A DNA stretch of 64,000 nt. It comes from an uncultured bacterium (lineage in GTDB: Bacteria > Desulfobacterota > BSN033 > UBA1163). Location of the stretch: contig CALLAL010000002.1 of NCBI GenBank assembly GCA_938002255.1, forward strand, positions 1-64,000, given 5' to 3'. The notes under the pieces are model-generated. The model was not told where the DNA came from and ran no database searches. It worked only from the letters and a program-made list of their open reading frames with translations. Shown one piece after another: positions 1 to 64,000 of this stretch. The translations under genes and the position numbers were made by a program. The first letter of the stretch is position 1. Every line of letters begins with the position of its first letter.

Positions 1-819
1 GAGGGTTTTTGCCCACTGAGGGAATTTAAATCGAACCTCTTCAGAAAGCCATCTTTTGAGTGATTGATAGTAGATAGATTGTGGGTCCTTTTTCATTTTT
101 GAAAGATATTCATCAATTGTCTCCATTAATTCCTTAGACCCTCTTTTTGGACCGGCGAAAAAGAAAGCAGTAGGAGGAAAAATCACGGCTGTATCCTCAA
201 GGCCAAACGATTTAGCATATTTGAGCGCATGGAATTGATGGGAAACCGCCGCATCAGCTTCCCCTCGTGCAACTTTCTGGAAAAGATTTCGATAATCTGA
301 TATCGAAAGGAGGGTTACCGAAAATCCAAAATTCTCGATAAGCTTTTTGAAGGCTTCCTCTTGAATGGAATACTGAAGAACCGCAACTCGTTTCCCATCC
401 AGATCCACGATGGATTTGATTCCACTCCCTTTAGGAGCATAAACCTGAAACCAGGAGGAAAGAACTGGGACTTTATGAAAGGCATATTTTTTCTCCCGTT
501 CTGGACTGTAGGCCACATCAGGCATGAGGTCGATCTCTCCGTTTTCCAGACGTTTCAATCCTTCAGCCCATGTCCCGGGAACATATCGCACCTTCCATCC
601 CTCACTTTCCGCAATATATTCAATAATATCGATAAAAATTCCTGAAGGCTTTCCAGTTTGAGAAAGGATGATCTTAGGGGGATTCTCATAAATCCCAACT
701 ATAAGATTTCTTCGATCAAAAGCTGATGAAAAGGCAGGAAGAACGAGTAAAACCAGGATCAAAAGAAGAAAAAGGGGGATAAAGTATGAAAGGTTTCTTG
801 ACTTAAGTAATATTCCCAC
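1..819 (-). CDS. Secreted SBP_bac_3-type sensor domain (partial, C-terminus cut)
   Basis: The open frame runs from a GTG at 819 off the window edge (273 codons visible). The start is preceded by an AAGGA Shine-Dalgarno site. Residues 12-33 are a hydrophobic signal/anchor segment. The rest reads as a family 3 extracellular solute-binding domain, with stretches such as IYENPPK, GTWAEGLKRLENGEIDLMPD and a later LKRW. In Deltaproteobacteria this domain variant is often the periplasmic sensor of a PAS/histidine kinase, so the lost part could hold a kinase; that is inference. It is co-directional with the carbamate kinase gene upstream, but 290 nt separate them. Confidence 0.75.
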   Translation of the reverse strand, partial: MGILLKSRNLSYFIPLFLLLILVLLVLPAFSSAFDRRNLIVGIYENPPKIILSQTGKPSGIFIDIIEYIAESEGWKVRYVPGTWAEGLKRLENGEIDLMPDVAYSPEREKKYAFHKVPVLSSWFQVYAPKGSGIKSIVDLDGKRVAVLQYSIQEEAFKKLIENFGFSVTLLSISDYRNLFQKVARGEADAAVSHQFHALKYAKSFGLEDTAVIFPPTAFFFAGPKRGSKELMETIDEYLSKMKKDPQSIYYQSLKRWLSEEVRFKFPQWAKTL

Positions 820-1109
820 CTTTTGATCCTTTTAAAGAAAAAGAGTTGATTATTTTACACTTTTCTTACCCCACTCAAAACCTTCAATATTTTTCAAAGG
901 ATATTATAAATTATTATTTTGATCAACAAAAATTTATTTGTCCGATCGGGGAATACATCGTCTACCCAGTTTAGAGTCAGGTAAAATTCTGTGAAAGCGA
1001 AAGAGAAGTGAGTGAGTGAGTGAGTGAATGGGTAGGTGGCACAAAATCTGGACCAAATCATTGATGCCCCCCCTCTTAATGTACCATTATACTCTTTTCT
1101 GAGGTAATG
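820..1109. other. Intergenic region, AT-rich promoter candidate
   Basis: No gene is seen here. On the minus strand a TATAAT lies at 908-903, about 85 nt before the sensor gene, with only a poor -35 (TTTTTG-like, 18 nt upstream). An 8-bp palindrome CCGATCGG lies at 942-949. A short AGTG tandem repeat lies at 1007-1026. No clear terminator follows carbamate kinase. Confidence 0.35.
1007..1026 (+). repeat. AGTG tetranucleotide tandem repeat, 5 copies
   Basis: Five perfect AGTG units are followed by one imperfect unit (AATG). The tract is short and intergenic, and no coding frame crosses it. Confidence 0.8.
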
Positions 1110-2051
1110 TCAATTGATGAGGGTGGTGCCGGATTGTCCCTGCACGGCTTTCAAGAGGTTTTCGGGAGAGGTGATGATGGCTTTGTTACCCCCTCCTTCC
1201 AAAAACTGAATGATGGCTTCAATCTTTGGTCTCATAGAACCGGGTTTAAAGTGGCCTTCTTTTAAATATTGCTTGATTTCAGGAAGGGTGGCTTGATGGA
1301 TAGGTGTCTGATCTTTTTTCCCAAAGTTCAGATAGACGGCGTCGACAGCCGTCGAAATGATGAAAGTGTCGGCTCCGAGGTTTCTTGCAAGAAGGGAAGA
1401 CCCAAAATCTTTATCAATGACAGCCTCCACTCCTTCTAAATCTCCATGTTCATTTCGGATGACAGGGATTCCCCCTCCACCGCCAGCGATCACAATCGTC
1501 CCGCTTTCCACCAGCAGTTTGATCGTATCCAATTCAATAATCTCTTTGGGAAGGGGAGAGGGAACCACACGTCTAAAACCTCTCCCCGCATCTTCCATCA
1601 CGTGCCATCCGGATTCCTTTTGATGACTCAAAGCCTCTTGCTCGGTCATAAATGAGCCAATGGGTTTGGTTGGATTTTTGAAGGAAGGATCCTCCCGATC
1701 CACAATGGTCTTGGTTACCAGAGCAACGACTTTCTTTGTGATTCCCATTCTCCGAAAGTTGTTCAGTAGCGCCATCTGGATCATATAGCCGATGGCTCCC
1801 TGGGTATCTGCTCCGCAGATATCCAGGGGAATTAAAGGGAGTTCATGCCTGGCAAGTTCTCCCCTTCTGTAAATGAATCCCACCTGGGGACCATTACCAT
1901 GAGTAATGACCAGGTTCATACCCTCAGCAATCAATTCGGAAATATATTTCGACGTCTCCTGAATGGCCGTATATTGTGAAGAAAGGGCAATTTGGTTTTT
2001 GTCTTTGATCAGAGAATTTCCGCCAATAGCAAGAACAGTAAAAGATTTCAC
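1110..2051 (-). CDS. arcC: Carbamate kinase
   Basis: This 313-aa protein interconverts carbamoyl phosphate + ADP with ATP + carbamate (NH3 + CO2). The N-terminal VLAIGGNSLI, the THGNGPQVG stretch, NPTKPIGSFM and the AGGGGGIPV loop are hallmarks of the family, and the length is normal. I chose the GTG at 2051, which gives the usual short lead-in to the GG motif and has a GGGGGTGAGG Shine-Dalgarno stretch; a GTG at 2063 is also in frame. It is the last gene of the long minus-strand block, 54 nt after pyrB. With two carbamoyltransferases and no carbamoyl phosphate synthetase nearby, the ATP-forming direction is likely. The start region lies inside a GC-rich palindromic repeat. Confidence 0.93.
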   Translation of the reverse strand: MKSFTVLAIGGNSLIKDKNQIALSSQYTAIQETSKYISELIAEGMNLVITHGNGPQVGFIYRRGELARHELPLIPLDICGADTQGAIGYMIQMALLNNFRRMGITKKVVALVTKTIVDREDPSFKNPTKPIGSFMTEQEALSHQKESGWHVMEDAGRGFRRVVPSPLPKEIIELDTIKLLVESGTIVIAGGGGGIPVIRNEHGDLEGVEAVIDKDFGSSLLARNLGADTFIISTAVDAVYLNFGKKDQTPIHQATLPEIKQYLKEGHFKPGSMRPKIEAIIQFLEGGGNKAIITSPENLLKAVQGQSGTTLIN

Positions 2052-2085
2052 CCTCACCCCCACCTCTCCCCCATTAGGGGAGATG
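2049..2085 (-). repeat. REP-like GC-rich palindromic repeat, copy A
   Basis: The core is CTCCCC-ATTA-GGGGAG followed, reading on the minus strand, by a GGTGGGGGTGAGGG tail. It lies between pyrB and arcC and supplies the purine-rich ribosome-binding stretch for arcC. A second copy with the same stem and tail lies at 34694-34748. Confidence 0.6.
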
Positions 2086-2105
2086 AAAAATGATTCAATC
2101 CTTAA

Positions 2106-3035
2106 TCATCGTTTCCCAAAAATCATAGCCAGTAGCGCCATACGCACGTAGACACCGTTTTTCACCTGTCGAAAGTAGGCAGCACCTGGATAGGAATCAA
2201 TCTCAGGATGAATCTCATCCACCCTTGGGAGAGGATGAAGAATGGTAATCTTTTTCTTTACCTGATCAAGAAAAGTTTGATCAATGACAAAACTCCCTTT
2301 CACCTTCTCATATTCAGAGAGATCCGTAAATCTCTCTTTCTGAATTCGTGTCATATAGATCAGGTCGCTCATCCTGCCTGCCTCCAGCATATCTTCGGTT
2401 TCAATCACCTCGATTCCTTTTTCTCTCAGGGTAGAGGTGATCTCTCCAGGCATTCGAAGGGATTCGGGCGACACAAAATAGAGTTTGGCTTGGAAAAGGG
2501 ATAAAACCTCCACCAGGGCATGAACCGTTCTTCCGTTTTTAAGATCACCCACCAGTGAAATGGTGAGATTTTTTAGAGTACCCAGTTCTTTCCTGATGGT
2601 GTAGATGTCGAGCAAGGCCTGTGTAGGATGCTGCCCTGCACCGTCTCCAGCATTGATGATCGGGATAGCTGTCGCATCGGCTGCCTCTCGAGCCGAGCCC
2701 GTCCGGGGGTGCCGAAGGACAATCACATCTGCATACTGCGAGACCGTCTGAATAGTATCAATAAGGGTCTCGCCCTTGGCAACCGAAGAACCTTCCACTG
2801 AACCCATTCCAATCACTCCCCCACCGAGACGCTGCATGGCCGTCTCAAAGGAGAGTCGAGTTCGGGTACTGGGTTCAAAAAAAAGTGTAGCCAAAATTCT
2901 ACCTTTTAACAATGGGATAGAGCCTCTTTGTTTAAGTTCTTTCTCAAATTGAGAAGCCACTTTAAGAATGGCTTCAATCTCTTTCTTTGTAAATTGATTT
3001 CCATGGAGAATGTCTTTTCCTTTAAGTGTTGACAT
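2106..3035 (-). CDS. pyrB: Aspartate carbamoyltransferase catalytic chain
   Basis: This 309-aa protein of normal length for the catalytic subunit transfers the carbamoyl group between carbamoyl phosphate and aspartate. Carbamoyl-phosphate binding motif STRTR is at 56-60, the SSVAKGE loop at 83-89, HPRTG at 109-113 and HPLPR near 268-272. No regulatory chain (pyrI), pyrC or pyrD is in the window. It sits between a hydantoinase and carbamate kinase in an apparent catabolic block, so it may run in reverse on N-carbamoyl-aspartate. It could equally be the cell's ordinary pyrimidine enzyme that has joined this operon; the sequence alone does not decide. Confidence 0.93.
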   Translation of the reverse strand: MSTLKGKDILHGNQFTKKEIEAILKVASQFEKELKQRGSIPLLKGRILATLFFEPSTRTRLSFETAMQRLGGGVIGMGSVEGSSVAKGETLIDTIQTVSQYADVIVLRHPRTGSAREAADATAIPIINAGDGAGQHPTQALLDIYTIRKELGTLKNLTISLVGDLKNGRTVHALVEVLSLFQAKLYFVSPESLRMPGEITSTLREKGIEVIETEDMLEAGRMSDLIYMTRIQKERFTDLSEYEKVKGSFVIDQTFLDQVKKKITILHPLPRVDEIHPEIDSYPGAAYFRQVKNGVYVRMALLAMIFGKR

Positions 3036-3161
3036 GATAACCTCCTGGCTTCATGGTGATCAGGATATCCGGGCATAAGGCTGAAGAATCTCTTTTTTCT
3101 ATTTTGCCGTTATTCTGACATCCCGTATTTTGATTTCCTGTTAGCCCGATCTCTTGGGAAT

Positions 3162-4514
3162 TTATAGTGTGACTTTTTTGATTTTCGTCGGTAAAAACTT
3201 TCCTTCTCCGGGTTTCCCTTTCATTTCTCCATCTTCGACCAAAATCTTTCCCCTCTGCATGACCAGAATGGGTTTTCCTTTACACTTTCGTCCTTCATAG
3301 AGGGTATAAGGTGCTCCCGAGTGCTGACTTTTTTGGTGAATCGCATGAACAACTTTGGGATCAAAGACGACCAGATCAGCATCTGCACCCTTCTGAATGG
3401 TCCCTTTCTTCGGATAAAGGCCAAAGATCTTAGCAGGATTCTCAGAAAATAGTTTAACCAAATGTTGAAGTTTAATCCTTCTTCGGTTTACTCCTTCATC
3501 ATAAATCACTGTCAACATCGTTTCTGTCTGTGGAGATCCATAAGGGGCTTCAAAAAAAGGATCTTCCAGTTTCTTCGCTTTAGGTGCATGGTCGCTTGCT
3601 ATCGTATCGATGGTCCCTTTCTGGATAGCCTTCCAGAGGGCCATCCTATCTTTCTCAGTCCTGAGGGGAGGACCTATTTTAGCCAGAGCCCCTAACTTCT
3701 GTAGTTTAGCATCGGTCATCGTCAGATATTGAGGACAGGTTTCCACATAAAGAGTCTGCCCATCAGCCTTTGCCTGTTGAATCGGTAAAATTCCTCTTGC
3801 AGTACTTAGGTGAACGATGTAGAGAGGGCAGCGCACCACTGCAGCAATCGATATCGCCCTGAAGACCGCTTCCGCTTCAAGGTAATCAGGTCTTGTTTTC
3901 AGGAACACCTTTTTTTGATCTTCGCCCCTCGCGAGAGATCGGTCTTCAAGATAATCGGTGACCATCCCGTTTTCAGCATGGACCATCGCCATCCCACCAC
4001 ACTCTGCAATGAGATCCATCGCTTTCACAAGATGATAATCGTCCGTCATCCACTTCAGTTTGGCATAGGCCATAAACATCTTAAAAGAAGAGACGCCAAG
4101 GCCAAAGGCTTCAGGGATCTCTTGAATTTGGTTTTCTGGATCAAAAAGAGTCCCATGGATCCCGAAGTCAAGGTAAGATTTTCTCAGTCCCTCTTCCTGG
4201 TACTGTTTGATGGTTTCGATCAGTTTCATCCCGGGCTTTGCGTAGGCAAAATGGATGAGGGTCGTCACTCCACCATGAGCAGCAGTCAGGGATAGTCCAC
4301 CCATATCATCCTCATACACCGGGTGGACATGGACATCGATCACCCCGGGCATCACATAATGACCGGAGGCATTGATGATTCGGTTTGCATCTTCCTTCAA
4401 TCCAAGTTTAACCTGAACGATCTTATCTTTTTTGATTGCAACATCGGCTTTAAACATTCCAGACCCTGAAACGACCGACCCACCTCGAATCAAAACATCA
4501 TATCGATTCCCCAT
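3162..4514 (-). CDS. hyuA: Dihydropyrimidinase / D-hydantoinase family amidohydrolase
   Basis: This cyclic amidohydrolase (450 aa) opens hydantoin, dihydropyrimidine or ureide rings. Visible metal-site residues are the HVH pair at 62/64, the lysine of SSFKMFMAY (about 145, usually carboxylated), His 179 (VHAENG), His 234 (IVHLS) and Asp 307 (ASDHAPK). I set the start at the ATG at 4514, 8 nt after GAGGAG; a GTG at 4523 is in frame but abuts that site. It follows a 2Fe-2S subunit gene by 12 nt. The same family occurs as HyuA in the E. coli purine-related xdh/ygeW/yqeA gene set. The exact substrate (hydantoin, dihydrouracil, allantoin or an imidazole ureide) is unknown. Confidence 0.88.
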   Translation of the reverse strand: MGNRYDVLIRGGSVVSGSGMFKADVAIKKDKIVQVKLGLKEDANRIINASGHYVMPGVIDVHVHPVYEDDMGGLSLTAAHGGVTTLIHFAYAKPGMKLIETIKQYQEEGLRKSYLDFGIHGTLFDPENQIQEIPEAFGLGVSSFKMFMAYAKLKWMTDDYHLVKAMDLIAECGGMAMVHAENGMVTDYLEDRSLARGEDQKKVFLKTRPDYLEAEAVFRAISIAAVVRCPLYIVHLSTARGILPIQQAKADGQTLYVETCPQYLTMTDAKLQKLGALAKIGPPLRTEKDRMALWKAIQKGTIDTIASDHAPKAKKLEDPFFEAPYGSPQTETMLTVIYDEGVNRRRIKLQHLVKLFSENPAKIFGLYPKKGTIQKGADADLVVFDPKVVHAIHQKSQHSGAPYTLYEGRKCKGKPILVMQRGKILVEDGEMKGKPGEGKFLPTKIKKVTL

Positions 4515-4526
4515 GGCCTTCACTCC

Positions 4527-5000
4527 TCACGCCTTTCTTGTTAAGGAGACCTCTTTTATGGCTTGGACAATCTGGGTGTAGCCTGTACAGCGGCAGAGGT
4601 TTCCCCGGATATGCTCCCGGATTTCCTCCTCACTCGGATGAGGATTTTTATCAAGAAGATTCTTAGCCATCAAAATCATTCCTGGAGTGCAAAACCCGCA
4701 CTGAACAGCTCCATGCTCTAAAAAAGATTCCTGAATGGGATGAAGACTTCCATCGGATCCTAAAAGGCCCTCAATGGTCGTGACCTCGCTTCCATTTACT
4801 GCAACTGCCAGGGTCATGCAAGATAAAATTGGTTCTCCATCCAGGAGCACGGTGCACGAACCGCATTCCCCTATCCCACATCCATATTTTGCCCCTGTCA
4901 ACCCGAGTTGTTCCCTGAGGACATTGAGTAAGAGGTCCTGGGGGTTGACCAGAAGTTCCCTTTTTACACCATTGACGGTCAGAGCAATCTGTTTTTTCAA
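4527..5000 (-). CDS. Xanthine dehydrogenase family 2Fe-2S subunit (set 1)
   Basis: This 157-aa small subunit carries electrons from the molybdenum site to FAD. A plant-type 2Fe-2S cluster is bound by Cys 41, 46, 49 and 61; the second cluster is bound by Cys 101, 104, 136 and 138 (QCGFCTPG and LCRCTGY). Length and order match CoxS/XdhC proteins. It lies between the hydantoinase and the carbamoyltransferase genes, separated from the FAD and Mo subunits of its likely set by the carbamoyltransferase gene. It probably works with the subunits at 6086-9303, but exchange with set 2 cannot be excluded. Confidence 0.92.
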   Translation of the reverse strand: MKKQIALTVNGVKRELLVNPQDLLLNVLREQLGLTGAKYGCGIGECGSCTVLLDGEPILSCMTLAVAVNGSEVTTIEGLLGSDGSLHPIQESFLEHGAVQCGFCTPGMILMAKNLLDKNPHPSEEEIREHIRGNLCRCTGYTQIVQAIKEVSLTRKA

Positions 5001-5084
5001 TCTAAATCCTCCATGAGGATTTCAGGCCCATACGTTTATGCCCCTATTTTTAGATTTTCACTCGGGCCCTTGACCTCTTTTATC

Positions 5085-6017
5085 TTACATCACCAATGCC
5101 ATTAGTGCTTTCTGTGTATGGAGGCGATTCTCTGCCTGATCGAAGATGACACTGTTCTTTGAATCAGCAATCTCATCTGTTACCTCTTCTCCTCGATGGG
5201 CAGGAAGACAGTGCATAAAAATAAAATCCTCTTTTGCCCCTTTCACCAATGCTGAATTCACCTGGTAAGGTTTTAGAATCTTTACCCTTTCGGCATGCTC
5301 TTTCTCCTTTCCCATGCTCGCCCAGACATCGGTATAAATGACATCTGCTCCCCTGACTGCTTCCTCCGGATCATGGGTAACGATGACTTCTGAACTGTTT
5401 CTCTTAGCCCTTTCCTTTCCATCAGCAACCACCTTTGGATCGGGTTCGTATCCCTTCGGACAGGCAAGGACGATATTCATCCCCACTTTTGAACATCCCT
5501 CGATCAGCGAATGGGCAACATTATTGCCGTCTCCTACGTAAGCCAATTTTAACCCCTCAAGCCTACCCTTCTTTTCATAAACGGTAAACAGGTCAGCCAG
5601 CCCCTGACAGGGATGAGAAAAATCAGAAAGACCGTTGATCACCGGCACAGAGGCATACTGGATGAGGTCGAGGATGGTCTGGTGAGCAAAGACCCTTGCC
5701 ATGATTCCGTTCACATAGCGGGAAAGAGTCCGCGCCGTATCTCCGATTGTCTCGCCACGGCCTAATTGTAAATCATTTGCACTCAAATAGAGCGCATAGC
5801 CTCCGAGCTGCCACATCCCTACTTCAAAAGAGACCCGGGTCCGTGTGGAAGGTTTCTCAAAAATCATCGCCAGGGTCTTTCCCTTTAACAAAGGATGCTC
5901 CTGTCCACGTATGAGTTGAAGTTTTAATAACTCCGATGTCTTAAGAATTTGTTCAAACTCTTCTCGGGTCAGGTCATCCAGCGTGGCCAGCGATCTGCCT
6001 TTCATTTGAACTGCCAT
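5085..6017 (-). CDS. argF: Ornithine carbamoyltransferase
   Basis: This 310-aa protein has STRTR at 57-61, the SHPCQ motif, the ornithine-side WASMG loop and [11 protein letters not shown] near the C-terminus, all normal for the enzyme that interconverts citrulline + phosphate with ornithine + carbamoyl phosphate. The start ATG follows AAGGAG at 9 nt. It is inserted between molybdenum-hydroxylase subunit genes, so a catabolic, phosphorolytic role feeding carbamate kinase is plausible. Because the ornithine motifs are intact I call it by that activity rather than as a YgeW-like enzyme of unknown substrate. An ordinary arginine-biosynthetic role remains possible. Confidence 0.88.
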
Positions 6018-6085
6018 TTTTCAGTACTCCTTTCGTTTGTTTTGATCGTTCCACAATATTTGCCTTCGATGGCTTCAATCTGCGA

Positions 6086-6961
6086 TTAAGAGGCGGCTCT
6101 TTCCCAAGCCAGTTGAATGGTCTCCCGTGCCATGGCTTTCACCACCTCTCTTCGATACCAAGCGGTCGAACGAATGTCATCGATTGGAGAAATCTCCTGG
6201 GAAACCTGATGGCTCACTTTTTCAATCAAACTCCTTTCGATCTTCTTTCCTATCAGAATCGATTCGCTCTTTCTGGCTCGCATGGGAACAGGAGCAACGG
6301 CTCCGACAGCAATTCGACACTCTTTGCAGAGATCATCTTTACGAACAATCGCCACAGCTATGCTCACTTTTGAAAGGTCTGCAGAAACCCGCCCCAATTT
6401 TTTAAAGGCACTTCCGGTTCTTTCATTTACTTCTTCCAGTTCAATTTCGGTCAACATCTCCCCTGCCTTGAGAGCGGTTTTACCAGGACCGATAAAAAAC
6501 TCCTCAAGAGAAAGTATCCTCTCTTCCCTAGCATCCATCAGTTTAACCTTTCCCCGAAAAACAAGAAGCGGAGGAGCAGAATCGGCCGCAGGAGATCCAT
6601 TACAAAGATTTCCTCCCAACGTTCCCATCGTTTGAATCTGAGCCGTGCTGACTGCTTTTGTCGCTTCAAAAAGGGCAGTATATCTCTTCGAGATAGAGGG
6701 AGTCATCTGGAGTTCCCGAAATGTGGTAAGGGGGCCCATTCGCAAACCGCTCTCTTCAATCACATATCGAAGAGCAGAAATCTTCGAAAGACTGAGCAGG
6801 CAAGGCGGCGAAACTTTACCGATCTTCATCTGCACCAAAAGGTCTGTCCCACCGGCGATGATCTTAACTTTCTCTTTGTGCTCGGAAAGATATTGAAGTG
6901 CCTCATCGATGGTTTGAGGTTCAACATACTCAAAGGGTTGGGGCAGGATATGGGTATTCAT
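6086..6961 (-). CDS. Xanthine dehydrogenase family FAD-binding subunit (set 1)
   Basis: This 291-aa medium subunit (CoxM/XdhB type) passes electrons from the 2Fe-2S clusters to its FAD and on to an acceptor. The flavin-binding loops are visible as IAGGTDLL near residue 40 and the TLGGNLCNGSPAAD stretch around 112-126. The C-terminal CO dehydrogenase flavoprotein domain follows. Its ATG overlaps the stop of the Mo subunit by 4 nt (ATGA), so the two are translationally coupled. Confidence 0.92.
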   Translation of the reverse strand: MNTHILPQPFEYVEPQTIDEALQYLSEHKEKVKIIAGGTDLLVQMKIGKVSPPCLLSLSKISALRYVIEESGLRMGPLTTFRELQMTPSISKRYTALFEATKAVSTAQIQTMGTLGGNLCNGSPAADSAPPLLVFRGKVKLMDAREERILSLEEFFIGPGKTALKAGEMLTEIELEEVNERTGSAFKKLGRVSADLSKVSIAVAIVRKDDLCKECRIAVGAVAPVPMRARKSESILIGKKIERSLIEKVSHQVSQEISPIDDIRSTAWYRREVVKAMARETIQLAWERAAS

Positions 6962-9303
6962 CCTTGATTCCTCTTTTCATTCAGAGCCTTAAGGACCATC
7001 TCAGGCGTAACCGGAATTTTGGTAAATCGAATCCCGATCGCATCATAGATGGCATTCACCACAGCAGCGGCCGTTGGATTGAGAGCCGCCTCCCCAATGC
7101 CTTTGGCTCCAAAAGGGCCTGTAGGTTCCCTCGTATGGGTAAAGTAAGTCTGGATATCTTCCAGCCTTGGAATCTCTTCGGCTGTCAGCATTTTAAAGTC
7201 CGTGAAGAGACCCCTGTTTTTGAGTTCCCCTGTTTCCTTATCATAATCCGTATCTTCCAAAAGTGCGTATCCCAATCCCCGATAAAGCCCCCCATAAAGC
7301 TGACCCTCTGCAAGGTCAGGGTTGATAACCTGACCAGCATCACTGCATAGGACAGCTCTCACTGGCCGAATCACTCCAGTTTCTGTATTCACTTCTACTT
7401 CGATGAACTGAGCATTGAAGGTGGGAGGACAGTTTACCTGACGAAGGCTATCCACGGCTGCAATGGTTCCCCAATTATTGATTTGAGCCGTCTTTGCCAC
7501 CTCACCCACTGAAATTCTTTTCCCCGGGACTCCTTCCACATAGATCATTCCCTGACCTGCTTCTTCATCAATCTCTATCTTTAAAGCATGGGGAGGAGCC
7601 TGAAGAATTCTCGATGCAAATTCAAGAAGTTTAGATTTTGCCTGAGCCGTTACTTTATGGAGGGCCCCTCCACCACAATAAATCCCTCTGGTCGCATGAG
7701 TACAGACATCATAGACCGTCGTGCGGGTATCAACCGATGAGATTCCTACTTTTTCCAGCGGGACTTTCAGCTCCTCTGCCACAATCTTGGCAAGAGCATC
7801 GAGGGTGCCTCCTCCTAAATCCATTAAGGCTGTCATAAAGTCGACTGACCCATCTTCATTGATCTTGACAATGCTTCCCGAGTAATCAATTACCTCCCCT
7901 GGCATTGGTGCTCCTGCTCCTGAGGTATGAAACCCTCTCGCCATGCCCAGGCCTCTTCGTATCGTCCCTTCCAGGGTCTTTTTTCTCTCCTTCCAGCCGG
8001 ACAGCTCTGCCCCCTTGAGGAGCATCTCTTCAACGCCACAGCTCTGGATGATTGATCGAACAGTGGGTCCCTGTCCCCAGAAGGTTTCTCCCAATCCGAC
8101 ATAATTTTTAAGGCGAAGATCAATGGAATCCATCCCCAATATCTCCGCTAAAATCTCCATCAAAGATTCCACCGCAAAAGTGACCTGAGGGTTTCCAAAT
8201 CCTTGCATGGCACAAGCAGGAACTTTATTGGTATAGACCGCCTTCCCCTCAAATTTGAGATGAGGCAGGCGATAAAGAGAGACCCACCACCCTGCCATAC
8301 ACCCAAGCAGGGGGTATGCCTGGGTGTTATGGGCGCCGATATCCACGATGACTCTCATGTGCCCTGCCATTAATTTCCCGTCTTTCTTCGCTCCAAGTTT
8401 CAATCGAATATAAGAGGGGTATTTACAGTGGTCAACCATATCCTCTTCACGGGTCAAAACGATCTTGACAGGCCTTCTTGCTTTGAGAGCAAGTGCAACT
8501 CCAATGGGGACGACAGAATTCATCTGGATACTCGATCCAAAGGCCCCCCCAACCGAGATTTTTTTCACATTAACCTTATTGAGTGGAATCTTAAAGATCT
8601 CTCCAAGAAGCTGCCTCACGTTATGAATCGTTTGCGTGGTGGTCCAAACCGTTATTCCTCCGTCTGCTTCGGGTTGACACACCACGGATTTTGTCTCCAT
8701 TTGAGCGTGATAGACCCTCCCTGTTCGAAATTCCTCCTCTACAATAATCTCTGACTCAAGAAATCCTTTTTCAATATCCCCCTCGATGATCTCCCGGGTG
8801 GCAGCCACATTGTTCGATACCCTCAGCTCCTCCTGCCCAAAAAAGATCGTTTCATAGAGGGCGATACTCTCTGGTTTCATTGCCTCAACGGCATCAAAAA
8901 GAGCAGGCAGTCTTTCATACTCGACTCTAATCAACCCAAGCGCCTTTTCTGCCAGTTCGGCAGTTTCAGCGGCAACAGCCGCTACGGCTTCACCGACGTG
9001 CCTTGGGTGATCCGTTAAAACATGTCGGTCTTTAAACGTTTTCTGAGGAATGGTCACAATCCTTTCAGCATACGTGATGTCGGGAACCTCCTTGAAAGTA
9101 ATACAAACCGCACCCAGAGCTTCTGCTGATCGGGTATCGATCTTCTTCACACGGGCATGGGGGTAAGGGCTTCGAAGAACACGACCGTGTAGCATCCGAG
9201 GAAGAAAAAGATCACTTGTGTAGATCTCCTGTCCCGTCACTTTAGCAAGCCCATCCTTCCGGACCGTTTTCTTACCTATGGCGTGATAATGGGTTTTCGT
9301 CAT
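6958..9303 (-). CDS. Xanthine dehydrogenase family Mo-binding subunit (set 1)
   Basis: This 781-aa large subunit holds the molybdopterin (cytosine dinucleotide type) cofactor and hydroxylates an N-heterocycle or aldehyde with water as the oxygen source. N-terminal hammerhead domain is followed by two Mo-binding domains. Cofactor-contact stretches GGAFGSS, QGFGNPQ and the C-terminal GAKGIGEAALNP are visible; the last supplies the catalytic Glu. The first glycine-rich contact is MQGFGNPQ, where many relatives have an Arg before GFG. The CoxL-type Cys loop of CO dehydrogenase is not seen, so CO oxidation is unlikely. Its start overlaps the end of the set 2 Mo subunit by 32 nt. Confidence 0.92.
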   Translation of the reverse strand: MTKTHYHAIGKKTVRKDGLAKVTGQEIYTSDLFLPRMLHGRVLRSPYPHARVKKIDTRSAEALGAVCITFKEVPDITYAERIVTIPQKTFKDRHVLTDHPRHVGEAVAAVAAETAELAEKALGLIRVEYERLPALFDAVEAMKPESIALYETIFFGQEELRVSNNVAATREIIEGDIEKGFLESEIIVEEEFRTGRVYHAQMETKSVVCQPEADGGITVWTTTQTIHNVRQLLGEIFKIPLNKVNVKKISVGGAFGSSIQMNSVVPIGVALALKARRPVKIVLTREEDMVDHCKYPSYIRLKLGAKKDGKLMAGHMRVIVDIGAHNTQAYPLLGCMAGWWVSLYRLPHLKFEGKAVYTNKVPACAMQGFGNPQVTFAVESLMEILAEILGMDSIDLRLKNYVGLGETFWGQGPTVRSIIQSCGVEEMLLKGAELSGWKERKKTLEGTIRRGLGMARGFHTSGAGAPMPGEVIDYSGSIVKINEDGSVDFMTALMDLGGGTLDALAKIVAEELKVPLEKVGISSVDTRTTVYDVCTHATRGIYCGGGALHKVTAQAKSKLLEFASRILQAPPHALKIEIDEEAGQGMIYVEGVPGKRISVGEVAKTAQINNWGTIAAVDSLRQVNCPPTFNAQFIEVEVNTETGVIRPVRAVLCSDAGQVINPDLAEGQLYGGLYRGLGYALLEDTDYDKETGELKNRGLFTDFKMLTAEEIPRLEDIQTYFTHTREPTGPFGAKGIGEAALNPTAAAVVNAIYDAIGIRFTKIPVTPEMVLKALNEKRNQG

Positions 9304-11596
9304 TCTCTTCTTTCCTTAAAGCTTTTAAAATCCTCTCTGGAGTCAATGGCAACTCATTGATTCTGATTCCAACGGCATCATAGATTGCATTGGCAATCGC
9401 AGGAGCGACAGAACAGACCGAAGGCTCTCCAACCCCCTTAGATCCAAAAGGTCCCACTCCGTCGCCCGACTCAATCAGAAGGGTTTCTAATTCTGGCAGG
9501 TCCATAGAAGTTGGAAGGAGATATTCAGAAAAAGAAGGGGTCAGGGTGATCCCCTCCTTCAGGATGACTTCCTCAGTCAAAGCATACCCCATCCCATAGA
9601 TGGCCCCGCCTTCGATTTGACCTTCGACACTCAGACGATTGATCGCTCTTCCCACATCAAAACAGGAAACGATCTTTAAGACCTGAACCTTTCCCGTCTC
9701 CTCGTCCACTGCCACGACCACACCATGGGTACCAAAAGTGAAATCAGGGAAGACATCCCCTTCAATCCTTTCGAACTGAGTTAATGTTCGAAAAGGAGCC
9801 TTAAAAAGGGCCACGTGGTAAAGAGGAAGCCCATCTGAAGCACAGGCTTTAATCACTTCCGTGAGAGGAAGATTCTTCCCGCTTCCTCCTTGATCAACAA
9901 CCTCTCGATCCACCAGATTGAGCCTCTCAGGGTCGAGATCCATCATCCTTGCTGCTTTTTGAATTAAGGTTTTTCTCACTTCCTGGGCTGCGATAAGGGT
10001 TGCATTTCCGGACATATAAAGCTGTCGAGTTGCCGTTGTTGTTCCGGCAAAGGGAGTCAATGCTGTATCGGCAATATAAATCTTGATATGATCAAGGGGA
10101 ACCCCAAGAACTTCTGATGCTATCTGGCAGAGAGAAGAGGCCTGCCCTCCCCCAATATCCTGAACCCCTGTGCGGATGGTTACGCTTCCGTCCATCTCGA
10201 TGGACACATGGGATCGAGAGGTATCATGAAGAAAAATCATTCTCCCATAACTAGTCATCCCGGAGGCAATCCCCCTACCAATCCTTATTTTTCCCTTCGA
10301 AAGGGGTTTCTCTCCCAGGACTTGAAGGACCTGATCCGTGGTCTCTTTTAATGCTACAAGATGGTTTAGCACCTGTCCAGTCGCTAAAGCCTCACCTTTC
10401 TCTAAATAATTAATCTTTCGAATCTCTGCAGGATCCATCTGAAGCCGTCTGGCCAACTCATCCATTTGAGATTCATAGGCAAAACAGACTTGAGGGGCCC
10501 CAAACCCTCTATTCGCACTGGTAAAGGTGTTATTGGTCAGAACCGTATATCCGTCCACTCTCACGTGAGGGATTCGGTAGGGACCTGGTGCATCCACCAT
10601 GGAATAAAGAAGAACCCATGGGCTTAAATAGACATAGGCGCCAGCATCCGAGACCAACCTGGCTTTTAAGGCTATTAATCGTCCATCCTTCTTAGCACCC
10701 GTCTTATACTCCATCACATAAGGATGGCGTTTGCTATGAGAAAGGATCGATTCCTCACGAGTGTAAGTGAGCTTTACCGGCCTCCCTGTTTTATAGGTCA
10801 ACAGCGCCAGAAAGGCTTCAACCGTAATATCCTCTTTCCCGCCAAATCCTCCACCAACATAGGTGCCTATCACCCGAACCCGGTTATGAGGAAGATTGAG
10901 AACATCTGCGATTCCCCTAAAATGTTCGATGACCTGTGTGGAGACACGTATGGTGATCACACCATTTTCATCAATCCACGCCACACCGGACTCAGGCTCC
11001 ATATAAGCGTGATCCACAAATTGAACCCGATAGGTATTTTCAACAACGACATCAGCTTCAGAAAAACCTTTCTCCACATCCCCCCGAACCACTTCATAAT
11101 GGGTGATGATATTTGATCTTCCCTCCTGCACTTGGGGAGCGTTTGGATTCATTGCTTCGATAGGGTCAAAGACACCGGGTATGGGTTCATATTCTACCTT
11201 AATGAGATCCAGAGCCTTCAAGGCAATCTCTTCAGTGTCTGCGGCAACGAGGGCTACGGCTTCGCCCAAAAAGTGGACCTTGTTATCCGCTAAAACACGA
11301 TAAAGTCCTTCAAAGCCTCCCCCAACAGTATGGGTCTGACCGAATCGAGTCACAGACTCGTTGCGTGGGACGTCTTTTGCTGTAAGGACGGCTTGAACCC
11401 CTTTCAGTCTCTTTGCTTTCGTGGTGTCGATGGATAAAATTTTTGCAGAAGGATATTTACTTCTCAGGACTTTTCCATGAAGCATATCGGGTAGAGAGAA
11501 ATCGGCTGCATAGGTGGTCAAACCAAATGCCTTCTCCCAAGCATCATGTCGAGGAATCGGTTTGCCTATGATCTTGAAATCATCTTTTCCGTTCAT
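9272..11596 (-). CDS. Xanthine dehydrogenase family Mo-binding subunit (set 2)
   Basis: A second 774-aa molybdenum hydroxylase large subunit. It has the hammerhead domain, GGGFGGKED, the canonical RGFGAPQ contact, a GGGQASS stretch and the C-terminal GSKGVGEPSV with the catalytic Glu. It diverges strongly from the neighbour at 6958-9303, so the pair is not a recent duplication. Its ATG overlaps the stop of the set 2 2Fe-2S gene by 4 nt. Two Mo subunits suggest two hydroxylation steps or two substrates, such as hypoxanthine then xanthine; that is inference. Confidence 0.92.
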   Translation of the reverse strand: MNGKDDFKIIGKPIPRHDAWEKAFGLTTYAADFSLPDMLHGKVLRSKYPSAKILSIDTTKAKRLKGVQAVLTAKDVPRNESVTRFGQTHTVGGGFEGLYRVLADNKVHFLGEAVALVAADTEEIALKALDLIKVEYEPIPGVFDPIEAMNPNAPQVQEGRSNIITHYEVVRGDVEKGFSEADVVVENTYRVQFVDHAYMEPESGVAWIDENGVITIRVSTQVIEHFRGIADVLNLPHNRVRVIGTYVGGGFGGKEDITVEAFLALLTYKTGRPVKLTYTREESILSHSKRHPYVMEYKTGAKKDGRLIALKARLVSDAGAYVYLSPWVLLYSMVDAPGPYRIPHVRVDGYTVLTNNTFTSANRGFGAPQVCFAYESQMDELARRLQMDPAEIRKINYLEKGEALATGQVLNHLVALKETTDQVLQVLGEKPLSKGKIRIGRGIASGMTSYGRMIFLHDTSRSHVSIEMDGSVTIRTGVQDIGGGQASSLCQIASEVLGVPLDHIKIYIADTALTPFAGTTTATRQLYMSGNATLIAAQEVRKTLIQKAARMMDLDPERLNLVDREVVDQGGSGKNLPLTEVIKACASDGLPLYHVALFKAPFRTLTQFERIEGDVFPDFTFGTHGVVVAVDEETGKVQVLKIVSCFDVGRAINRLSVEGQIEGGAIYGMGYALTEEVILKEGITLTPSFSEYLLPTSMDLPELETLLIESGDGVGPFGSKGVGEPSVCSVAPAIANAIYDAVGIRINELPLTPERILKALRKEENDENPLSRHR

Positions 11597-12093
11597 CGTT
11601 TATCGTATATTGTTTGTCGTATTTTTTGCGCGGCTTCTTCTATAGCCTCAATGATTTTCTTATACCCTGTGCATCTGCAGAGGTTTCCCGAAATCGCTTT
11701 TTTGATCTCGTCTCTTGAGGGGTTGGGATTTTCGTCAAGCAGATTTTTGGCTGAGACCAACATGCCAGCCGTACAGAATCCGCATTGAATAGCTCCCCTC
11801 TTGACAAAACTTTCCTGAAGGGGGTGGGGTCTGTCCGGCGTTCCGATTCCTTTGACGGTTACGACCTTCTGTTGATCTGCCTGAAGGGCAAGAGTCAGAC
11901 AAGCATTGACCGGTTTCCCGTTGAGAAGAACAGCACAGGCTCCGCAGTCGCCTTTTCCACAACCTTCCTTCACTTCGGTGTGCCCCAATTTCTCTCTCAA
12001 AACTTTTAGAAGAGACTCTTCTGGAGCAACCTTTGCCTTCTTCCATACCCCGTTGATGTTGATTTTCAATGGATATAATTTGGTTTTACTCAT
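11593..12093 (-). CDS. Xanthine dehydrogenase family 2Fe-2S subunit (set 2)
   Basis: This 166-aa iron-sulfur subunit has Cys 45, 50, 53 and 65 for the ferredoxin-like cluster and the QCGFCTAG and LCRCTGY motifs for the second cluster. It is about as long as the set 1 version and clearly homologous. Gene order here is FAD - FeS - Mo in transcription order, with tight spacing (19 nt after the FAD gene, 4-nt overlap with the Mo gene), so this set is complete and contiguous. Confidence 0.92.
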   Translation of the reverse strand: MSKTKLYPLKININGVWKKAKVAPEESLLKVLREKLGHTEVKEGCGKGDCGACAVLLNGKPVNACLTLALQADQQKVVTVKGIGTPDRPHPLQESFVKRGAIQCGFCTAGMLVSAKNLLDENPNPSRDEIKKAISGNLCRCTGYKKIIEAIEEAAQKIRQTIYDKR

Positions 12094-12112
12094 TCGTGCA
12101 ATGCTCTATCCT

Positions 12113-12973
12113 CTATTCTCTTTGTTCAAATGTAACTCGTTCAATCAACCGTTTAAATAGCACGGAGGCCATCTCTCTCCGGTACTCAGCGCTTGCTCTA
12201 ATATCAGTAATGGGCCTCACTTCCTTTTTAAGCTCAGAACCACAGGCTTCAATCAAATCAGGTGTAATTTCCTTTCCGGTCACCATCTCTTCAGTTTTAA
12301 GAGCTCGAATAGGCGTTGGAGCTACCGCTCCCAAACCAATTCTAATCTGTTTACAAAACATCTCCTCCACGTCTATCCATAGAGCCATACTGATTACAGA
12401 AATTGACATAGAATTCCGGAGACCCAATTTGATGTAAGCTGTTTTAATATGTGGACTGGTCCATTTAGGAACAATGATCTCTTTGATCATTTCATCCCTT
12501 TTCAAGACTGTCTGATTGGGGCCCTTGAAAAATTGATCAATTGGAATTGCTTTTTTGTTGTTCGTTGCATTTTCAGTAATTATTCTTGCATCGAGTGCAA
12601 GAAGAGGAGGTGCCGTATCGGCTGCGGGTGAGGCATCCGATAGATTTCCACCTATCGTCGCCCGATTTCTTACCAGAGGGTTCCCGAGTTGCTGGGCCGC
12701 TTCTGAGAGGATAGGAGCATAATTCTTGATCACTTTTGAAGAAGCCATCTGAGCAATGGTGGTTAAGGCTCCCAGACGAATGCTCTTATTGCCTTCTTTG
12801 ATATAAGAAAGACTTTTTAAATGAGAGAGGTCGATTAAGGCGTCTGGTTGAATTGTCTTTCCCCGTAAATCTGGAATTACATTCGTTCCACCAGCAATCA
12901 ATTTCGCTTTCCCTTTTCCTCCTCCTAATAACTGAAGAACCCGTTTTAAGTGTTGTGGCCGATAGTATTCCAT
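12113..12973 (-). CDS. Xanthine dehydrogenase family FAD-binding subunit (set 2)
   Basis: This 286-aa flavoprotein subunit has IAGGTNVIPDLRG near residue 26-38 and the GNPLVRNRATIGGNLSDASP stretch near 92-111 that hold FAD. The product completes set 2 with the genes at 9272-12093. It starts 26 nt after the livF stop, which ties the hydroxylase genes to the transporter genes as one unit. Confidence 0.92.
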   Translation of the reverse strand: MEYYRPQHLKRVLQLLGGGKGKAKLIAGGTNVIPDLRGKTIQPDALIDLSHLKSLSYIKEGNKSIRLGALTTIAQMASSKVIKNYAPILSEAAQQLGNPLVRNRATIGGNLSDASPAADTAPPLLALDARIITENATNNKKAIPIDQFFKGPNQTVLKRDEMIKEIIVPKWTSPHIKTAYIKLGLRNSMSISVISMALWIDVEEMFCKQIRIGLGAVAPTPIRALKTEEMVTGKEITPDLIEACGSELKKEVRPITDIRASAEYRREMASVLFKRLIERVTFEQRE

Positions 12974-12999
12974 AACCGTCGCTTTGTTTTTATGCCCCT

Positions 13000-13704
13000 C
13001 TAACCCCGGAGATAGGCGATCCGGATCAGGTCACTCTGGTAAAGTTCATTTCGGTTGCCTTCCACCACGACTTCACCTTTTTGCAGGACATATCCCTTGG
13101 AGGCAATGGACAGGGCTTTCTTGGCATTTTGTTCAATTAAAAGGATGGTCGTTCCTGCCTCGTTGATCTTCTGGATGGTTTTAATAAATTCCTCCACCAG
13201 GACAGGGGCAAGACCCAGGGAGGGCTCATCGAGGAGAAGAATTTTGGGATTTCCCATCATTCCTCTTCCAATAGCGACCATGCCCTGTTCCCCGCCGCTC
13301 AGGGTACCGGCGATTTGATACAGCCTCTCTTTGAGACGAGGAAAGAGTTGAAAAACGGTTTCTAACCTTTTGGAAATCATCTCTTCTCTCCTCTCTGAGA
13401 ATGCTCCTACCTTTAGATTTTCGAGGACTGTCATTTTCGGGAAAAGTCTTCTTCCTTCTGGGACTACACTAATTCCCCCTTTCACCACATCATAGGTCTT
13501 CCAAGTTCGGATGGGGTTTTCCTCAAAAAAAATCTCTCCTTCCACCAGAGGAATCAATCTCAAAATGGACTTCATCGTGGTCGTCTTTCCAGCTCCGTTG
13601 CTTCCGAGGAGACAAACCAGTTCACCTTTATTGATTTCCATGCTTACTTTTCGAAGCATGGGAACGCCGCCGTACTGGGTTGAAATCTCATTAAGCTTGA
13701 GCAT
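13000..13704 (-). CDS. livF: Branched-chain-amino-acid-type ABC transporter ATPase LivF
   Basis: This 234-aa ATPase has Walker A GSNGAGKTT at 34-42, the signature LSGGEQ and Walker B LLLDEPSLGLAP. I took the ATG at 13704 (start MLKLNEIST); a longer in-frame reading exists but the extra residues overlap livG and resemble nothing. The start lies 14 nt inside the livG end. Substrates of Liv-type systems include amino acids, urea, amides and purine-like compounds. Here the link to hydroxylase and amidohydrolase genes points to a nitrogenous ring compound or ureide. Confidence 0.93.
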   Translation of the reverse strand: MLKLNEISTQYGGVPMLRKVSMEINKGELVCLLGSNGAGKTTTMKSILRLIPLVEGEIFFEENPIRTWKTYDVVKGGISVVPEGRRLFPKMTVLENLKVGAFSERREEMISKRLETVFQLFPRLKERLYQIAGTLSGGEQGMVAIGRGMMGNPKILLLDEPSLGLAPVLVEEFIKTIQKINEAGTTILLIEQNAKKALSIASKGYVLQKGEVVVEGNRNELYQSDLIRIAYLRG

Positions 13705-14491
13705 TTTTCTCTTCCCTTCCAAGATAGGCTTCGAGCACGAGCTCATTGCTCGATATCTCCTGAAATGTGCCTTCGGCAATTTTCCGGCCATAGTTCAGGA
13801 CCACGACCCGATCAGCCACTTCGCGGATCACAGCCATATCGTGTTCGATGATGATGATTCCAATTCCCCTTACCTTCTGCCTGACCCTTCTTATGTCCTC
13901 CATGAGTTCTTCCGTCTCCGCGGGAGACATCCCTGCCGAGGGTTCATCCAAAAGAAGGAGTTTGGGGTTGGATGCTAAGGCCCTGCAAATTTCCACCTTT
14001 CTTCGATCTGCCTGAGGGAGATCTCCAGCCCGCTGGTAACAGTGAGAAGCCAATTCCTCACTAAATTGACTCAGAAGTTCCAGCCCTTTTTCCACTCCTT
14101 TCTCGATCTCTTTTTCGACATAACGCCGCCGGAAAATCGCATCAAACCAATTGGAATCCTGATGGGGATGCATTCCAATCAGAACATTATCCAGAACGCT
14201 CAGGTTAAGAAAGAGGCGATTGTTTTGGAAGGTTCTGGCAATTCCCTGTTTAGCAATTTTAAAAGTGGGGAGAGCAACCAAATTTTCCCCTGCATAACGG
14301 ATGGAACCTTCGGTGGGTCTGTAAATCCCTGTGAGGAGATTGAAAAAGGTCGTTTTCCCCGAGCCGTTTGGCCCAATTAAACCCACGGTTTCTCCATGGT
14401 CAACGGTAAGATCCACTTCATTAACAGCCGCCAGGCCTCCAAACCGGATCGTTAATTTTTCAGTTTCCAATAAATGGACCATATGCCCCAT
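13691..14491 (-). CDS. livG: Branched-chain-amino-acid-type ABC transporter ATPase LivG
   Basis: This 266-aa ATPase has Walker A GPNGSGKTT at 40-48, a Q-loop near Gln 89 and Walker B with DEPSAG near 178. The LivG-specific inserted region and C-terminal LEAYLG tail are present. The ABC signature is unusual: at 158-164 it reads LPQADRR where most LivG proteins have an LSYGxQR-like segment, so the signature glycine is missing. It pairs with LivF to drive the LivHM permease. The short upstream gap (16 nt to livM) supports co-transcription. Confidence 0.92.
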   Translation of the reverse strand: MGHMVHLLETEKLTIRFGGLAAVNEVDLTVDHGETVGLIGPNGSGKTTFFNLLTGIYRPTEGSIRYAGENLVALPTFKIAKQGIARTFQNNRLFLNLSVLDNVLIGMHPHQDSNWFDAIFRRRYVEKEIEKGVEKGLELLSQFSEELASHCYQRAGDLPQADRRKVEICRALASNPKLLLLDEPSAGMSPAETEELMEDIRRVRQKVRGIGIIIIEHDMAVIREVADRVVVLNYGRKIAEGTFQEISSNELVLEAYLGREEKNAQA

Positions 14492-14507
14492 GACTCCTTT
14501 TTGAGGT

Positions 14508-15662
14508 TCAGCCGTTTTTTTTGTAAATTCTCATTTTCTGAGGAAAGAGACCTTGGGGCCGAAACCTCAGCATGGTGATAATAATAATGCCATAGATTAA
14601 AATCCGAAAATCCTCAAAGGCTCGAAACTTTTCAGGTAAGATGGTCAAGAGAATGGCTCCCATAATGACCCCAAACACATTATCCATCCCCCCCAAGATG
14701 ACCATGGTGACCACCACAACAGAAACGATGAATGCAAAATTTTCAGGAGAAATAAACCCAATATAGTGGGAATACACCGTTCCAGCAACCCCGCCAAAAA
14801 AGGCATCTATACAGAAAGCCAATATTTTATACCAGGTCACATCAATTCCATGGCACCGGGCTGCAATCTCATCCTCACGTATGGCATTCCAGGTCAGTCC
14901 AACACGAGAATGGTGAAGCCGGTGAGCCACCACAAGTGATCCTCCAACCAGGATGAAGATCAAATAATAATAATTGGACTGGAAGGGGAGTTGATACCCC
15001 AAAAGGTGGATGGGATCTTTGAAGGAATGGCCCAATAGAGAAGGAGGAGGGATATTGGGAATGCCGTTGGGTCCACCGGTCCATGTAAAGTTGATTAGAA
15101 GAATATAGATGATTAAGCCAAAGGCAATGGTGACAAGGGAGAGATAATAGTCTTTTGTTTTCATACAAGGAATGCCAAGAAGAAGACCAAACAGAGAAGC
15201 AAGACTCCCACCGATCAGAAGTCCCAGCCAGAAAGAGATATGGAAATGGACAGCCAAGAGTGCAGAAGCATAAGCTCCAATTCCGTAAGATGCAGCCGTT
15301 GCAAAATTGACAACGTTGGTACTCCCCAGCTGAAAATTGAGGCCAAGGGCTAAGATAGCAAAGAGCCCGGCCATCACACAGATATGAATCAAATAGGGGC
15401 TTGATTGAAAGACAAAAGGAACTGTAAGAAGTAAAACCACAAACCATAAGCTTGCAAAGATTTTTAATTCTTTAAAGAGGTTGGTTAACACATGCCGAGC
15501 CCGATCCCATTTTGTAAAGAGGAGGCCTATGCCGATAAAAAAGAGAATAAAAAGGACGATTTTCATCGTATCAAAGGTCATCATAAATGCTGCAAAGAGA
15601 ATAAAAAATATTGTTTCTACCCCTATCAGCAGAATAGCACGTCCAAGGGTTCGGGAACGCAT
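14508..15662 (-). CDS. livM: Branched-chain-amino-acid-type ABC permease LivM
   Basis: This 384-aa inner-membrane permease has roughly ten hydrophobic segments. The LivM signatures are seen: the GLNFQLGSTNVVNF stretch, the WTGGPNGIPNIP loop and the EAA-like loop with IREDEIAARCHGID. The N-terminal extension (two extra membrane segments before residue 75) is within the family's range. It lies 15 nt after livH. Confidence 0.93.
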   Translation of the reverse strand: MRSRTLGRAILLIGVETIFFILFAAFMMTFDTMKIVLFILFFIGIGLLFTKWDRARHVLTNLFKELKIFASLWFVVLLLTVPFVFQSSPYLIHICVMAGLFAILALGLNFQLGSTNVVNFATAASYGIGAYASALLAVHFHISFWLGLLIGGSLASLFGLLLGIPCMKTKDYYLSLVTIAFGLIIYILLINFTWTGGPNGIPNIPPPSLLGHSFKDPIHLLGYQLPFQSNYYYLIFILVGGSLVVAHRLHHSRVGLTWNAIREDEIAARCHGIDVTWYKILAFCIDAFFGGVAGTVYSHYIGFISPENFAFIVSVVVVTMVILGGMDNVFGVIMGAILLTILPEKFRAFEDFRILIYGIIIITMLRFRPQGLFPQKMRIYKKNG

Positions 15663-15677
15663 GAGTTTGAAACCTCC

Positions 15678-16601
15678 TTAAACCTTTTCGTAAACTTTTT
15701 CTCCTAAGATTCCTGAGGGTTTAAAAATTAAGAAAAAGATAACCACCAAAAAGGCAAAAACATCGGTATAAGGAGTTCCCCCCGGAATAAAGGCTGCCGC
15801 AAAGGTCTCCACCAGTCCTAAAATTAATCCCCCAATGATTGCACCATAAACATTACCTAACCCCCCAACCACTGCCGCTGAGAATCCTTTGACCCCTCCC
15901 ATCAATCCCATGTCAAATCGGATGATGTTGTTATAAGCCCCGATAAGAATTCCCGCGATGGCGCCAAGGGCAGACCCAATGAGAAATGTCATCGCTACAG
16001 TTCGATCGATATTGATTCCCATCATGGCCGCTGCTTCGGTGTCCTGCGAAACAGCCCGGATAGCAGCCCCCATTCTCGTTTTTTGAATGAAAAGGAACAT
16101 CAACGAAATGAGAAAGATCGTTGTTCCGAAAATGATGAGATTATCAAGTCGCAAGAGAACTCCGTGCCATTGAAAACTGGTTGCTGGTAAAATCCTTGGG
16201 AAAATTTGAGGATTGCTCCCGTGCGGAAAAGAGAGCCTTACCGTTTCTCGAATGACCATTCCCAAAGCGACCGTCGCCACCAATACCATCAACAAAGGGG
16301 CATAACGAAAGGGTTTAATGACGACCCGCTCAAAGAAAGTCCCGATGAGACCCGTAAGGAACATGGCTATAAGGATCATGAGGGGAACTAGAAGGAAAGG
16401 TGGGAAAACGGCTATAGCCCCGATCCATTTTGCTACCCCATAAAGGATGAGGATCATGAAGGCACCCAAAATACAAACATCCCCATGAGAAAAATGGACG
16501 ACGTTCAGCGCCCCGAAAAAGAGATTAAAACCAATAGCAATGAGGGTGTAGGTACATCCGAGAAGTAATGCATTGATCAATTGTTGAGCAATCTCTGCCA
16601 C
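15678..16601 (-). CDS. livH: Branched-chain-amino-acid-type ABC permease LivH
   Basis: This 307-aa permease has about eight membrane segments. The N-terminal ALLLGCTYTLIAIGFNLFFG and the GVKGFSAAVVGGLGNVYGAI stretch are typical of LivH. It forms the transmembrane channel with LivM. A 107-nt gap separates it from livK, and two short inverted repeats in that gap (for example TTGCC/GGCAA) could trim transcript levels after the abundant binding protein, which is inference. Confidence 0.93.
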   Translation of the reverse strand: MAEIAQQLINALLLGCTYTLIAIGFNLFFGALNVVHFSHGDVCILGAFMILILYGVAKWIGAIAVFPPFLLVPLMILIAMFLTGLIGTFFERVVIKPFRYAPLLMVLVATVALGMVIRETVRLSFPHGSNPQIFPRILPATSFQWHGVLLRLDNLIIFGTTIFLISLMFLFIQKTRMGAAIRAVSQDTEAAAMMGINIDRTVAMTFLIGSALGAIAGILIGAYNNIIRFDMGLMGGVKGFSAAVVGGLGNVYGAIIGGLILGLVETFAAAFIPGGTPYTDVFAFLVVIFFLIFKPSGILGEKVYEKV

Positions 16602-16708
16602 TTCATCTCTCCTTGTTGAGGTGTCCTATCTTCCCTCTCATCCCTCTCCTTTTTGAAAGAGAAACAGAGGAAAGATTGCCCGAGGGGTAAGGCAAAGGAT
16701 TCATAGTT

Positions 16709-17887
16709 TTATTTAGGAAGTTTCCGCACCCCCTTGGCATAATCCGAATCTTCCCAAGCCACCCATTTCCCACTCTGTCCAACAAATCGGCTGACCATGA
16801 CATTTGTGGTTTGGCCGGTCGCATCAAAGCTGGTTTCACCCATCAACCCACGATATTTGATCCCTCGGATATATTTGGCAATGGCTCCTTTATCCTCCGG
16901 ACCAACTTTGGAGACTGCCTCAAGGATGATCCCTGCGGAATCATAGGCATTGGGACCATAGGCTCCAAAAGGTTCTCTATATCCCGCCGCTTCATAAGCT
17001 TTTACAAATTTCGTTCCACCTTCAAGCTTATCAATGGGTCGTCCAGGTTTAATAGTGAGAACCCCTTCTCCAGATGGGCCTGCTACTTCTAAAAATTTAT
17101 CATCCTTAATACCGGAAATAGCACAGAAAAGCTTTTTCAGTCCCACCTTTTCCATCTGATCACGAATGAGGGCTCCTTCCATCACCACCCCACCAAAGTA
17201 GATTGCCTCTGGATTATGGCCCTTAATCTTTGTCAGAATTGGGCGGAAATCGGTGGTTCCAACGGTGACGCTGTCCACGGAGAGAATCTTAGCCCCTTTT
17301 GCCTCTGCCATAGGTCGGAAGGCTTTGAGATTCATCTCTCCGTAACTGCTCGTATCTGAAATGATGGAAAAACTTTTATACCCTAATTCTCCGATGACCC
17401 AATCGCAGAGCGGACCATTCTCCTGGACCAGTGTGGGAGCAACCCGATTGACTCCTGGGTATTTATAGAATCCCGTTATGTCAGGATGGATGGCTCCCCA
17501 GACGATGAAGGGAATCTTGTAAGTGTGGAAGATATGGATCGTGGCAAGAGCAACAGGGCTATTCCAGTGTCCGCTGGCTGCCACCACAGCAGGATCAGAC
17601 ACGAGTTTAAGGGCAGCCGCAACCCCTGTAGCTGGATCCGACGCGTCATCCAGAGCAATCATTTCGAATTTATAAGGATATTTACCAGAGGCATTTGCTT
17701 CTCGAATAGCAAGGTCGAATGCGTTTCTCGCCCCAACGCCTTGAGCGGCATTGGGTCCTGTCAGGGGACCGATGAATCCAATCTTCACCACTTTTGACTG
17801 TGCCCATCCGTTTGAAGCGATCAAAAAGAACAAAATGGATAAGAGTAAAAATAGAAACGGTTTTCGATAGAATAACATCATCTTCAT
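16709..17887 (-). CDS. livK: Liv-type periplasmic substrate-binding protein
   Basis: This 392-aa type I periplasmic binding protein (Peripla_BP_6) captures the imported ligand. A signal peptide covers about residues 1-30, with likely cleavage after NGWA. GFIGPLTGPNAAQG opens the mature protein. I start at the ATG at 17887, which follows AAGGAGGGT and overlaps the iclR stop as ATGA. A 16-codon longer frame would run into iclR. No lipobox is seen, so it should be free in the periplasm. The ligand cannot be read from sequence. Confidence 0.93.
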   Translation of the reverse strand: MKMMLFYRKPFLFLLLSILFFLIASNGWAQSKVVKIGFIGPLTGPNAAQGVGARNAFDLAIREANASGKYPYKFEMIALDDASDPATGVAAALKLVSDPAVVAASGHWNSPVALATIHIFHTYKIPFIVWGAIHPDITGFYKYPGVNRVAPTLVQENGPLCDWVIGELGYKSFSIISDTSSYGEMNLKAFRPMAEAKGAKILSVDSVTVGTTDFRPILTKIKGHNPEAIYFGGVVMEGALIRDQMEKVGLKKLFCAISGIKDDKFLEVAGPSGEGVLTIKPGRPIDKLEGGTKFVKAYEAAGYREPFGAYGPNAYDSAGIILEAVSKVGPEDKGAIAKYIRGIKYRGLMGETSFDATGQTTNVMVSRFVGQSGKWVAWEDSDYAKGVRKLPK

Positions 17888-18696
17888 ACCCTCCTTTTCT
17901 TTTGAGTCATTTTGCCACCCCCTCGAGCGGCCCACTTGAATTCATTCTTTAACAAAGAGGAAATCTGTTGAGCATAAAGGGAGACTAATTTACTCAATTC
18001 AACAGCTCTCCGTTTACTGATGCGATAAACAGGGCCGGCAATACTTAATCCGGCGATTAAGTCCCCGTTCAGATCTAAAATGGGAGCGGCCACGGCTCTC
18101 ACATCTCGTTCGACCTCCTGGTCGCTGAAAGCCACACCTCTCTTTCGAATCTGTCTCAGGTGAGCCTTGAGCAACTCTGGCTCGACAATCGTGTTGAGGG
18201 TGTACCGGTTTAACCCTTCTTTGGTAATGATATAATCCCACTCCTCTTCCGGGAGAAAGGCCATCAAAATTTTGCTTGATGCTCCGCAATGCAGAGGAAA
18301 GGTCGCCCCAGGTTGAAAGACCGAGAATCGAACAGGCTCTTCACTCTCAACCCTTTCAAGAACGATCCCTCTTGTTCCTTGAACGGAGGTCAGAAGAACC
18401 GTCTCTCTCGTGCGGAGGGATAATTCCCGCATGTAGGGTTTGGCAAGTTTGGCGATATTGAACTGATTTTTGGCAAGCAGTCCCAATCTCAGGACATTCA
18501 TCCCCAGTGAATATTGGGCTGTTCCATTTTCTTCTTTGAGGAGGTCATATTGGGTCAAGGTCCGAACTAAGCGGTAGGCTTTACTCTGGCTATAACCGAG
18601 TCGTTTTGAGATTTCAGCAACGGTTAGAAAAGGTGTGGAACCGTCATAGAGAAGAAGGATATTTAAACCATGGGCAAGAGACTGGTTGATGGACAT
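17884..18696 (-). CDS. IclR family transcriptional regulator
   Basis: This 270-aa regulator has an N-terminal winged helix-turn-helix (residues 10-70; LTVAEISKRLGYSQSKAYR) and a C-terminal IclR effector domain (about 85-250). It is the first gene of the block and overlaps livK by 4 nt, so it most likely controls its own operon in response to the substrate or a breakdown product. Palindromes TGTTATAATTTAACA (18696-18710) and AAACGATCGTTT (18784-18795) around the promoter are candidate operators. No strong Shine-Dalgarno site precedes its ATG. Confidence 0.9.
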   Translation of the reverse strand: MSINQSLAHGLNILLLYDGSTPFLTVAEISKRLGYSQSKAYRLVRTLTQYDLLKEENGTAQYSLGMNVLRLGLLAKNQFNIAKLAKPYMRELSLRTRETVLLTSVQGTRGIVLERVESEEPVRFSVFQPGATFPLHCGASSKILMAFLPEEEWDYIITKEGLNRYTLNTIVEPELLKAHLRQIRKRGVAFSDQEVERDVRAVAAPILDLNGDLIAGLSIAGPVYRISKRRAVELSKLVSLYAQQISSLLKNEFKWAARGGGKMTQKKRRV

Positions 18697-18734
18697 TGTT
18701 ATAATTTAACAACCGGTTTCCAAAATATGATAAG

Positions 18735-18763
18735 ACAATACAAAACCCTATCGATTTTGTCAA
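18735..18763 (-). promoter_or_regulatory. Sigma-70-type promoter of the iclR-liv-xdh block
   Basis: Minus-strand TTGACA (18763-18758), 17-nt spacer, TATTGT (18740-18735). The -35 is perfect and the -10 matches 4 of 6. The predicted start near 18728 leaves a leader of about 32 nt before iclR. Confidence 0.7.
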
Positions 18764-18768
18764 GAAAA

Positions 18769-18795
18769 AAACGAACGGTCTGAAAACGATCGTTT
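18769..18795. promoter_or_regulatory. Candidate operator: perfect 12-bp palindrome plus degenerate copy
   Basis: AAACGATCGTTT (18784-18795) is a perfect palindrome. A related AAACGAACGGTC lies at 18769-18780, 15 nt away, so the two would be in a roughly helical-phase tandem just upstream of the -35. This could be an IclR-type or other regulator site. The rest of the 18697-19036 gap shows no gene. Confidence 0.4.
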
Positions 18796-19036
18796 ACCCC
18801 CCCATTTCACAGATCTTTTAAAAAGAAATATAGTAGATTTTCTTGACTTTGTATGTCTGATTCGAGTTATTGCCCCCTCGCCGGTGCTCTCAGAAATTCC
18901 AGGATTCTTTTTCGGATGCGACTTCATCCGTTTTTTCAATGGAAGAGGTTTAAGCTATCTCAATTCAATCCTACCTTGACTTCTAAGGAGCTTTTTGCTA
19001 AGTTTCTTAAAAAATTAACCCAGACAGGAGGTGAGG

Positions 19037-19267
19037 ATGATGTCGAATGTGCTCGGGATCATGATCGGTGTTGTGGTTGTCATCGTGGGGATCATTCTTT
19101 TGATCACCTGGTGGCCTATGTTCATTAAGGGATTGATGGCCACCCTGCCCATTTTGCTCATCCTGATTGGTGCCGGGGCCCTCCTCTATTTCATCAGTGA
19201 GTTGAAATCAAAGCTCGAGATGAAGAAAGAGGAAGCAAAAACATCGGAGAATCCTAAGAAAGAATAA
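19037..19267 (+). CDS. Small two-segment membrane protein
   Basis: This 76-aa protein has two hydrophobic segments (about residues 4-28 and 33-56) and a charged, lysine/glutamate-rich tail, which would leave both ends on the same side of the inner membrane. I do not recognise a family. AGGAGG at 19026-19031 gives the ATG at 19037 (5 nt) or 19040 (8 nt) as start; a GTG at 19031 overlaps the Shine-Dalgarno site. A strong terminator follows, so it is a single-gene unit. Confidence 0.75.
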   Translation: MMSNVLGIMIGVVVVIVGIILLITWWPMFIKGLMATLPILLILIGAGALLYFISELKSKLEMKKEEAKTSENPKKE

Positions 19268-19292
19268 AGGATGAATGGAGGGTGTTTATGAG

Positions 19293-19331
19293 GCGGGCTT
19301 TCTTTTGGGAATGGAAGCCCGCTTTTTTATT
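19293..19331 (+). terminator. Intrinsic terminator after the small membrane protein gene
   Basis: GCGGGCTT pairs with AAGCCCGC across a 14-nt loop and is followed by TTTTTTATT. Confidence 0.9.
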
Positions 19332-19333
19332 GA

Positions 19334-20233
19334 TCACCCCTTTTCCACAGGTTCAATGTGAACAACGACGTCCGAGACCCCTTTGAATGCTCTCTTGATC
19401 TTATTTTCAATGGCATTGGAAAGATGGTGAGCCCGGTGGACATCCATCTGTCGATCTACAACAATATGGAGGTCGATATGGATATCATCCCCGCGTCCCC
19501 TGCTCCGAATCTGATGACAAGCCTTGACCCCTTTCATGGCGAGTACCACTTTTTCAATCTCTTCGATCGGAATGGCCACACCGTCGCTCAGGACCCTCGT
19601 GCTTTCTTTCAGTATTTGAACCGCAGCATAGCCAATGAAAAAAGCAATGACCAGAGAGACAATTGGATCTACAATAGGATATCCCCATCGAATTGCCAGG
19701 AGGGTGACGAGAACCGAAACCGAGGTGAGAAGATCCGCCCGGGTGTGCAAACTATCGGAAAGGAGAAGATCGCTCATCAACACTTTCCCTTTTCGACGTT
19801 CATAAACCATCACAAAATAATTGATCGCCATGGTCAGAATCATCACGATAAATGCTGAGCGATCGACATTTGGAAATACAGGATGAATAAACCTCTCTAC
19901 TCCTTCGCGAATCACATTAAAACAGATTAAAAAGAGAAGAGCGGAAATGGCTACGGAGGCAAGAGTTTCGAACTTTTTATGACCATAGGGATGGCTTTGA
20001 TCCATTGGACGGGAAGCAACCCAGATGCCAATCAGCCCGATGACGTTAGAAGAGCCATCTGAGAATGAATGAAACCCATCCGCTTTCATACTCACTGCAT
20101 TGATGATCCACCCGTAAATCAGTTTGGTAATGGCCACCCCCCAGTTGAGGAAAAGAGTGAGGAGTAAGACGCGCCGAATTTTTTGAAACCGATTTTGAGA
20201 ATCGATGCCCGACATCGTTTCTGACTCTTTCAT
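19334..20233 (-). CDS. Cation diffusion facilitator (CDF) metal exporter
   Basis: This 299-aa antiporter exports divalent metal ions (Zn, Fe or similar) using the proton gradient. Six membrane segments lie in about residues 20-215. The metal site reads His 55-x3-Asp 59 in segment 2 and His 163-x3-Asp 167 in segment 5; an HD-HD site is typical of zinc-selective members, so zinc is my first guess. The C-terminal cytoplasmic dimerisation domain (about 215-299) contains the expected His-rich HIDLHIVVD stretch. It is transcribed toward the terminator at 19293-19331 and stands alone. Confidence 0.9.
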   Translation of the reverse strand: MKESETMSGIDSQNRFQKIRRVLLLTLFLNWGVAITKLIYGWIINAVSMKADGFHSFSDGSSNVIGLIGIWVASRPMDQSHPYGHKKFETLASVAISALLFLICFNVIREGVERFIHPVFPNVDRSAFIVMILTMAINYFVMVYERRKGKVLMSDLLLSDSLHTRADLLTSVSVLVTLLAIRWGYPIVDPIVSLVIAFFIGYAAVQILKESTRVLSDGVAIPIEEIEKVVLAMKGVKACHQIRSRGRGDDIHIDLHIVVDRQMDVHRAHHLSNAIENKIKRAFKGVSDVVVHIEPVEKG

Positions 20234-20330
20234 CAGAGAGCTTAGCCTCTTGAAATCAAAAGGGTTGCCATGCTAATCATCATTTAGTTGAGAGTAAATC
20301 CTTTCCGTTTGGTCTTACTCGGACTTTTTC

Positions 20331-20507
20331 ATGAAGAAACTTCAACCGGAAGATAAAGTCGTTAAAGTGGACAAAGATTTAGGAATTGCCTGGATTTTGC
20401 TTCCTCCAGATCCAAATTTAGGTGGGTTCCAGGGAATCTCCCCTCGAATCATGGATGAAAAAAAATATCTGGCAGCAAAACAAAAGGCCACAAAAGGAAA
20501 AGATTAG
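20331..20507 (+). CDS. Small Lys-rich hypothetical protein (58 aa)
   Basis: An ATG-started frame gives 58 aa opening MKKLQPEDKVVKVDK and closing in a Lys-rich tail, with a central LPPDPNLGGFQG stretch. Codon choice matches neighbouring genes and no other gene overlaps. There is no clear Shine-Dalgarno site, and I recognise no family. It could be a genuine small protein or a chance frame. Confidence 0.45.
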   Translation: MKKLQPEDKVVKVDKDLGIAWILLPPDPNLGGFQGISPRIMDEKKYLAAKQKATKGKD

Positions 20508-20554
20508 ATCCCCTTCCCTGTGTTTTACCCATCTTACTCCTTTCGAACGGCTTC

Positions 20555-21133
20555 TCAATGGCGAAGTCTTTCCTCTCTCTTTTTGTCCTGGATGTTACGG
20601 TTTAAAAGCCCTCCATGGATGATCCGTCCCTGGGTATCGACACTAATCGCCTTCAAATAGTAATGTTCAGCCTTTGCTCCCTCTCCTATGCGTTCATAAC
20701 AATCACCAATCAAGTTCAAGGCGTCTTTGAATGTGGGGAGAAACTCAATCACTTCTTCCAACGTATTGATGGCAGCATAATATCGTTCTAATTTCCAATA
20801 ACAGACGGCCAGCCAGTAGTGTCCCTGATAATGCTTTGGATTCAATCGGATTACCTTCTCATAATAAGGAATCGCCTGTTCAAACAGATTTCTCCTAAAA
20901 TAGAGCCCTCCGAGGTTTAAATAGGCAGGGATTGAGTGGGGATCTTTTCTCAGGATCTCTTCATAGAGGCGGATGGATCGGTTAATCAGGTCTGCTTGGT
21001 CATAGGCATTGGCTTTCCCAAAAAGATAGTGCAGATGATTCTCCTCTTTGGGCAGATTCCGAAATAAGGTATCACGGAGAAAGGCCGTAAGTACAGGAAT
21101 GATATACAGGAGATAACGAATGAATTTCATCAT
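20555..21133 (-). CDS. Membrane-anchored TPR-repeat protein
   Basis: This 192-aa protein has one N-terminal hydrophobic anchor (residues 3-20) and about four tetratricopeptide repeats (residues 35-175), seen from the AYLNLGGLYFRRNLFEQAI type of spacing. Such proteins act as protein-binding scaffolds; the partner is unknown. It lies 25 nt after ychF on the same strand. Confidence 0.85.
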   Translation of the reverse strand: MMKFIRYLLYIIPVLTAFLRDTLFRNLPKEENHLHYLFGKANAYDQADLINRSIRLYEEILRKDPHSIPAYLNLGGLYFRRNLFEQAIPYYEKVIRLNPKHYQGHYWLAVCYWKLERYYAAINTLEEVIEFLPTFKDALNLIGDCYERIGEGAKAEHYYLKAISVDTQGRIIHGGLLNRNIQDKKREERLRH

Positions 21134-21158
21134 CGAAACATCCTAAACCGAAACGGCA

Positions 21159-22253
21159 TTACGCGTTGAATCGAAAGTGAATGATATCGCCATCCTGAAC
21201 GAGATAGTCTCTGCCTTCCGAGCGGAGAAGCCCCCTCTCCTTTGCCAGATGTTCAGATCCGCAGGCGATAAAATCTTCGAAAGAGATCGTTTCTGCTCGA
21301 ATGAATCCCCGTTCCATATCGCTATGAATCTTCCCTGCTGCCTTGGGAGCAGGTGTTCCTCTGGGAACGGTCCAGGCTCTGAGTTCAGAACTGACAGTCG
21401 TATAAAACGTTATCAACCCTAAAATCTCATAACCCACCCGAATCAATCTTTCCAGACTGGATCCCTCCAAACCCAGTTCTTTTCTAAATTCCACTCTTTC
21501 CTCTTCTTTCAATTCGGAGAGTTCGGCCTCCAGGTCTCCGCAGATGACCACCACCTTCCATCCCTGTGCCTCGGCCCAGGTGGTGAGAGTTGCTAAACAA
21601 TTCCCCTCTCCCTTTAGCTCATTTTGGTCCACATTGGCCACAAAGAAAATCGGTTTAGAAGTTAAAAGGTGAAGGTCCGTAAAAATGGTCTTTTTCTCTC
21701 CAGAAAGGTTTAGTTTTCCTGCCATTTGACCCCGATTCAGGACGTGTTGAACCTCATGATAAACCTCTAACTCCAGAGCGGACTCTCTGACACCCACCCG
21801 ATGGAGTTTTTCAATCTTAGCCATTCTCTTTTCCAGTGTCTGGAGGTCAGCCAGGATAAGTTCGGTATGGACGACCTCGATGTCTCTGACCGGATCGAGG
21901 GATCCAAAATCATGCGCCACATTCTTATTCTCAAAGCATCGGACCACATGGGCTATAGCATCCACGTTCCGGATATGGTCTAAAAATTGATTGCCTAACC
22001 CCTCTCCGTTGCTTGCCCCTTTCACTAACCCAGCAATATCAAAAAATTCAAGGGTGGTGGGAACGACTTTTTTCGGATGGATTCGCCTGGCCAATTCTTC
22101 AAGCCTCCTGTCCGGAACAGGAACGATCCCCAGATTGGGTTGGATGGTGCAGAACCGATAGCTTGCCACCTCTGCGCCTGCAGCCGTTAAGGCATTGAAG
22201 ATGGTCGATTTTCCAACGTTAGGAAGTCCAACTATACCACATCGAAATCCCAT
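21159..22253 (-). CDS. ychF: Redox-regulated ATPase/GTPase YchF
   Basis: This 364-aa Obg-family P-loop NTPase is ribosome-associated and prefers ATP. Walker A GLPNVGKST is near the N-terminus, DIAGLVKGAS is the G3 region, and the G4 region reads VANVDQNE rather than NKxD, as expected for the family. The C-terminal TGS-like domain ends FHFRFNA. Full length and normal. Confidence 0.96.
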   Translation of the reverse strand: MGFRCGIVGLPNVGKSTIFNALTAAGAEVASYRFCTIQPNLGIVPVPDRRLEELARRIHPKKVVPTTLEFFDIAGLVKGASNGEGLGNQFLDHIRNVDAIAHVVRCFENKNVAHDFGSLDPVRDIEVVHTELILADLQTLEKRMAKIEKLHRVGVRESALELEVYHEVQHVLNRGQMAGKLNLSGEKKTIFTDLHLLTSKPIFFVANVDQNELKGEGNCLATLTTWAEAQGWKVVVICGDLEAELSELKEEERVEFRKELGLEGSSLERLIRVGYEILGLITFYTTVSSELRAWTVPRGTPAPKAAGKIHSDMERGFIRAETISFEDFIACGSEHLAKERGLLRSEGRDYLVQDGDIIHFRFNA

Positions 22254-22274
22254 CCGTCCCCCGAAGGTGTTCTT

Positions 22275-22301
22275 TATTTTTTAGATAATTATTTGTATAA
22301 T
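22275..22301 (+). promoter_or_regulatory. Candidate promoter for the diadenylate cyclase gene
   Basis: A perfect TATAAT lies at 22296-22301 in an AT-rich divergent region, with a weak TTTATT-like -35 about 17 nt upstream. It sits 69 nt before the GTG start of the plus-strand gene. Confidence 0.4.
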
Positions 22302-22369
22302 AAAACGACAAGAAAATAAAGTCCGGAACAGAAGGTCTTCCCTCAGGTCCGGAGAAGAGGGGGGAAATT

Positions 22370-23245
22370 GTGAAGCAACAGAATCGCCTGTTGGTAGAAA
22401 TGGCTTGTACTGCAGTCAAGAAGACAAAGTCCAAGGGAGTTCTTCTTTATGCAGATCTCATTGAAGACTACGAAGGTTTAGCTAAGATCGGACAGGAGAA
22501 GCAGGTTGATTTGATCCTCGCCATAAAAGATGAATCCTCCTTCCAAGAGGCTTCATCCATTTTTGAAAAGGTGCTTCGGCTACCTGATTTCCCATTGGGC
22601 CGCCTCAATCAGATCAAAATGGCCATTATCCAGGCTCTCTCAAAGGGGTTGGTCCAAAAAGGTGATAAATGGATCTGCCTCTCTGGCATGCCCCAATCCA
22701 AAGCCCTCGACAACCTACTCATTCTCGAGTTTGGAAAAGAGTTTGAAATCCTCTCCTCCTCTGATCTCCCTGTTATCTCTGAAATTGTAAGACCAGAGGT
22801 GTTCGAAGCCATACTGAACCTCGCCCTGGAGATTTCTGTTGAAGCCAAAGAAGGAAGAAAACCGGTAGGAACGATTTTCGTCCTCGGCAGGCATGAGGAA
22901 GTTCTTAAATTCTCACACCCGATGGTGATCAATCCTTTCCAGGGATATCCTGAAGAGGAAAGAAACATCCTTGATCAGCGTTTAAAAGAAACGGTGAAGG
23001 AATTCTCTTCCATTGATGGAGCCTTTATCTTCAGAGAAGATGGGGTGATTTTGGCCGCAGGCCGCCATCTGGATGCCTCGGGGGAGAATATTGAAATCCC
23101 TTTAGGTCTTGGAAGTCGTCATCGTGCCGCTGCTGGAATCACCCGATTGACCGATGCTCTGGCAATCGTCGTCTCAGAAGAGACTGGAGGCGTACGAATC
23201 TTCCACCATGGTAAAATCTTCATGGAGATTGAAAAGGAAGAGTAG
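22370..23245 (+). CDS. Diadenylate cyclase (DAC/DisA_N domain) protein
   Basis: This 291-aa protein is predicted to make cyclic di-AMP from two ATP. The C-terminal half carries the DAC hallmarks: DGA at 216-218 (SIDGAFIF), GSRHRAAAGIT at 248-258 and the following VVSEETGGV. There is no membrane segment, so it is soluble, unlike CdaA, and it lacks the DNA-binding part of DisA. The N-terminal 125 residues resemble the pyruvate-kinase C-terminal-like alpha/beta domain seen in archaeal DacZ-type enzymes; this is recalled, not computed. Start is GTG after GAGGGGGG. It stands alone with a terminator-like hairpin downstream. Confidence 0.85.
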   Translation: MKQQNRLLVEMACTAVKKTKSKGVLLYADLIEDYEGLAKIGQEKQVDLILAIKDESSFQEASSIFEKVLRLPDFPLGRLNQIKMAIIQALSKGLVQKGDKWICLSGMPQSKALDNLLILEFGKEFEILSSSDLPVISEIVRPEVFEAILNLALEISVEAKEGRKPVGTIFVLGRHEEVLKFSHPMVINPFQGYPEEERNILDQRLKETVKEFSSIDGAFIFREDGVILAAGRHLDASGENIEIPLGLGSRHRAAAGITRLTDALAIVVSEETGGVRIFHHGKIFMEIEKEE

Positions 23246-23299
23246 ATATCAAAATCATATCAAGACATTCCAGATGAGAATGAAGCTCCAATAACCGAA

Positions 23300-23340
23300 T
23301 GGCCCAAACTCAATTTTTTGAGTTTGGGCCATAGGTATTT
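23300..23340 (+). terminator. Perfect 14-bp hairpin between convergent genes
   Basis: TGGCCCAAACTCAA pairs perfectly with TTGAGTTTGGGCCA across a TTTT loop. A loose T-rich stretch follows on the plus strand, so it most likely ends the diadenylate cyclase transcript. It may also block read-through from the convergent hppA side. Confidence 0.7.
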
Positions 23341-23368
23341 TCTTCAATCTAAACTCTGCGTTACGAAA

Positions 23369-25438
23369 TCAGAAGAGCGAAATGATCCATTTATGAATGG
23401 CAAGGATCATCGGTCCGAAGACGAGAGAAACCACCGTCATCAACTTTAGAAGAATGTTCATAGAAGGCCCCGAGGTATCCTTAAAGGGATCGCCGACCGT
23501 ATCTCCAACCACGGCAGCCTTGTGGGCATCTGATCCCTTTCCTCCCAAGTTTCCCTCTTCAATCCACTTCTTTGCATTATCCCAGGCTCCACCTGCATTG
23601 GCCATCTGTAAAGCAAGGGGAACGCCTGTGGCTAAGGACCCCAAAAGCATTCCAGCCAGTGCTTCGGGCCCCAGTAAGCTTCCCAAAACGATTGGAATGA
23701 CCACAGCCATGACCCCAGGGGCGACCATCTCTTTTAAGGCACCAGCAGTCGTAATATCCACGCATCGGGCATATTCGGCTCTCGCTGTGCCTTCCATCAA
23801 TCCTTTGATCTCCCGGAATTGGCGTCTAACCTCTTCAACAACATTAAAAGCAGCCCTTCCCACCGCCATCATCGTTGCCCCTCCAAAATAGTAGGGGATG
23901 ATGGCACCAATAAAGACCCCTGCTACAATCTTATATCCTCCTACGGCACTCATGATGTCAATGGCAGTAAGTCCCATAACCTGGGTGTAGGAAAGAAAAA
24001 GGGCTAAAGCCGTCAGGGCAGCAGAACCAATGGCAAATCCCTTTCCAATAGCCGCTGTTGTATTTCCTGCAGCATCGAGGGAATCTGTGATCCTCCGAAT
24101 CTCTTTTCCCATATGGGCCATTTCAGCAATCCCTCCGGAGTTGTCCGCAATAGGCCCATAGGCATCCACAGAGACCACCATTCCCGTAATAGCCAGCATT
24201 CCAATAGCTGAAAGGGCGATACCAAAGAAACCTCCCAGTTTAAAGGAGATCAGAATGGCAATGCCAATGACAACCAGAGGAATAACCGTGCTGCGACAAC
24301 TCAAGGCAAATCCGTGTATAATCGTTGTTGCAGACCCTGTCACACTTGCCTTTGCAAGAGCCTGAACTGATTTCCCTGAAGTGTAGTAAAAAGCGGTATA
24401 GCCGATCACCATTCCAGACACAATGCCTGAAAAGGTGGCTAAAAAGTAGGAGAGATTCCCATCGAAGATCAACCAGACAAGGATCAAAGCCCCAATGGAA
24501 TAGAAAATGGAACTCCAGAGAGTCCCTTTGTTGAGTGCCTTACGGGGATCCGATTTTTCATCAGTCCGGACGAAGAAAACTCCGATGATGGAGGCAATGA
24601 TTCCGATAGCATAAAGGAGAAAGGAAAGCATCACTCCCTTGATTTTGAGCTCCGGAGTGGCAAGGGTGGTGACGGCAATAATCACACCTGATAAAAGCGA
24701 ACCAATATAGGATTCGTATAGATCTGCTCCCATCCCAGCCACATCACCCACATTGTCCCCAACATTGTCGGCAATCACTGCTGGATTGCGAGGATCATCT
24801 TCTGGAATCCCGGCTTCAACCTTTCCCACCAAATCCGCTCCTACATCCGCGGCTTTGGTATAGATTCCACCTCCAACCCTTGCGAAAAGAGCTACAGAGC
24901 TTGCTCCCATGCTAAAACCAGCAATAATTCCAGCAGCTTCCGTAAACTTATCTACCAGTCCACCAGGAGCAAGACTCCCAAGGACGATAAATACTATTGA
25001 AAAGACTAATAACCCCAAACCCACCACCGTCAGTCCCATGACAGCCCCACCAGGAAAGGCAACTGATAGAGCTTGATTAAAACCCCGCGTCGCTGCCTGA
25101 GCGGTGCGGGTATTGGCTCTCGTGGCAATACTCAAACCAACATACCCTGCGATAAGAGAACAAGCTGCCCCCACCAGATAAGAAAGTGCGGTGAGGATCG
25201 AGAAATGCCATCCTTGACCCTTCAGGCCTATAGCCAGTAGAATTGCTACAATGATCGCAAAGGTGCTGATGGCTTTATATTCTCTTTTTAGGAAAGCCAT
25301 TGCTCCTTCATGGACTGCCTCAGAGATAGCCACCATTTGAGGAGTTCCGGGATCCTGCCTCATGACCCTTTTGGCCGTAAAAAGAACGAAGATTAAAGCA
25401 ATCAATCCTGTCAGTCCTGCCACTCCAATCCAGACCAT
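23369..25438 (-). CDS. hppA: Membrane-bound ion-pumping pyrophosphatase, K+-dependent type
   Basis: This 689-aa integral membrane enzyme couples pyrophosphate hydrolysis to H+ or Na+ export. About 16 membrane segments are visible. The catalytic loop [18 protein letters not shown] and the [14 protein letters not shown] stretch are intact. At the position that sets potassium dependence the sequence reads [10 protein letters not shown], with Ala where K+-independent enzymes have Lys, so it should need K+. Proton versus sodium pumping is not resolved. It starts 2 nt after the pth stop. Confidence 0.95.
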
Positions 25439-25440
25439 AT

Positions 25441-26022
25441 CTAACCCTCCTCTGTTTTAGATTTTTTCTGAAACCGGTTCATGGCGGTTTGCATCCCTTC
25501 GATAAGCATCACTTTCAAAGCTTCTGTGGCTTGATCAACTACCTCCATTATAAGGGGCTCTTCATCAGGAAAAAAAGGACTTAACACATAGGTCGCAGGA
25601 TCCACTCCCTCAGGAGGCCTTCCAATACCGATTTTCAACCTTGCAAACTGATTCCCCCCCACCGATTCGATGATGGAGCGAACCCCCAGATGTCCCCCAT
25701 CCCCTCCCCGGCTTTTGAACCGAAGCGTTCCAAGGGGAAGGTCGAGATCGTCATGAATCACGATGAGGTCTTCACAGTGAACTTTGAAATAATGAAGAAC
25801 CTTTTGAACAGTTTCACCGCTTCGGTTCATAAAGGTCATTGGTTTGATTAGAACAATTTCTCTGGAATCGATTAGCCCTTTTCCGAGGAGTGACCTGAAA
25901 CGTTTTGTGGAGATGAGAATATGATGAACGGCTGCAAACCGATCAACCACCTGAAAACCAACATTATGCCGGCTCCTTTCATAGAGAGGACCCGGATTCC
26001 CCAATCCCACAATGATTTTCAC
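25441..26022 (-). CDS. pth: Peptidyl-tRNA hydrolase
   Basis: This 193-aa enzyme frees tRNA from dropped-off peptidyl-tRNA. GLGNPG at 6-11 and the catalytic His 19 (RSRHNVGF) are present, with the Asp-containing VIHDDLDLPLG stretch and GGxGGHLGVRSI region. Full length. It sits between rplY and hppA with 6- and 2-nt gaps. Confidence 0.96.
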   Translation of the reverse strand: MKIIVGLGNPGPLYERSRHNVGFQVVDRFAAVHHILISTKRFRSLLGKGLIDSREIVLIKPMTFMNRSGETVQKVLHYFKVHCEDLIVIHDDLDLPLGTLRFKSRGGDGGHLGVRSIIESVGGNQFARLKIGIGRPPEGVDPATYVLSPFFPDEEPLIMEVVDQATEALKVMLIEGMQTAMNRFQKKSKTEEG

Positions 26023-26028
26023 ATTCGA

Positions 26029-26670
26029 TTACTCTTTCTCCTCTTTCTCCTTGACCTCCGCTCCTGCGACAGCTTCCGGCGCCACCTCCTCTACTTTCTT
26101 CTCTTCTGCTAAGGGTGGAACCACTGTAGCGATCGTGAAATTGGTATCTGAAATGATTTTAACCTTTTCAATTTTGATGTCATTCACATGAATCGAATCG
26201 CCGATCTTCAGGGAACTGACATCAAGATCAATGCTTTTAGGAATATCTCCTGGGAAACACTGGATCTCCAGAACTCTCCGAACCTGTTCAAGAATACCTC
26301 CCATTTTTGTTCCTTCAGGCTTTCCCACAAGCTGGATGGGAACTTCAACCGTCACCATCACATCCATAGCGACTTCATAAAAGTCTGCATGTAAAGCCTT
26401 CCTTTGAAGCGGATCGATTTGAAGATCTTTCACCATCACCACTTTTCGTTCGGTATGGTCTCCTTTTTTGATTTCAAGATCAATCAGCACATTGCCCCCT
26501 GCTTCGGTCTGGAGGGTCCCCAGCAATTCTTTGGGATTGACCACCAGGGGAAGCGTCTGGGTATGAGGGCCATAGAAGACCGCCGGGAGCAAGCCTTGGG
26601 CTCTTAACTTTCTTGCGACCCCTTTACCCGTTCCTTCTCTAATTTCAGCTTTTAATACAGGTCGTTCCAT
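26029..26670 (-). CDS. rplY: 50S ribosomal protein L25, long (Ctc/TL5) form
   Basis: This 213-aa protein binds 5S rRNA through its N-terminal domain (1-90) and has the C-terminal beta domain of Ctc-type proteins (100-190). An acidic Glu/Val-rich tail ends it. The ATG follows AAGGAGAG. Its place between prs and pth is a widely conserved order. Confidence 0.95.
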   Translation of the reverse strand: MERPVLKAEIREGTGKGVARKLRAQGLLPAVFYGPHTQTLPLVVNPKELLGTLQTEAGGNVLIDLEIKKGDHTERKVVMVKDLQIDPLQRKALHADFYEVAMDVMVTVEVPIQLVGKPEGTKMGGILEQVRRVLEIQCFPGDIPKSIDLDVSSLKIGDSIHVNDIKIEKVKIISDTNFTIATVVPPLAEEKKVEEVAPEAVAGAEVKEKEEKE

Positions 26671-26715
26671 TGTTTCTCTCTCCTTAAGGAAAATATAGAT
26701 GTCAAGGAGTCCCTC

Positions 26716-27690
26716 TCACACAAATAGACAGCTAACGGACTCATCTTCATAGATCCTTCGAATGGCATCGGCAAGTAGATTCGATACCGAAAGGACTTTA
26801 ATTTTTAAACAGGCTTTTGCTTCCTCCCTCAGCGGGATGGTATTGGTTACAATCATTTCCTGGATGGGAGATTCACTGATGAGATCTACGGCCTTCCCAG
26901 AGAGAACAGGATGGGTGCAGCAGGCATAGATCCTCTTTGCTCCCTTTTCCATGAGGGCATAGGCAGCACGGACGAGCGTCCCCCCTGTGTCTACCATATC
27001 GTCCACCAGAACGGCAGTTAAACCTGAAACGTCCCCGATAATATTCATCACCTGTGAAACATTAGGCCCTTCCCTCCGTTTATCAATAATCGCCAAACTG
27101 CAATTCAAACGTTTGGCATAGGCTCGAGCCCTCTCTACCCCTCCGGCATCCGGTGCCACAATAACCATTTCGTCTGTAAATTTCTTTAAATATTCCAAAA
27201 GGACAGGAGCGGCAAAAAGGTGATCCACGGGAATGTTGAAAAATCCTTGGATCTGCCCCGCATGAAGGTCCACCGTCAGGATTCTTGAGGCGCCTGCCGT
27301 GGTGATCAGGTCAGCAATCAATTTGGCTGAGATGGGAGCTCGGGGTGAGACTTTTCGATCCTGTCTTGCATATCCGTAATAGGGTAAAACCGCAGTAATT
27401 CTTTCCGCCGAAGCTCTTTTAAGGGCGTCAATCAAGATGAGCAGTTCCATCAAGTTATTATTCACAGGATGGCAGATCGATTGGATCACGAAGACATCCA
27501 TCCCGCGAACACTTTCTTCGATTTCAACATTGATCTCTCCATCGCTGAAATTCTTTACCTTGGCTTTTCCGAGGACCGTTCCAAGATTTCCAACAACCTC
27601 TTGGGCGAGATCAATGTTTGAATTACCTGTGAAGACTCTTAACCATTCAAGATTCTTGTCATGCTCCAGAATAACCCTTCGCCTTACCAT
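26716..27690 (-). CDS. prs: Ribose-phosphate pyrophosphokinase
   Basis: This 324-aa enzyme makes PRPP from ribose 5-phosphate and [13 protein letters not shown], the ATP-site YGYARQDRK and the PRPP loop [10 protein letters not shown] are intact. I start at the ATG at 27690, preceded by GAGGG at 7 nt; a TTG ten codons upstream is in frame but unsupported. It follows the tRNA-Gln gene. Confidence 0.95.
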
Positions 27691-27804
27691 AAAGAAACCC
27701 TCACGGATGAAAGTCCCCAATATCTTTTACCCATATCATTCAACCAATTCCCCTCCTCTCGTCGGGGAAGGTTCTCATCCAATATCCCCCTTTTTACATA
27801 AAAT

Positions 27805-27879
27805 TGGCTGGGGTGGGAGGATTCGAACCTCCGAATCCAGGTTCCAAAGACCTGTGTCTTACCGCTTGACGACACCCCA
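27805..27879 (-). tRNA. tRNA-Gln (anticodon TTG)
   Basis: Acceptor strands TGGGGTG/CACCCCA pair fully. The anticodon arm CAGGT-CTTTGGA-ACCTG gives anticodon TTG. The T arm GGAGG-TTCGAAT-CCTCC is present and the CCA end is encoded. Position between ispE and prs is typical for this lineage. Confidence 0.95.
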
Positions 27880-27965
27880 ACCTAAAACAAAAATACGAAA
27901 CTTAAATATTGAAACACAAAACAAATCCAAAAGTCACGTATTAAATTCGGATTTCCAAATCCTTC

Positions 27966-28841
27966 TCACGTGATGCTATGGGCTTGAAAGATCTCCCAGC
28001 CTCTCTTATAAACTCTTCTCCTTAAATTTTGGAAGGCCTCATCCGCTTTTTCTTTCGAGAAGAAAATACCGAAAACCGTTGGTCCACTTCCTGTCATGAG
28101 TGTTCCGTTCGCCCCACTCGCCAGGAGCATCTGTTTCATTAAGGGAATCTCCGTATGTTTCTTCGAAACGCCAGGCTCAAGATCGTTTCGAAGAAGCCTA
28201 ACCACTCCTCTTCTGGATTGTAATAACTGATGAAGATTAATACGATATTTTATTTTTGTCAATACAGAATTTTCGTAAGCCCAGCGGGCTGAAACCTCAA
28301 AATTCGGATAAATCAAAATATACCAAAATAATGGTAGTTCAATTTTTCTCAATCTCTCCCCTTTTCCTCTACCTATGGCTGATCCATCCAAGAGGAAAAA
28401 AGGAACATCTGCACCGATGGTTGCGCCTATGGTCATTAACTCTTTACGAGTCAGATTTAACTGAAGAAGCTGGTTTAAGGCTCGAAGGGTGGTCGCTGCA
28501 TTACTGCTCCCTCCCCCGAGACCCGCCCCAAGAGGGATTCTTTTATCAATCTTGACCCTGATACCTCCTTGGTAGGTTGACCGAGTTTTTAAAGAGAGAA
28601 TGGCCTGATGAACAAGATTATCCTTACCGGTTGGAAGATTGGGGTTACTCGTCTCAATCCAAATCCTTTTCCCCGGCATTAAAGAAAAATGAAGAGTATC
28701 ACGGAGGCTAATCTTCTGAAAAACCGTTCTGATTTCATGATATCCATCCTTCCTCTTTCCGAGGATTTCCAACCTTAGATTGACCTTGGCAGGAGATTCC
28801 AAAAGGAGCGTATCGGTCACGTCCCCCCCTTTTTGTCTCAC
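27966..28841 (-). CDS. ispE: 4-diphosphocytidyl-2-C-methyl-D-erythritol kinase
   Basis: This 291-aa GHMP kinase phosphorylates CDP-ME in the MEP isoprenoid pathway. SPAKVNLRLEI opens the fold, the ATP loop PLGAGLGGGSSNAA lies near residue 98-111, and MTGSGPTVFGIF is the third GHMP motif. The GTG at 28841 overlaps the stop of the upstream lipoprotein gene (GTGA); a GTG at 28820 directly after a poly-G stretch is an alternative. A second MEP gene, ispG, is at 41476. Confidence 0.94.
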   Translation of the reverse strand: MRQKGGDVTDTLLLESPAKVNLRLEILGKRKDGYHEIRTVFQKISLRDTLHFSLMPGKRIWIETSNPNLPTGKDNLVHQAILSLKTRSTYQGGIRVKIDKRIPLGAGLGGGSSNAATTLRALNQLLQLNLTRKELMTIGATIGADVPFFLLDGSAIGRGKGERLRKIELPLFWYILIYPNFEVSARWAYENSVLTKIKYRINLHQLLQSRRGVVRLLRNDLEPGVSKKHTEIPLMKQMLLASGANGTLMTGSGPTVFGIFFSKEKADEAFQNLRRRVYKRGWEIFQAHSIT

Positions 28842-29302
28842 TTAGAAGGAGGAAGAATTTTCATTTCAATCGGTCCAACCCTGATCTCTATCCTCTTGGT
28901 TTCATTTTCTTGAGGAAGAATATAAATGACACTGCTCCACCCCTCTTTGATAAAGGTGAGCATGACATTGTGAAGTTCAAAATTGCTGACCAATCGCCAC
29001 TCATAATTAGGCATCTGTTGTTTAAAAAAGTTGGCTAACCGTTCCATCTCTCCCTTCCCTTCATAGACCAGCAGCCCTGTGCGAGTGGTCCTGGTTTCAT
29101 AAACAAAGGATTCTTTCCGATTGAGTGTCATCCCTGCCGGCAAAGGAATATCATCAAATCGGTAAGTGGTTGCTACCGATGGCTGCCTCTCCGGCTCACG
29201 TTCCCGAACGGTCCGAATAGAGACCAACTCTCCACATCCATAGGTACCCATTAAAAGAGAAAAAACTACTACTGCAAAAATGACATGTGATCCTCGTTTC
29301 AT
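28838..29302 (-). CDS. Putative lipoprotein
   Basis: This 154-aa protein has a signal peptide ending in a lipobox-like GTYGC (Cys 23). The body is a compact alpha/beta domain of unknown function, with a basic pre-region and a closing VGPIEMKILPPSK. The ATG at 29302 follows GGAGG at 8 nt; an in-frame TTG further upstream overlaps that site. It is coupled to ispE by a 4-nt overlap. I do not recognise a named family. Confidence 0.8.
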   Translation of the reverse strand: MKRGSHVIFAVVVFSLLMGTYGCGELVSIRTVREREPERQPSVATTYRFDDIPLPAGMTLNRKESFVYETRTTRTGLLVYEGKGEMERLANFFKQQMPNYEWRLVSNFELHNVMLTFIKEGWSSVIYILPQENETKRIEIRVGPIEMKILPPSK

Positions 29303-29440
29303 TTCCTGTTCCTCCTTCAATTATTTTGGATTATCATAGGAGAGCCATCTTTTTTTTTCAAGAGGGTTGGAATGAGAGACCGTATCATCAATGAGTGGGA
29401 GGATCCATCAGAAGGAAAAATAAGATTTCCATATTTATTT

Positions 29441-29463
29441 AAAAAAAGGGAGCCGAAGCTCCC
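29441..29463 (-). terminator. Intrinsic terminator after the NifU-like gene
   Basis: On the minus strand GGGAGC-TTCG-GCTCCC, a stem with a UUCG tetraloop, is followed by seven T. Confidence 0.92.
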
Positions 29464-29472
29464 CTTTTCCCT

Positions 29473-29691
29473 TTATGCCGTTTCAACGCTCTTGATCTCT
29501 GGAACCTGTTGTTTCAAAACTCTTTCTACCCCCATCTTTAATGTCATCTGGGACATAGGGCATCCTCCACAAGCACCCGTCAAGCGAACCTTCACGACTC
29601 CATCGATCACATCGATTAATTCAACATCTCCACCATCTGCCTGTAACGCAGGTCGAATCTTTTCCAATGCTTTTTCAACACTTTCTCTCAT
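29473..29691 (-). CDS. NifU-like C-terminal domain Fe-S scaffold protein
   Basis: This 72-aa protein is the stand-alone NifU C-terminal (Nfu) domain, which assembles and hands on Fe-S clusters. The ligating CGGCP motif and the LQADGGDVEL strand are present. I place the start at the ATG at 29691, 7 nt after AGGTGA, which gives the usual 70-75 residues; a longer frame to 29757 has no site. Single gene with its own terminator. Confidence 0.92.
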   Translation of the reverse strand: MRESVEKALEKIRPALQADGGDVELIDVIDGVVKVRLTGACGGCPMSQMTLKMGVERVLKQQVPEIKSVETA

Positions 29692-29781
29692 CTCATCCTC
29701 ACCTCCTCCCCTCTGAACTTCGTCCCCCTCTAATTCGTCTAATTCCATTATTATCATAACATATTTTATCGGATTGTCGAC

Positions 29782-29808
29782 AAAAAAAGCCTTTTAGGAG
29801 AGAAGGCT
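29782..29808 (-). terminator. Intrinsic terminator ending the riboswitch-controlled unit
   Basis: AGCCTT pairs with AAGGCT, followed by seven T on the minus strand. It lies 60 nt after the second Cys4 gene. Confidence 0.88.
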
Positions 29809-29867
29809 CAACCCAAGAGACTTAGATCCGTCTCAAAATCTCACCCCGTCCAGATACGATCACGATT

Positions 29868-30044
29868 TTAATCTCCCTCTTCTAATTTATACCGGAGGTA
29901 TCGCTTGAGGGCGTCGGTTCGATCACAGAACGACTTATCCCCTTCACAGGTCGTGCTTCCGTTATCGATGTCGCAGATACCGATTCCCTTACCCATGCCT
30001 AAACCTTCCGGTCGTCTGAAGAGAGGGCATTGCTCCTCTACCAT
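29868..30044 (-). CDS. Small Cys4 protein B (58 aa)
   Basis: This 58-aa soluble protein has Cys 6, 24, 33 and 40 in the pattern C-x17-CD[IL]D-x5-C-x-GD-x3-C, the same spacing as the gene just upstream. GGAGG lies 9 nt before its ATG, and its start overlaps the upstream stop by 7 nt. Four cysteines in a short basic protein suggest a metal (Zn or Fe-S) site; that is inference. No known family name comes to mind. It is the second gene of a sigma-54/c-di-GMP riboswitch unit. Confidence 0.75.
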   Translation of the reverse strand: MVEEQCPLFRRPEGLGMGKGIGICDIDNGSTTCEGDKSFCDRTDALKRYLRYKLEEGD

Positions 30045-30229
30045 TCAGTCTTTCCTCCCTTTCTCTTTTCCGAAACTAAATGTTTCCTCAAGAGACTTAT
30101 TTTTTTACAAGATTGAAGATCACCCCTACATAGAATCCAGTCGTGATCGAGATCACAATATCCTCTAAAGGAACTCCTATCTGAATTTCCAACTGCCCGG
30201 TAAAAAGAACATCGTTTTGTCGATAACAT
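30038..30229 (-). CDS. Small Cys4 protein A (63 aa)
   Basis: This 63-aa protein, read from the ATG at 30229 (AAAGGA 8 nt upstream), has Cys 7, 25, 34 and 41 with spacing identical to protein B and shared CDLD and RGD/EGD positions. A start three codons earlier (30238) abuts the Shine-Dalgarno site. Its start is only about 22 nt after the U-run of a terminator, so expression depends on read-through set by the riboswitch. The C-terminal third is Lys/Arg-rich. Function is unknown; a c-di-GMP-controlled metal-binding regulator or accessory factor is a guess. Confidence 0.75.
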   Translation of the reverse strand: MLSTKRCSFYRAVGNSDRSSFRGYCDLDHDWILCRGDLQSCKKISLLRKHLVSEKRKGGKTEW

Positions 30230-30250
30230 CTTGATCATCCTTTCTGATTG

Positions 30251-30286
30251 AAATAAAAAAGCCCGTGGTAAAAAGCTGCACGGGCT
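30251..30286 (-). terminator. Riboswitch expression-platform terminator
   Basis: AGCCCGTG pairs with CACGGGCT across an 11-nt loop, followed by TTTTTTATTT. It lies 71 nt after the aptamer and directly before the first Cys4 gene. Confidence 0.92.
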
Positions 30287-30356
30287 TCCGATGATCTATT
30301 ATTCTCCGACAGCGAACAGGGAGGGAACCGAAGGGAAAATAAACCTGTCCGTTCTT

Positions 30357-30555
30357 AGTCAGAGGTTTCGGCAACCCGGCTATCCCTTTGGAGTGGGACC
30401 CCTGCTTGCATGCCATAGTATCGGCCAATCTCTGTAATTGGAAGATTTGGACTGGACTACACTCTTGCATGCAAGCACTCCCGCGCTCGGAAGCGCAGGC
30501 GTGGCTTTCCGCCCCACGATTGCTCGTGGTTTGGCTTTATCGATCCTATCTGACT
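30357..30555 (-). ncRNA. Cyclic-di-GMP-I (GEMM-I) riboswitch aptamer with extended P2
   Basis: P1 is formed by AGTCAGA (30555-30549) and TCTGACT (30363-30357). P1b is CCACGA-GCAA-TCGTGG (30529-30514) with a GNRA loop. Conserved joining stretches AAACC, GCGGAAAGCCACG and TAGCCGGGTTGCCG match the class. Mapped on the Vibrio Vc2 aptamer from memory, the ligand residues G20, A47 and C92 are kept, and the G21-C46 pair appears as C21-G46, a compensatory change. G at 20 favours c-di-GMP over cGAMP. P2 is unusually long, with a perfect 10-bp helix GCTTGCATGC/GCATGCAAGC (30476-30467 with 30413-30404). Confidence 0.85.
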
Positions 30556-30576
30556 ATCTTCTTGATGATATGAATC

Positions 30577-30593
30577 AGCAATTTCGGTGCCAG
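30577..30593 (-). promoter_or_regulatory. Sigma-54 promoter of the riboswitch unit
   Basis: CTGGCAC-N5-TTGCT on the minus strand matches the -24/-12 consensus with correct spacing. The predicted start near 30566 is about 11 nt before the aptamer P1 strand. The sigma factor gene rpoN is in this window. An enhancer-binding activator would be required; none is encoded nearby. Confidence 0.8.
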
Positions 30594-30712
30594 TGGTCTG
30601 TTCTTATTCTAACTACTTGAAATGATAAGAGTTTGAAAAAATAGAGGCCTTTGAATAGGAAAATGGATTGACTATTTGTGACCGGTTGAAGAAGAATTTA
30701 ATCAGAAAAAGA

Positions 30713-31078
30713 TCAACGAAGAACCCACTCTGGAATGAAATATCTCTCGTCAGGGGTTAATTTTCTTGAAAACTTGCCTGTGCCATCGGAGTCTAAAAGA
30801 AGGTAATCCATGGGAGGAATTTGATCACTATCTACAGCATAGGCAAAAATCTTTCCGTTTCCACTGAGCCTTGCAACATGACCTCCGTTTGGAGTGTAAA
30901 ATTTCTCAATAATCACTTCTGCTCCATCCACTGTTCGAATTGAAATGGAATAAGGAGTGATGCCACTCAACTCAGGAACTGGCCATCCCTCTTTTCGGAA
31001 TTCTTCGGCGATGGAAATCATCGGGAATGATACCATCCAGAGAAGTAGATATATAGGAAAAGGAAAAAATTTAATCAT
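30713..31078 (-). CDS. Secreted hypothetical protein
   Basis: This 121-aa protein has a signal peptide (about residues 1-24, cleavage after ISIA) and a small beta-rich body containing LSGNGKIFAYAVDSD and LLDSDGTGKFSRKL. The repeated DSDxxxxK look could bind a metal ion, but no EF-hand is complete. I recognise no family. It lies 45 nt after trxB on the same strand and 120 nt before the sigma-54 promoter. Confidence 0.75.
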   Translation of the reverse strand: MIKFFPFPIYLLLWMVSFPMISIAEEFRKEGWPVPELSGITPYSISIRTVDGAEVIIEKFYTPNGGHVARLSGNGKIFAYAVDSDQIPPMDYLLLDSDGTGKFSRKLTPDERYFIPEWVLR

Positions 31079-31123
31079 CGATCATTGACCATCGCCTGCT
31101 AATCATGAACCATCACAAAGGCA

Positions 31124-32059
31124 CTACTTCTCTTCTTCCAGATATTTCTCGGCTGCAACAGCCGCTGTGGCTCCATCTCCTACAGAGGTTGAAATCTGGC
31201 GAAGCAATTTTTTCCTGCAATCTCCAGCAGCAAAGATTCCTTTGAGGGAGGTTTCGCAATTCTCATTTGTAAGAATATACCCTTCGCGATCCATTTGGAC
31301 CAGGTCCTTTAAAAATTGGGTTCGGGGCATCAGGCCTATGAAAAGAAAAGCGCCCTCGACCTCCATCTCTGTCATTTCACCTGTCTTTACATTCTTCACA
31401 ACAACCGAACGAACGACATCATCTCCTTTAATCTCCTCCACAACAGAGTTCCAGAGAAATTTGATCTTCGGGTGACTCATAGCTCGTTCCTGATAAATCT
31501 TTGTCGCCCGAAGTGCGTCCCTGCGATGAATAATGGTCAACTCTTTGACGAATTTCGTTAGAAAAAGCGCCTCGGTGAGTGCGGAGTCCCCCCCTCCAAC
31601 AACGACAATGCGGCTATCTTTGAAAAAAGCCCCGTCACAGGTAGCACAGTAGGAAATTCCCTTCCCCTTAAACTCCTCTTCCCCCGGAACACCCAGTTTA
31701 CGATATTCCGTGCCAGTGCAGATGATGAGTGCTCGGCAAAAATAATCACCCCCGTACGTTTTCACCTTTTTACGTTCGTTTTCTATGGAAACTTCCAAGA
31801 CCTCATCATTAATGGTTTCCATGCCGAACCGTTTTGCCTGTTCTTCCATCAATCGGCTCAACGCCTCTCCACTCACTCCCTGCGGGAATCCCGGATAATT
31901 CTCTATCTGTTCGGTGGTCATCATCTGTCCCCCGAAAATGCCACTTTCGATCAGAAGCGTTTTCAACCTTGCCCTCGATGTATAAAGTCCAGCAGTCAGA
32001 CCCGCTGGTCCTCCTCCGATAATAACCACGTCATAAAGTCCCTTCTCTTCGGTTCCCAT
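31124..32059 (-). CDS. trxB: Thioredoxin-disulfide reductase
   Basis: This 311-aa flavoenzyme reduces thioredoxin with NADPH. FAD loop GGGPAG is at 15-20, the redox pair is Cys 138/Cys 141 (CATC), the NADPH loop GGGDSA follows, and GIFAAGDCR closes the FAD site. Full length and divergent from ndk. Confidence 0.95.
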   Translation of the reverse strand: MGTEEKGLYDVVIIGGGPAGLTAGLYTSRARLKTLLIESGIFGGQMMTTEQIENYPGFPQGVSGEALSRLMEEQAKRFGMETINDEVLEVSIENERKKVKTYGGDYFCRALIICTGTEYRKLGVPGEEEFKGKGISYCATCDGAFFKDSRIVVVGGGDSALTEALFLTKFVKELTIIHRRDALRATKIYQERAMSHPKIKFLWNSVVEEIKGDDVVRSVVVKNVKTGEMTEMEVEGAFLFIGLMPRTQFLKDLVQMDREGYILTNENCETSLKGIFAAGDCRKKLLRQISTSVGDGATAAVAAEKYLEEEK

Positions 32060-32228
32060 CCAAATCTCTCCTGTTTCTGAATTGATCTATGTATAGTCGA
32101 AGGAAGGCGGCTTTGTCAACTTTTGCTGGCCGTTTCGGTAGACATGACAAGAGATTCTCACCCTCACCTTGACAAGAAAGATTACAGGAAGATAGATTAT
32201 ACAAAAATGATCTATATGGGAGGCGCAT

Positions 32229-32648
32229 GTGGAAAGAACTTTATCAATTGTTAAACCAGATGGGGTGAGCAAGAAATTGATTGGAGAGGTGATTAAACGC
32301 TTTGAGAGCCATGGGCTTCGGGTCATTGGACTGAAGATGATCTGGATGAACAAAAAAGAAGCAGAGGGATTTTATGCCGTTCATCGGGGAAAATCTTTCT
32401 ACGAGAGCCTGACCAACTTTATGTCCTCAGGTCCTTCTGTGGTAATGGTCCTGGAGGGGGAAAACGCCATTTCAAAAACGAGGGAATTGATGGGTGCCAC
32501 AGACCCCAAAAAAGCTGAAGAAGGAACCCTCAGACGTCAGTACGCCTCGAACATTGAACAGAATATTGTCCATGGTTCAGACGCACCTGAAACGGCTGCC
32601 TCTGAAATCAGTTACTTTTTCAATGCCCTGGAGATCTTTCCTCTTTGA
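32229..32648 (+). CDS. ndk: Nucleoside diphosphate kinase
   Basis: This 139-aa enzyme balances NTP pools by moving the gamma phosphate through His 115 (NIVHGSD). TLSIVKPDGV opens the protein. It starts with GTG at 32229, 5 nt after GGGAGG. The stop overlaps the rlmN start as TTGA. Confidence 0.96.
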   Translation: MERTLSIVKPDGVSKKLIGEVIKRFESHGLRVIGLKMIWMNKKEAEGFYAVHRGKSFYESLTNFMSSGPSVVMVLEGENAISKTRELMGATDPKKAEEGTLRRQYASNIEQNIVHGSDAPETAASEISYFFNALEIFPL

Positions 32649-33694
32649 GCATCCCAAAAATTGATCTCAAGAATTTAAGTCCCTTGGAATTAGAGTATTT
32701 CATCTCTTCCCTTGGAAAGGAACGGTACCGGAGCCTTCAGATCCTGAGATGGCTCTATCTCAAAGGCGCTGAAACCTTTGAAGAGATGACCAATCTCTCT
32801 AAATCGTTCCGTCAGGCCCTGGAGCAGGTCAGTTTCATATCCATCCTCCATCCCACTTACGTCGAAGAGAGTCGGGATGGAACGAAAAAATTTCTCTTCC
32901 AGCTTGAGGATGGGCATCGAATCGAAAGCGTTCTCATCCCGGAGAAAAGGCGCCTCACCCTCTGTGTTTCCACTCAGGCTGGATGTGCCATGGGATGCCG
33001 TTTTTGCCTTACCGGTCAGATGGGATTTAAAAGGAATCTTAGCACCGCAGAGATCATCAATCAGATTCTCTCGGTAAGAAAGACCCTTCCCCCTCAAACC
33101 TCTATTACGAATATTGTATTGATGGGAATGGGAGAACCTCTCAATAATTATGAGAATACCTTAAGGGCAGTTATCCTGATGACACATCCTGAAGCTTTTA
33201 AATTCTCATCTCGAAGGGTCACCCTTTCAACGGTAGGCCTCTTGCCCCAACTTGAACAATTGATGAAAGAGACGGTCCGTTTCCGGCTGGCTATTTCTCT
33301 TAATGCCTCAAATGAAGAGACCCGTAGCCGTTTGATGCCGAGTAATCGCCACCACCCCATGAAGAAGGTCTTAGAACTCTGCCGAACATTTCCCCTTCCC
33401 CCTCGAGTCCGTATCACCTTCGAATATGTGATGATCGAAGGGGAAAACGACTCTCCTGAAGATGCTAAGAATCTCTTGAAACTTTTAAAAGGGATCCCAT
33501 CTAAAGTGAATCTCATCCCTCTGAATGAAGCCCCTAACATTCCCTTCCGTAAACCTCCAGAAGAAAAAATTCTCACCTTTCAGGAAATCCTGATGAAAGG
33601 AGGGGTAACCGCCATTGTCCGAGCGAGCAAAGGCGCTGACATCTCTGCGGCCTGCGGCCAACTCCAGGGCAAACCAATGATCACACACCCATAA
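32645..33694 (+). CDS. rlmN: 23S rRNA (adenine2503-C2) / tRNA methyltransferase RlmN
   Basis: This 349-aa radical SAM enzyme methylates A2503 of 23S rRNA and A37 of some tRNAs. The 4Fe-4S ligands are Cys 114, 118 and 121 (CAMGCRFC). The catalytic cysteine near the C-terminus lies in SAACGQL. The start is TTG, overlapping the ndk stop, and no ATG fits better. Confidence 0.95.
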   Translation: MSIPKIDLKNLSPLELEYFISSLGKERYRSLQILRWLYLKGAETFEEMTNLSKSFRQALEQVSFISILHPTYVEESRDGTKKFLFQLEDGHRIESVLIPEKRRLTLCVSTQAGCAMGCRFCLTGQMGFKRNLSTAEIINQILSVRKTLPPQTSITNIVLMGMGEPLNNYENTLRAVILMTHPEAFKFSSRRVTLSTVGLLPQLEQLMKETVRFRLAISLNASNEETRSRLMPSNRHHPMKKVLELCRTFPLPPRVRITFEYVMIEGENDSPEDAKNLLKLLKGIPSKVNLIPLNEAPNIPFRKPPEEKILTFQEILMKGGVTAIVRASKGADISAACGQLQGKPMITHP

Positions 33695-33760
33695 ATGCCC
33701 CTCTCTTTCCCCCCCCCACCCCTTAGGATTTCTACGGACCCCGTTTCACACATGGTTGGT

Positions 33761-33789
33761 TTGACAGGTTAGAACAAATCGATTACCAT
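33761..33789 (+). promoter_or_regulatory. Sigma-70-type promoter before mtnP
   Basis: TTGACA (33761-33766), 17-nt spacer, TACCAT (33784-33789). The distance to the mtnP start is 29 nt. Confidence 0.6.
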
Positions 33790-33818
33790 AAGTTTCGATC
33801 AACACAGGGAGGATGAAT

Positions 33819-34679
33819 ATGACAGAAAAGATGGTTGGAGTGATCGGGGGATCAGGTCTTTATGAAATGGAAGGACTTGAAGGTATAGAAGAAATCTCTC
33901 TCACCACCCCTTTTGGAAATCCCTCGGACTCGATTGTGATCGGGCGTCTTGAGGGGGTAAAGATCGCCTTTTTACCCCGTCATGGCAAGGGACATCGCAT
34001 CCAGCCTTCATCTCTTAATTTCAGGGCTAACATCTATGCCATGAAGAAATTGGGAGTGCAGTGGATTATCGGCGTGAGCGCTGTGGGATCCATGAAGGAG
34101 CACATCCATCCAGGGGATATGGTGATTCCCAACCAATTCATTGACCGGACCGTTGGTCGTCCAAACACCTTCTTTAGTGATGGCGTGGTCTGTCACATCA
34201 GCTTTGCCGATCCAGTCTGCCCTACCCTGAGCCAGATCCTTGGAAAAGCCGGTGAAGAGGTCGGGGCTACCGTCCACAAAGAGGGGACTTATATCTGTAT
34301 TGAAGGACCACAGTTCTCCACGCGGGCAGAGTCCCGTTTATACCGTTCCTGGGGTGTTGATGTGATTGGGATGACCAATCTCCCCGAAGCACGGCTTGCT
34401 CGTGAGGCAGAAATCTGTTATGCCACCCTCGCATTTGCCACAGATTATGACTGCTGGCACCAGGAGGCAGGAGACGTTTCCATCGGCGATGTTCTTCGAA
34501 TCCTTGCCCAGAGCGTACGCATAGCTAAGAGTACCATACGAAAAGCTATCCAATCCTTACCTGAAAAAAGGGAGTGCCTCTGTGCCACCGCATTGAAACA
34601 CGCCCTGATTACGAGCAAGAAGTTGATTCCTGAAAAGACCAAAAAGGATTTAGAACCGATTATTGGTAAGTATTTGTAG
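33819..34679 (+). CDS. mtnP: S-methyl-5'-thioadenosine phosphorylase
   Basis: This 286-aa enzyme splits methylthioadenosine to adenine and methylthioribose 1-phosphate. [12 protein letters not shown] at the N-terminus, [20 protein letters not shown] and [12 protein letters not shown] are the phosphate and base site stretches. The later [18 protein letters not shown] with the DYDCWH segment marks the MTA rather than the general purine phosphorylase type. The ATG at 33819 is 7 nt after GGAGG; one at 33813 is too close. A MtnX-like phosphatase domain is encoded 1.7 kb downstream. Confidence 0.93.
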
Positions 34680-34693
34680 AAAAAAACACATGG

Positions 34694-34748
34694 TCCCCCC
34701 TCTTCCCATCCCACTCCCCCGATGGGGAGAGGGGAAGGGTGAGGGGAG
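34694..34748 (+). repeat. REP-like GC-rich palindromic repeat, copy B
   Basis: It has the stem CTCCCC/GGGGAG around CGAT and the tail GGGGAAGGGTGAGGGGAG, similar to the copy at 2049-2085. It fills the gap after mtnP, and its tail is the Shine-Dalgarno stretch for the gene at 34749. Confidence 0.6.
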
Positions 34749-35213
34749 ATGAAGTTCATTGCGGATCGGACACTCGGAAAACTCGTTAAACAATTGAGAA
34801 TGCTTGGCTATGATACGCTTTATTTTCAGGGAGATGATTTTCATCGCCTCCTCCATCTGGCCCGTGAGGAAGAACGGATCATTCTGACTCGTAGCAGGAA
34901 ACTGGCAGCAAGACGCCCCAGAGATCGTATCCTCACAATCATGGAAGATCTACCCTCACGGCAACTTGAAGAGATGATTCAAAAAGCTTCTCTTCAACTT
35001 GACGAGAACCTTCTCTTCAGCCGATGCCTTCTCTGCAATGATCCTCTCAAGGAAATCTCTCGACCTGAGGTAGAGGGCAAGGTGCCCGATTTCATCTTTT
35101 CCCAGCAGAAAGATTTCTATGGTTGCCCCACCTGTAAAAGGATCTACTGGCCAGGGACACACTTGAGGACCATGGTTCAAAAAGTCGAAGGTTTAAAGAA
35201 GATTGGACAGTAA
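34749..35213 (+). CDS. Mut7-C RNase domain protein with zinc ribbon
   Basis: This 154-aa protein has the PIN-like Mut7-C fold (residues 1-80; FIADRTLGKLVKQLRMLGYD with acidic residues typical of the nuclease site) and a C-terminal zinc ribbon with Cys 93, 96, 126 and 129. It is predicted to cut RNA, but the target is unknown. It ends 1 nt before rsmD. Confidence 0.9.
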   Translation: MKFIADRTLGKLVKQLRMLGYDTLYFQGDDFHRLLHLAREEERIILTRSRKLAARRPRDRILTIMEDLPSRQLEEMIQKASLQLDENLLFSRCLLCNDPLKEISRPEVEGKVPDFIFSQQKDFYGCPTCKRIYWPGTHLRTMVQKVEGLKKIGQ

Positions 35214-35214
35214 G

Positions 35215-35787
35215 ATGCGGATCATTAGCGGAACATCAAAGGGGCGGAAGTTGACAACCCTTAAAGGGCCTTTCTTACGTCCAACCTCAGATCGGGTTAA
35301 AGAATCCATCTTCAATATCCTGGGTGAAAACGTTGAAGGAAAGATCATTCTCGATCTTTTTGCCGGCACAGGCAATTTAGGAATCGAAGCCCTGAGTCGG
35401 GGTGCCAAAAAAGCTGTTTTCGTTGAAAGGGCAAGAGAGGCTCTGAGAACGATACAGAACAATCTCCTCCAGTGCGGGTTTTTCAACCAGGCGGAGATCC
35501 TTCCGAAAGACGTGAGCCGGGCCATTGGAATTCTTGAAGAACGAGGAGAATCGTTTGATCTCATTTTAATGGATCCTCCTTACGAACAAGGTTGGGTGGA
35601 AAGAACCATCCTAAAACTCAATAACGCTCCGATTTATCATGAAGATTCCTTACTGGTGATTGAGCATAGTCGACGCGAACCTTTGCCGGAAAAGATGGGA
35701 AGATGGGTCCTGTTGAAACAGAGAAAGATAGGAGATACCCTTATCTCCATATTAAAATGTTCGGGCAGGTCTCAGGAGGACCCATGA
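35215..35787 (+). CDS. rsmD: 16S rRNA (guanine966-N2)-methyltransferase RsmD
   Basis: This 190-aa SAM-dependent enzyme modifies G966 of 16S rRNA. It opens MRIISGTSKGRKL, has the SAM loop DLFAGTGNLGIEAL, and the catalytic DPPY motif. I start at the ATG at 35215, just after the preceding stop; a TTG four codons earlier lies inside that gene. The pairing with coaD is conserved in many bacteria. Confidence 0.95.
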   Translation: MRIISGTSKGRKLTTLKGPFLRPTSDRVKESIFNILGENVEGKIILDLFAGTGNLGIEALSRGAKKAVFVERAREALRTIQNNLLQCGFFNQAEILPKDVSRAIGILEERGESFDLILMDPPYEQGWVERTILKLNNAPIYHEDSLLVIEHSRREPLPEKMGRWVLLKQRKIGDTLISILKCSGRSQEDP

Positions 35788-35824
35788 CATGACGAAAGGA
35801 AGAAAGAAAGGAGATCAGACGCAT

Positions 35825-36343
35825 ATGGGAAAGGTAGCCATCTATCCTGGATCTTTTGACCCCCTCACCTACGGTCATATCGACATCGTAGAGAGGGCTT
35901 TAGCAATTTTTGACAAGGTGATTCTCGCCATTGCTCACGATGCAGAGAAGAAACCTCTGTTTACCGTTCAGGAACGGGTGGAGATGGCAAAATTGATCTT
36001 TAAGGACACCCCTGGCGTGGTTGTAGATAGCTTCAAAGGATTGCTCGTCAATTATGTTGAAAAATCGAATGCCAAAGTCATTTTGAGAGGATTACGAGCG
36101 ACTTCTGATTTTGAATATGAATATCATATGGCCTCGATGAACCGGAGTCTCAACGTCCACCTCGATACCCTTTTCATGATGACCAGCAAGGATTATTTCT
36201 TTGTCTCTTCACGAACCATTAAAGAGGTGGCTAAACTGGGTGGCACTGTTGAAGGATTGGTTCCCGATTTGGTCGCTCGACGGTTAAAAGAAAAATTTAA
36301 ACTGCCCGTTGGAGAAAGAAGACTGATCGGCTGGGATGATTGA
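35825..36343 (+). CDS. coaD: Phosphopantetheine adenylyltransferase
   Basis: This 172-aa enzyme makes dephospho-CoA from 4'-phosphopantetheine and ATP. The nucleotidyltransferase motif reads YGHI, with PGSFDPLT before it and SSRTIKE at the C-terminal site. The ATG at 35825 gives the standard MGKVAIYPGSFD start, with AAGGAG upstream. A start twelve codons earlier is less likely. Confidence 0.95.
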   Translation: MGKVAIYPGSFDPLTYGHIDIVERALAIFDKVILAIAHDAEKKPLFTVQERVEMAKLIFKDTPGVVVDSFKGLLVNYVEKSNAKVILRGLRATSDFEYEYHMASMNRSLNVHLDTLFMMTSKDYFFVSSRTIKEVAKLGGTVEGLVPDLVARRLKEKFKLPVGERRLIGWDD

Positions 36344-36346
36344 CGA

Positions 36347-37627
36347 ATGAAAAAACTGATCCTCTGTGATTTTGACGGAACAATTAGCCTCCAGGACATG
36401 GGATATGTCTTGCTCAACCGATTCAGCTCCGGAGATTGGGAAGAAATTGATCGGGAGTTCTGTGCGGGCAAGATCGGATCCAGAGAGGCGTACACCCGCA
36501 TCATCAAAATCCTGCGGGGAACAGAAGCTGAAGTCTTTCATTTCATCCGTGAGCAGGTCAAGATGGATCCTTCCTTTAAACCCTTCTATCGTTACTGCCA
36601 GGAGCATGAAATTGATGTAAAGATTGTAAGCGATGGCCTGGATGTTTATATCCGAACTGCTCTCGACCTTAACCACCTCTCTGAAATTCCATTTTACTCC
36701 AATAGAGCCTATCTGGAAAAGAATGGATCAATGGCTGTCTCCTTTCCCCATACCAACGAGGACTGCGGACGTTGTGGCACCTGTAAAAAGCAGATCGTAG
36801 AACATCACCGGAAGGATTACGATCGGATCTATTTCGTTGGTAATGGCCTTTCTGACCGATGCGCAGCCCGGGAGGCTGATTTTACCTTTGCCAAAGATAT
36901 TCTCTATGCTTACTGCATTGACCAGAACATTTCTTGCCATTTCTTCCAAAACTTCGACGATATTACCGGAGATTTGAAGAAAAAGATTCGCGGGATGATT
37001 TTTGACCTGGATGGAACGCTCATCGAAGCTTATGAAGCGATTTACCTTGGATTAAAAGAGGTCTTTGAGCAGTCTGGAAGAGACATTTTTCCTTACGCTA
37101 AGTTGAAGACCTATCTCAAGGCTGATCTTGAATCGACGCTTTACCAGTTCTTTACGCCAGAGGAGACAGTCAAAAATATTCCTGTCATGCGGAAGAGATA
37201 CGAGGAGGTCTATCTCGAACATACTCACTTACTAAATGGCGCAAGGGAAGTGCTTGAGGACCTTCATCGGAGAGGAACCTTCCTTGCGGTGGCCTCTAAT
37301 AAATTTGGGAAGTTCTCACGTCTGGCACTTGAGCATTTAAAGGTTTCATCCTATTTCAAATCAGTGATTGGTGCTGGAGATGTTTCACGGAATAAACCCT
37401 CCCCCGATATGATCCATTTAGCCCTCATCGAGATGGGACTCCCCCCCAAAGATGTCATTTTTGTTGGCGATACACTGACCGATATTGAGACAGGAAAGGA
37501 AGCTGGGGTGGATGTCTATGCTATTCCCACTGGGTTTCACACCAAAAAGGAACTTTCTCAACAGAGACCAAAACGAATCTTAAGGAACCTCAAGGAGCTT
37601 GTCGATTTACTCGATCGCCCTCTATGA
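36347..37627 (+). CDS. Tandem HAD-phosphatase fusion (MtnX-like + Gph-like)
   Basis: This 426-aa protein joins two complete HAD domains. Domain 1 (1-205) has DFDGT with Asp 8/10 and a CGRCGTC insert, and resembles MtnX/phosphoserine-phosphatase-like enzymes. Domain 2 (214-426) has DLDGT with Asp 220/222, a four-helix cap and FVGDTLTDI, like phosphoglycolate phosphatase. Both sets of catalytic residues look intact, and the frame is continuous with no sign of a frameshift. It follows coaD by 3 nt. Domain 1 could serve methionine salvage with mtnP; domain 2 may clear phosphoglycolate or a similar metabolite. Confidence 0.88.
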   Translation: MKKLILCDFDGTISLQDMGYVLLNRFSSGDWEEIDREFCAGKIGSREAYTRIIKILRGTEAEVFHFIREQVKMDPSFKPFYRYCQEHEIDVKIVSDGLDVYIRTALDLNHLSEIPFYSNRAYLEKNGSMAVSFPHTNEDCGRCGTCKKQIVEHHRKDYDRIYFVGNGLSDRCAAREADFTFAKDILYAYCIDQNISCHFFQNFDDITGDLKKKIRGMIFDLDGTLIEAYEAIYLGLKEVFEQSGRDIFPYAKLKTYLKADLESTLYQFFTPEETVKNIPVMRKRYEEVYLEHTHLLNGAREVLEDLHRRGTFLAVASNKFGKFSRLALEHLKVSSYFKSVIGAGDVSRNKPSPDMIHLALIEMGLPPKDVIFVGDTLTDIETGKEAGVDVYAIPTGFHTKKELSQQRPKRILRNLKELVDLLDRPL

Positions 37628-37799
37628 TCCCGAGAGAAAGCCCGAGCCGTATCGAGAAGGTCCACTCCCATCTCCACAACCGCTCGAATAACGGACACCG
37701 CCTCTTCTCGACTAACCCGCTGTATGGGAATGCCTCCCTATCCTAATTGCGTTACCGTTAAACCAGTTTTCCAAGTTTAACTTTTCTGATTCGACTCAA
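37628..37799 (-). pseudogene. Aldo/keto reductase N-terminal fragment with internal stop
   Basis: Minus-strand translation from a TTG at 37799 reads LGKTGLTVTQLG, then TAG, then GGIPIQRVS and VDLLDTARAF. This is the N-terminus of an aldo/keto reductase, where an intact gene would read LGFGG. It has an in-frame stop and ends abruptly at the HAD fusion gene after about 56 codons, so it is a decayed remnant. Confidence 0.7.
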
Positions 37800-37835
37800 G
37801 GGTTCCCTACCTCACTCGAGAGAGGGTGTTTTCGG

Positions 37836-38723
37836 TTAATCTTCTCTCTTCTCCTCGTCCTCCTGCCTTTTTAAAAAGGCCTGGATATAGACAACCTTGT
37901 CATCTTTGGGTTCCTCTTTCCTATGGAAAGAAAAAGGGCGATCGGATTTCTGATGAGCCTCTTCTAATCGTTTGATGATTTCTTGGAGTTTGGGATCCTG
38001 CTTAACAAGATCATTCACTTGCTGGTCAAAAAAATCGCTTGCACTTTCAAGCTTTGAAAGATCCATCTCCATCTTCATCAATTCATTTAACTTGTCCAGA
38101 ACCCCATAGACCACTCTGATATTTCTCGCCTGCAAATACTGGGGAGCATGTCCCCAGAGGCTGATCGCTTTTATTCCCCTGTTTCGAGCGGCCTCAAGAA
38201 GGAATGTATGAATGCTGATGGGACCTGCGTATTCAGTTAGATTGAGCCCTGCCTCAAGAATCTCCTCTTTTAACTCTTCGTGGTTGTATAGGGCACTGAC
38301 CACTGTGGGGTTGGTGTGGGGAACATAGTCATAGGTTCCTCCAAGCGTGAAGAGCTGCCTGACTCCGAACCTCTGGGCCAAGCCAAGGAACCGCTCGGCA
38401 AAGAGAGACCATCGAAAATGGGGCTCAATTCCAGAAAAGAGAATGAGGTCTCTTCCAATGGGGTCCTTTGCAAAGTAAAAATGGTTACCTGGAAGGTTTA
38501 ATTCCAGCAGCCTTCCATGTTTGATGACGGCCACAGGACGGTTCAAAGAAATCTGGCAGAAAGGCTCGGTTGGGATGGAAGCAAATCGTTTCGCTTTCAA
38601 TAGATCAATGAGATGCTGGAGAGAAAACGAAGAAACTTCCGCGGCATTCGGCCATCCCTCAAAACCGGCAATTAGATAGGGCTGATCCAGTTCTGGAACC
38701 TCTTCATAGGTGATTTCGTCCAT
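37836..38723 (-). CDS. PAC2 family protein
   Basis: This 295-aa protein belongs to the PAC2 (proteasome-assembly-chaperone-like) family. GFEGWPNAAEV near residue 20, the LGGTYDYVPHTNP stretch and SLWGHAPQYL are family features. Residues 225-290 are highly charged and probably helical. Its role in bacteria without a proteasome is unknown. Related short hairpin repeats lie at both ends (37806-37838 and 38790-38824). Confidence 0.88.
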   Translation of the reverse strand: MDEITYEEVPELDQPYLIAGFEGWPNAAEVSSFSLQHLIDLLKAKRFASIPTEPFCQISLNRPVAVIKHGRLLELNLPGNHFYFAKDPIGRDLILFSGIEPHFRWSLFAERFLGLAQRFGVRQLFTLGGTYDYVPHTNPTVVSALYNHEELKEEILEAGLNLTEYAGPISIHTFLLEAARNRGIKAISLWGHAPQYLQARNIRVVYGVLDKLNELMKMEMDLSKLESASDFFDQQVNDLVKQDPKLQEIIKRLEEAHQKSDRPFSFHRKEEPKDDKVVYIQAFLKRQEDEEKRED

Positions 38724-39073
38724 ATATATCCCTCCTTGGAAATCATATCTCTTCCATCACCTCTCTGTCAACCAACCCGTACATCCCTAAGTAACCCCTC
38801 AGTGATGGGGTGTTTTCAGTTTAAAAGGGTTGGAACGTTCCTCCTCCAAAACCTTCAATAGCGGTTATAAAAGGTTACCCCCAACGGGGCCCTCATGCCC
38901 TTTGAATCGGATTTTTTTGAATCAGATTGGGTCGTTTGACGAACAGAGGTTTCGCTTCAAGGTTTTTCCGAAGCAACCTCCCAACCCTTTTTTATTTCTT
39001 TAACTGAGAGGTTACACCCCTAATCTTTTTTTTTGTTTTGGGTTGAGGAGTTCCCCAGGAGGAAAATTTAAGA
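38724..39073. other. Intergenic region with a structured element
   Basis: This 350-nt gap has no plausible gene. It holds a short hairpin repeat at 38790-38824 and the inverted-repeat-bounded element at 38823-38993. The plus-strand AGGAGG at 39057-39062 serves the hydrolase gene. Confidence 0.6.
38823..38993 (+). ncRNA. Possible structured RNA or MITE-like element, 169 nt
   Basis: Ends AAAAGGGTTGG (38823-38833) and CCAACCCTTTT (38981-38991) pair perfectly over 11 bp. Inside are AACCTT/AAGGTT, CCCC/GGGG and GGTT..GCTTC/GAAGC..AACC hairpins. A T-run follows the closing stem on the plus strand. It could be a non-coding RNA ending in a terminator, or a small transposon-derived repeat; I cannot assign it to a known RNA family. 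Confidence 0.4.
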
Positions 39074-39865
39074 TTGATTTTAAACCCTGGACACATTAGA
39101 ATGGCAATGAACCTTATGGTCAATCCTTTTTCTATTGAGTCCTTCATCTTCTACCCAGAGAAAGATTTCTGGGCTCTCCCCATAGATCGGGGGATGGAAT
39201 ACGAAGATGTCTTTCTTCCCTGTCCGGATGGAGTGACCATCCATGGGTGGTTTCTTCCTGGCCGGGGAAAAACGACTCTGCTCTTTTTTCATGGAAACGG
39301 CGGAAACATCTCACATCGAGTTGAAAAGATCTACCTTCTCTGCCATCCCGAGATTTCAGCCCTATTAATCGATTATCACGGTTATGGGTTGAGCGGGGGA
39401 AGACCTTCTGAGGAATCCTGCTACCTGGATGCCCTGATTTCCTGGGAGTACCTTACCCAGAAACGCCAGATTTCTCCCAAGAACATCGTCCTCTTTGGAG
39501 AGTCTTTGGGAGGCGCTGTGGCGATCGATCTTGGAGTGAAGAAGGAGATCGGCGCTGTGATCCTTGAATCAACCTTCACTGACATAGGCTCGGTCATGAG
39601 TCGATTCGTTCCTGGGATAGGAACCTTTCTCAAAAAAAGATTCCACTCTCTGTCAAAGATTTCAAAGCTAAAGGCTCCCCTTCTCATTCTCCATGGAGAT
39701 CAGGATGAGCTGGTTCCTTATGAATTGGGTCGAAAACTCTTTGAAGCGGCGAATGACCCAAAAGAATTTTTTACCATTCGAGGAGCCCATCACAATGATA
39801 CTTATGAGGTGGGAGGAAAAGCTTACCGTGAAGCCATTCACCAATTTATCGAAAGATATGGATAA
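39074..39865 (+). CDS. Alpha/beta hydrolase (YfhR/BEM46-like)
   Basis: This 263-aa hydrolase has the oxyanion FFHGNGGN stretch, nucleophile Ser 144 in GESLGG, Asp 211 in HGDQDELVP and a His at 239/240 (GAHHND). The family is probably of serine hydrolases with unknown substrate. The start is a TTG 11 nt after AGGAGG; ATGs at 39101 and 39107 are alternatives that lack a site. No signal peptide is obvious. Confidence 0.88.
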   Translation: MILNPGHIRMAMNLMVNPFSIESFIFYPEKDFWALPIDRGMEYEDVFLPCPDGVTIHGWFLPGRGKTTLLFFHGNGGNISHRVEKIYLLCHPEISALLIDYHGYGLSGGRPSEESCYLDALISWEYLTQKRQISPKNIVLFGESLGGAVAIDLGVKKEIGAVILESTFTDIGSVMSRFVPGIGTFLKKRFHSLSKISKLKAPLLILHGDQDELVPYELGRKLFEAANDPKEFFTIRGAHHNDTYEVGGKAYREAIHQFIERYG

Positions 39866-39868
39866 CTC

Positions 39869-40762
39869 TCAAAGAGATTTCCCAATCAATCGTTCATAAG
39901 CCTCAAGATATTTCTCTCGCGTCTTCTGAATCACCTCTTCGGGAAGCGTTGGAGCAGGTGGTGTTTTGTTCCATTTGATAGAAAGGAGGTAATCCCTCAA
40001 ATACTGTTTATCAAAACTCTTCTGAGATCCCCCTGGACGGTAGTCATCCTTGGGCCAGAACCGTGAGGAGTCCGGCGTCAGAAGTTCGTCAATCAAAATC
40101 AATTTCCCATCCTTGATCCCAAACTCCATCTTTGTATCGGCAATCAAAATCCCTCTTTGTTCGGCAAAATCACGCGCCTTCTGATAAACGGCAAGGGATG
40201 CCCACTTCATCTGTTCGGCTAACTCTCTTCCAACAATCTGTTTCATCCTCTCAAAAGTGATATTCTCATCATGAAGCCCCTGCTCTGCCTTTGTTGAAGG
40301 AGTAAAGATAGGCTCCTCCAGTTTGGAAGATTCCACCAGCCCCCTGGGCAGTGCAATACCACAGACCGCCCCTGTCTCTCGATACTCTTCCCATCCCGAC
40401 CCAGAAAGATACCCTCTCACAATACACTCTACAGGAAGCACTTCGGTTTTGAAGACCAGCATGGACCTTTCCCTTAATTCTTCTTGATAGGGCTGACACG
40501 ATTGGGGATATTCTTCCACTTCGGTTGAGATGAGATGGTTGGGAATGATCTCTCGGGTCAGGTTGAACCAAAACCGGGAAAGCTGAGTCAGGACTCTTCC
40601 TTTATCCGGAATCGGATTGGGCATGACCACATCAAAGGCAGAGATCCGGTCTGTAGCGACGATCAGAAGTTTATCGCCAAGATCGTAGATATCTCGTACC
40701 TTCCCTCTTCCTTTTAACCTCAAGGCTTTAAAGTCGGTTTGAGAAACGATTTGACATGGCAT
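39869..40762 (-). CDS. purC: Phosphoribosylaminoimidazole-succinocarboxamide synthase
   Basis: This 297-aa enzyme makes SAICAR in purine synthesis. It has the long (yeast/Gram-negative) form with [20 protein letters not shown] at the N-terminus, [10 protein letters not shown] and [13 protein letters not shown]. Full length. It converges with the hydrolase gene, with a 3-nt gap. Confidence 0.95.
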
Positions 40763-40790
40763 CGATCTTTTCTCCTAAAAGTCCTTTTTG

Positions 40791-40818
40791 TTGAAATTTG
40801 GTAGAAATAGTATATAAT
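40791..40818 (+). promoter_or_regulatory. Sigma-70-type promoter before the CDP-alcohol transferase gene
   Basis: TTGAAA (40791-40796), 16-nt spacer, TATAAT (40813-40818). It lies 48 nt before the start at 40866, in the region divergent from purC. Confidence 0.65.
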
Positions 40819-40865
40819 AAACAAGTTGATTTTTCCATAAAAAATGTTAATCTCATCTTCAATCT

Positions 40866-41462
40866 ATGCTCAGTGACAGACTCGGACATCGTCTTGACTC
40901 CTATCTCTACCCCCTATTTAAAAAGATTTTTGGACAGCGGGGCAATCCCAATCTTCTGACTCTGCTGGGTCTCCTATCAACCCTTATCGCTTCAGGGCTT
41001 ATTCTGAAAGGAATCTGGTGGATGGCAGGACTGGCCATTATTCTTTCGGGAATCTTCGACCTTCTGGATGGCGTGATTGCCCGAAACCTTGGCAAGGTCA
41101 CTCCCTTCGGTGGTTTTTTTGACTCCGTTGTGGATCGATATTCGGACCTCATCCTCCTGTTAGCCCTCCTCCTCCATTATTCGAGAAAGGGGGAAGACGA
41201 TCTGGTCATCCTCACTTCGGTGGTGGTTGTTGGAACGGCCCTGATCCCCTATGCTCGGGCAAGGGCAGAATCCCTACAAATATCCTGCCACATCGGATTG
41301 ATGGAAAGGGCGGAGAGGATCATTCTTCTTTCTTCGGGCGCACTATTTGGCTGGATGGAACCTATGCTGTGGCTTCTTGCGATCCTCACCCATTTTACGG
41401 TTCTGCAAAGGATCTATGATGTGTGGAAAAAACTCAATGTTCCCAATAAACGATCAACATGA
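40866..41462 (+). CDS. CDP-alcohol phosphatidyltransferase family protein
   Basis: This 198-aa membrane enzyme makes a phospholipid from a CDP-linked lipid and an alcohol. The full motif is Asp 65-x2-Asp 68-Gly-x2-Ala-Arg 73-x8-Gly 82-x3-Asp 86-x3-Asp 90. About six membrane segments follow the CDP-OH pattern. The sequence most resembles phosphatidylinositol-phosphate synthase-type members, but the alcohol is not certain. It stands alone. Confidence 0.9.
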   Translation: MLSDRLGHRLDSYLYPLFKKIFGQRGNPNLLTLLGLLSTLIASGLILKGIWWMAGLAIILSGIFDLLDGVIARNLGKVTPFGGFFDSVVDRYSDLILLLALLLHYSRKGEDDLVILTSVVVVGTALIPYARARAESLQISCHIGLMERAERIILLSSGALFGWMEPMLWLLAILTHFTVLQRIYDVWKKLNVPNKRST

Positions 41463-41475
41463 AACGATGAAAAAC

Positions 41476-42588
41476 TCATCGTTGGTTTTGAATCATTTCT
41501 TCGATTTCTTTCAATAAGGCCCCAACAAATTCCTTCTCCTGAAGTTTCTTGACAATTTCACCCTTTCTAAAAAGAACTCCGCCTCCCTTTCCACCGGCAA
41601 TCCCGAGATCGGCTTCCCTGGCTTCTCCAGGTCCGTTGACCACACAGCCCATGATCGCCACGGTCAACGGTGTCTGGATCCGTTCAACCTCTTTCTCAAT
41701 CTTTTTGACAAGGTTGCTGAGATTCACCTCACATCGTCCACAGGTTGGACAGGAGATAATCTCAACGCCTCTCCGTCTGATCTTCAGTGACCTCAAGATC
41801 TCATACCCTACCCGAACTTCTTCCACAGGATCTCCAGTTAAAGAAACTCGAAGAGTATCCCCAATCCCCTCAAAGAGAAGAACTCCAATCCCAATGGCCG
41901 ATTTGACTACCGCACGGTATCCCCTGCCTGCTTCTGTGACCCCAAGATGAAGTGGGTAGTTTGATTTTTCAGAAAAAAGGCGGTAAGCCTCTATGGTTCT
42001 TGGAACGTCCGATGCCTTCAAGGAAACCTTGATGAGGTTAAATCCAAGGTCTTCGACATATTTGATCGTCCTCAGTCCACTTAAAACCATGGCTTCAGGC
42101 GTGGGACCTCCAAACTGCCTTAAAAGATCTCTCTCAAGAGAACCAGCATTGACACCGATTCTGATTGGAATGCTTCGTCTCTTGGCTTCATTGACAACTG
42201 TCTTGAGTCGTTCCCGGCCACCTATGTTGCCCGGATTAATCCGAAGGCCATCGGCGCCATGCTCCATAGATATCAGAGCCAGTCGGTAGTTAAAGTGAAT
42301 ATCAGCAATCAAAGGAATGGTGATCCTTTTCTTGATTTGCGCAATGGCTCTTGCCGCCTCTTCATCCGGGACTGCCACCCGGACGATCTCACAGCCTGCT
42401 GCTTCAAGCCGCCGGATCTGTAAAACCGTTTTTTGGACATCTCGGGTGTCGGTCTTGGTCATTGATTGGATGGAAATGGGAGCACCTCCTCCAATCTTCA
42501 CGGAACCAACCGTTATCTGGCAAGTCTTACGGCGTGGGATCATATCTTGAACAGGGTGAGAGGACTCAAGGATCCGGAAATCAATCAT
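41476..42588 (-). CDS. ispG: 4-hydroxy-3-methylbut-2-enyl diphosphate synthase (IspG/GcpE)
   Basis: This 370-aa 4Fe-4S enzyme catalyses the penultimate MEP-pathway step. The cluster cysteines lie in CPTCGRC, with the third ligand in MGCVVNGPGE. The TIM-barrel N-terminal half has VGSVKIGGGAPISIQSMT. The ATG at 42588 follows directly after the RND pump stop; an ATG 15 codons in is possible. Last gene of the metK-led strand run. Confidence 0.94.
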   Translation of the reverse strand: MIDFRILESSHPVQDMIPRRKTCQITVGSVKIGGGAPISIQSMTKTDTRDVQKTVLQIRRLEAAGCEIVRVAVPDEEAARAIAQIKKRITIPLIADIHFNYRLALISMEHGADGLRINPGNIGGRERLKTVVNEAKRRSIPIRIGVNAGSLERDLLRQFGGPTPEAMVLSGLRTIKYVEDLGFNLIKVSLKASDVPRTIEAYRLFSEKSNYPLHLGVTEAGRGYRAVVKSAIGIGVLLFEGIGDTLRVSLTGDPVEEVRVGYEILRSLKIRRRGVEIISCPTCGRCEVNLSNLVKKIEKEVERIQTPLTVAIMGCVVNGPGEAREADLGIAGGKGGGVLFRKGEIVKKLQEKEFVGALLKEIEEMIQNQR

Positions 42589-45500
42589 TTAAATTTGATA
42601 ACCCTCAACCCCTTGACCCCTGGGTCCCTCGAATCCTTTCTTTCGTTCTCTCCTCTTCTCCACAATGTAATAGAGCGTAGGGATGAAGACGAGGGTTAAA
42701 AACATAGAAACCATCAACCCTCCAATCACAGCAATCGCCAGCGAGGCATTGGTTTCTGCGCCTTCCCCAAAACCAAGGGCCATAGGGGTTAAACCGAAAA
42801 CGGTGGTCAACGAGGTCATGAGAATGGGTCGGAGTCTCACCCTTCCTCCCTGGATAACAGCCTCTTTCAATTCCAAACCTTCCTCTTTACGAAGCCTGTT
42901 AATATAATCAATGAGGATGATCGCATTGCTCACCACAATCCCAACCATCATAATGATTCCAATGAAGGAAATAACACTCAACGTATTCCCTGTGAGGAAA
43001 AGTGCCCAGATGACTCCGATGATTCCAAGGGGAACTGAAAACATGATTAAAAATGGATGAAGCAGGGAGGCAAATTGGGAAGCCAGAACCATATAGACCA
43101 AGAGGATGGCCAACCCCAGGGCAAAGAAGAGAGTTTGAAACGCCTCCTTTTGTTCCTCCCTTGTCCCTTTGAGCTGAATAGAAAAATCCTTAGGGATATT
43201 CATCTGGGAAATCCTCTCTTCAATTTCTGAAGCAACGGAACCAAGGTCTCTTCCGCTCGTATTCGCTGTGACATAGACGATTCTCTGCTGATATTTTCTT
43301 TCCAGCTGGGAAGGAGAGGTTGTTCGAACCACGTCGGCGATATGCGAGAGGGAGACGACCTTTCCTCCGGAAACTGGAATGGGAATCTTCTGGAGATCCT
43401 CTGGATGCCTCCTATCCTCTTCCCTAAGGCGTACTCTTACCTGACGCTCCCGACCCGTTTGGGGATCTACATAAATAGAGGCTTCAATCCCTTCGACAGC
43501 CCCTCTGACGATCTCCGCAACCCGGGAGGTGGTCAGCCCCAAACTTGCCAGGCGATCCTGTTGAAATCGGATCTGATACTCCGGCAAGCCTTCTTCCCGA
43601 CTGATCTGAATGTCAGTCACTCCTCGAACTTCTCTTAGAATTCCTTCCACCTCCTTTGCCAGACGATTTCCAGTGGGAATGTCAAATCCTAAGATCTCTA
43701 CACTGATGGGTTCGTCCGCCCCGAAAGTAATCACTCTCGAGATGAGACCACCCGGAAAGACAGCGATGATCGCACCGGGGATGTTTCTCACTTTCTCTCG
43801 AATCACCCGGGCGATCTCCTCTGAAGAACGTCTTCTCTCCGATTGTTCTTCAAGCATGATGGAAGCCGTGGCCGTGTGAGGACCAGCAAACCTTCCGCCA
43901 AAGATCACCGATCGTCCCCTGCCTGAACCTGCTCTTGCCCACAAAGCTTTTAACTCGGAAACACTGGAGAAGATGATCTCTTCGACCTCGTTCACCACCT
44001 TTTTGGTCTCATCAAGAGAGGAACCCACCGGAAGCCTCATGGACATCCTGACCTGACCTTCATCCGAAGTTGGAAAGAATTCGGTTCCGAGAAGTGGAAT
44101 CATGAAGAGGGTTCCCGCAAACACCCCTGTCACTCCGAAGACAACCAGCTTGCGGTGTGAGAGAGCAAAAGAAAGGGTTCTCTGATAATGTTGATCCATC
44201 CACTGGAAGAAGGGCTGAGTCTTGTCCAGAAGTCGCTTGCTCCAGGAGTAACTTCCTTCTTCTCTTTTGGGCTTCAGGAACTTCGCTGTCAGAAGGGGAA
44301 TCAATGTAAGCGAATCAAACAGAGAGGCGAGAAGTGAAAACGCCACGGTATACGCCATCTGAACGAACAGGAGAGCCGCAATGCCTTTGACAAAAGCTAA
44401 AGGAAGGAAAACGATGATACTGGTAAGGGTAGCAGCAATGACCGGCTTGCTTACCTCACGGGCGCCCTTATAAGAGGCTTCTTCGGGCGGCTCCCCTCGT
44501 TCGAGATGGCGATTAATATTTTCAAGAACCACGATGGCATCGTCCACCAATCTCCCCACGCCGAGGGCTAACCCTCCCAGGGTCATAATGTTGAGGGTGA
44601 ACTTTCCAAAATGGAGCAAAACAAAGGTGGCAACGATCGAGAGCGGGATGGAATGGGCAATAATCACCGTGCTCGTAACGTTCCGTAAAAAGATGAGGAT
44701 GATCACCACTGCCAGGAGGGCTCCCATCATCGCCTCTTTCTGGAGGTTATGAATCGATTTTCGAATAAAGGTCGATTGATCTGCTACCACCTCAAGAGAA
44801 ACACCTGGAGGGAGTTCTCTTTGAATCTGGGGGAGGGCTTTCAGGACTTCATCCACAACCGAAACCGTATTGCCACCAATCTGTTTCTGTACCCCGAGGA
44901 CCACCCCCTTCATTCCATTCACATTGACTTCTGCCTGAATATCCTCATACCCTTCTTGGACGCTGCCGACGTCTCTTACACGAATGGGAATTCCATTCTG
45001 TAGGGCAACAACAATCTCTTCAAAATCTTTTACGTTCGGGGTACGTCCAAGGGTTCGAACCGTGTATTCCCTGACACCCGTGTTCAGGCTTCCGCCCGGT
45101 CTGTCCATATAGCTTGCCCGAACCGCCTGAGCCACTCGATCGAGGGGAAGGTTAAATCTCTCTAACTTCGACCGATCCAGAAGAATCTGAACTTCTCTCG
45201 TTTGCCCACCGAATACATTCGCCGAAGCAACTCCCTTGAGGCTCTCCAGTCTCGGGGCAATGAAGTCTTCTCCTAATTCTCTGAGTTGGTAATCCTCAAG
45301 GGGGCCAGTGATCGCCAAAACAATGACCGAAATCTGGGAGGGATCAAACTTAATGATGATGGGTTGTTTCGCTTCGTCTGGGAAAAGGTCTAAAATTTCG
45401 CTGAGGCTTCGCTGGATATCCGTGGAGGCAATATCAAGGTCCGTTCCCCAATAAAATTCAAGGGTGACAACAGAGGTGCCCTCTCTGGATCGTGAAGAGA

Positions 45501-45738
45501 CATGTCGAACGTTTTGAATACGGCTGACCCGCTTTTCAATGGGGCGCGTGATGGTAATCTCCACATCCTCTGGACTGGCTCCAGGATAGTCGGTCACCAC
45601 CGAAACCACAGGATAAGAAATTTCAGGGAAGAGATCGATGGCGAGGTTGGAAAAGGCAATCAGTCCAAGAAGGATAATTCCAATGGCCACCATGAATCGG
45701 GCCACGGGATTCTTGAGAGAACCACGGATCAAATCCAT
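42589..45738 (-). CDS. RND family efflux pump (inner-membrane transporter)
   Basis: This 1049-aa proton-driven pump has 12 membrane segments and two large periplasmic loops. The start NPVARFMVAIGIILLG and the segment-4 LVDDAIVVLEN with its Asp pair for proton relay are present. It is closest to the hydrophobic/amphiphilic and MMPL-like AcrB/HAE1 group rather than to metal CusA types, by overall look. Its adaptor is the gene 6 nt upstream. No TolC-type outer channel is in the window. Confidence 0.93.
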   Translation of the reverse strand: MDLIRGSLKNPVARFMVAIGIILLGLIAFSNLAIDLFPEISYPVVSVVTDYPGASPEDVEITITRPIEKRVSRIQNVRHVSSRSREGTSVVTLEFYWGTDLDIASTDIQRSLSEILDLFPDEAKQPIIIKFDPSQISVIVLAITGPLEDYQLRELGEDFIAPRLESLKGVASANVFGGQTREVQILLDRSKLERFNLPLDRVAQAVRASYMDRPGGSLNTGVREYTVRTLGRTPNVKDFEEIVVALQNGIPIRVRDVGSVQEGYEDIQAEVNVNGMKGVVLGVQKQIGGNTVSVVDEVLKALPQIQRELPPGVSLEVVADQSTFIRKSIHNLQKEAMMGALLAVVIILIFLRNVTSTVIIAHSIPLSIVATFVLLHFGKFTLNIMTLGGLALGVGRLVDDAIVVLENINRHLERGEPPEEASYKGAREVSKPVIAATLTSIIVFLPLAFVKGIAALLFVQMAYTVAFSLLASLFDSLTLIPLLTAKFLKPKREEGSYSWSKRLLDKTQPFFQWMDQHYQRTLSFALSHRKLVVFGVTGVFAGTLFMIPLLGTEFFPTSDEGQVRMSMRLPVGSSLDETKKVVNEVEEIIFSSVSELKALWARAGSGRGRSVIFGGRFAGPHTATASIMLEEQSERRRSSEEIARVIREKVRNIPGAIIAVFPGGLISRVITFGADEPISVEILGFDIPTGNRLAKEVEGILREVRGVTDIQISREEGLPEYQIRFQQDRLASLGLTTSRVAEIVRGAVEGIEASIYVDPQTGRERQVRVRLREEDRRHPEDLQKIPIPVSGGKVVSLSHIADVVRTTSPSQLERKYQQRIVYVTANTSGRDLGSVASEIEERISQMNIPKDFSIQLKGTREEQKEAFQTLFFALGLAILLVYMVLASQFASLLHPFLIMFSVPLGIIGVIWALFLTGNTLSVISFIGIIMMVGIVVSNAIILIDYINRLRKEEGLELKEAVIQGGRVRLRPILMTSLTTVFGLTPMALGFGEGAETNASLAIAVIGGLMVSMFLTLVFIPTLYYIVEKRRERKKGFEGPRGQGVEGYQI

Positions 45739-45744
45739 GGAGAT

Positions 45745-48362
<2,618 letters not shown>

Positions 48363-48413
48363 TTAGGAATTTCTTCTAAAGGATTCCACATTGACCCTTA
48401 CGCAACCCGCCCT

Positions 48414-49577
48414 CTAAAGTCCTGCTGCTTTTCTCAACTCCTTTGCCCGATGGGTCTTCTCCCAGGTAAAGCCGGGTTCATCTCGACCAAAATGTCCGTA
48501 ACAGGCGGTCTGCTTATAAATGGGTTTGAGAAGATCGAGGTAGTCAATGATCGCTCTCGGCCTCAGATCGAAATGCTCTCGAATAAGCCTGGCAATCTCA
48601 TCAGGAGGAATTTTTGAAGTTCTGGAGGTATCGATCATCAATGAAACAGGCTCGGCCCTTCCGATCGTATAAGCAATCTGTACCTCACACTTCTCTGCCA
48701 GCCCAGCAGCCACCACATTCTTTGCTATGTGCCTCGCCATATAGGAAGCACTCCGATCCATTTTGGAGGGATCCTTCCCAGAGAAGCAACCTCCCCCATG
48801 GCTCCCGACACCTCCATAGGTATCGACGATGATTTTTCTTCCGGTGAGACCGCAATCCGCCTTTGGGCCTCCATGGACAAACCGGCCAGTGGTATTGATA
48901 TAATACTTGGTCTTTTTATCCCGGAGGTTTTCAGGGAGGACTTTCATAATCACCTCTTCCCGAATCGCCTCTTGAAGTTTTTTGTAGGAGACCTTCTCAG
49001 AATGTTGAGCGGCAATGACGACGGAATCAATACGGACCGGTTTCCCATTGATATATTGAATCGTTACCTGGGATTTCCCATCGGGTCTCAGAAAATCGAG
49101 AATCCCTTTCTTTCGGACTTCTGCTAATCGTCGGGTCAAACGATGAGCATAGACAATGGGCATGGGCATCAATTCAGGCGTTTCATTACAGGCATAGCCA
49201 AACATGAGTCCTTGATCCCCAGCCCCTTGTTCGTGCCCTTCGTCCCGATCGACACCTCGCCGAATATCCGGGGATTGCTCGTCAATAGAGGTAATGACCG
49301 CACAGGTTTCCCAGTCAAAACCCATGGCAGAGTCATTATATCCAATCTCTTTGATCGTTTCCCTTACAATAGCAGGCATATGGACATAACAAGAAGTCGT
49401 AATTTCTCCAGCGATAATCGCCATTCCAGTCGTCACCATCGTCTCGCAGGCCACCCTTGCCTTAGGATCTTGAGCGATGATGGCATCCAGAATGGCATCC
49501 GAGATCTGATCGGCCACTTTATCCGGATGTCCCTCGGTAACGGATTCAGAAGTAAATAAAAAGTCGGTCATTGCCAT
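48414..49577 (-). CDS. metK: S-adenosylmethionine synthase
   Basis: This 387-aa enzyme makes SAM from ATP and methionine. [12 protein letters not shown], the [13 protein letters not shown] loop and [16 protein letters not shown]-type active-site loop are intact. The ATG at 49577 follows AGGAGG at 8 nt. Full length. Confidence 0.96.
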
Positions 49578-49635
49578 ATTCTGTTCCTCCTTTGAAGTTT
49601 ACCATAACTATTAATCCTAAAAGGATTCTTAAGGA

Positions 49636-51399
49636 TTAGTCAAATTCCCCGGGAAACCTTTCTGCCATCCACTTGCGGACATAGCGTTTAATCTCTGTGG
49701 CTGTGGTCAATTGAAACAACCTTTCCGTAAGGGCTTTGGCCTCAGTCACCGTTACCTTTCGAAGCATCTTCTTCACTTTGGGAATGGCGATCGGGTTCAT
49801 GCTGAACTCTTCAAGGCCTAACCCTAATAAGACTAACACATAGGCAGGCTCGGCAGCCATCTCTCCGCAGATCGCTACTGGGATCCCTGCATGGTGTGCG
49901 GATTGGACCACATGGTGAATGATTCTTAAAATAGCAGGATGAAGAGGTTCATAAAGATAAGAGACATGCTCGTTGATTCGATCCACCGCCAAGGCATATT
50001 GAATGAGATCATTTGTCCCGATACTAAAGAAATCAACTTCCCGTGCCAAGAGGTCGGCAGTGATAGAGGCGGAGGGGATCTCGATCATGGCTCCCACAGG
50101 GATCTGTCGGTCAAAGGGAATTCTGGATCGAAGGAGGTCTTTTTTGACCTCTTCCAAAAAGGTTTTTGCCCTGCGGATCTCTTCAATGCTGGAGATCATG
50201 GGAAAGAGGATTCTCAACTTTCCATGGGCACTGGCTCGAAGAATACCGCTCAATTGGGTTCTGAAAATATCGGTTTCCTTCATGCTAAACCGAATGGCCC
50301 TGAGTCCCATAGCAGGATTCATCTCATTGCCCTGGGAATAGTGGGAAAGAAACTTATCCCCTCCAATGTCGAGAGTACGGATCGTGCTCACCCCTGGAGA
50401 GATGCTCTCTGCAAGGGCACGATAAGTTCGATAATGTTCTTCTTCACTGGGCAAGTCCTTTCGGTTCAGATACAGGATTTCGGTTCGATAAAGTCCGATT
50501 CCCTCTGCTCCATGACTCTTTGCAGAAGGAATCTCTCCGACCATTTCAATGTTTGCCTGAAGATGAATCCGGATCCCATCTCGAGTCACGGCGGGTAAGG
50601 CGGCGTATTTTAGAATTTCCCGTTCCAGTAATTTCACTCGCCGTTGACGCTCAAGATAGGTCTCCGCCATCTGTTCGGTGGGATTGATGACCACTTCGCC
50701 ATTCTCTCCATCAAGGATCAGAAGATCTCCTCCATTGATCAGGGAGGTCGCGACCTCTGCCCCTACCACTGCAGGGATTCCCAGAGAGCGGGCGAGAATG
50801 GCTGTATGGGAAACTTTGCCACCAATGTCTGTGACAAATCCTGCCACCTGGTTCAATTGCATCTGGAGCGTATCCGCAGGGGAAAGATCATGGGCCACCA
50901 CAATCACTTTCCCTTTGATTTTGGTGATATCATCGTGTTTTTTCCCCATGAGGTTTCTGAAAATTCGGGCGGCCACATAGTGAAGGTCATTTCGGCGTTC
51001 CCTCAGATATTCATCCTCAATGGTTTTGAAAGCGGCATCTAATTTTTCAAGGGTCAGATCAAGGGCCCACTCTGAATTGATTTTCCTCTTCCGGATATTC
51101 TCTACCGTATTCTCGATCAACATCTGATCATCCAGAATCATGAGGTGCACATCGAGGATGAAGGCATGCTGCCTCACCTGTGGATCCAGGATCTTCTCTT
51201 TGATCTCCCTTAACTGGCTCTTGGCCTCCTCAATAGCCCGAAGGAAACGTTTAATCTCCTCTTCCACTTGAAGCGCAGGAATTCGTTTCTGAGGAAGCCG
51301 AACCTTATAGCGTTCTACCAGAAAAGCTCTTCCCTGTATAATTCCTGGGGAGGCTCCGATCCCTCGAAGGGTTTTATTAACCTGTTGTTGAATCGCCAT
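49636..51399 (-). CDS. ptsI: Phosphoenolpyruvate-protein phosphotransferase (PTS enzyme I)
   Basis: This 587-aa enzyme moves phosphate from PEP to HPr. The phosphorylated residue is His 198 (GGKVSHTAI). The PEP-binding barrel follows, with the GIGLYRTE stretch and the active-site FSIGTNDLIQY and ICGEMA segments. It has no GAF domain, so it is the plain rather than nitrogen-PTS (PtsP) form. It starts 2 nt after the ptsH stop. Confidence 0.95.
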   Translation of the reverse strand: MAIQQQVNKTLRGIGASPGIIQGRAFLVERYKVRLPQKRIPALQVEEEIKRFLRAIEEAKSQLREIKEKILDPQVRQHAFILDVHLMILDDQMLIENTVENIRKRKINSEWALDLTLEKLDAAFKTIEDEYLRERRNDLHYVAARIFRNLMGKKHDDITKIKGKVIVVAHDLSPADTLQMQLNQVAGFVTDIGGKVSHTAILARSLGIPAVVGAEVATSLINGGDLLILDGENGEVVINPTEQMAETYLERQRRVKLLEREILKYAALPAVTRDGIRIHLQANIEMVGEIPSAKSHGAEGIGLYRTEILYLNRKDLPSEEEHYRTYRALAESISPGVSTIRTLDIGGDKFLSHYSQGNEMNPAMGLRAIRFSMKETDIFRTQLSGILRASAHGKLRILFPMISSIEEIRRAKTFLEEVKKDLLRSRIPFDRQIPVGAMIEIPSASITADLLAREVDFFSIGTNDLIQYALAVDRINEHVSYLYEPLHPAILRIIHHVVQSAHHAGIPVAICGEMAAEPAYVLVLLGLGLEEFSMNPIAIPKVKKMLRKVTVTEAKALTERLFQLTTATEIKRYVRKWMAERFPGEFD

Positions 51400-51401
51400 C
51401 C

Positions 51402-51668
51402 CTATTCCTCATTGAATTTATTCTCAATTAGCTTCCCAAGGGTCTGAATCGCCTGAACCGCATCTTTCCCCTCAGCTTTCAATGTAATCTTGGTTCCTTT
51501 GGTTGCCGCTAACATTAAAATTCCCATGATGGATTTTCCGTTCACCTCCATCCCATCCTTCTCAATGCTCACTTCGGATACAAACTGATTGGCTGTTTTA
51601 ACGAGAAGGGCTGCTGCTCTGGCATGAAGTCCTAACTTGTTCTTAATCATGAATGTTCGGATTTCCAT
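51402..51668 (-). CDS. ptsH: Phosphocarrier protein HPr
   Basis: This 88-aa carrier has the catalytic His 15 (LGLHARAA) and the regulatory Ser 46 (NGKSIMGILML). Ser 46 is the target of HprK, whose gene lies 1.4 kb upstream in the same run, so dual control is expected. Confidence 0.95.
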   Translation of the reverse strand: MEIRTFMIKNKLGLHARAAALLVKTANQFVSEVSIEKDGMEVNGKSIMGILMLAATKGTKITLKAEGKDAVQAIQTLGKLIENKFNEE

Positions 51669-51701
51669 CCCTTTGAACCACCTTTCCTCCTTTTCCTCAT
51701 G

Positions 51702-52127
51702 TCACTTTTTCTCGACCCGTTTTTTGAGCACTTCGCTTGCCAGATTGATGTTTTTCTGCCCATAGTCGGTAATAAAAGCCGCCAAGGATTCCAAATCCAT
51801 ATTGTTTGGATAGGTGGCCAATTTTAATAACATGGGGAGATTCACCCCTGTGATCACCTCGATCTTCTTCTCTTCCAAAAAGGAGAGACTAATGTTCGAG
51901 GGGGTTCCTCCGTACATATCGGTCAGGATCAAAATCCCTTCCCCTCCCTCCACTTTGCGGATGGCGGCGATGATCTTTTCTCGAATCTCCTCCGATCCCT
52001 CTTGAGGAAGGATGGAAACAGATTGAAACTGCTTTAACTCTTCACCGATCACCAGCTGTGCTGCTGCAATCAACTCTTCCCCTAATCGACAATGAGTGAC
52101 AATGATGACTCCTACCATATCGTTCAT
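51702..52127 (-). CDS. PTS EIIA component, mannose family
   Basis: This 141-aa EIIA-Man domain has its phospho-His at residue 12 (VTHCRLGEEL) and the TDMYGGTPSN stretch. No EIIB, IIC or IID follows, so it is probably a regulatory acceptor rather than part of a sugar transporter. Its ATG overlaps the rapZ stop by 4 nt. Confidence 0.92.
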   Translation of the reverse strand: MNDMVGVIIVTHCRLGEELIAAAQLVIGEELKQFQSVSILPQEGSEEIREKIIAAIRKVEGGEGILILTDMYGGTPSNISLSFLEEKKIEVITGVNLPMLLKLATYPNNMDLESLAAFITDYGQKNINLASEVLKKRVEKK

Positions 52128-53035
52128 CCTCTCTCTGCATCACGGTGTCTGACCGATAGAAAAACACCCTTTTTCGTCAATTCGGCCCGAAGCTTCTCAA
52201 CCAGTTGGTTGACGATAACGATAGAGCGATGCCTCCCGCCGGTACACCCGACAGCAATGGTTAAATGGGTTCTCCGCTCACGGAGATAGAAGGGGAGGAG
52301 GAATCGAATGAAGTTCTGGGTCTGTTCTAAGAATGCCTGTGTCTCCTCCCATTGTAAAAGATACTTGGCCACTTTGGGATCATCCCCCCTGAGCGATTTC
52401 AGTTCCTCAACGAAGTAGGGGTTAGGTAAAAACCGGACATCGAACATCAGATCCGCTTCGTAGGGAACGCCGAAGCTATATCCAAAAGAGAGAAAGGTCA
52501 CCGTCAGATGGACACCTGTTCCCTGCTCCTGAACATACTGTTGGATCTTCTCTTTCAATTGATGAACGTTGAACTGGGAGGTATCGATGACCAGATTCGC
52601 CGTATCTCGAATCCCTGCGAGGCGTTCTCTTTCGAGCCGGATCCCTTCGAGAACCGACCCCCCTACTGCCAACGGATGCTGACGTCTCGTTTCACTATAC
52701 CGTCTCGTCAGAACAGGATCGGAAGCATCCAGGAAAAGGATTTCGATAGGATACCCTTCCTTTCGAAGTCCCTCGATCATCTTTCTTGCATCTTCAAAAA
52801 CATCGATCGGTCCTCTTGCAGACATCGAACGGGATTCCGCTTCTCGGATATCCTCCACCACAGCCACTCTTGAAATCTTACCACCGGATTGTTCGCAGAG
52901 TTCAAGAAACTTAGGCAACAAAGGAAGAGGGAGGTTATCAACGCAGTAAAACCCAATATCCTCTAACGCCTTAATAGCTGTTGTTTTTCCTGACCCTGAA
53001 AGACCGCTGATGAGAATCACCCTGAGGCTCTTCAC
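52124..53035 (-). CDS. rapZ: RNase adapter protein RapZ
   Basis: This 303-aa P-loop protein has Walker A GLSGSGKT at 11-18 and a C-terminal domain with FLSFGYSFG and the VGCTGGRHRSI loop. In enterics it binds glucosamine 6-phosphate and small RNAs; in other bacteria its role is less certain. It overlaps hprK and the EIIA gene by 4 nt each, so the three are coupled. Confidence 0.93.
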   Translation of the reverse strand: MKSLRVILISGLSGSGKTTAIKALEDIGFYCVDNLPLPLLPKFLELCEQSGGKISRVAVVEDIREAESRSMSARGPIDVFEDARKMIEGLRKEGYPIEILFLDASDPVLTRRYSETRRQHPLAVGGSVLEGIRLERERLAGIRDTANLVIDTSQFNVHQLKEKIQQYVQEQGTGVHLTVTFLSFGYSFGVPYEADLMFDVRFLPNPYFVEELKSLRGDDPKVAKYLLQWEETQAFLEQTQNFIRFLLPFYLRERRTHLTIAVGCTGGRHRSIVIVNQLVEKLRAELTKKGVFLSVRHRDAERG

Positions 53036-54000
53036 TCCACCTCGCCCTCTACATCCACCCCTTGTTTCCCTTTCTCCCCCATCCTGGAAAGAAGTTTCTT
53101 TTCAAACTCCAGGGCAGAATCGTACCCCATCCTCTTCAGGAGATAGTTACGAGCGGCCACTTCGATGATGGTCGTTAAATTTCGCGCTGGAGTGACAGGA
53201 ATTCTTAACATTGGGAGGTCCACTCCAAGGATGGTATATTTCTCCTCCTCAAATCCGAGGCGATCGTACTCTTGTTGGGTATCCCACTCCACAAGTTCAA
53301 GGACTAATTCCACCTTCTTCTGTTCACGGATCGCCTCGACCCCGAAGAGACTCCGGATATTAATGATCCCCAGTCCTCGAACTTCCATATGGTGCTGAAT
53401 GACTTCAAAGCCACTTCCAATCAACTCGGTGGGAGAACGCTTACGAATCGAGACCATATCATCTGCCACAAGACGGTGCCCCCGGAGGATGAGGTCGAGG
53501 GCGCACTCACTTTTGCCGATTCCGCTCTTTCCGAGAAGGAGTACGCCAACGCCGAATACATCAATGAGCACCCCATGGAGACTCTGGGTTGCGGCCAATC
53601 GTTCCTCTAAAAACTTACTGACCCTCTCAATAAAATCCGTTGAACTGAGGCTGGTTCGAAAGAGAGGGATTCCTTTATCGTCTGCATGGTGAAGAAGCAT
53701 TTCAGGTATTTCGAGATTTCGGGTCACCACCAGACAAGAAAGCTCAAGATTACAAATCTGTCGGATGACCTCTTTTTGGAACTCAGGGGATAGGGTCTGA
53801 AAATAAGCCACTTCCGTATTCCCAAGAACTTGAAGCCTTTCGGGGTTGATGAATCGAGTATAGCCGGTCATGGCCAGTCCCATTTTTTGGACTTGGGGAT
53901 GGGTGATCTTCTTTTTTAATCCCTTCCGGCCCGCCATCAGGGTCAACCCGAGATGAAAGTCTCTATCCTGATAAAGATCTTGAACCAAAAGGCCTTTCAT
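53032..54000 (-). CDS. hprK: HPr kinase/phosphorylase
   Basis: This 322-aa bifunctional enzyme phosphorylates and dephosphorylates HPr Ser 46. Walker A GKSGIGKS is at 157-164, followed by the DD pair at 180/181 (LVADD) and the C-terminal LPVRPGRN-like PVTPARNLT stretch. The ATG at 54000, with AGGA 8 nt upstream, matches the family N-terminus; a longer frame of 16 codons is unsupported. Confidence 0.93.
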   Translation of the reverse strand: MKGLLVQDLYQDRDFHLGLTLMAGRKGLKKKITHPQVQKMGLAMTGYTRFINPERLQVLGNTEVAYFQTLSPEFQKEVIRQICNLELSCLVVTRNLEIPEMLLHHADDKGIPLFRTSLSSTDFIERVSKFLEERLAATQSLHGVLIDVFGVGVLLLGKSGIGKSECALDLILRGHRLVADDMVSIRKRSPTELIGSGFEVIQHHMEVRGLGIINIRSLFGVEAIREQKKVELVLELVEWDTQQEYDRLGFEEEKYTILGVDLPMLRIPVTPARNLTTIIEVAARNYLLKRMGYDSALEFEKKLLSRMGEKGKQGVDVEGEVE

Positions 54001-54051
54001 GCTGGATATCCTGCTGAAGGAAGGATCTCCTCCTTCCCTGGCCCACAATGA

Positions 54052-54513
54052 TTAATATCGTTCATCTTCTTCCTGAATGACTTCAAAGATCTCCCGTCGC
54101 GTTTGGGCCGTGATTAACTTTTTTTTAAAGGAGGAGTCTTTGACCAATTTAGCAATTCTTCCTAAAAGGTTCAGGTTTTCCACCGGTGAATTTTCTGGAG
54201 CCATGACCATAAAAAAGAGGTGGCAGGGCTTTTGATCGATGGCATCAAAATCAACACCGTGCGTCGAGCGGCCAAAAGAAAGCATGAAACGCTTCAATCC
54301 CCTTAAACGTCCATGAGGAATGGCCACGCCTTCCCCAATGCCCGTTGATCCCAATCTTTCCCTTTCCAAAAGAATCTGAAGGAGTTCTTCGGGTGAAGAG
54401 ACGCCACTGGGTTTAACCAGGAGGTCCGCCAATTCTTTCAATACAGAAGGTTTATCGGTTCCTTTCAGTTCCGGAAGAATCCATTCCTCTTTAAAAAAAT
54501 CAAGAAGTTTCAT
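54052..54513 (-). CDS. ptsN: PTS EIIA-Ntr component PtsN
   Basis: This 153-aa nitrogen-PTS EIIA has its phospho-His at residue 67 (GVAIPHGRL). It normally regulates potassium transport, nitrogen and stress responses. Its place between hpf and hprK is the conserved rpoN neighbourhood. Confidence 0.94.
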   Translation of the reverse strand: MKLLDFFKEEWILPELKGTDKPSVLKELADLLVKPSGVSSPEELLQILLERERLGSTGIGEGVAIPHGRLRGLKRFMLSFGRSTHGVDFDAIDQKPCHLFFMVMAPENSPVENLNLLGRIAKLVKDSSFKKKLITAQTRREIFEVIQEEDERY

Positions 54514-54533
54514 TGTCTTCTTCTATGAAGATT

Positions 54534-55076
54534 TCATTCCGCATAGGGAACCACCCATTCATAGCCCCCTTTTTTTCGATGTAGAGCATTCATCTCCCCA
54601 GAATTCGAATTGATAAAGAACAGGGTGGTGTCATCCCTAAGTTTCATTTGAGCGACGGCTTCCTCAAGGGACATCGGTTTGGCAGGAATCTGTCTTCTTT
54701 TAATCTGGGAGGAAAGGGCCTGTTCTGTGAGTTCTTCGTCAGAGGGCGCAGGTTTCTGAAGCATGTTTTCTGAGACCACACGTTTCCCTCTTTTTCGTCT
54801 TGTCTTCTCTCGCTTTTCTCTGATTTGACGGTCCATTTTATCAGCCATGAGATCAATGGCAGCGTAAAGATCCCGATCTCTTCCCTCGCTGTTCAGGGTG
54901 AGACCATCGCTGAGGATGGTTAACTCTGCCGAGTGGCGAAACTTCTCGACCGAGAGAACCACATGGGCCTCTCTGGGATTCTCAATAAATTTTTTTAACC
55001 TTATGACCTTCTTCTTTACATAATCTTTGATCCCTTCGTCAGGTTCCAGGTGTCGGAATGTCACGGCAATTTGCAT
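54534..55076 (-). CDS. hpf: Ribosome hibernation-promoting factor, long form
   Basis: This 180-aa protein has the N-terminal S30AE domain (1-100) and a C-terminal dimerisation domain (about 125-180). It stops inactive 70S ribosomes as 100S dimers. Length marks the long form (not YfiA/short Hpf). It lies 56 nt after rpoN. Confidence 0.93.
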   Translation of the reverse strand: MQIAVTFRHLEPDEGIKDYVKKKVIRLKKFIENPREAHVVLSVEKFRHSAELTILSDGLTLNSEGRDRDLYAAIDLMADKMDRQIREKREKTRRKRGKRVVSENMLQKPAPSDEELTEQALSSQIKRRQIPAKPMSLEEAVAQMKLRDDTTLFFINSNSGEMNALHRKKGGYEWVVPYAE

Positions 55077-55132
55077 GGGTCTTCTCCTTTGTCTCTATGA
55101 ATCATGTGGCCTGGTTTCTCGTTTCACCGGTT

Positions 55133-56584
55133 CTACACCACTTTTCTTCGTTCGCTCGATGACAGGATCTTCATCATCTCACGGTATTTTGAAATCGTTC
55201 TCCTCGCAATCGTAATATTCCTCTCCCTCAACATCTGGACCAATTTTTCATCGCTGTAAGGTTTTCTGGGATCCTCTTTGCTGATAATCTCTCTCAGCAG
55301 ACTCTTCACACTTTCCGAGGCCATGGATTCCCCTTCTTTTGAAGGGATCCCTGCATTGAAAAAGAATTTCAATTCATAAATCCCCTGCGGCGTATGCATG
55401 TATTTATTGTTGGTGACCCGGCTGATCGTTGACTCATGCATTTGGATATCCTCGGCCACATCCCGAAGGACAAGAGGTTTGAGGTATTGAATCCCATGAT
55501 CTAAAAAATCCCGCTGAAATTTGACAATGCTTTTGGCCACCTTGTAGATGGTTCTTTGGCGTTGGTCGATGCTCCGGATGAGCCATTGCGCAGAACGTAA
55601 CTTTTCCTGGATGTACTTGCGATCCTCCGATTGGCTGTTTCGGTTTTCGGTGAGGATGCGACGATAGTAAGGATTCACTTTCAATCGGGGAACGCCCTCG
55701 TCGTTTAGAGACACCACATACTCCCCCTCCACCTTGTACACATAAACGTCCGGGATGATCTCTTGAACCACTTCTCCTCCGTAGGCTCTACCTGGTTTAG
55801 GCTCCAGTTTGGAGATGAGGTTCGCCGCTCGATTGACCCGCTCCACCGTAACGCCTAACCGTTTGGCAAGGGCCGGATAGTTTCGGTTCTTCAACAAAGC
55901 GAGGTGTTCCTGTACAATCTTTTCTGCGATGGAATCCCGAGGAGAGATCTGGCTCAACTGAATCAAGAGGCATTCTTTCAAATCCCTTGACGCTACTCCA
56001 ACAGGATCAAACTGTTGGATCTTCTTTAAAACCTCTTCCACGTTCTCTAAAGGCATTCCAGACTCATTGACGAATTCTTCAAGGGAGGCTTTGAGATAGC
56101 CATCGTCATCCAGATTTCCGATAATCCACAAACCCGCCTCCTTCTCCTCTTCGGTCAAATGGGAAAGCTGGAGTTGCCAAAGGAGGTGATCAAACAGAGT
56201 GGTGCTCTTCGTTAGAAAATTTTCGAACGAGGGTTTATCTTCGCCATCGGGTTCCCTCAGCCTGGAAACCGATGAAAGGTTATAATTTTCCAGATAATTT
56301 TCCCAATCAAATTCATCGGCCCCCTCTCCTTCGCCTTTCACTTCAGCTGTGTGTTCGGAGTTGGATACCGGTTCTCCTATGTTTTCACGATCCGTCTCGG
56401 ACTCCCCATCCCCTTCTCTTTCTTCTTCAATCTCCTCGAGGAGAGGATTCTCTTTCATCTCCTGGCTGATCATCTCAACCAGTTCCAACCGGGTTAGCTG
56501 CAAGAGCTTGATCGCCTGCTGGAGCTGAGGAGTAATCACCAGTTGCTGAACAAGTTTGGGGGATTGTTTTAGTTCTAAAGCCAT
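55133..56584 (-). CDS. rpoN: RNA polymerase sigma-54 factor
   Basis: This 483-aa factor has the Gln-rich activator region I (LELKQSPKL..PQLQQAIKLLQL), an acidic region II (about 50-100), the core-binding domain and the C-terminal DNA-binding part ending with the RpoN box ARRTISKYRE at 460-469. It recognises -24/-12 promoters such as the one at 30577-30593. I start at the ATG at 56584; a TTG three codons earlier overlaps lptB. Confidence 0.96.
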   Translation of the reverse strand: MALELKQSPKLVQQLVITPQLQQAIKLLQLTRLELVEMISQEMKENPLLEEIEEEREGDGESETDRENIGEPVSNSEHTAEVKGEGEGADEFDWENYLENYNLSSVSRLREPDGEDKPSFENFLTKSTTLFDHLLWQLQLSHLTEEEKEAGLWIIGNLDDDGYLKASLEEFVNESGMPLENVEEVLKKIQQFDPVGVASRDLKECLLIQLSQISPRDSIAEKIVQEHLALLKNRNYPALAKRLGVTVERVNRAANLISKLEPKPGRAYGGEVVQEIIPDVYVYKVEGEYVVSLNDEGVPRLKVNPYYRRILTENRNSQSEDRKYIQEKLRSAQWLIRSIDQRQRTIYKVAKSIVKFQRDFLDHGIQYLKPLVLRDVAEDIQMHESTISRVTNNKYMHTPQGIYELKFFFNAGIPSKEGESMASESVKSLLREIISKEDPRKPYSDEKLVQMLRERNITIARRTISKYREMMKILSSSERRKVV

Positions 56585-56585
56585 C

Positions 56586-57380
56586 TCATTCAAATAGAGG
56601 GCCAGGTCCTTTTTCCCTAACGCCTCGCTCCCTCTCTTCTTTCATTTCCATTTTTTTGTCTAACTGAAAACGGTCTCCTAAATAGATCTTCCTTGCTCTT
56701 GGACTTCGTGCAATCTCTTCGGGAGTTCCGGACTCTAACAAAACCCCTTCATTAAGGATATAGGCTCGATCACAGACGCCCAGGGTTTCCCTAACATTAT
56801 GATCTGTTATTATAATTCCGATGTTTTTCGTTTTCAATTGACGGATAATCGCTTGAATATCTAAAACAGCAATCGGGTCAATACCGGCAAAAGGTTCATC
56901 CAGCAGGATAAAAGAGGGAGATAAGACCAAAGCCCTTGTGATCTCAACCCTCCTTCTCTCCCCTCCGGAGAGGCTATACGCTTTCTGTTTTCGAAGGGGG
57001 GCGAGACCCAATTCTTTTAAGAGGGCTTCCAAACGATCTCGTTTCTCCTCCTTAGACAGAGGGAGGGTCTCGAGAATCGCCATCAAGTTTTCTTCGACAG
57101 TTAGCTTCCTGAACACGGAAGGTTCCTGTGGAAGATACCCGATGCCTTTCCTCGCCCTTAAGTACATAGGAAGGTGAGTGATCTCCTCTCCGTTTAAAGT
57201 AAGAATTCCTGTATCCGGTCGAAGCAATCCGACAATCATGTAAAAGATGGTGGTTTTCCCGGCCCCATTAGGTCCTAACAGGCCCACGACTTCACCTCCT
57301 TCAATCTCGAGGCTGACATGATCCACCACCTTCCGTCGTCGAAAAGACTTTGTTAACTCTTCACATTTAAGATGGGACAT
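56586..57380 (-). CDS. lptB: LPS export ABC transporter ATPase LptB
   Basis: This 264-aa ATPase powers LPS extraction from the inner membrane with LptFG (not in this window). Walker A GPNGAGKT, signature LSGGERRR and Walker [12 protein letters not shown] are intact. It has a charged C-terminal extension of about 20 residues beyond the typical end. The ATG at 57380 follows GGAG; the preceding in-frame GTG is less likely. Confidence 0.95.
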
Positions 57381-57461
57381 CACTCTCCTTCATCAAAGGC
57401 CGAGGGTCATCGTTTAGAGTGCAGACCCTATGGCTTCGAACTCCGGCCTCCCTCCTCCAAA

Positions 57462-57995
57462 CTATTTTTTCCTTTCCTCTCGCGAGGGAGGGATAATCGT
57501 CGTGCTCACCCGTCCTCCCTTTCCTCCCTCGACAATGCTTCGTTCTTCATCAACCAAGTAAATCACCCGTTCTCCCCGGACGACATTCTCTCCTTCTCGG
57601 AGAGTGGCCTCTCCTTCGAGGACAATCTTATTTTCATTCTGCAGGAAAATCGCTTTTTGACAGGTGGCGCGCCGATCCAGTTGAACGATTTTGACGTTGC
57701 CCGTTGCCACAATCTCCTTCATCTTTTTCATTTCTGCATCGTAATAAACGACGACCATATTTGCATACAGGGTGGCCTCCTCCTGCTTGGCCACGACATT
57801 CCCTTTGAAGGTAATTCGATTCTGTTTCTGGTCTCCCTCGACCGTATCGGAGGTAATTTCAATCGGAGACCGGGATGTGGTAAATCCTAACCCCTTGGCT
57901 ATGCCCCCTTTCCTCTCCTGAGCCAGTGCATGGGGGAGAAAGAAAACAGACCAACAGATCAGGAGAAGAAGGGTCTTTCTTTGAAGTGATCTCAT
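57462..57995 (-). CDS. lptA: LPS transport periplasmic protein LptA
   Basis: This 177-aa protein has a signal peptide (about 1-25, cleavage after ALA) and an OstA-like beta-jellyroll with ITSDTVEGDQKQNRITFKGN and VVAKQEEATLYANM. It bridges the periplasm between LptC and LptD. The ATG at 57995 overlaps the lptC stop by 4 nt. Confidence 0.92.
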   Translation of the reverse strand: MRSLQRKTLLLLICWSVFFLPHALAQERKGGIAKGLGFTTSRSPIEITSDTVEGDQKQNRITFKGNVVAKQEEATLYANMVVVYYDAEMKKMKEIVATGNVKIVQLDRRATCQKAIFLQNENKIVLEGEATLREGENVVRGERVIYLVDEERSIVEGGKGGRVSTTIIPPSREERKK

Positions 57996-58573
57996 CCTTT
58001 TCTTCCTCCCTTCCACTGAGTTTTGACCTGACCGAGTACCTTAAACGTTTTGGAATCCAGATCAATGAGCATTCCGATTCCAGTCAGGTGTATCTGTTCC
58101 CCTTCCAATTGAATGGGGTCCGATGTTTGGACCTGCTTCTTGGAATGTTGATAAGAAACCGAATGGGTTGTCAATCGGTATCCCTCCGCCGAAGTAAACG
58201 TCACATTCCCTGCCAATTCCATATCTTTGGTTACTTGATGAATCTTCCCCTGATGACCGGTCAAAGTATAGATTCGCCCCTCTTTGGAATAATAGACGAC
58301 TTTCACATCTTCTAACAAAAGCACGTTTTCTTCCTGATAATGAGAGAGGGTTTTGGCTTCAAGTTCCCAAATTTTTTGACCGTGTTTTTCCTCCACAAAA
58401 TGAATCTTTTCCAGTCGCTGATCCGCTCCTTCAGTGGAGATGACTCCATGGGCTTCTGTCCGTTCCAACGTCTGGTTTCTCTCCCGGAGATTAACCCACA
58501 GGCTGACCCCAACAACGCCACCGAGGAGGAAAAGGGAGAGCAACATCGCTATCTTCAATCTTTTCATAGCCAT
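57992..58573 (-). CDS. lptC: LPS export protein LptC
   Basis: This 193-aa protein has one N-terminal membrane anchor (about 6-26) and a periplasmic OstA-like domain with LEAKTLSHYQEENVLLLEDV. It passes LPS from LptB2FG to LptA. The start is uncertain (ATG at 58573 or 58567), as no strong Shine-Dalgarno site is present. It lies 10 nt after kdsD. Confidence 0.9.
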   Translation of the reverse strand: MAMKRLKIAMLLSLFLLGGVVGVSLWVNLRERNQTLERTEAHGVISTEGADQRLEKIHFVEEKHGQKIWELEAKTLSHYQEENVLLLEDVKVVYYSKEGRIYTLTGHQGKIHQVTKDMELAGNVTFTSAEGYRLTTHSVSYQHSKKQVQTSDPIQLEGEQIHLTGIGMLIDLDSKTFKVLGQVKTQWKGGRKG

Positions 58574-58583
58574 ACCAGAAGGC

Positions 58584-59558
58584 TTACACCACACCTGCTT
58601 TTAAAAGATCGTGGAGATGGATGATGCCAATGGGCACTTTGTCTCCTGCCTTTTCAAATACAAAAAGGGAAGTAATCGAATACTCTTCCATTTTTTGAAC
58701 GGCTTGAGCAGCAAGAGCGTCCTTCTCAATCCATTTGGGATTTCTCGTCATCACCGCAGCGGCAGTTCTTTGAAGGAGGTCTTCATATTTCTCAAGGGCC
58801 CGCCTCAGATCTCCATCGGTAATGACGCCCACCAGATGACCCTCTTCATTACACACCGCTGTGACGCCCAGGCGTTTTGAAGTAATTTCAAAGATGACGT
58901 CTTTCATCAAGGCTCTCTCAAAGACCTTTGGAAAGGCCTCGCCGGAATGCATCAGTTCCACCACACGCAACAGAAGCCTCTTCCCTAAAGCACCTCCTGG
59001 ATGAAGTAACGCAAAATCCTCTTTCTTGAATCCTCTCTTGACCATCAGGGCTACGGCCAGGGCATCGCCGATGGCAAGGGTGGCGGTTGTGCTCGCCGTG
59101 GGAGCCAGGTTCAAGGGACAGGCCTCCTCTTTGACCGCAATATCCAAATGTACATCTCCGGCAGTGGCAAGCGTTGATCTCTTGTTTCCAGTCAAAGCAA
59201 TCAATCGATTCCCGTACCGCTTGAGAAGGGGAAGAACTTCTAGCAATTCTCGTGTCTCACCACTGTTTGAAATCCCGATCACCACATCTTCCTTCGCCAG
59301 CATCCCGAAATCTCCGTTTAACCCCTCTGCCGGATGGAGAAAGAAGGCAGGAGTCCCTGTGCTGGCAAAGGTAGAAGCAATCTTCCTTCCTACCAACCCC
59401 GATTTTCCCATTCCCATCAGCACGACCCTTCCCTTGCAATAGTAAAGAAGATCAACCGCTTTCGTAAATTGATCATCCAGCCTTTCCAACAGATCGAGAA
59501 TAGATTGGGCTTCAATCCTCAAGACGCGTTTGGCCTCTTCAATTACATTCACATCCAT
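58584..59558 (-). CDS. kdsD: Arabinose-5-phosphate isomerase
   Basis: This 324-aa enzyme makes arabinose 5-phosphate, the KDO precursor. An SIS domain (about 35-170; GMGKSGLVGRKIASTFASTG) is followed by two CBS domains (205-320). It fits with the lpt genes downstream as one LPS unit. Confidence 0.94.
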   Translation of the reverse strand: MDVNVIEEAKRVLRIEAQSILDLLERLDDQFTKAVDLLYYCKGRVVLMGMGKSGLVGRKIASTFASTGTPAFFLHPAEGLNGDFGMLAKEDVVIGISNSGETRELLEVLPLLKRYGNRLIALTGNKRSTLATAGDVHLDIAVKEEACPLNLAPTASTTATLAIGDALAVALMVKRGFKKEDFALLHPGGALGKRLLLRVVELMHSGEAFPKVFERALMKDVIFEITSKRLGVTAVCNEEGHLVGVITDGDLRRALEKYEDLLQRTAAAVMTRNPKWIEKDALAAQAVQKMEEYSITSLFVFEKAGDKVPIGIIHLHDLLKAGVV

Positions 59559-59598
59559 GGTCTATCATCCCTTGCCTTTGGCTTCCCTTTTTTCCCTC

Positions 59599-62522
<2,924 letters not shown>

Positions 62523-62581
62523 TCCTTAACCCAATTCAAGAACTTCGTAAGATTTATCACAAAGGATTGGAAGTCCAAATT

Positions 62582-62624
62582 TAACGAATGGTAACGTATA
62601 ATTTTTCTTTTGCGTCATTCGTTA
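62582..62624. promoter_or_regulatory. 9-bp inverted repeat in the apgM leader
   Basis: TAACGAATG (62582-62590) and CATTCGTTA (62616-62624) flank a 25-nt AT-rich spacer, about 60 nt before the apgM start and downstream of the promoter. Could be an operator or a leader hairpin. Confidence 0.4.
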
Positions 62625-62648
62625 TCATTTGTGTGATTTATTCTTTTC

Positions 62649-62677
62649 TAAATATACCATAAACTTACAAATGTCAA
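62649..62677 (-). promoter_or_regulatory. Sigma-70-type promoter of the apgM-pyrG-kdsD-lpt unit
   Basis: Minus-strand TTGACA (62677-62672), 17-nt spacer, TATTTA (62654-62649); TATATT two bases earlier is an alternative -10. The leader to apgM is about 120 nt. Confidence 0.55.
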
Positions 62678-62765
62678 ATGAAAAAGGGAAACTGAAAGCA
62701 AAAGATATGCCAATTCAAGGAGGGCTTTAAGCCATCAGAAGGGCTAGGAAAGGTCCACAATGCCT

Positions 62766-63902
62766 TTACCGGCGTATCTTTGGAAAGACGGTCCATCTCA
62801 AATAATGGACGATCCTCTCCATTTCCATTCTTATCTCTCGCCGGATTCTTTCATCGGTATTAGGGGTAAAAGTGGACTTCCCTAATCGATCTTCAACGAT
62901 CCCTTGTTTAGAGGCAAATTCAAGGTAGGCAGGAGGAAGTTTGTCCTCCAGTTCCACTCCATTCATGACCGCCCAGGCCAGAGCCCATGCCCTTGCTACA
63001 TTGGACAGATCATATCCTCCCCCTCCTAAAGCAACCCAACGCGGGGCTAAGGTTTTGATCCGCCTTATCACTTTTTCAAAACCGTAGAGGGAGAGATGAA
63101 GGTGCGTTAACGGATCGCTTTCAAACGTATCCACTCCTAATTGGGTCACCACAATATCGGGAGAAAAATATTCGATCAATTCAGGAACAACCTCCTCAAA
63201 TGCCCAGAGATAATTTTCGTCATCCGTGTACGCCGGAAATGGAAGATTCACAGAAAACCCTTCTCCTTTGCCCCTGCCTATTTCATATTCAAACCCTGTG
63301 CCCGGAAAAAGTGAATCTCCCGATTCATGAAGGGAGATGGTAAGGACCTGATCGGTCTCGTAGAAGGCCTGCTGGACACCATCGCCATGATGGGCATCCA
63401 AATCGAGATACACCACCCTCATCCCTCTTTGGACCAGCCTTGAGATTCCGATGACCGGATCATTAATGTAACAGAATCCAGACGCCCTTGCTCGCAGGGC
63501 GTGGTGCAGCCCACCGGCCATGTTGAAGGCAATGGCTCCTTTCCCATCAGCGACAAAATCAACGGCCTGGAGTGTGGCACCGGTGATCAAAAGCGACCAA
63601 TCGAAAAGACCTGGAAAGATCGGATTGTCCCCTGGACCAAGCCCGTACAGGTAAGCTTCTCCGATCCCCTGGCCACGATTTGCATACTTCAGAATCTCTA
63701 TATACTCTTTGCTGTGGAAAAGGGCTAAATCTTTTTCTGTTGCTTTTTGGGTAGGAATAAGTTCAGCAGTAGGAATGTCCAAAAGCCCATAGGCCTTGAT
63801 CAATTCGAAGGCCAGTTTAAGTCGAATCACCCGAAGGGGATGCATGGGCCCATAATCATAATCAAGATACGCATCGGTATAGATCAACGCATTCTTCAAC
63901 AT
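62766..63902 (-). CDS. Histone-deacetylase-family protein, AcuC-like
   Basis: This 378-aa zinc-dependent deacetylase has MHPLRVIRL near the N-terminus, the metal-site DLDAHHGDGV stretch, the LGVDTFESDPLTHL loop and the GGGGYD motif. Relatives such as AcuC deacetylate acetyl-CoA synthetase or polyamines. The residues that bind zinc (Asp-x-His and the later Asp) are present. It lies 10 nt after a partial upstream gene. Confidence 0.9.
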   Translation of the reverse strand: MLKNALIYTDAYLDYDYGPMHPLRVIRLKLAFELIKAYGLLDIPTAELIPTQKATEKDLALFHSKEYIEILKYANRGQGIGEAYLYGLGPGDNPIFPGLFDWSLLITGATLQAVDFVADGKGAIAFNMAGGLHHALRARASGFCYINDPVIGISRLVQRGMRVVYLDLDAHHGDGVQQAFYETDQVLTISLHESGDSLFPGTGFEYEIGRGKGEGFSVNLPFPAYTDDENYLWAFEEVVPELIEYFSPDIVVTQLGVDTFESDPLTHLHLSLYGFEKVIRRIKTLAPRWVALGGGGYDLSNVARAWALAWAVMNGVELEDKLPPAYLEFASKQGIVEDRLGKSTFTPNTDERIRREIRMEMERIVHYLRWTVFPKIRR

Positions 63903-63912
63903 AAAAGAGGCC

Positions 63913-64000
63913 TTAAAGGTTAAGGTATTCCAGTACAGCCTCTTTCTTTGGAGGCAGAGAAGTGGGTTTTTCTAAGACTCGAATAGCAATATCTGGGTCT
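63913..64000 (-). CDS. C-terminal end of an unidentified gene (partial)
   Basis: One frame on the minus strand stays open from the window edge and ends with 28 codons reading ...AIRVLEKP..LPPKKEAVLEYLNL then TAA, 10 nt before the AcuC-like start. Codon use is normal. The product cannot be named from so little; a link to acetate or acyl-CoA metabolism is only suggested by the neighbour. Confidence 0.55.
   Translation of the reverse strand, partial: DPDIAIRVLEKPTSLPPKKEAVLEYLNL

Follow-up and report, generated by a model that had tools for sequence, protein, structure and literature searches.

A c-di-GMP-I riboswitch with a P2 helix split by a two-hairpin module that appears derived from a genomic repeat

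Riboswitch aptamers are usually regarded as compact, with core helices that cannot be interrupted. The described c-di-GMP-I (GEMM-I) examples Vc2, Vc1 and Cd1, grouped in Rfam family RF01051, share P1, a GNRA-capped P1b, the ligand residues G20, A47 and C92 and an interhelical pair. Cd1 works through terminator control and is an OFF switch (PMC9262584). Two related groups are the c-di-GMP-I-GGC family (RF03167) and the cGAMP GEMM-Ib riboswitches of Geobacter, the known examples of which act as ON switches (eLife 2019, PMC6456294).

The RNA described here is encoded in a 64,000-nt stretch of DNA, which we call the window. It has the RF01051 features listed above and, like Cd1, is predicted to be an OFF switch working through a terminator. 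It differs from the RF01051 examples in a 99-nt insert in the P2 5′ strand, in a C21-G46 pair replacing G21-C46, and in a predicted antiterminator that uses the P2 5′ strand. Position 47 is A, whereas the consensus of the RF03167 model has G. It has the same fold as the GEMM-Ib riboswitches and comes from related bacteria, but it has G20 and a predicted OFF rather than ON direction. We consider it probable that this is a GEMM-I riboswitch in which a repeat-derived module splits P2 into a four-way junction, and that it acts as an OFF switch for genes of small cysteine-motif proteins.

Class, fold and ligand site of the aptamer

The aptamer spans 30556-30356 on the minus strand. The RF01051 covariance-model search of this strand that a preliminary description had proposed yields a match of 39.1 bits (gathering score 35) at 30545-30486, and the class, strand and coordinates given there agree with the RF01051 and RF03167 alignments. 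The above-gathering match nevertheless carries the wrong 3′ half: its end falls within the insert and it has P2 pairing with the helix A loop of that insert, so automatic annotation would place the 3′ boundary wrongly. The full-length element (30366-30544) aligns best to RF03167, scoring 41.4 bits and falling short of that family's gathering score (59). If the compact 60-nt reading at 30545-30486 were the real aptamer and the remainder unrelated, it would have the merit of being the sole reading above a gathering score; the long form is favored by its genuine 3′ half GGGUUGCCGAA, by the P1 strand and by comparison with uninserted relatives, and we rejected the compact reading, to which we give almost no credence, because its 3′ half is the helix A loop. 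Standard covariance-model searches thus under-score or mis-end aptamers bearing such inserts.

The predicted fold of the long form (204 nt; z = -5.3) is more stable than 200 of 200 shuffles. P1 pairs UAGUCAG (30550-30556) with CUGACUA (30356-30362). The GEMM-I 5′ half (30503-30538), placed by the Rfam alignments, consists of AAAGCCAAACC, P1b with its GCAA loop, and GGCGGAAAGCC; its identity to relatives reaches 96%. P1b is CCACGA-GCAA-UCGUGG (30529-30514), and its GNRA loop, like P1, had been recognized before. The P2 3′ strand and the ligand-site 3′ segment lie in CCGGGUUGCCGAA (30367-30379, from the RF03167 alignment).

Window positions were mapped to Vc2 residue numbers by alignment to Rfam. 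For ligand residues we used the list G20, A47 and C92 (PMC4744006); by alignment to the Rfam consensus their equivalents are G30535, A30508 and C30371, which bears out the G20 and C92 of the preliminary description. The interhelical pair C44-G83 aligns with C30511-G30380. The compensatory C-G swap beside the ligand that had been reported is present as C30534-G30509, but it is not unusual, since C21-G46 is carried by 21 of the 23 related aptamers in which the pair is clearly readable. The class and the letters of the ligand site point to c-di-GMP as the probable ligand, and the five GGDEF domains in the genome indicate that c-di-GMP can be made.

The interrupted P2 helix and its insert

In uninserted relatives, including a second GEMM aptamer in the same genome (L001), P2 reads GGAAAGCCACGGGUCCC-loop-GGGAUAGCCGGGUUGCCGAA. 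In the window 99 additional bases (30499-30401) stand between GGAAAGCCACG and GGUCCC...GGGAUAGCCGGGUUGCCGAA; this layout matches the uninserted P2 on either side of the extra bases, so both P2 halves are present. Joined across the gap, GCCACG (30505-30500) and GGUCCC...GGGAUAGCCGGGUUGCC (30400-30370) reconstitute the P2 found in L001 and other uninserted relatives. The normal components kept are the lower helix, with 5′ strand AGCCACG (30500-30506, delimited by comparison with uninserted copies), the CCGGGUUGCC strand, and the GU/AUAG receptor-like internal loop of upper P2 (30378-30400, including the G83 equivalent at 30380), whose layout is identical in uninserted copies and which would serve as receptor for a GNRA loop. 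Judged by this comparison, P2 is neither expanded nor replaced but interrupted. The earlier proposal that extra structure had taken the place of P2 is accordingly not confirmed, while its view of the architecture as unusual holds for a P2 split by a 99-nt two-hairpin insert.

The insert (I2; 30401-30499, minus strand) sits between G30500 and G30400, where it separates the lower half of the P2 5′ strand from the upper half, and forms two abutting hairpins (z = -5.8). Helix A is CCUGCGCU-UCCG-AGCGCGGG (30480-30499); helix B, UGCUUGCAUGC...GCAUGCAAGCA (30403-30477), encloses an inner hairpin and has an outer stem of 11 bp (30477-30467/30413-30403). Helix A, helix B and P2 are predicted to form a near-perfect four-way junction, with lower P2, helix A, helix B and upper P2 as its arms. 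Such a junction can keep the P2 halves stacked, in which case the ligand site and the GNRA/receptor contact could survive the insertion. A 10-bp helix with a UATGG stretch resembling a tetraloop receptor had been noted here; the helix is real, at 11 bp, but UAUGG (30417-30413) becomes UACGG, UAAGG, UGCGG or CACGG in homologous copies and so is not a conserved receptor, and we rejected that role.

A covariance model of the insert (R1) was built from six copies with the window left out. It matches the window at 30396-30503 (40.8 bits; E = 3e-7, model E-values being rough) and, among the listed loci, nine further aptamer copies, all at the identical P2 position. In a search of 148 genomes every strong match (about 41 bits and above) is an insert at this same place in a GEMM P2, and these matches come from nine genomes of one bacterial family whose named records are Deltaproteobacteria / Syntrophaceae MAGs; we therefore rejected a freely mobile two-hairpin element. 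A known Rfam RNA was likewise rejected, as no Rfam family matches the insert, and a search of a phage collection gave no match. In the consensus, helix A (CCUGC...GCAGG) is followed directly by helix B (GUGCUUGCA...UGCAGGCAC). Over ten sequences 91.6% of the pair cells of the insert helices form, against at most 53% in slid controls. Six pairs vary on both sides, a count reached in 2 of 500 shuffles; this covariation is modest, coming from ten related sequences in an alignment fitted to the model. The inner loops are variable.

Two other inserts occur in relatives: I1, which adds about 55 nt folded as two hairpins between P1b and P2, and I3, an expansion of the P2 loop by 80-100 nt. DNA searches for I1 and I3 outside GEMM gave only two short partial matches, and apart from these both are found in GEMM copies only, so we rejected them as dispersed repeats. 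I1 is carried at L042, L044-L048, L058, L059, L082-L084 and L093, and includes a hairpin loop of conserved, CCAGAGAUGG-like sequence. Aptamer classes f2 and f3 (L030, L100-L107) have a different P2 loop expansion of about 100 nt, common to many of their own paralogs. Tandem GEMM aptamers occur elsewhere in the phylum (G057:C76:33734-33899, G046:C12:268415-268720 and G028:C15:46700-47060). At L088 / L117, at GGAAAGCCACGCCTGCGTGCCGAAGCACC, an apparent deletion between two TGCCGAA sequences, one in the insert and one in the aptamer, leaves the riboswitch lacking upper P2.

At the orthologous locus, downstream of trxB and a 121-aa gene, the P2 insert is present in three genomes (G000, G003, G009); of five others, G004 has no insert, G006 has I3, and G002, G005 and G007 have I1 with I3. 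In the gene tree, which is otherwise mostly unresolved and could not time the insertion, G003 and G005 are sisters; since their insert states differ, that state changes quickly. The presence of the insert in three orthologs and its absence or replacement in five, the difference between the sister species and the variable inner loops all speak for reading the insert as a passenger, a pair of repeat-derived hairpins lodged at a tolerant spot and contributing nothing to the riboswitch except that it leaves it undisrupted. We put this at a little short of an even chance, as its helices remain paired despite sequence divergence and its two-hairpin form is found in GEMM copies alone, with only a single-hairpin form outside them.

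Relation to a dispersed palindromic repeat

REP-like dispersed palindromic repeats are associated with Y1/RAYT-type transposases and usually have a GTAG/GGAG foot. The weak R1 matches are standalone palindromes, CACGCCTGCGTGCCGAAACGC-(n)-GCACTACGGCGTGCAGGCACG, that belong to a dispersed palindromic repeat of about 44 nt resembling the outer arms of the best-preserved insert copies; in copies such as L082 the outer arms align with standalone repeats over about 21 nt per side. A second model (R2), built from the standalone palindromes, finds the repeat in 14 of 17 genomes of the family and in none of the 23 other genomes searched, with up to 28 matches in one genome, a count in which near-symmetric copies register on either strand and some GEMM inserts are included. 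In the relatives it is, like REP-like repeats, a short and imperfect palindrome with many dispersed, intergenic copies, and Y1 transposase domains (RAYT superfamily), counted per genome, occur in 16 of 17 family genomes. It differs from REP-like repeats in lacking a GTAG/GGAG foot beside the palindrome in the standalone copies read, and in having a two-hairpin derivative in GEMM.

The two arms of the standalone repeat correspond to the outer arms of the insert, and in GEMM a second arm pair fills the middle, which gives two hairpins instead of one. GEMM copies have the two-hairpin form only, and the single-hairpin form alone is found outside GEMM. A dispersed palindromic repeat of related genomes is thus the apparent source of the insert, although descent could also have run from insert to repeat. 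The R2 search recognized no standalone repeat in the window's own genome, and the window insert is diverged (13.7 bits against the repeat model); the link to the repeat hence rests on the relatives, and the insert may have outlived the repeat in this genome or come from elsewhere.

In helix B the internal-loop letters CCGA / ACUA are conserved in most copies, and the insert position is strict, as might be expected of a second sensor or protein-binding domain that made this a two-input riboswitch. The same letters occur in the standalone repeat arms and may be inherited from them, no Rfam family matches, and the window copy has lost most of the conserved letters; we regard such a domain as improbable.

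Among open-access papers, we came across none that describes a repeat within a riboswitch aptamer. In this lineage structured modules are placed at three positions of the aptamer with the ligand residues kept, and the relation of one of the three insert types to a dispersed repeat offers a testable route by which genomic repeats could supply RNA domains. It suggests that repeats can turn into working parts of gene-control RNA. Going further, we tentatively propose, as a reading that may well prove wrong, that the repeat was domesticated as a riboswitch domain, the four-way junction in P2 tuning folding or switching and the aptamers of the lineage serving as a modular scaffold with three insertion sites.

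Promoter, terminator and regulated genes

A sigma54-type (-24/-12) promoter match, TGGCACCGAAATTGCT (30577-30592, minus strand), precedes the aptamer. Of 37 family copies, 36 have such a match upstream, against none of 13 from other families (chance 1e-4). The window holds three such matches against 0.05 expected; the other two are at 20015-20030 and 62697-62712, both on the minus strand.

Downstream lies an intrinsic terminator, AGCCCGUG...CACGGGCU followed by U6 (30255-30286, minus strand), whose 5′ arm region complements the P2 5′ strand. Most family copies show 8-13 bp of complementarity between the P2 5′ strand and a site that lies 15-23 nt ahead of the terminator U-run, and the two co-change at L045 and at L022 (GCCGCGG). 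This complementarity in relatives predicts a c-di-GMP OFF switch. In f2 and f3 copies it is the P2 3′ strand that, as read from the sequence, takes part in the terminator, which predicts ON switches.

In the window, looping out the insert leaves a P2 5′ strand that can pair with the terminator arm at -17.3 kcal/mol (p = 0.017), and in other insert-bearing copies, too, P2 treated in this way still complements that arm. Taken by itself, the contiguous antiterminator helix in the window does not exceed chance (p 0.27-0.37), and model energies even without ligand favor the terminator fold (-116.1 against -110.9 kcal/mol), which makes the window a weaker case for switching. An 8-bp match on the minus strand between the helix A loop (30494-30487) and the terminator foot (30291-30284) is at about chance level for its length and was rejected.

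An antiterminator match and Rfam score weaker than in relatives, together with the interrupted P2, are what one would expect if the riboswitch were degenerate and non-functional in this organism. We find that unlikely, given that the ligand residues, P1, P1b, both P2 halves, promoter match, terminator and downstream genes are all intact. For a functional OFF switch we propose the following. Transcription would proceed from the sigma54-type promoter into the leader of a unit of two genes for small cysteine-motif proteins. As long as no ligand is bound, the P2 5′ strand, its insert looped out, would pair with the terminator 5′ arm and allow read-through; c-di-GMP would stabilize P2, now a four-way junction made by the 99-nt derivative of the repeat dispersed in relatives, and so free the terminator arm for termination.

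The first gene of the unit (30038-30229, minus strand), preceded by AGAAAGGA, encodes a small cysteine-motif protein of 63 aa, and the second (29868-30044, minus strand) a related one of 58 aa; neither has a Pfam or NCBIfam match. Proteins of about 60 aa with the motif C-x-[FL]-[FY]-R ... GYCD[LI]D ... C-x-GD ... C are a recurrent feature downstream of the family's GEMM riboswitches, both in the window and at L006, L011, L034, L042, L047, L058 and L059; they likewise match nothing in Pfam or NCBIfam.
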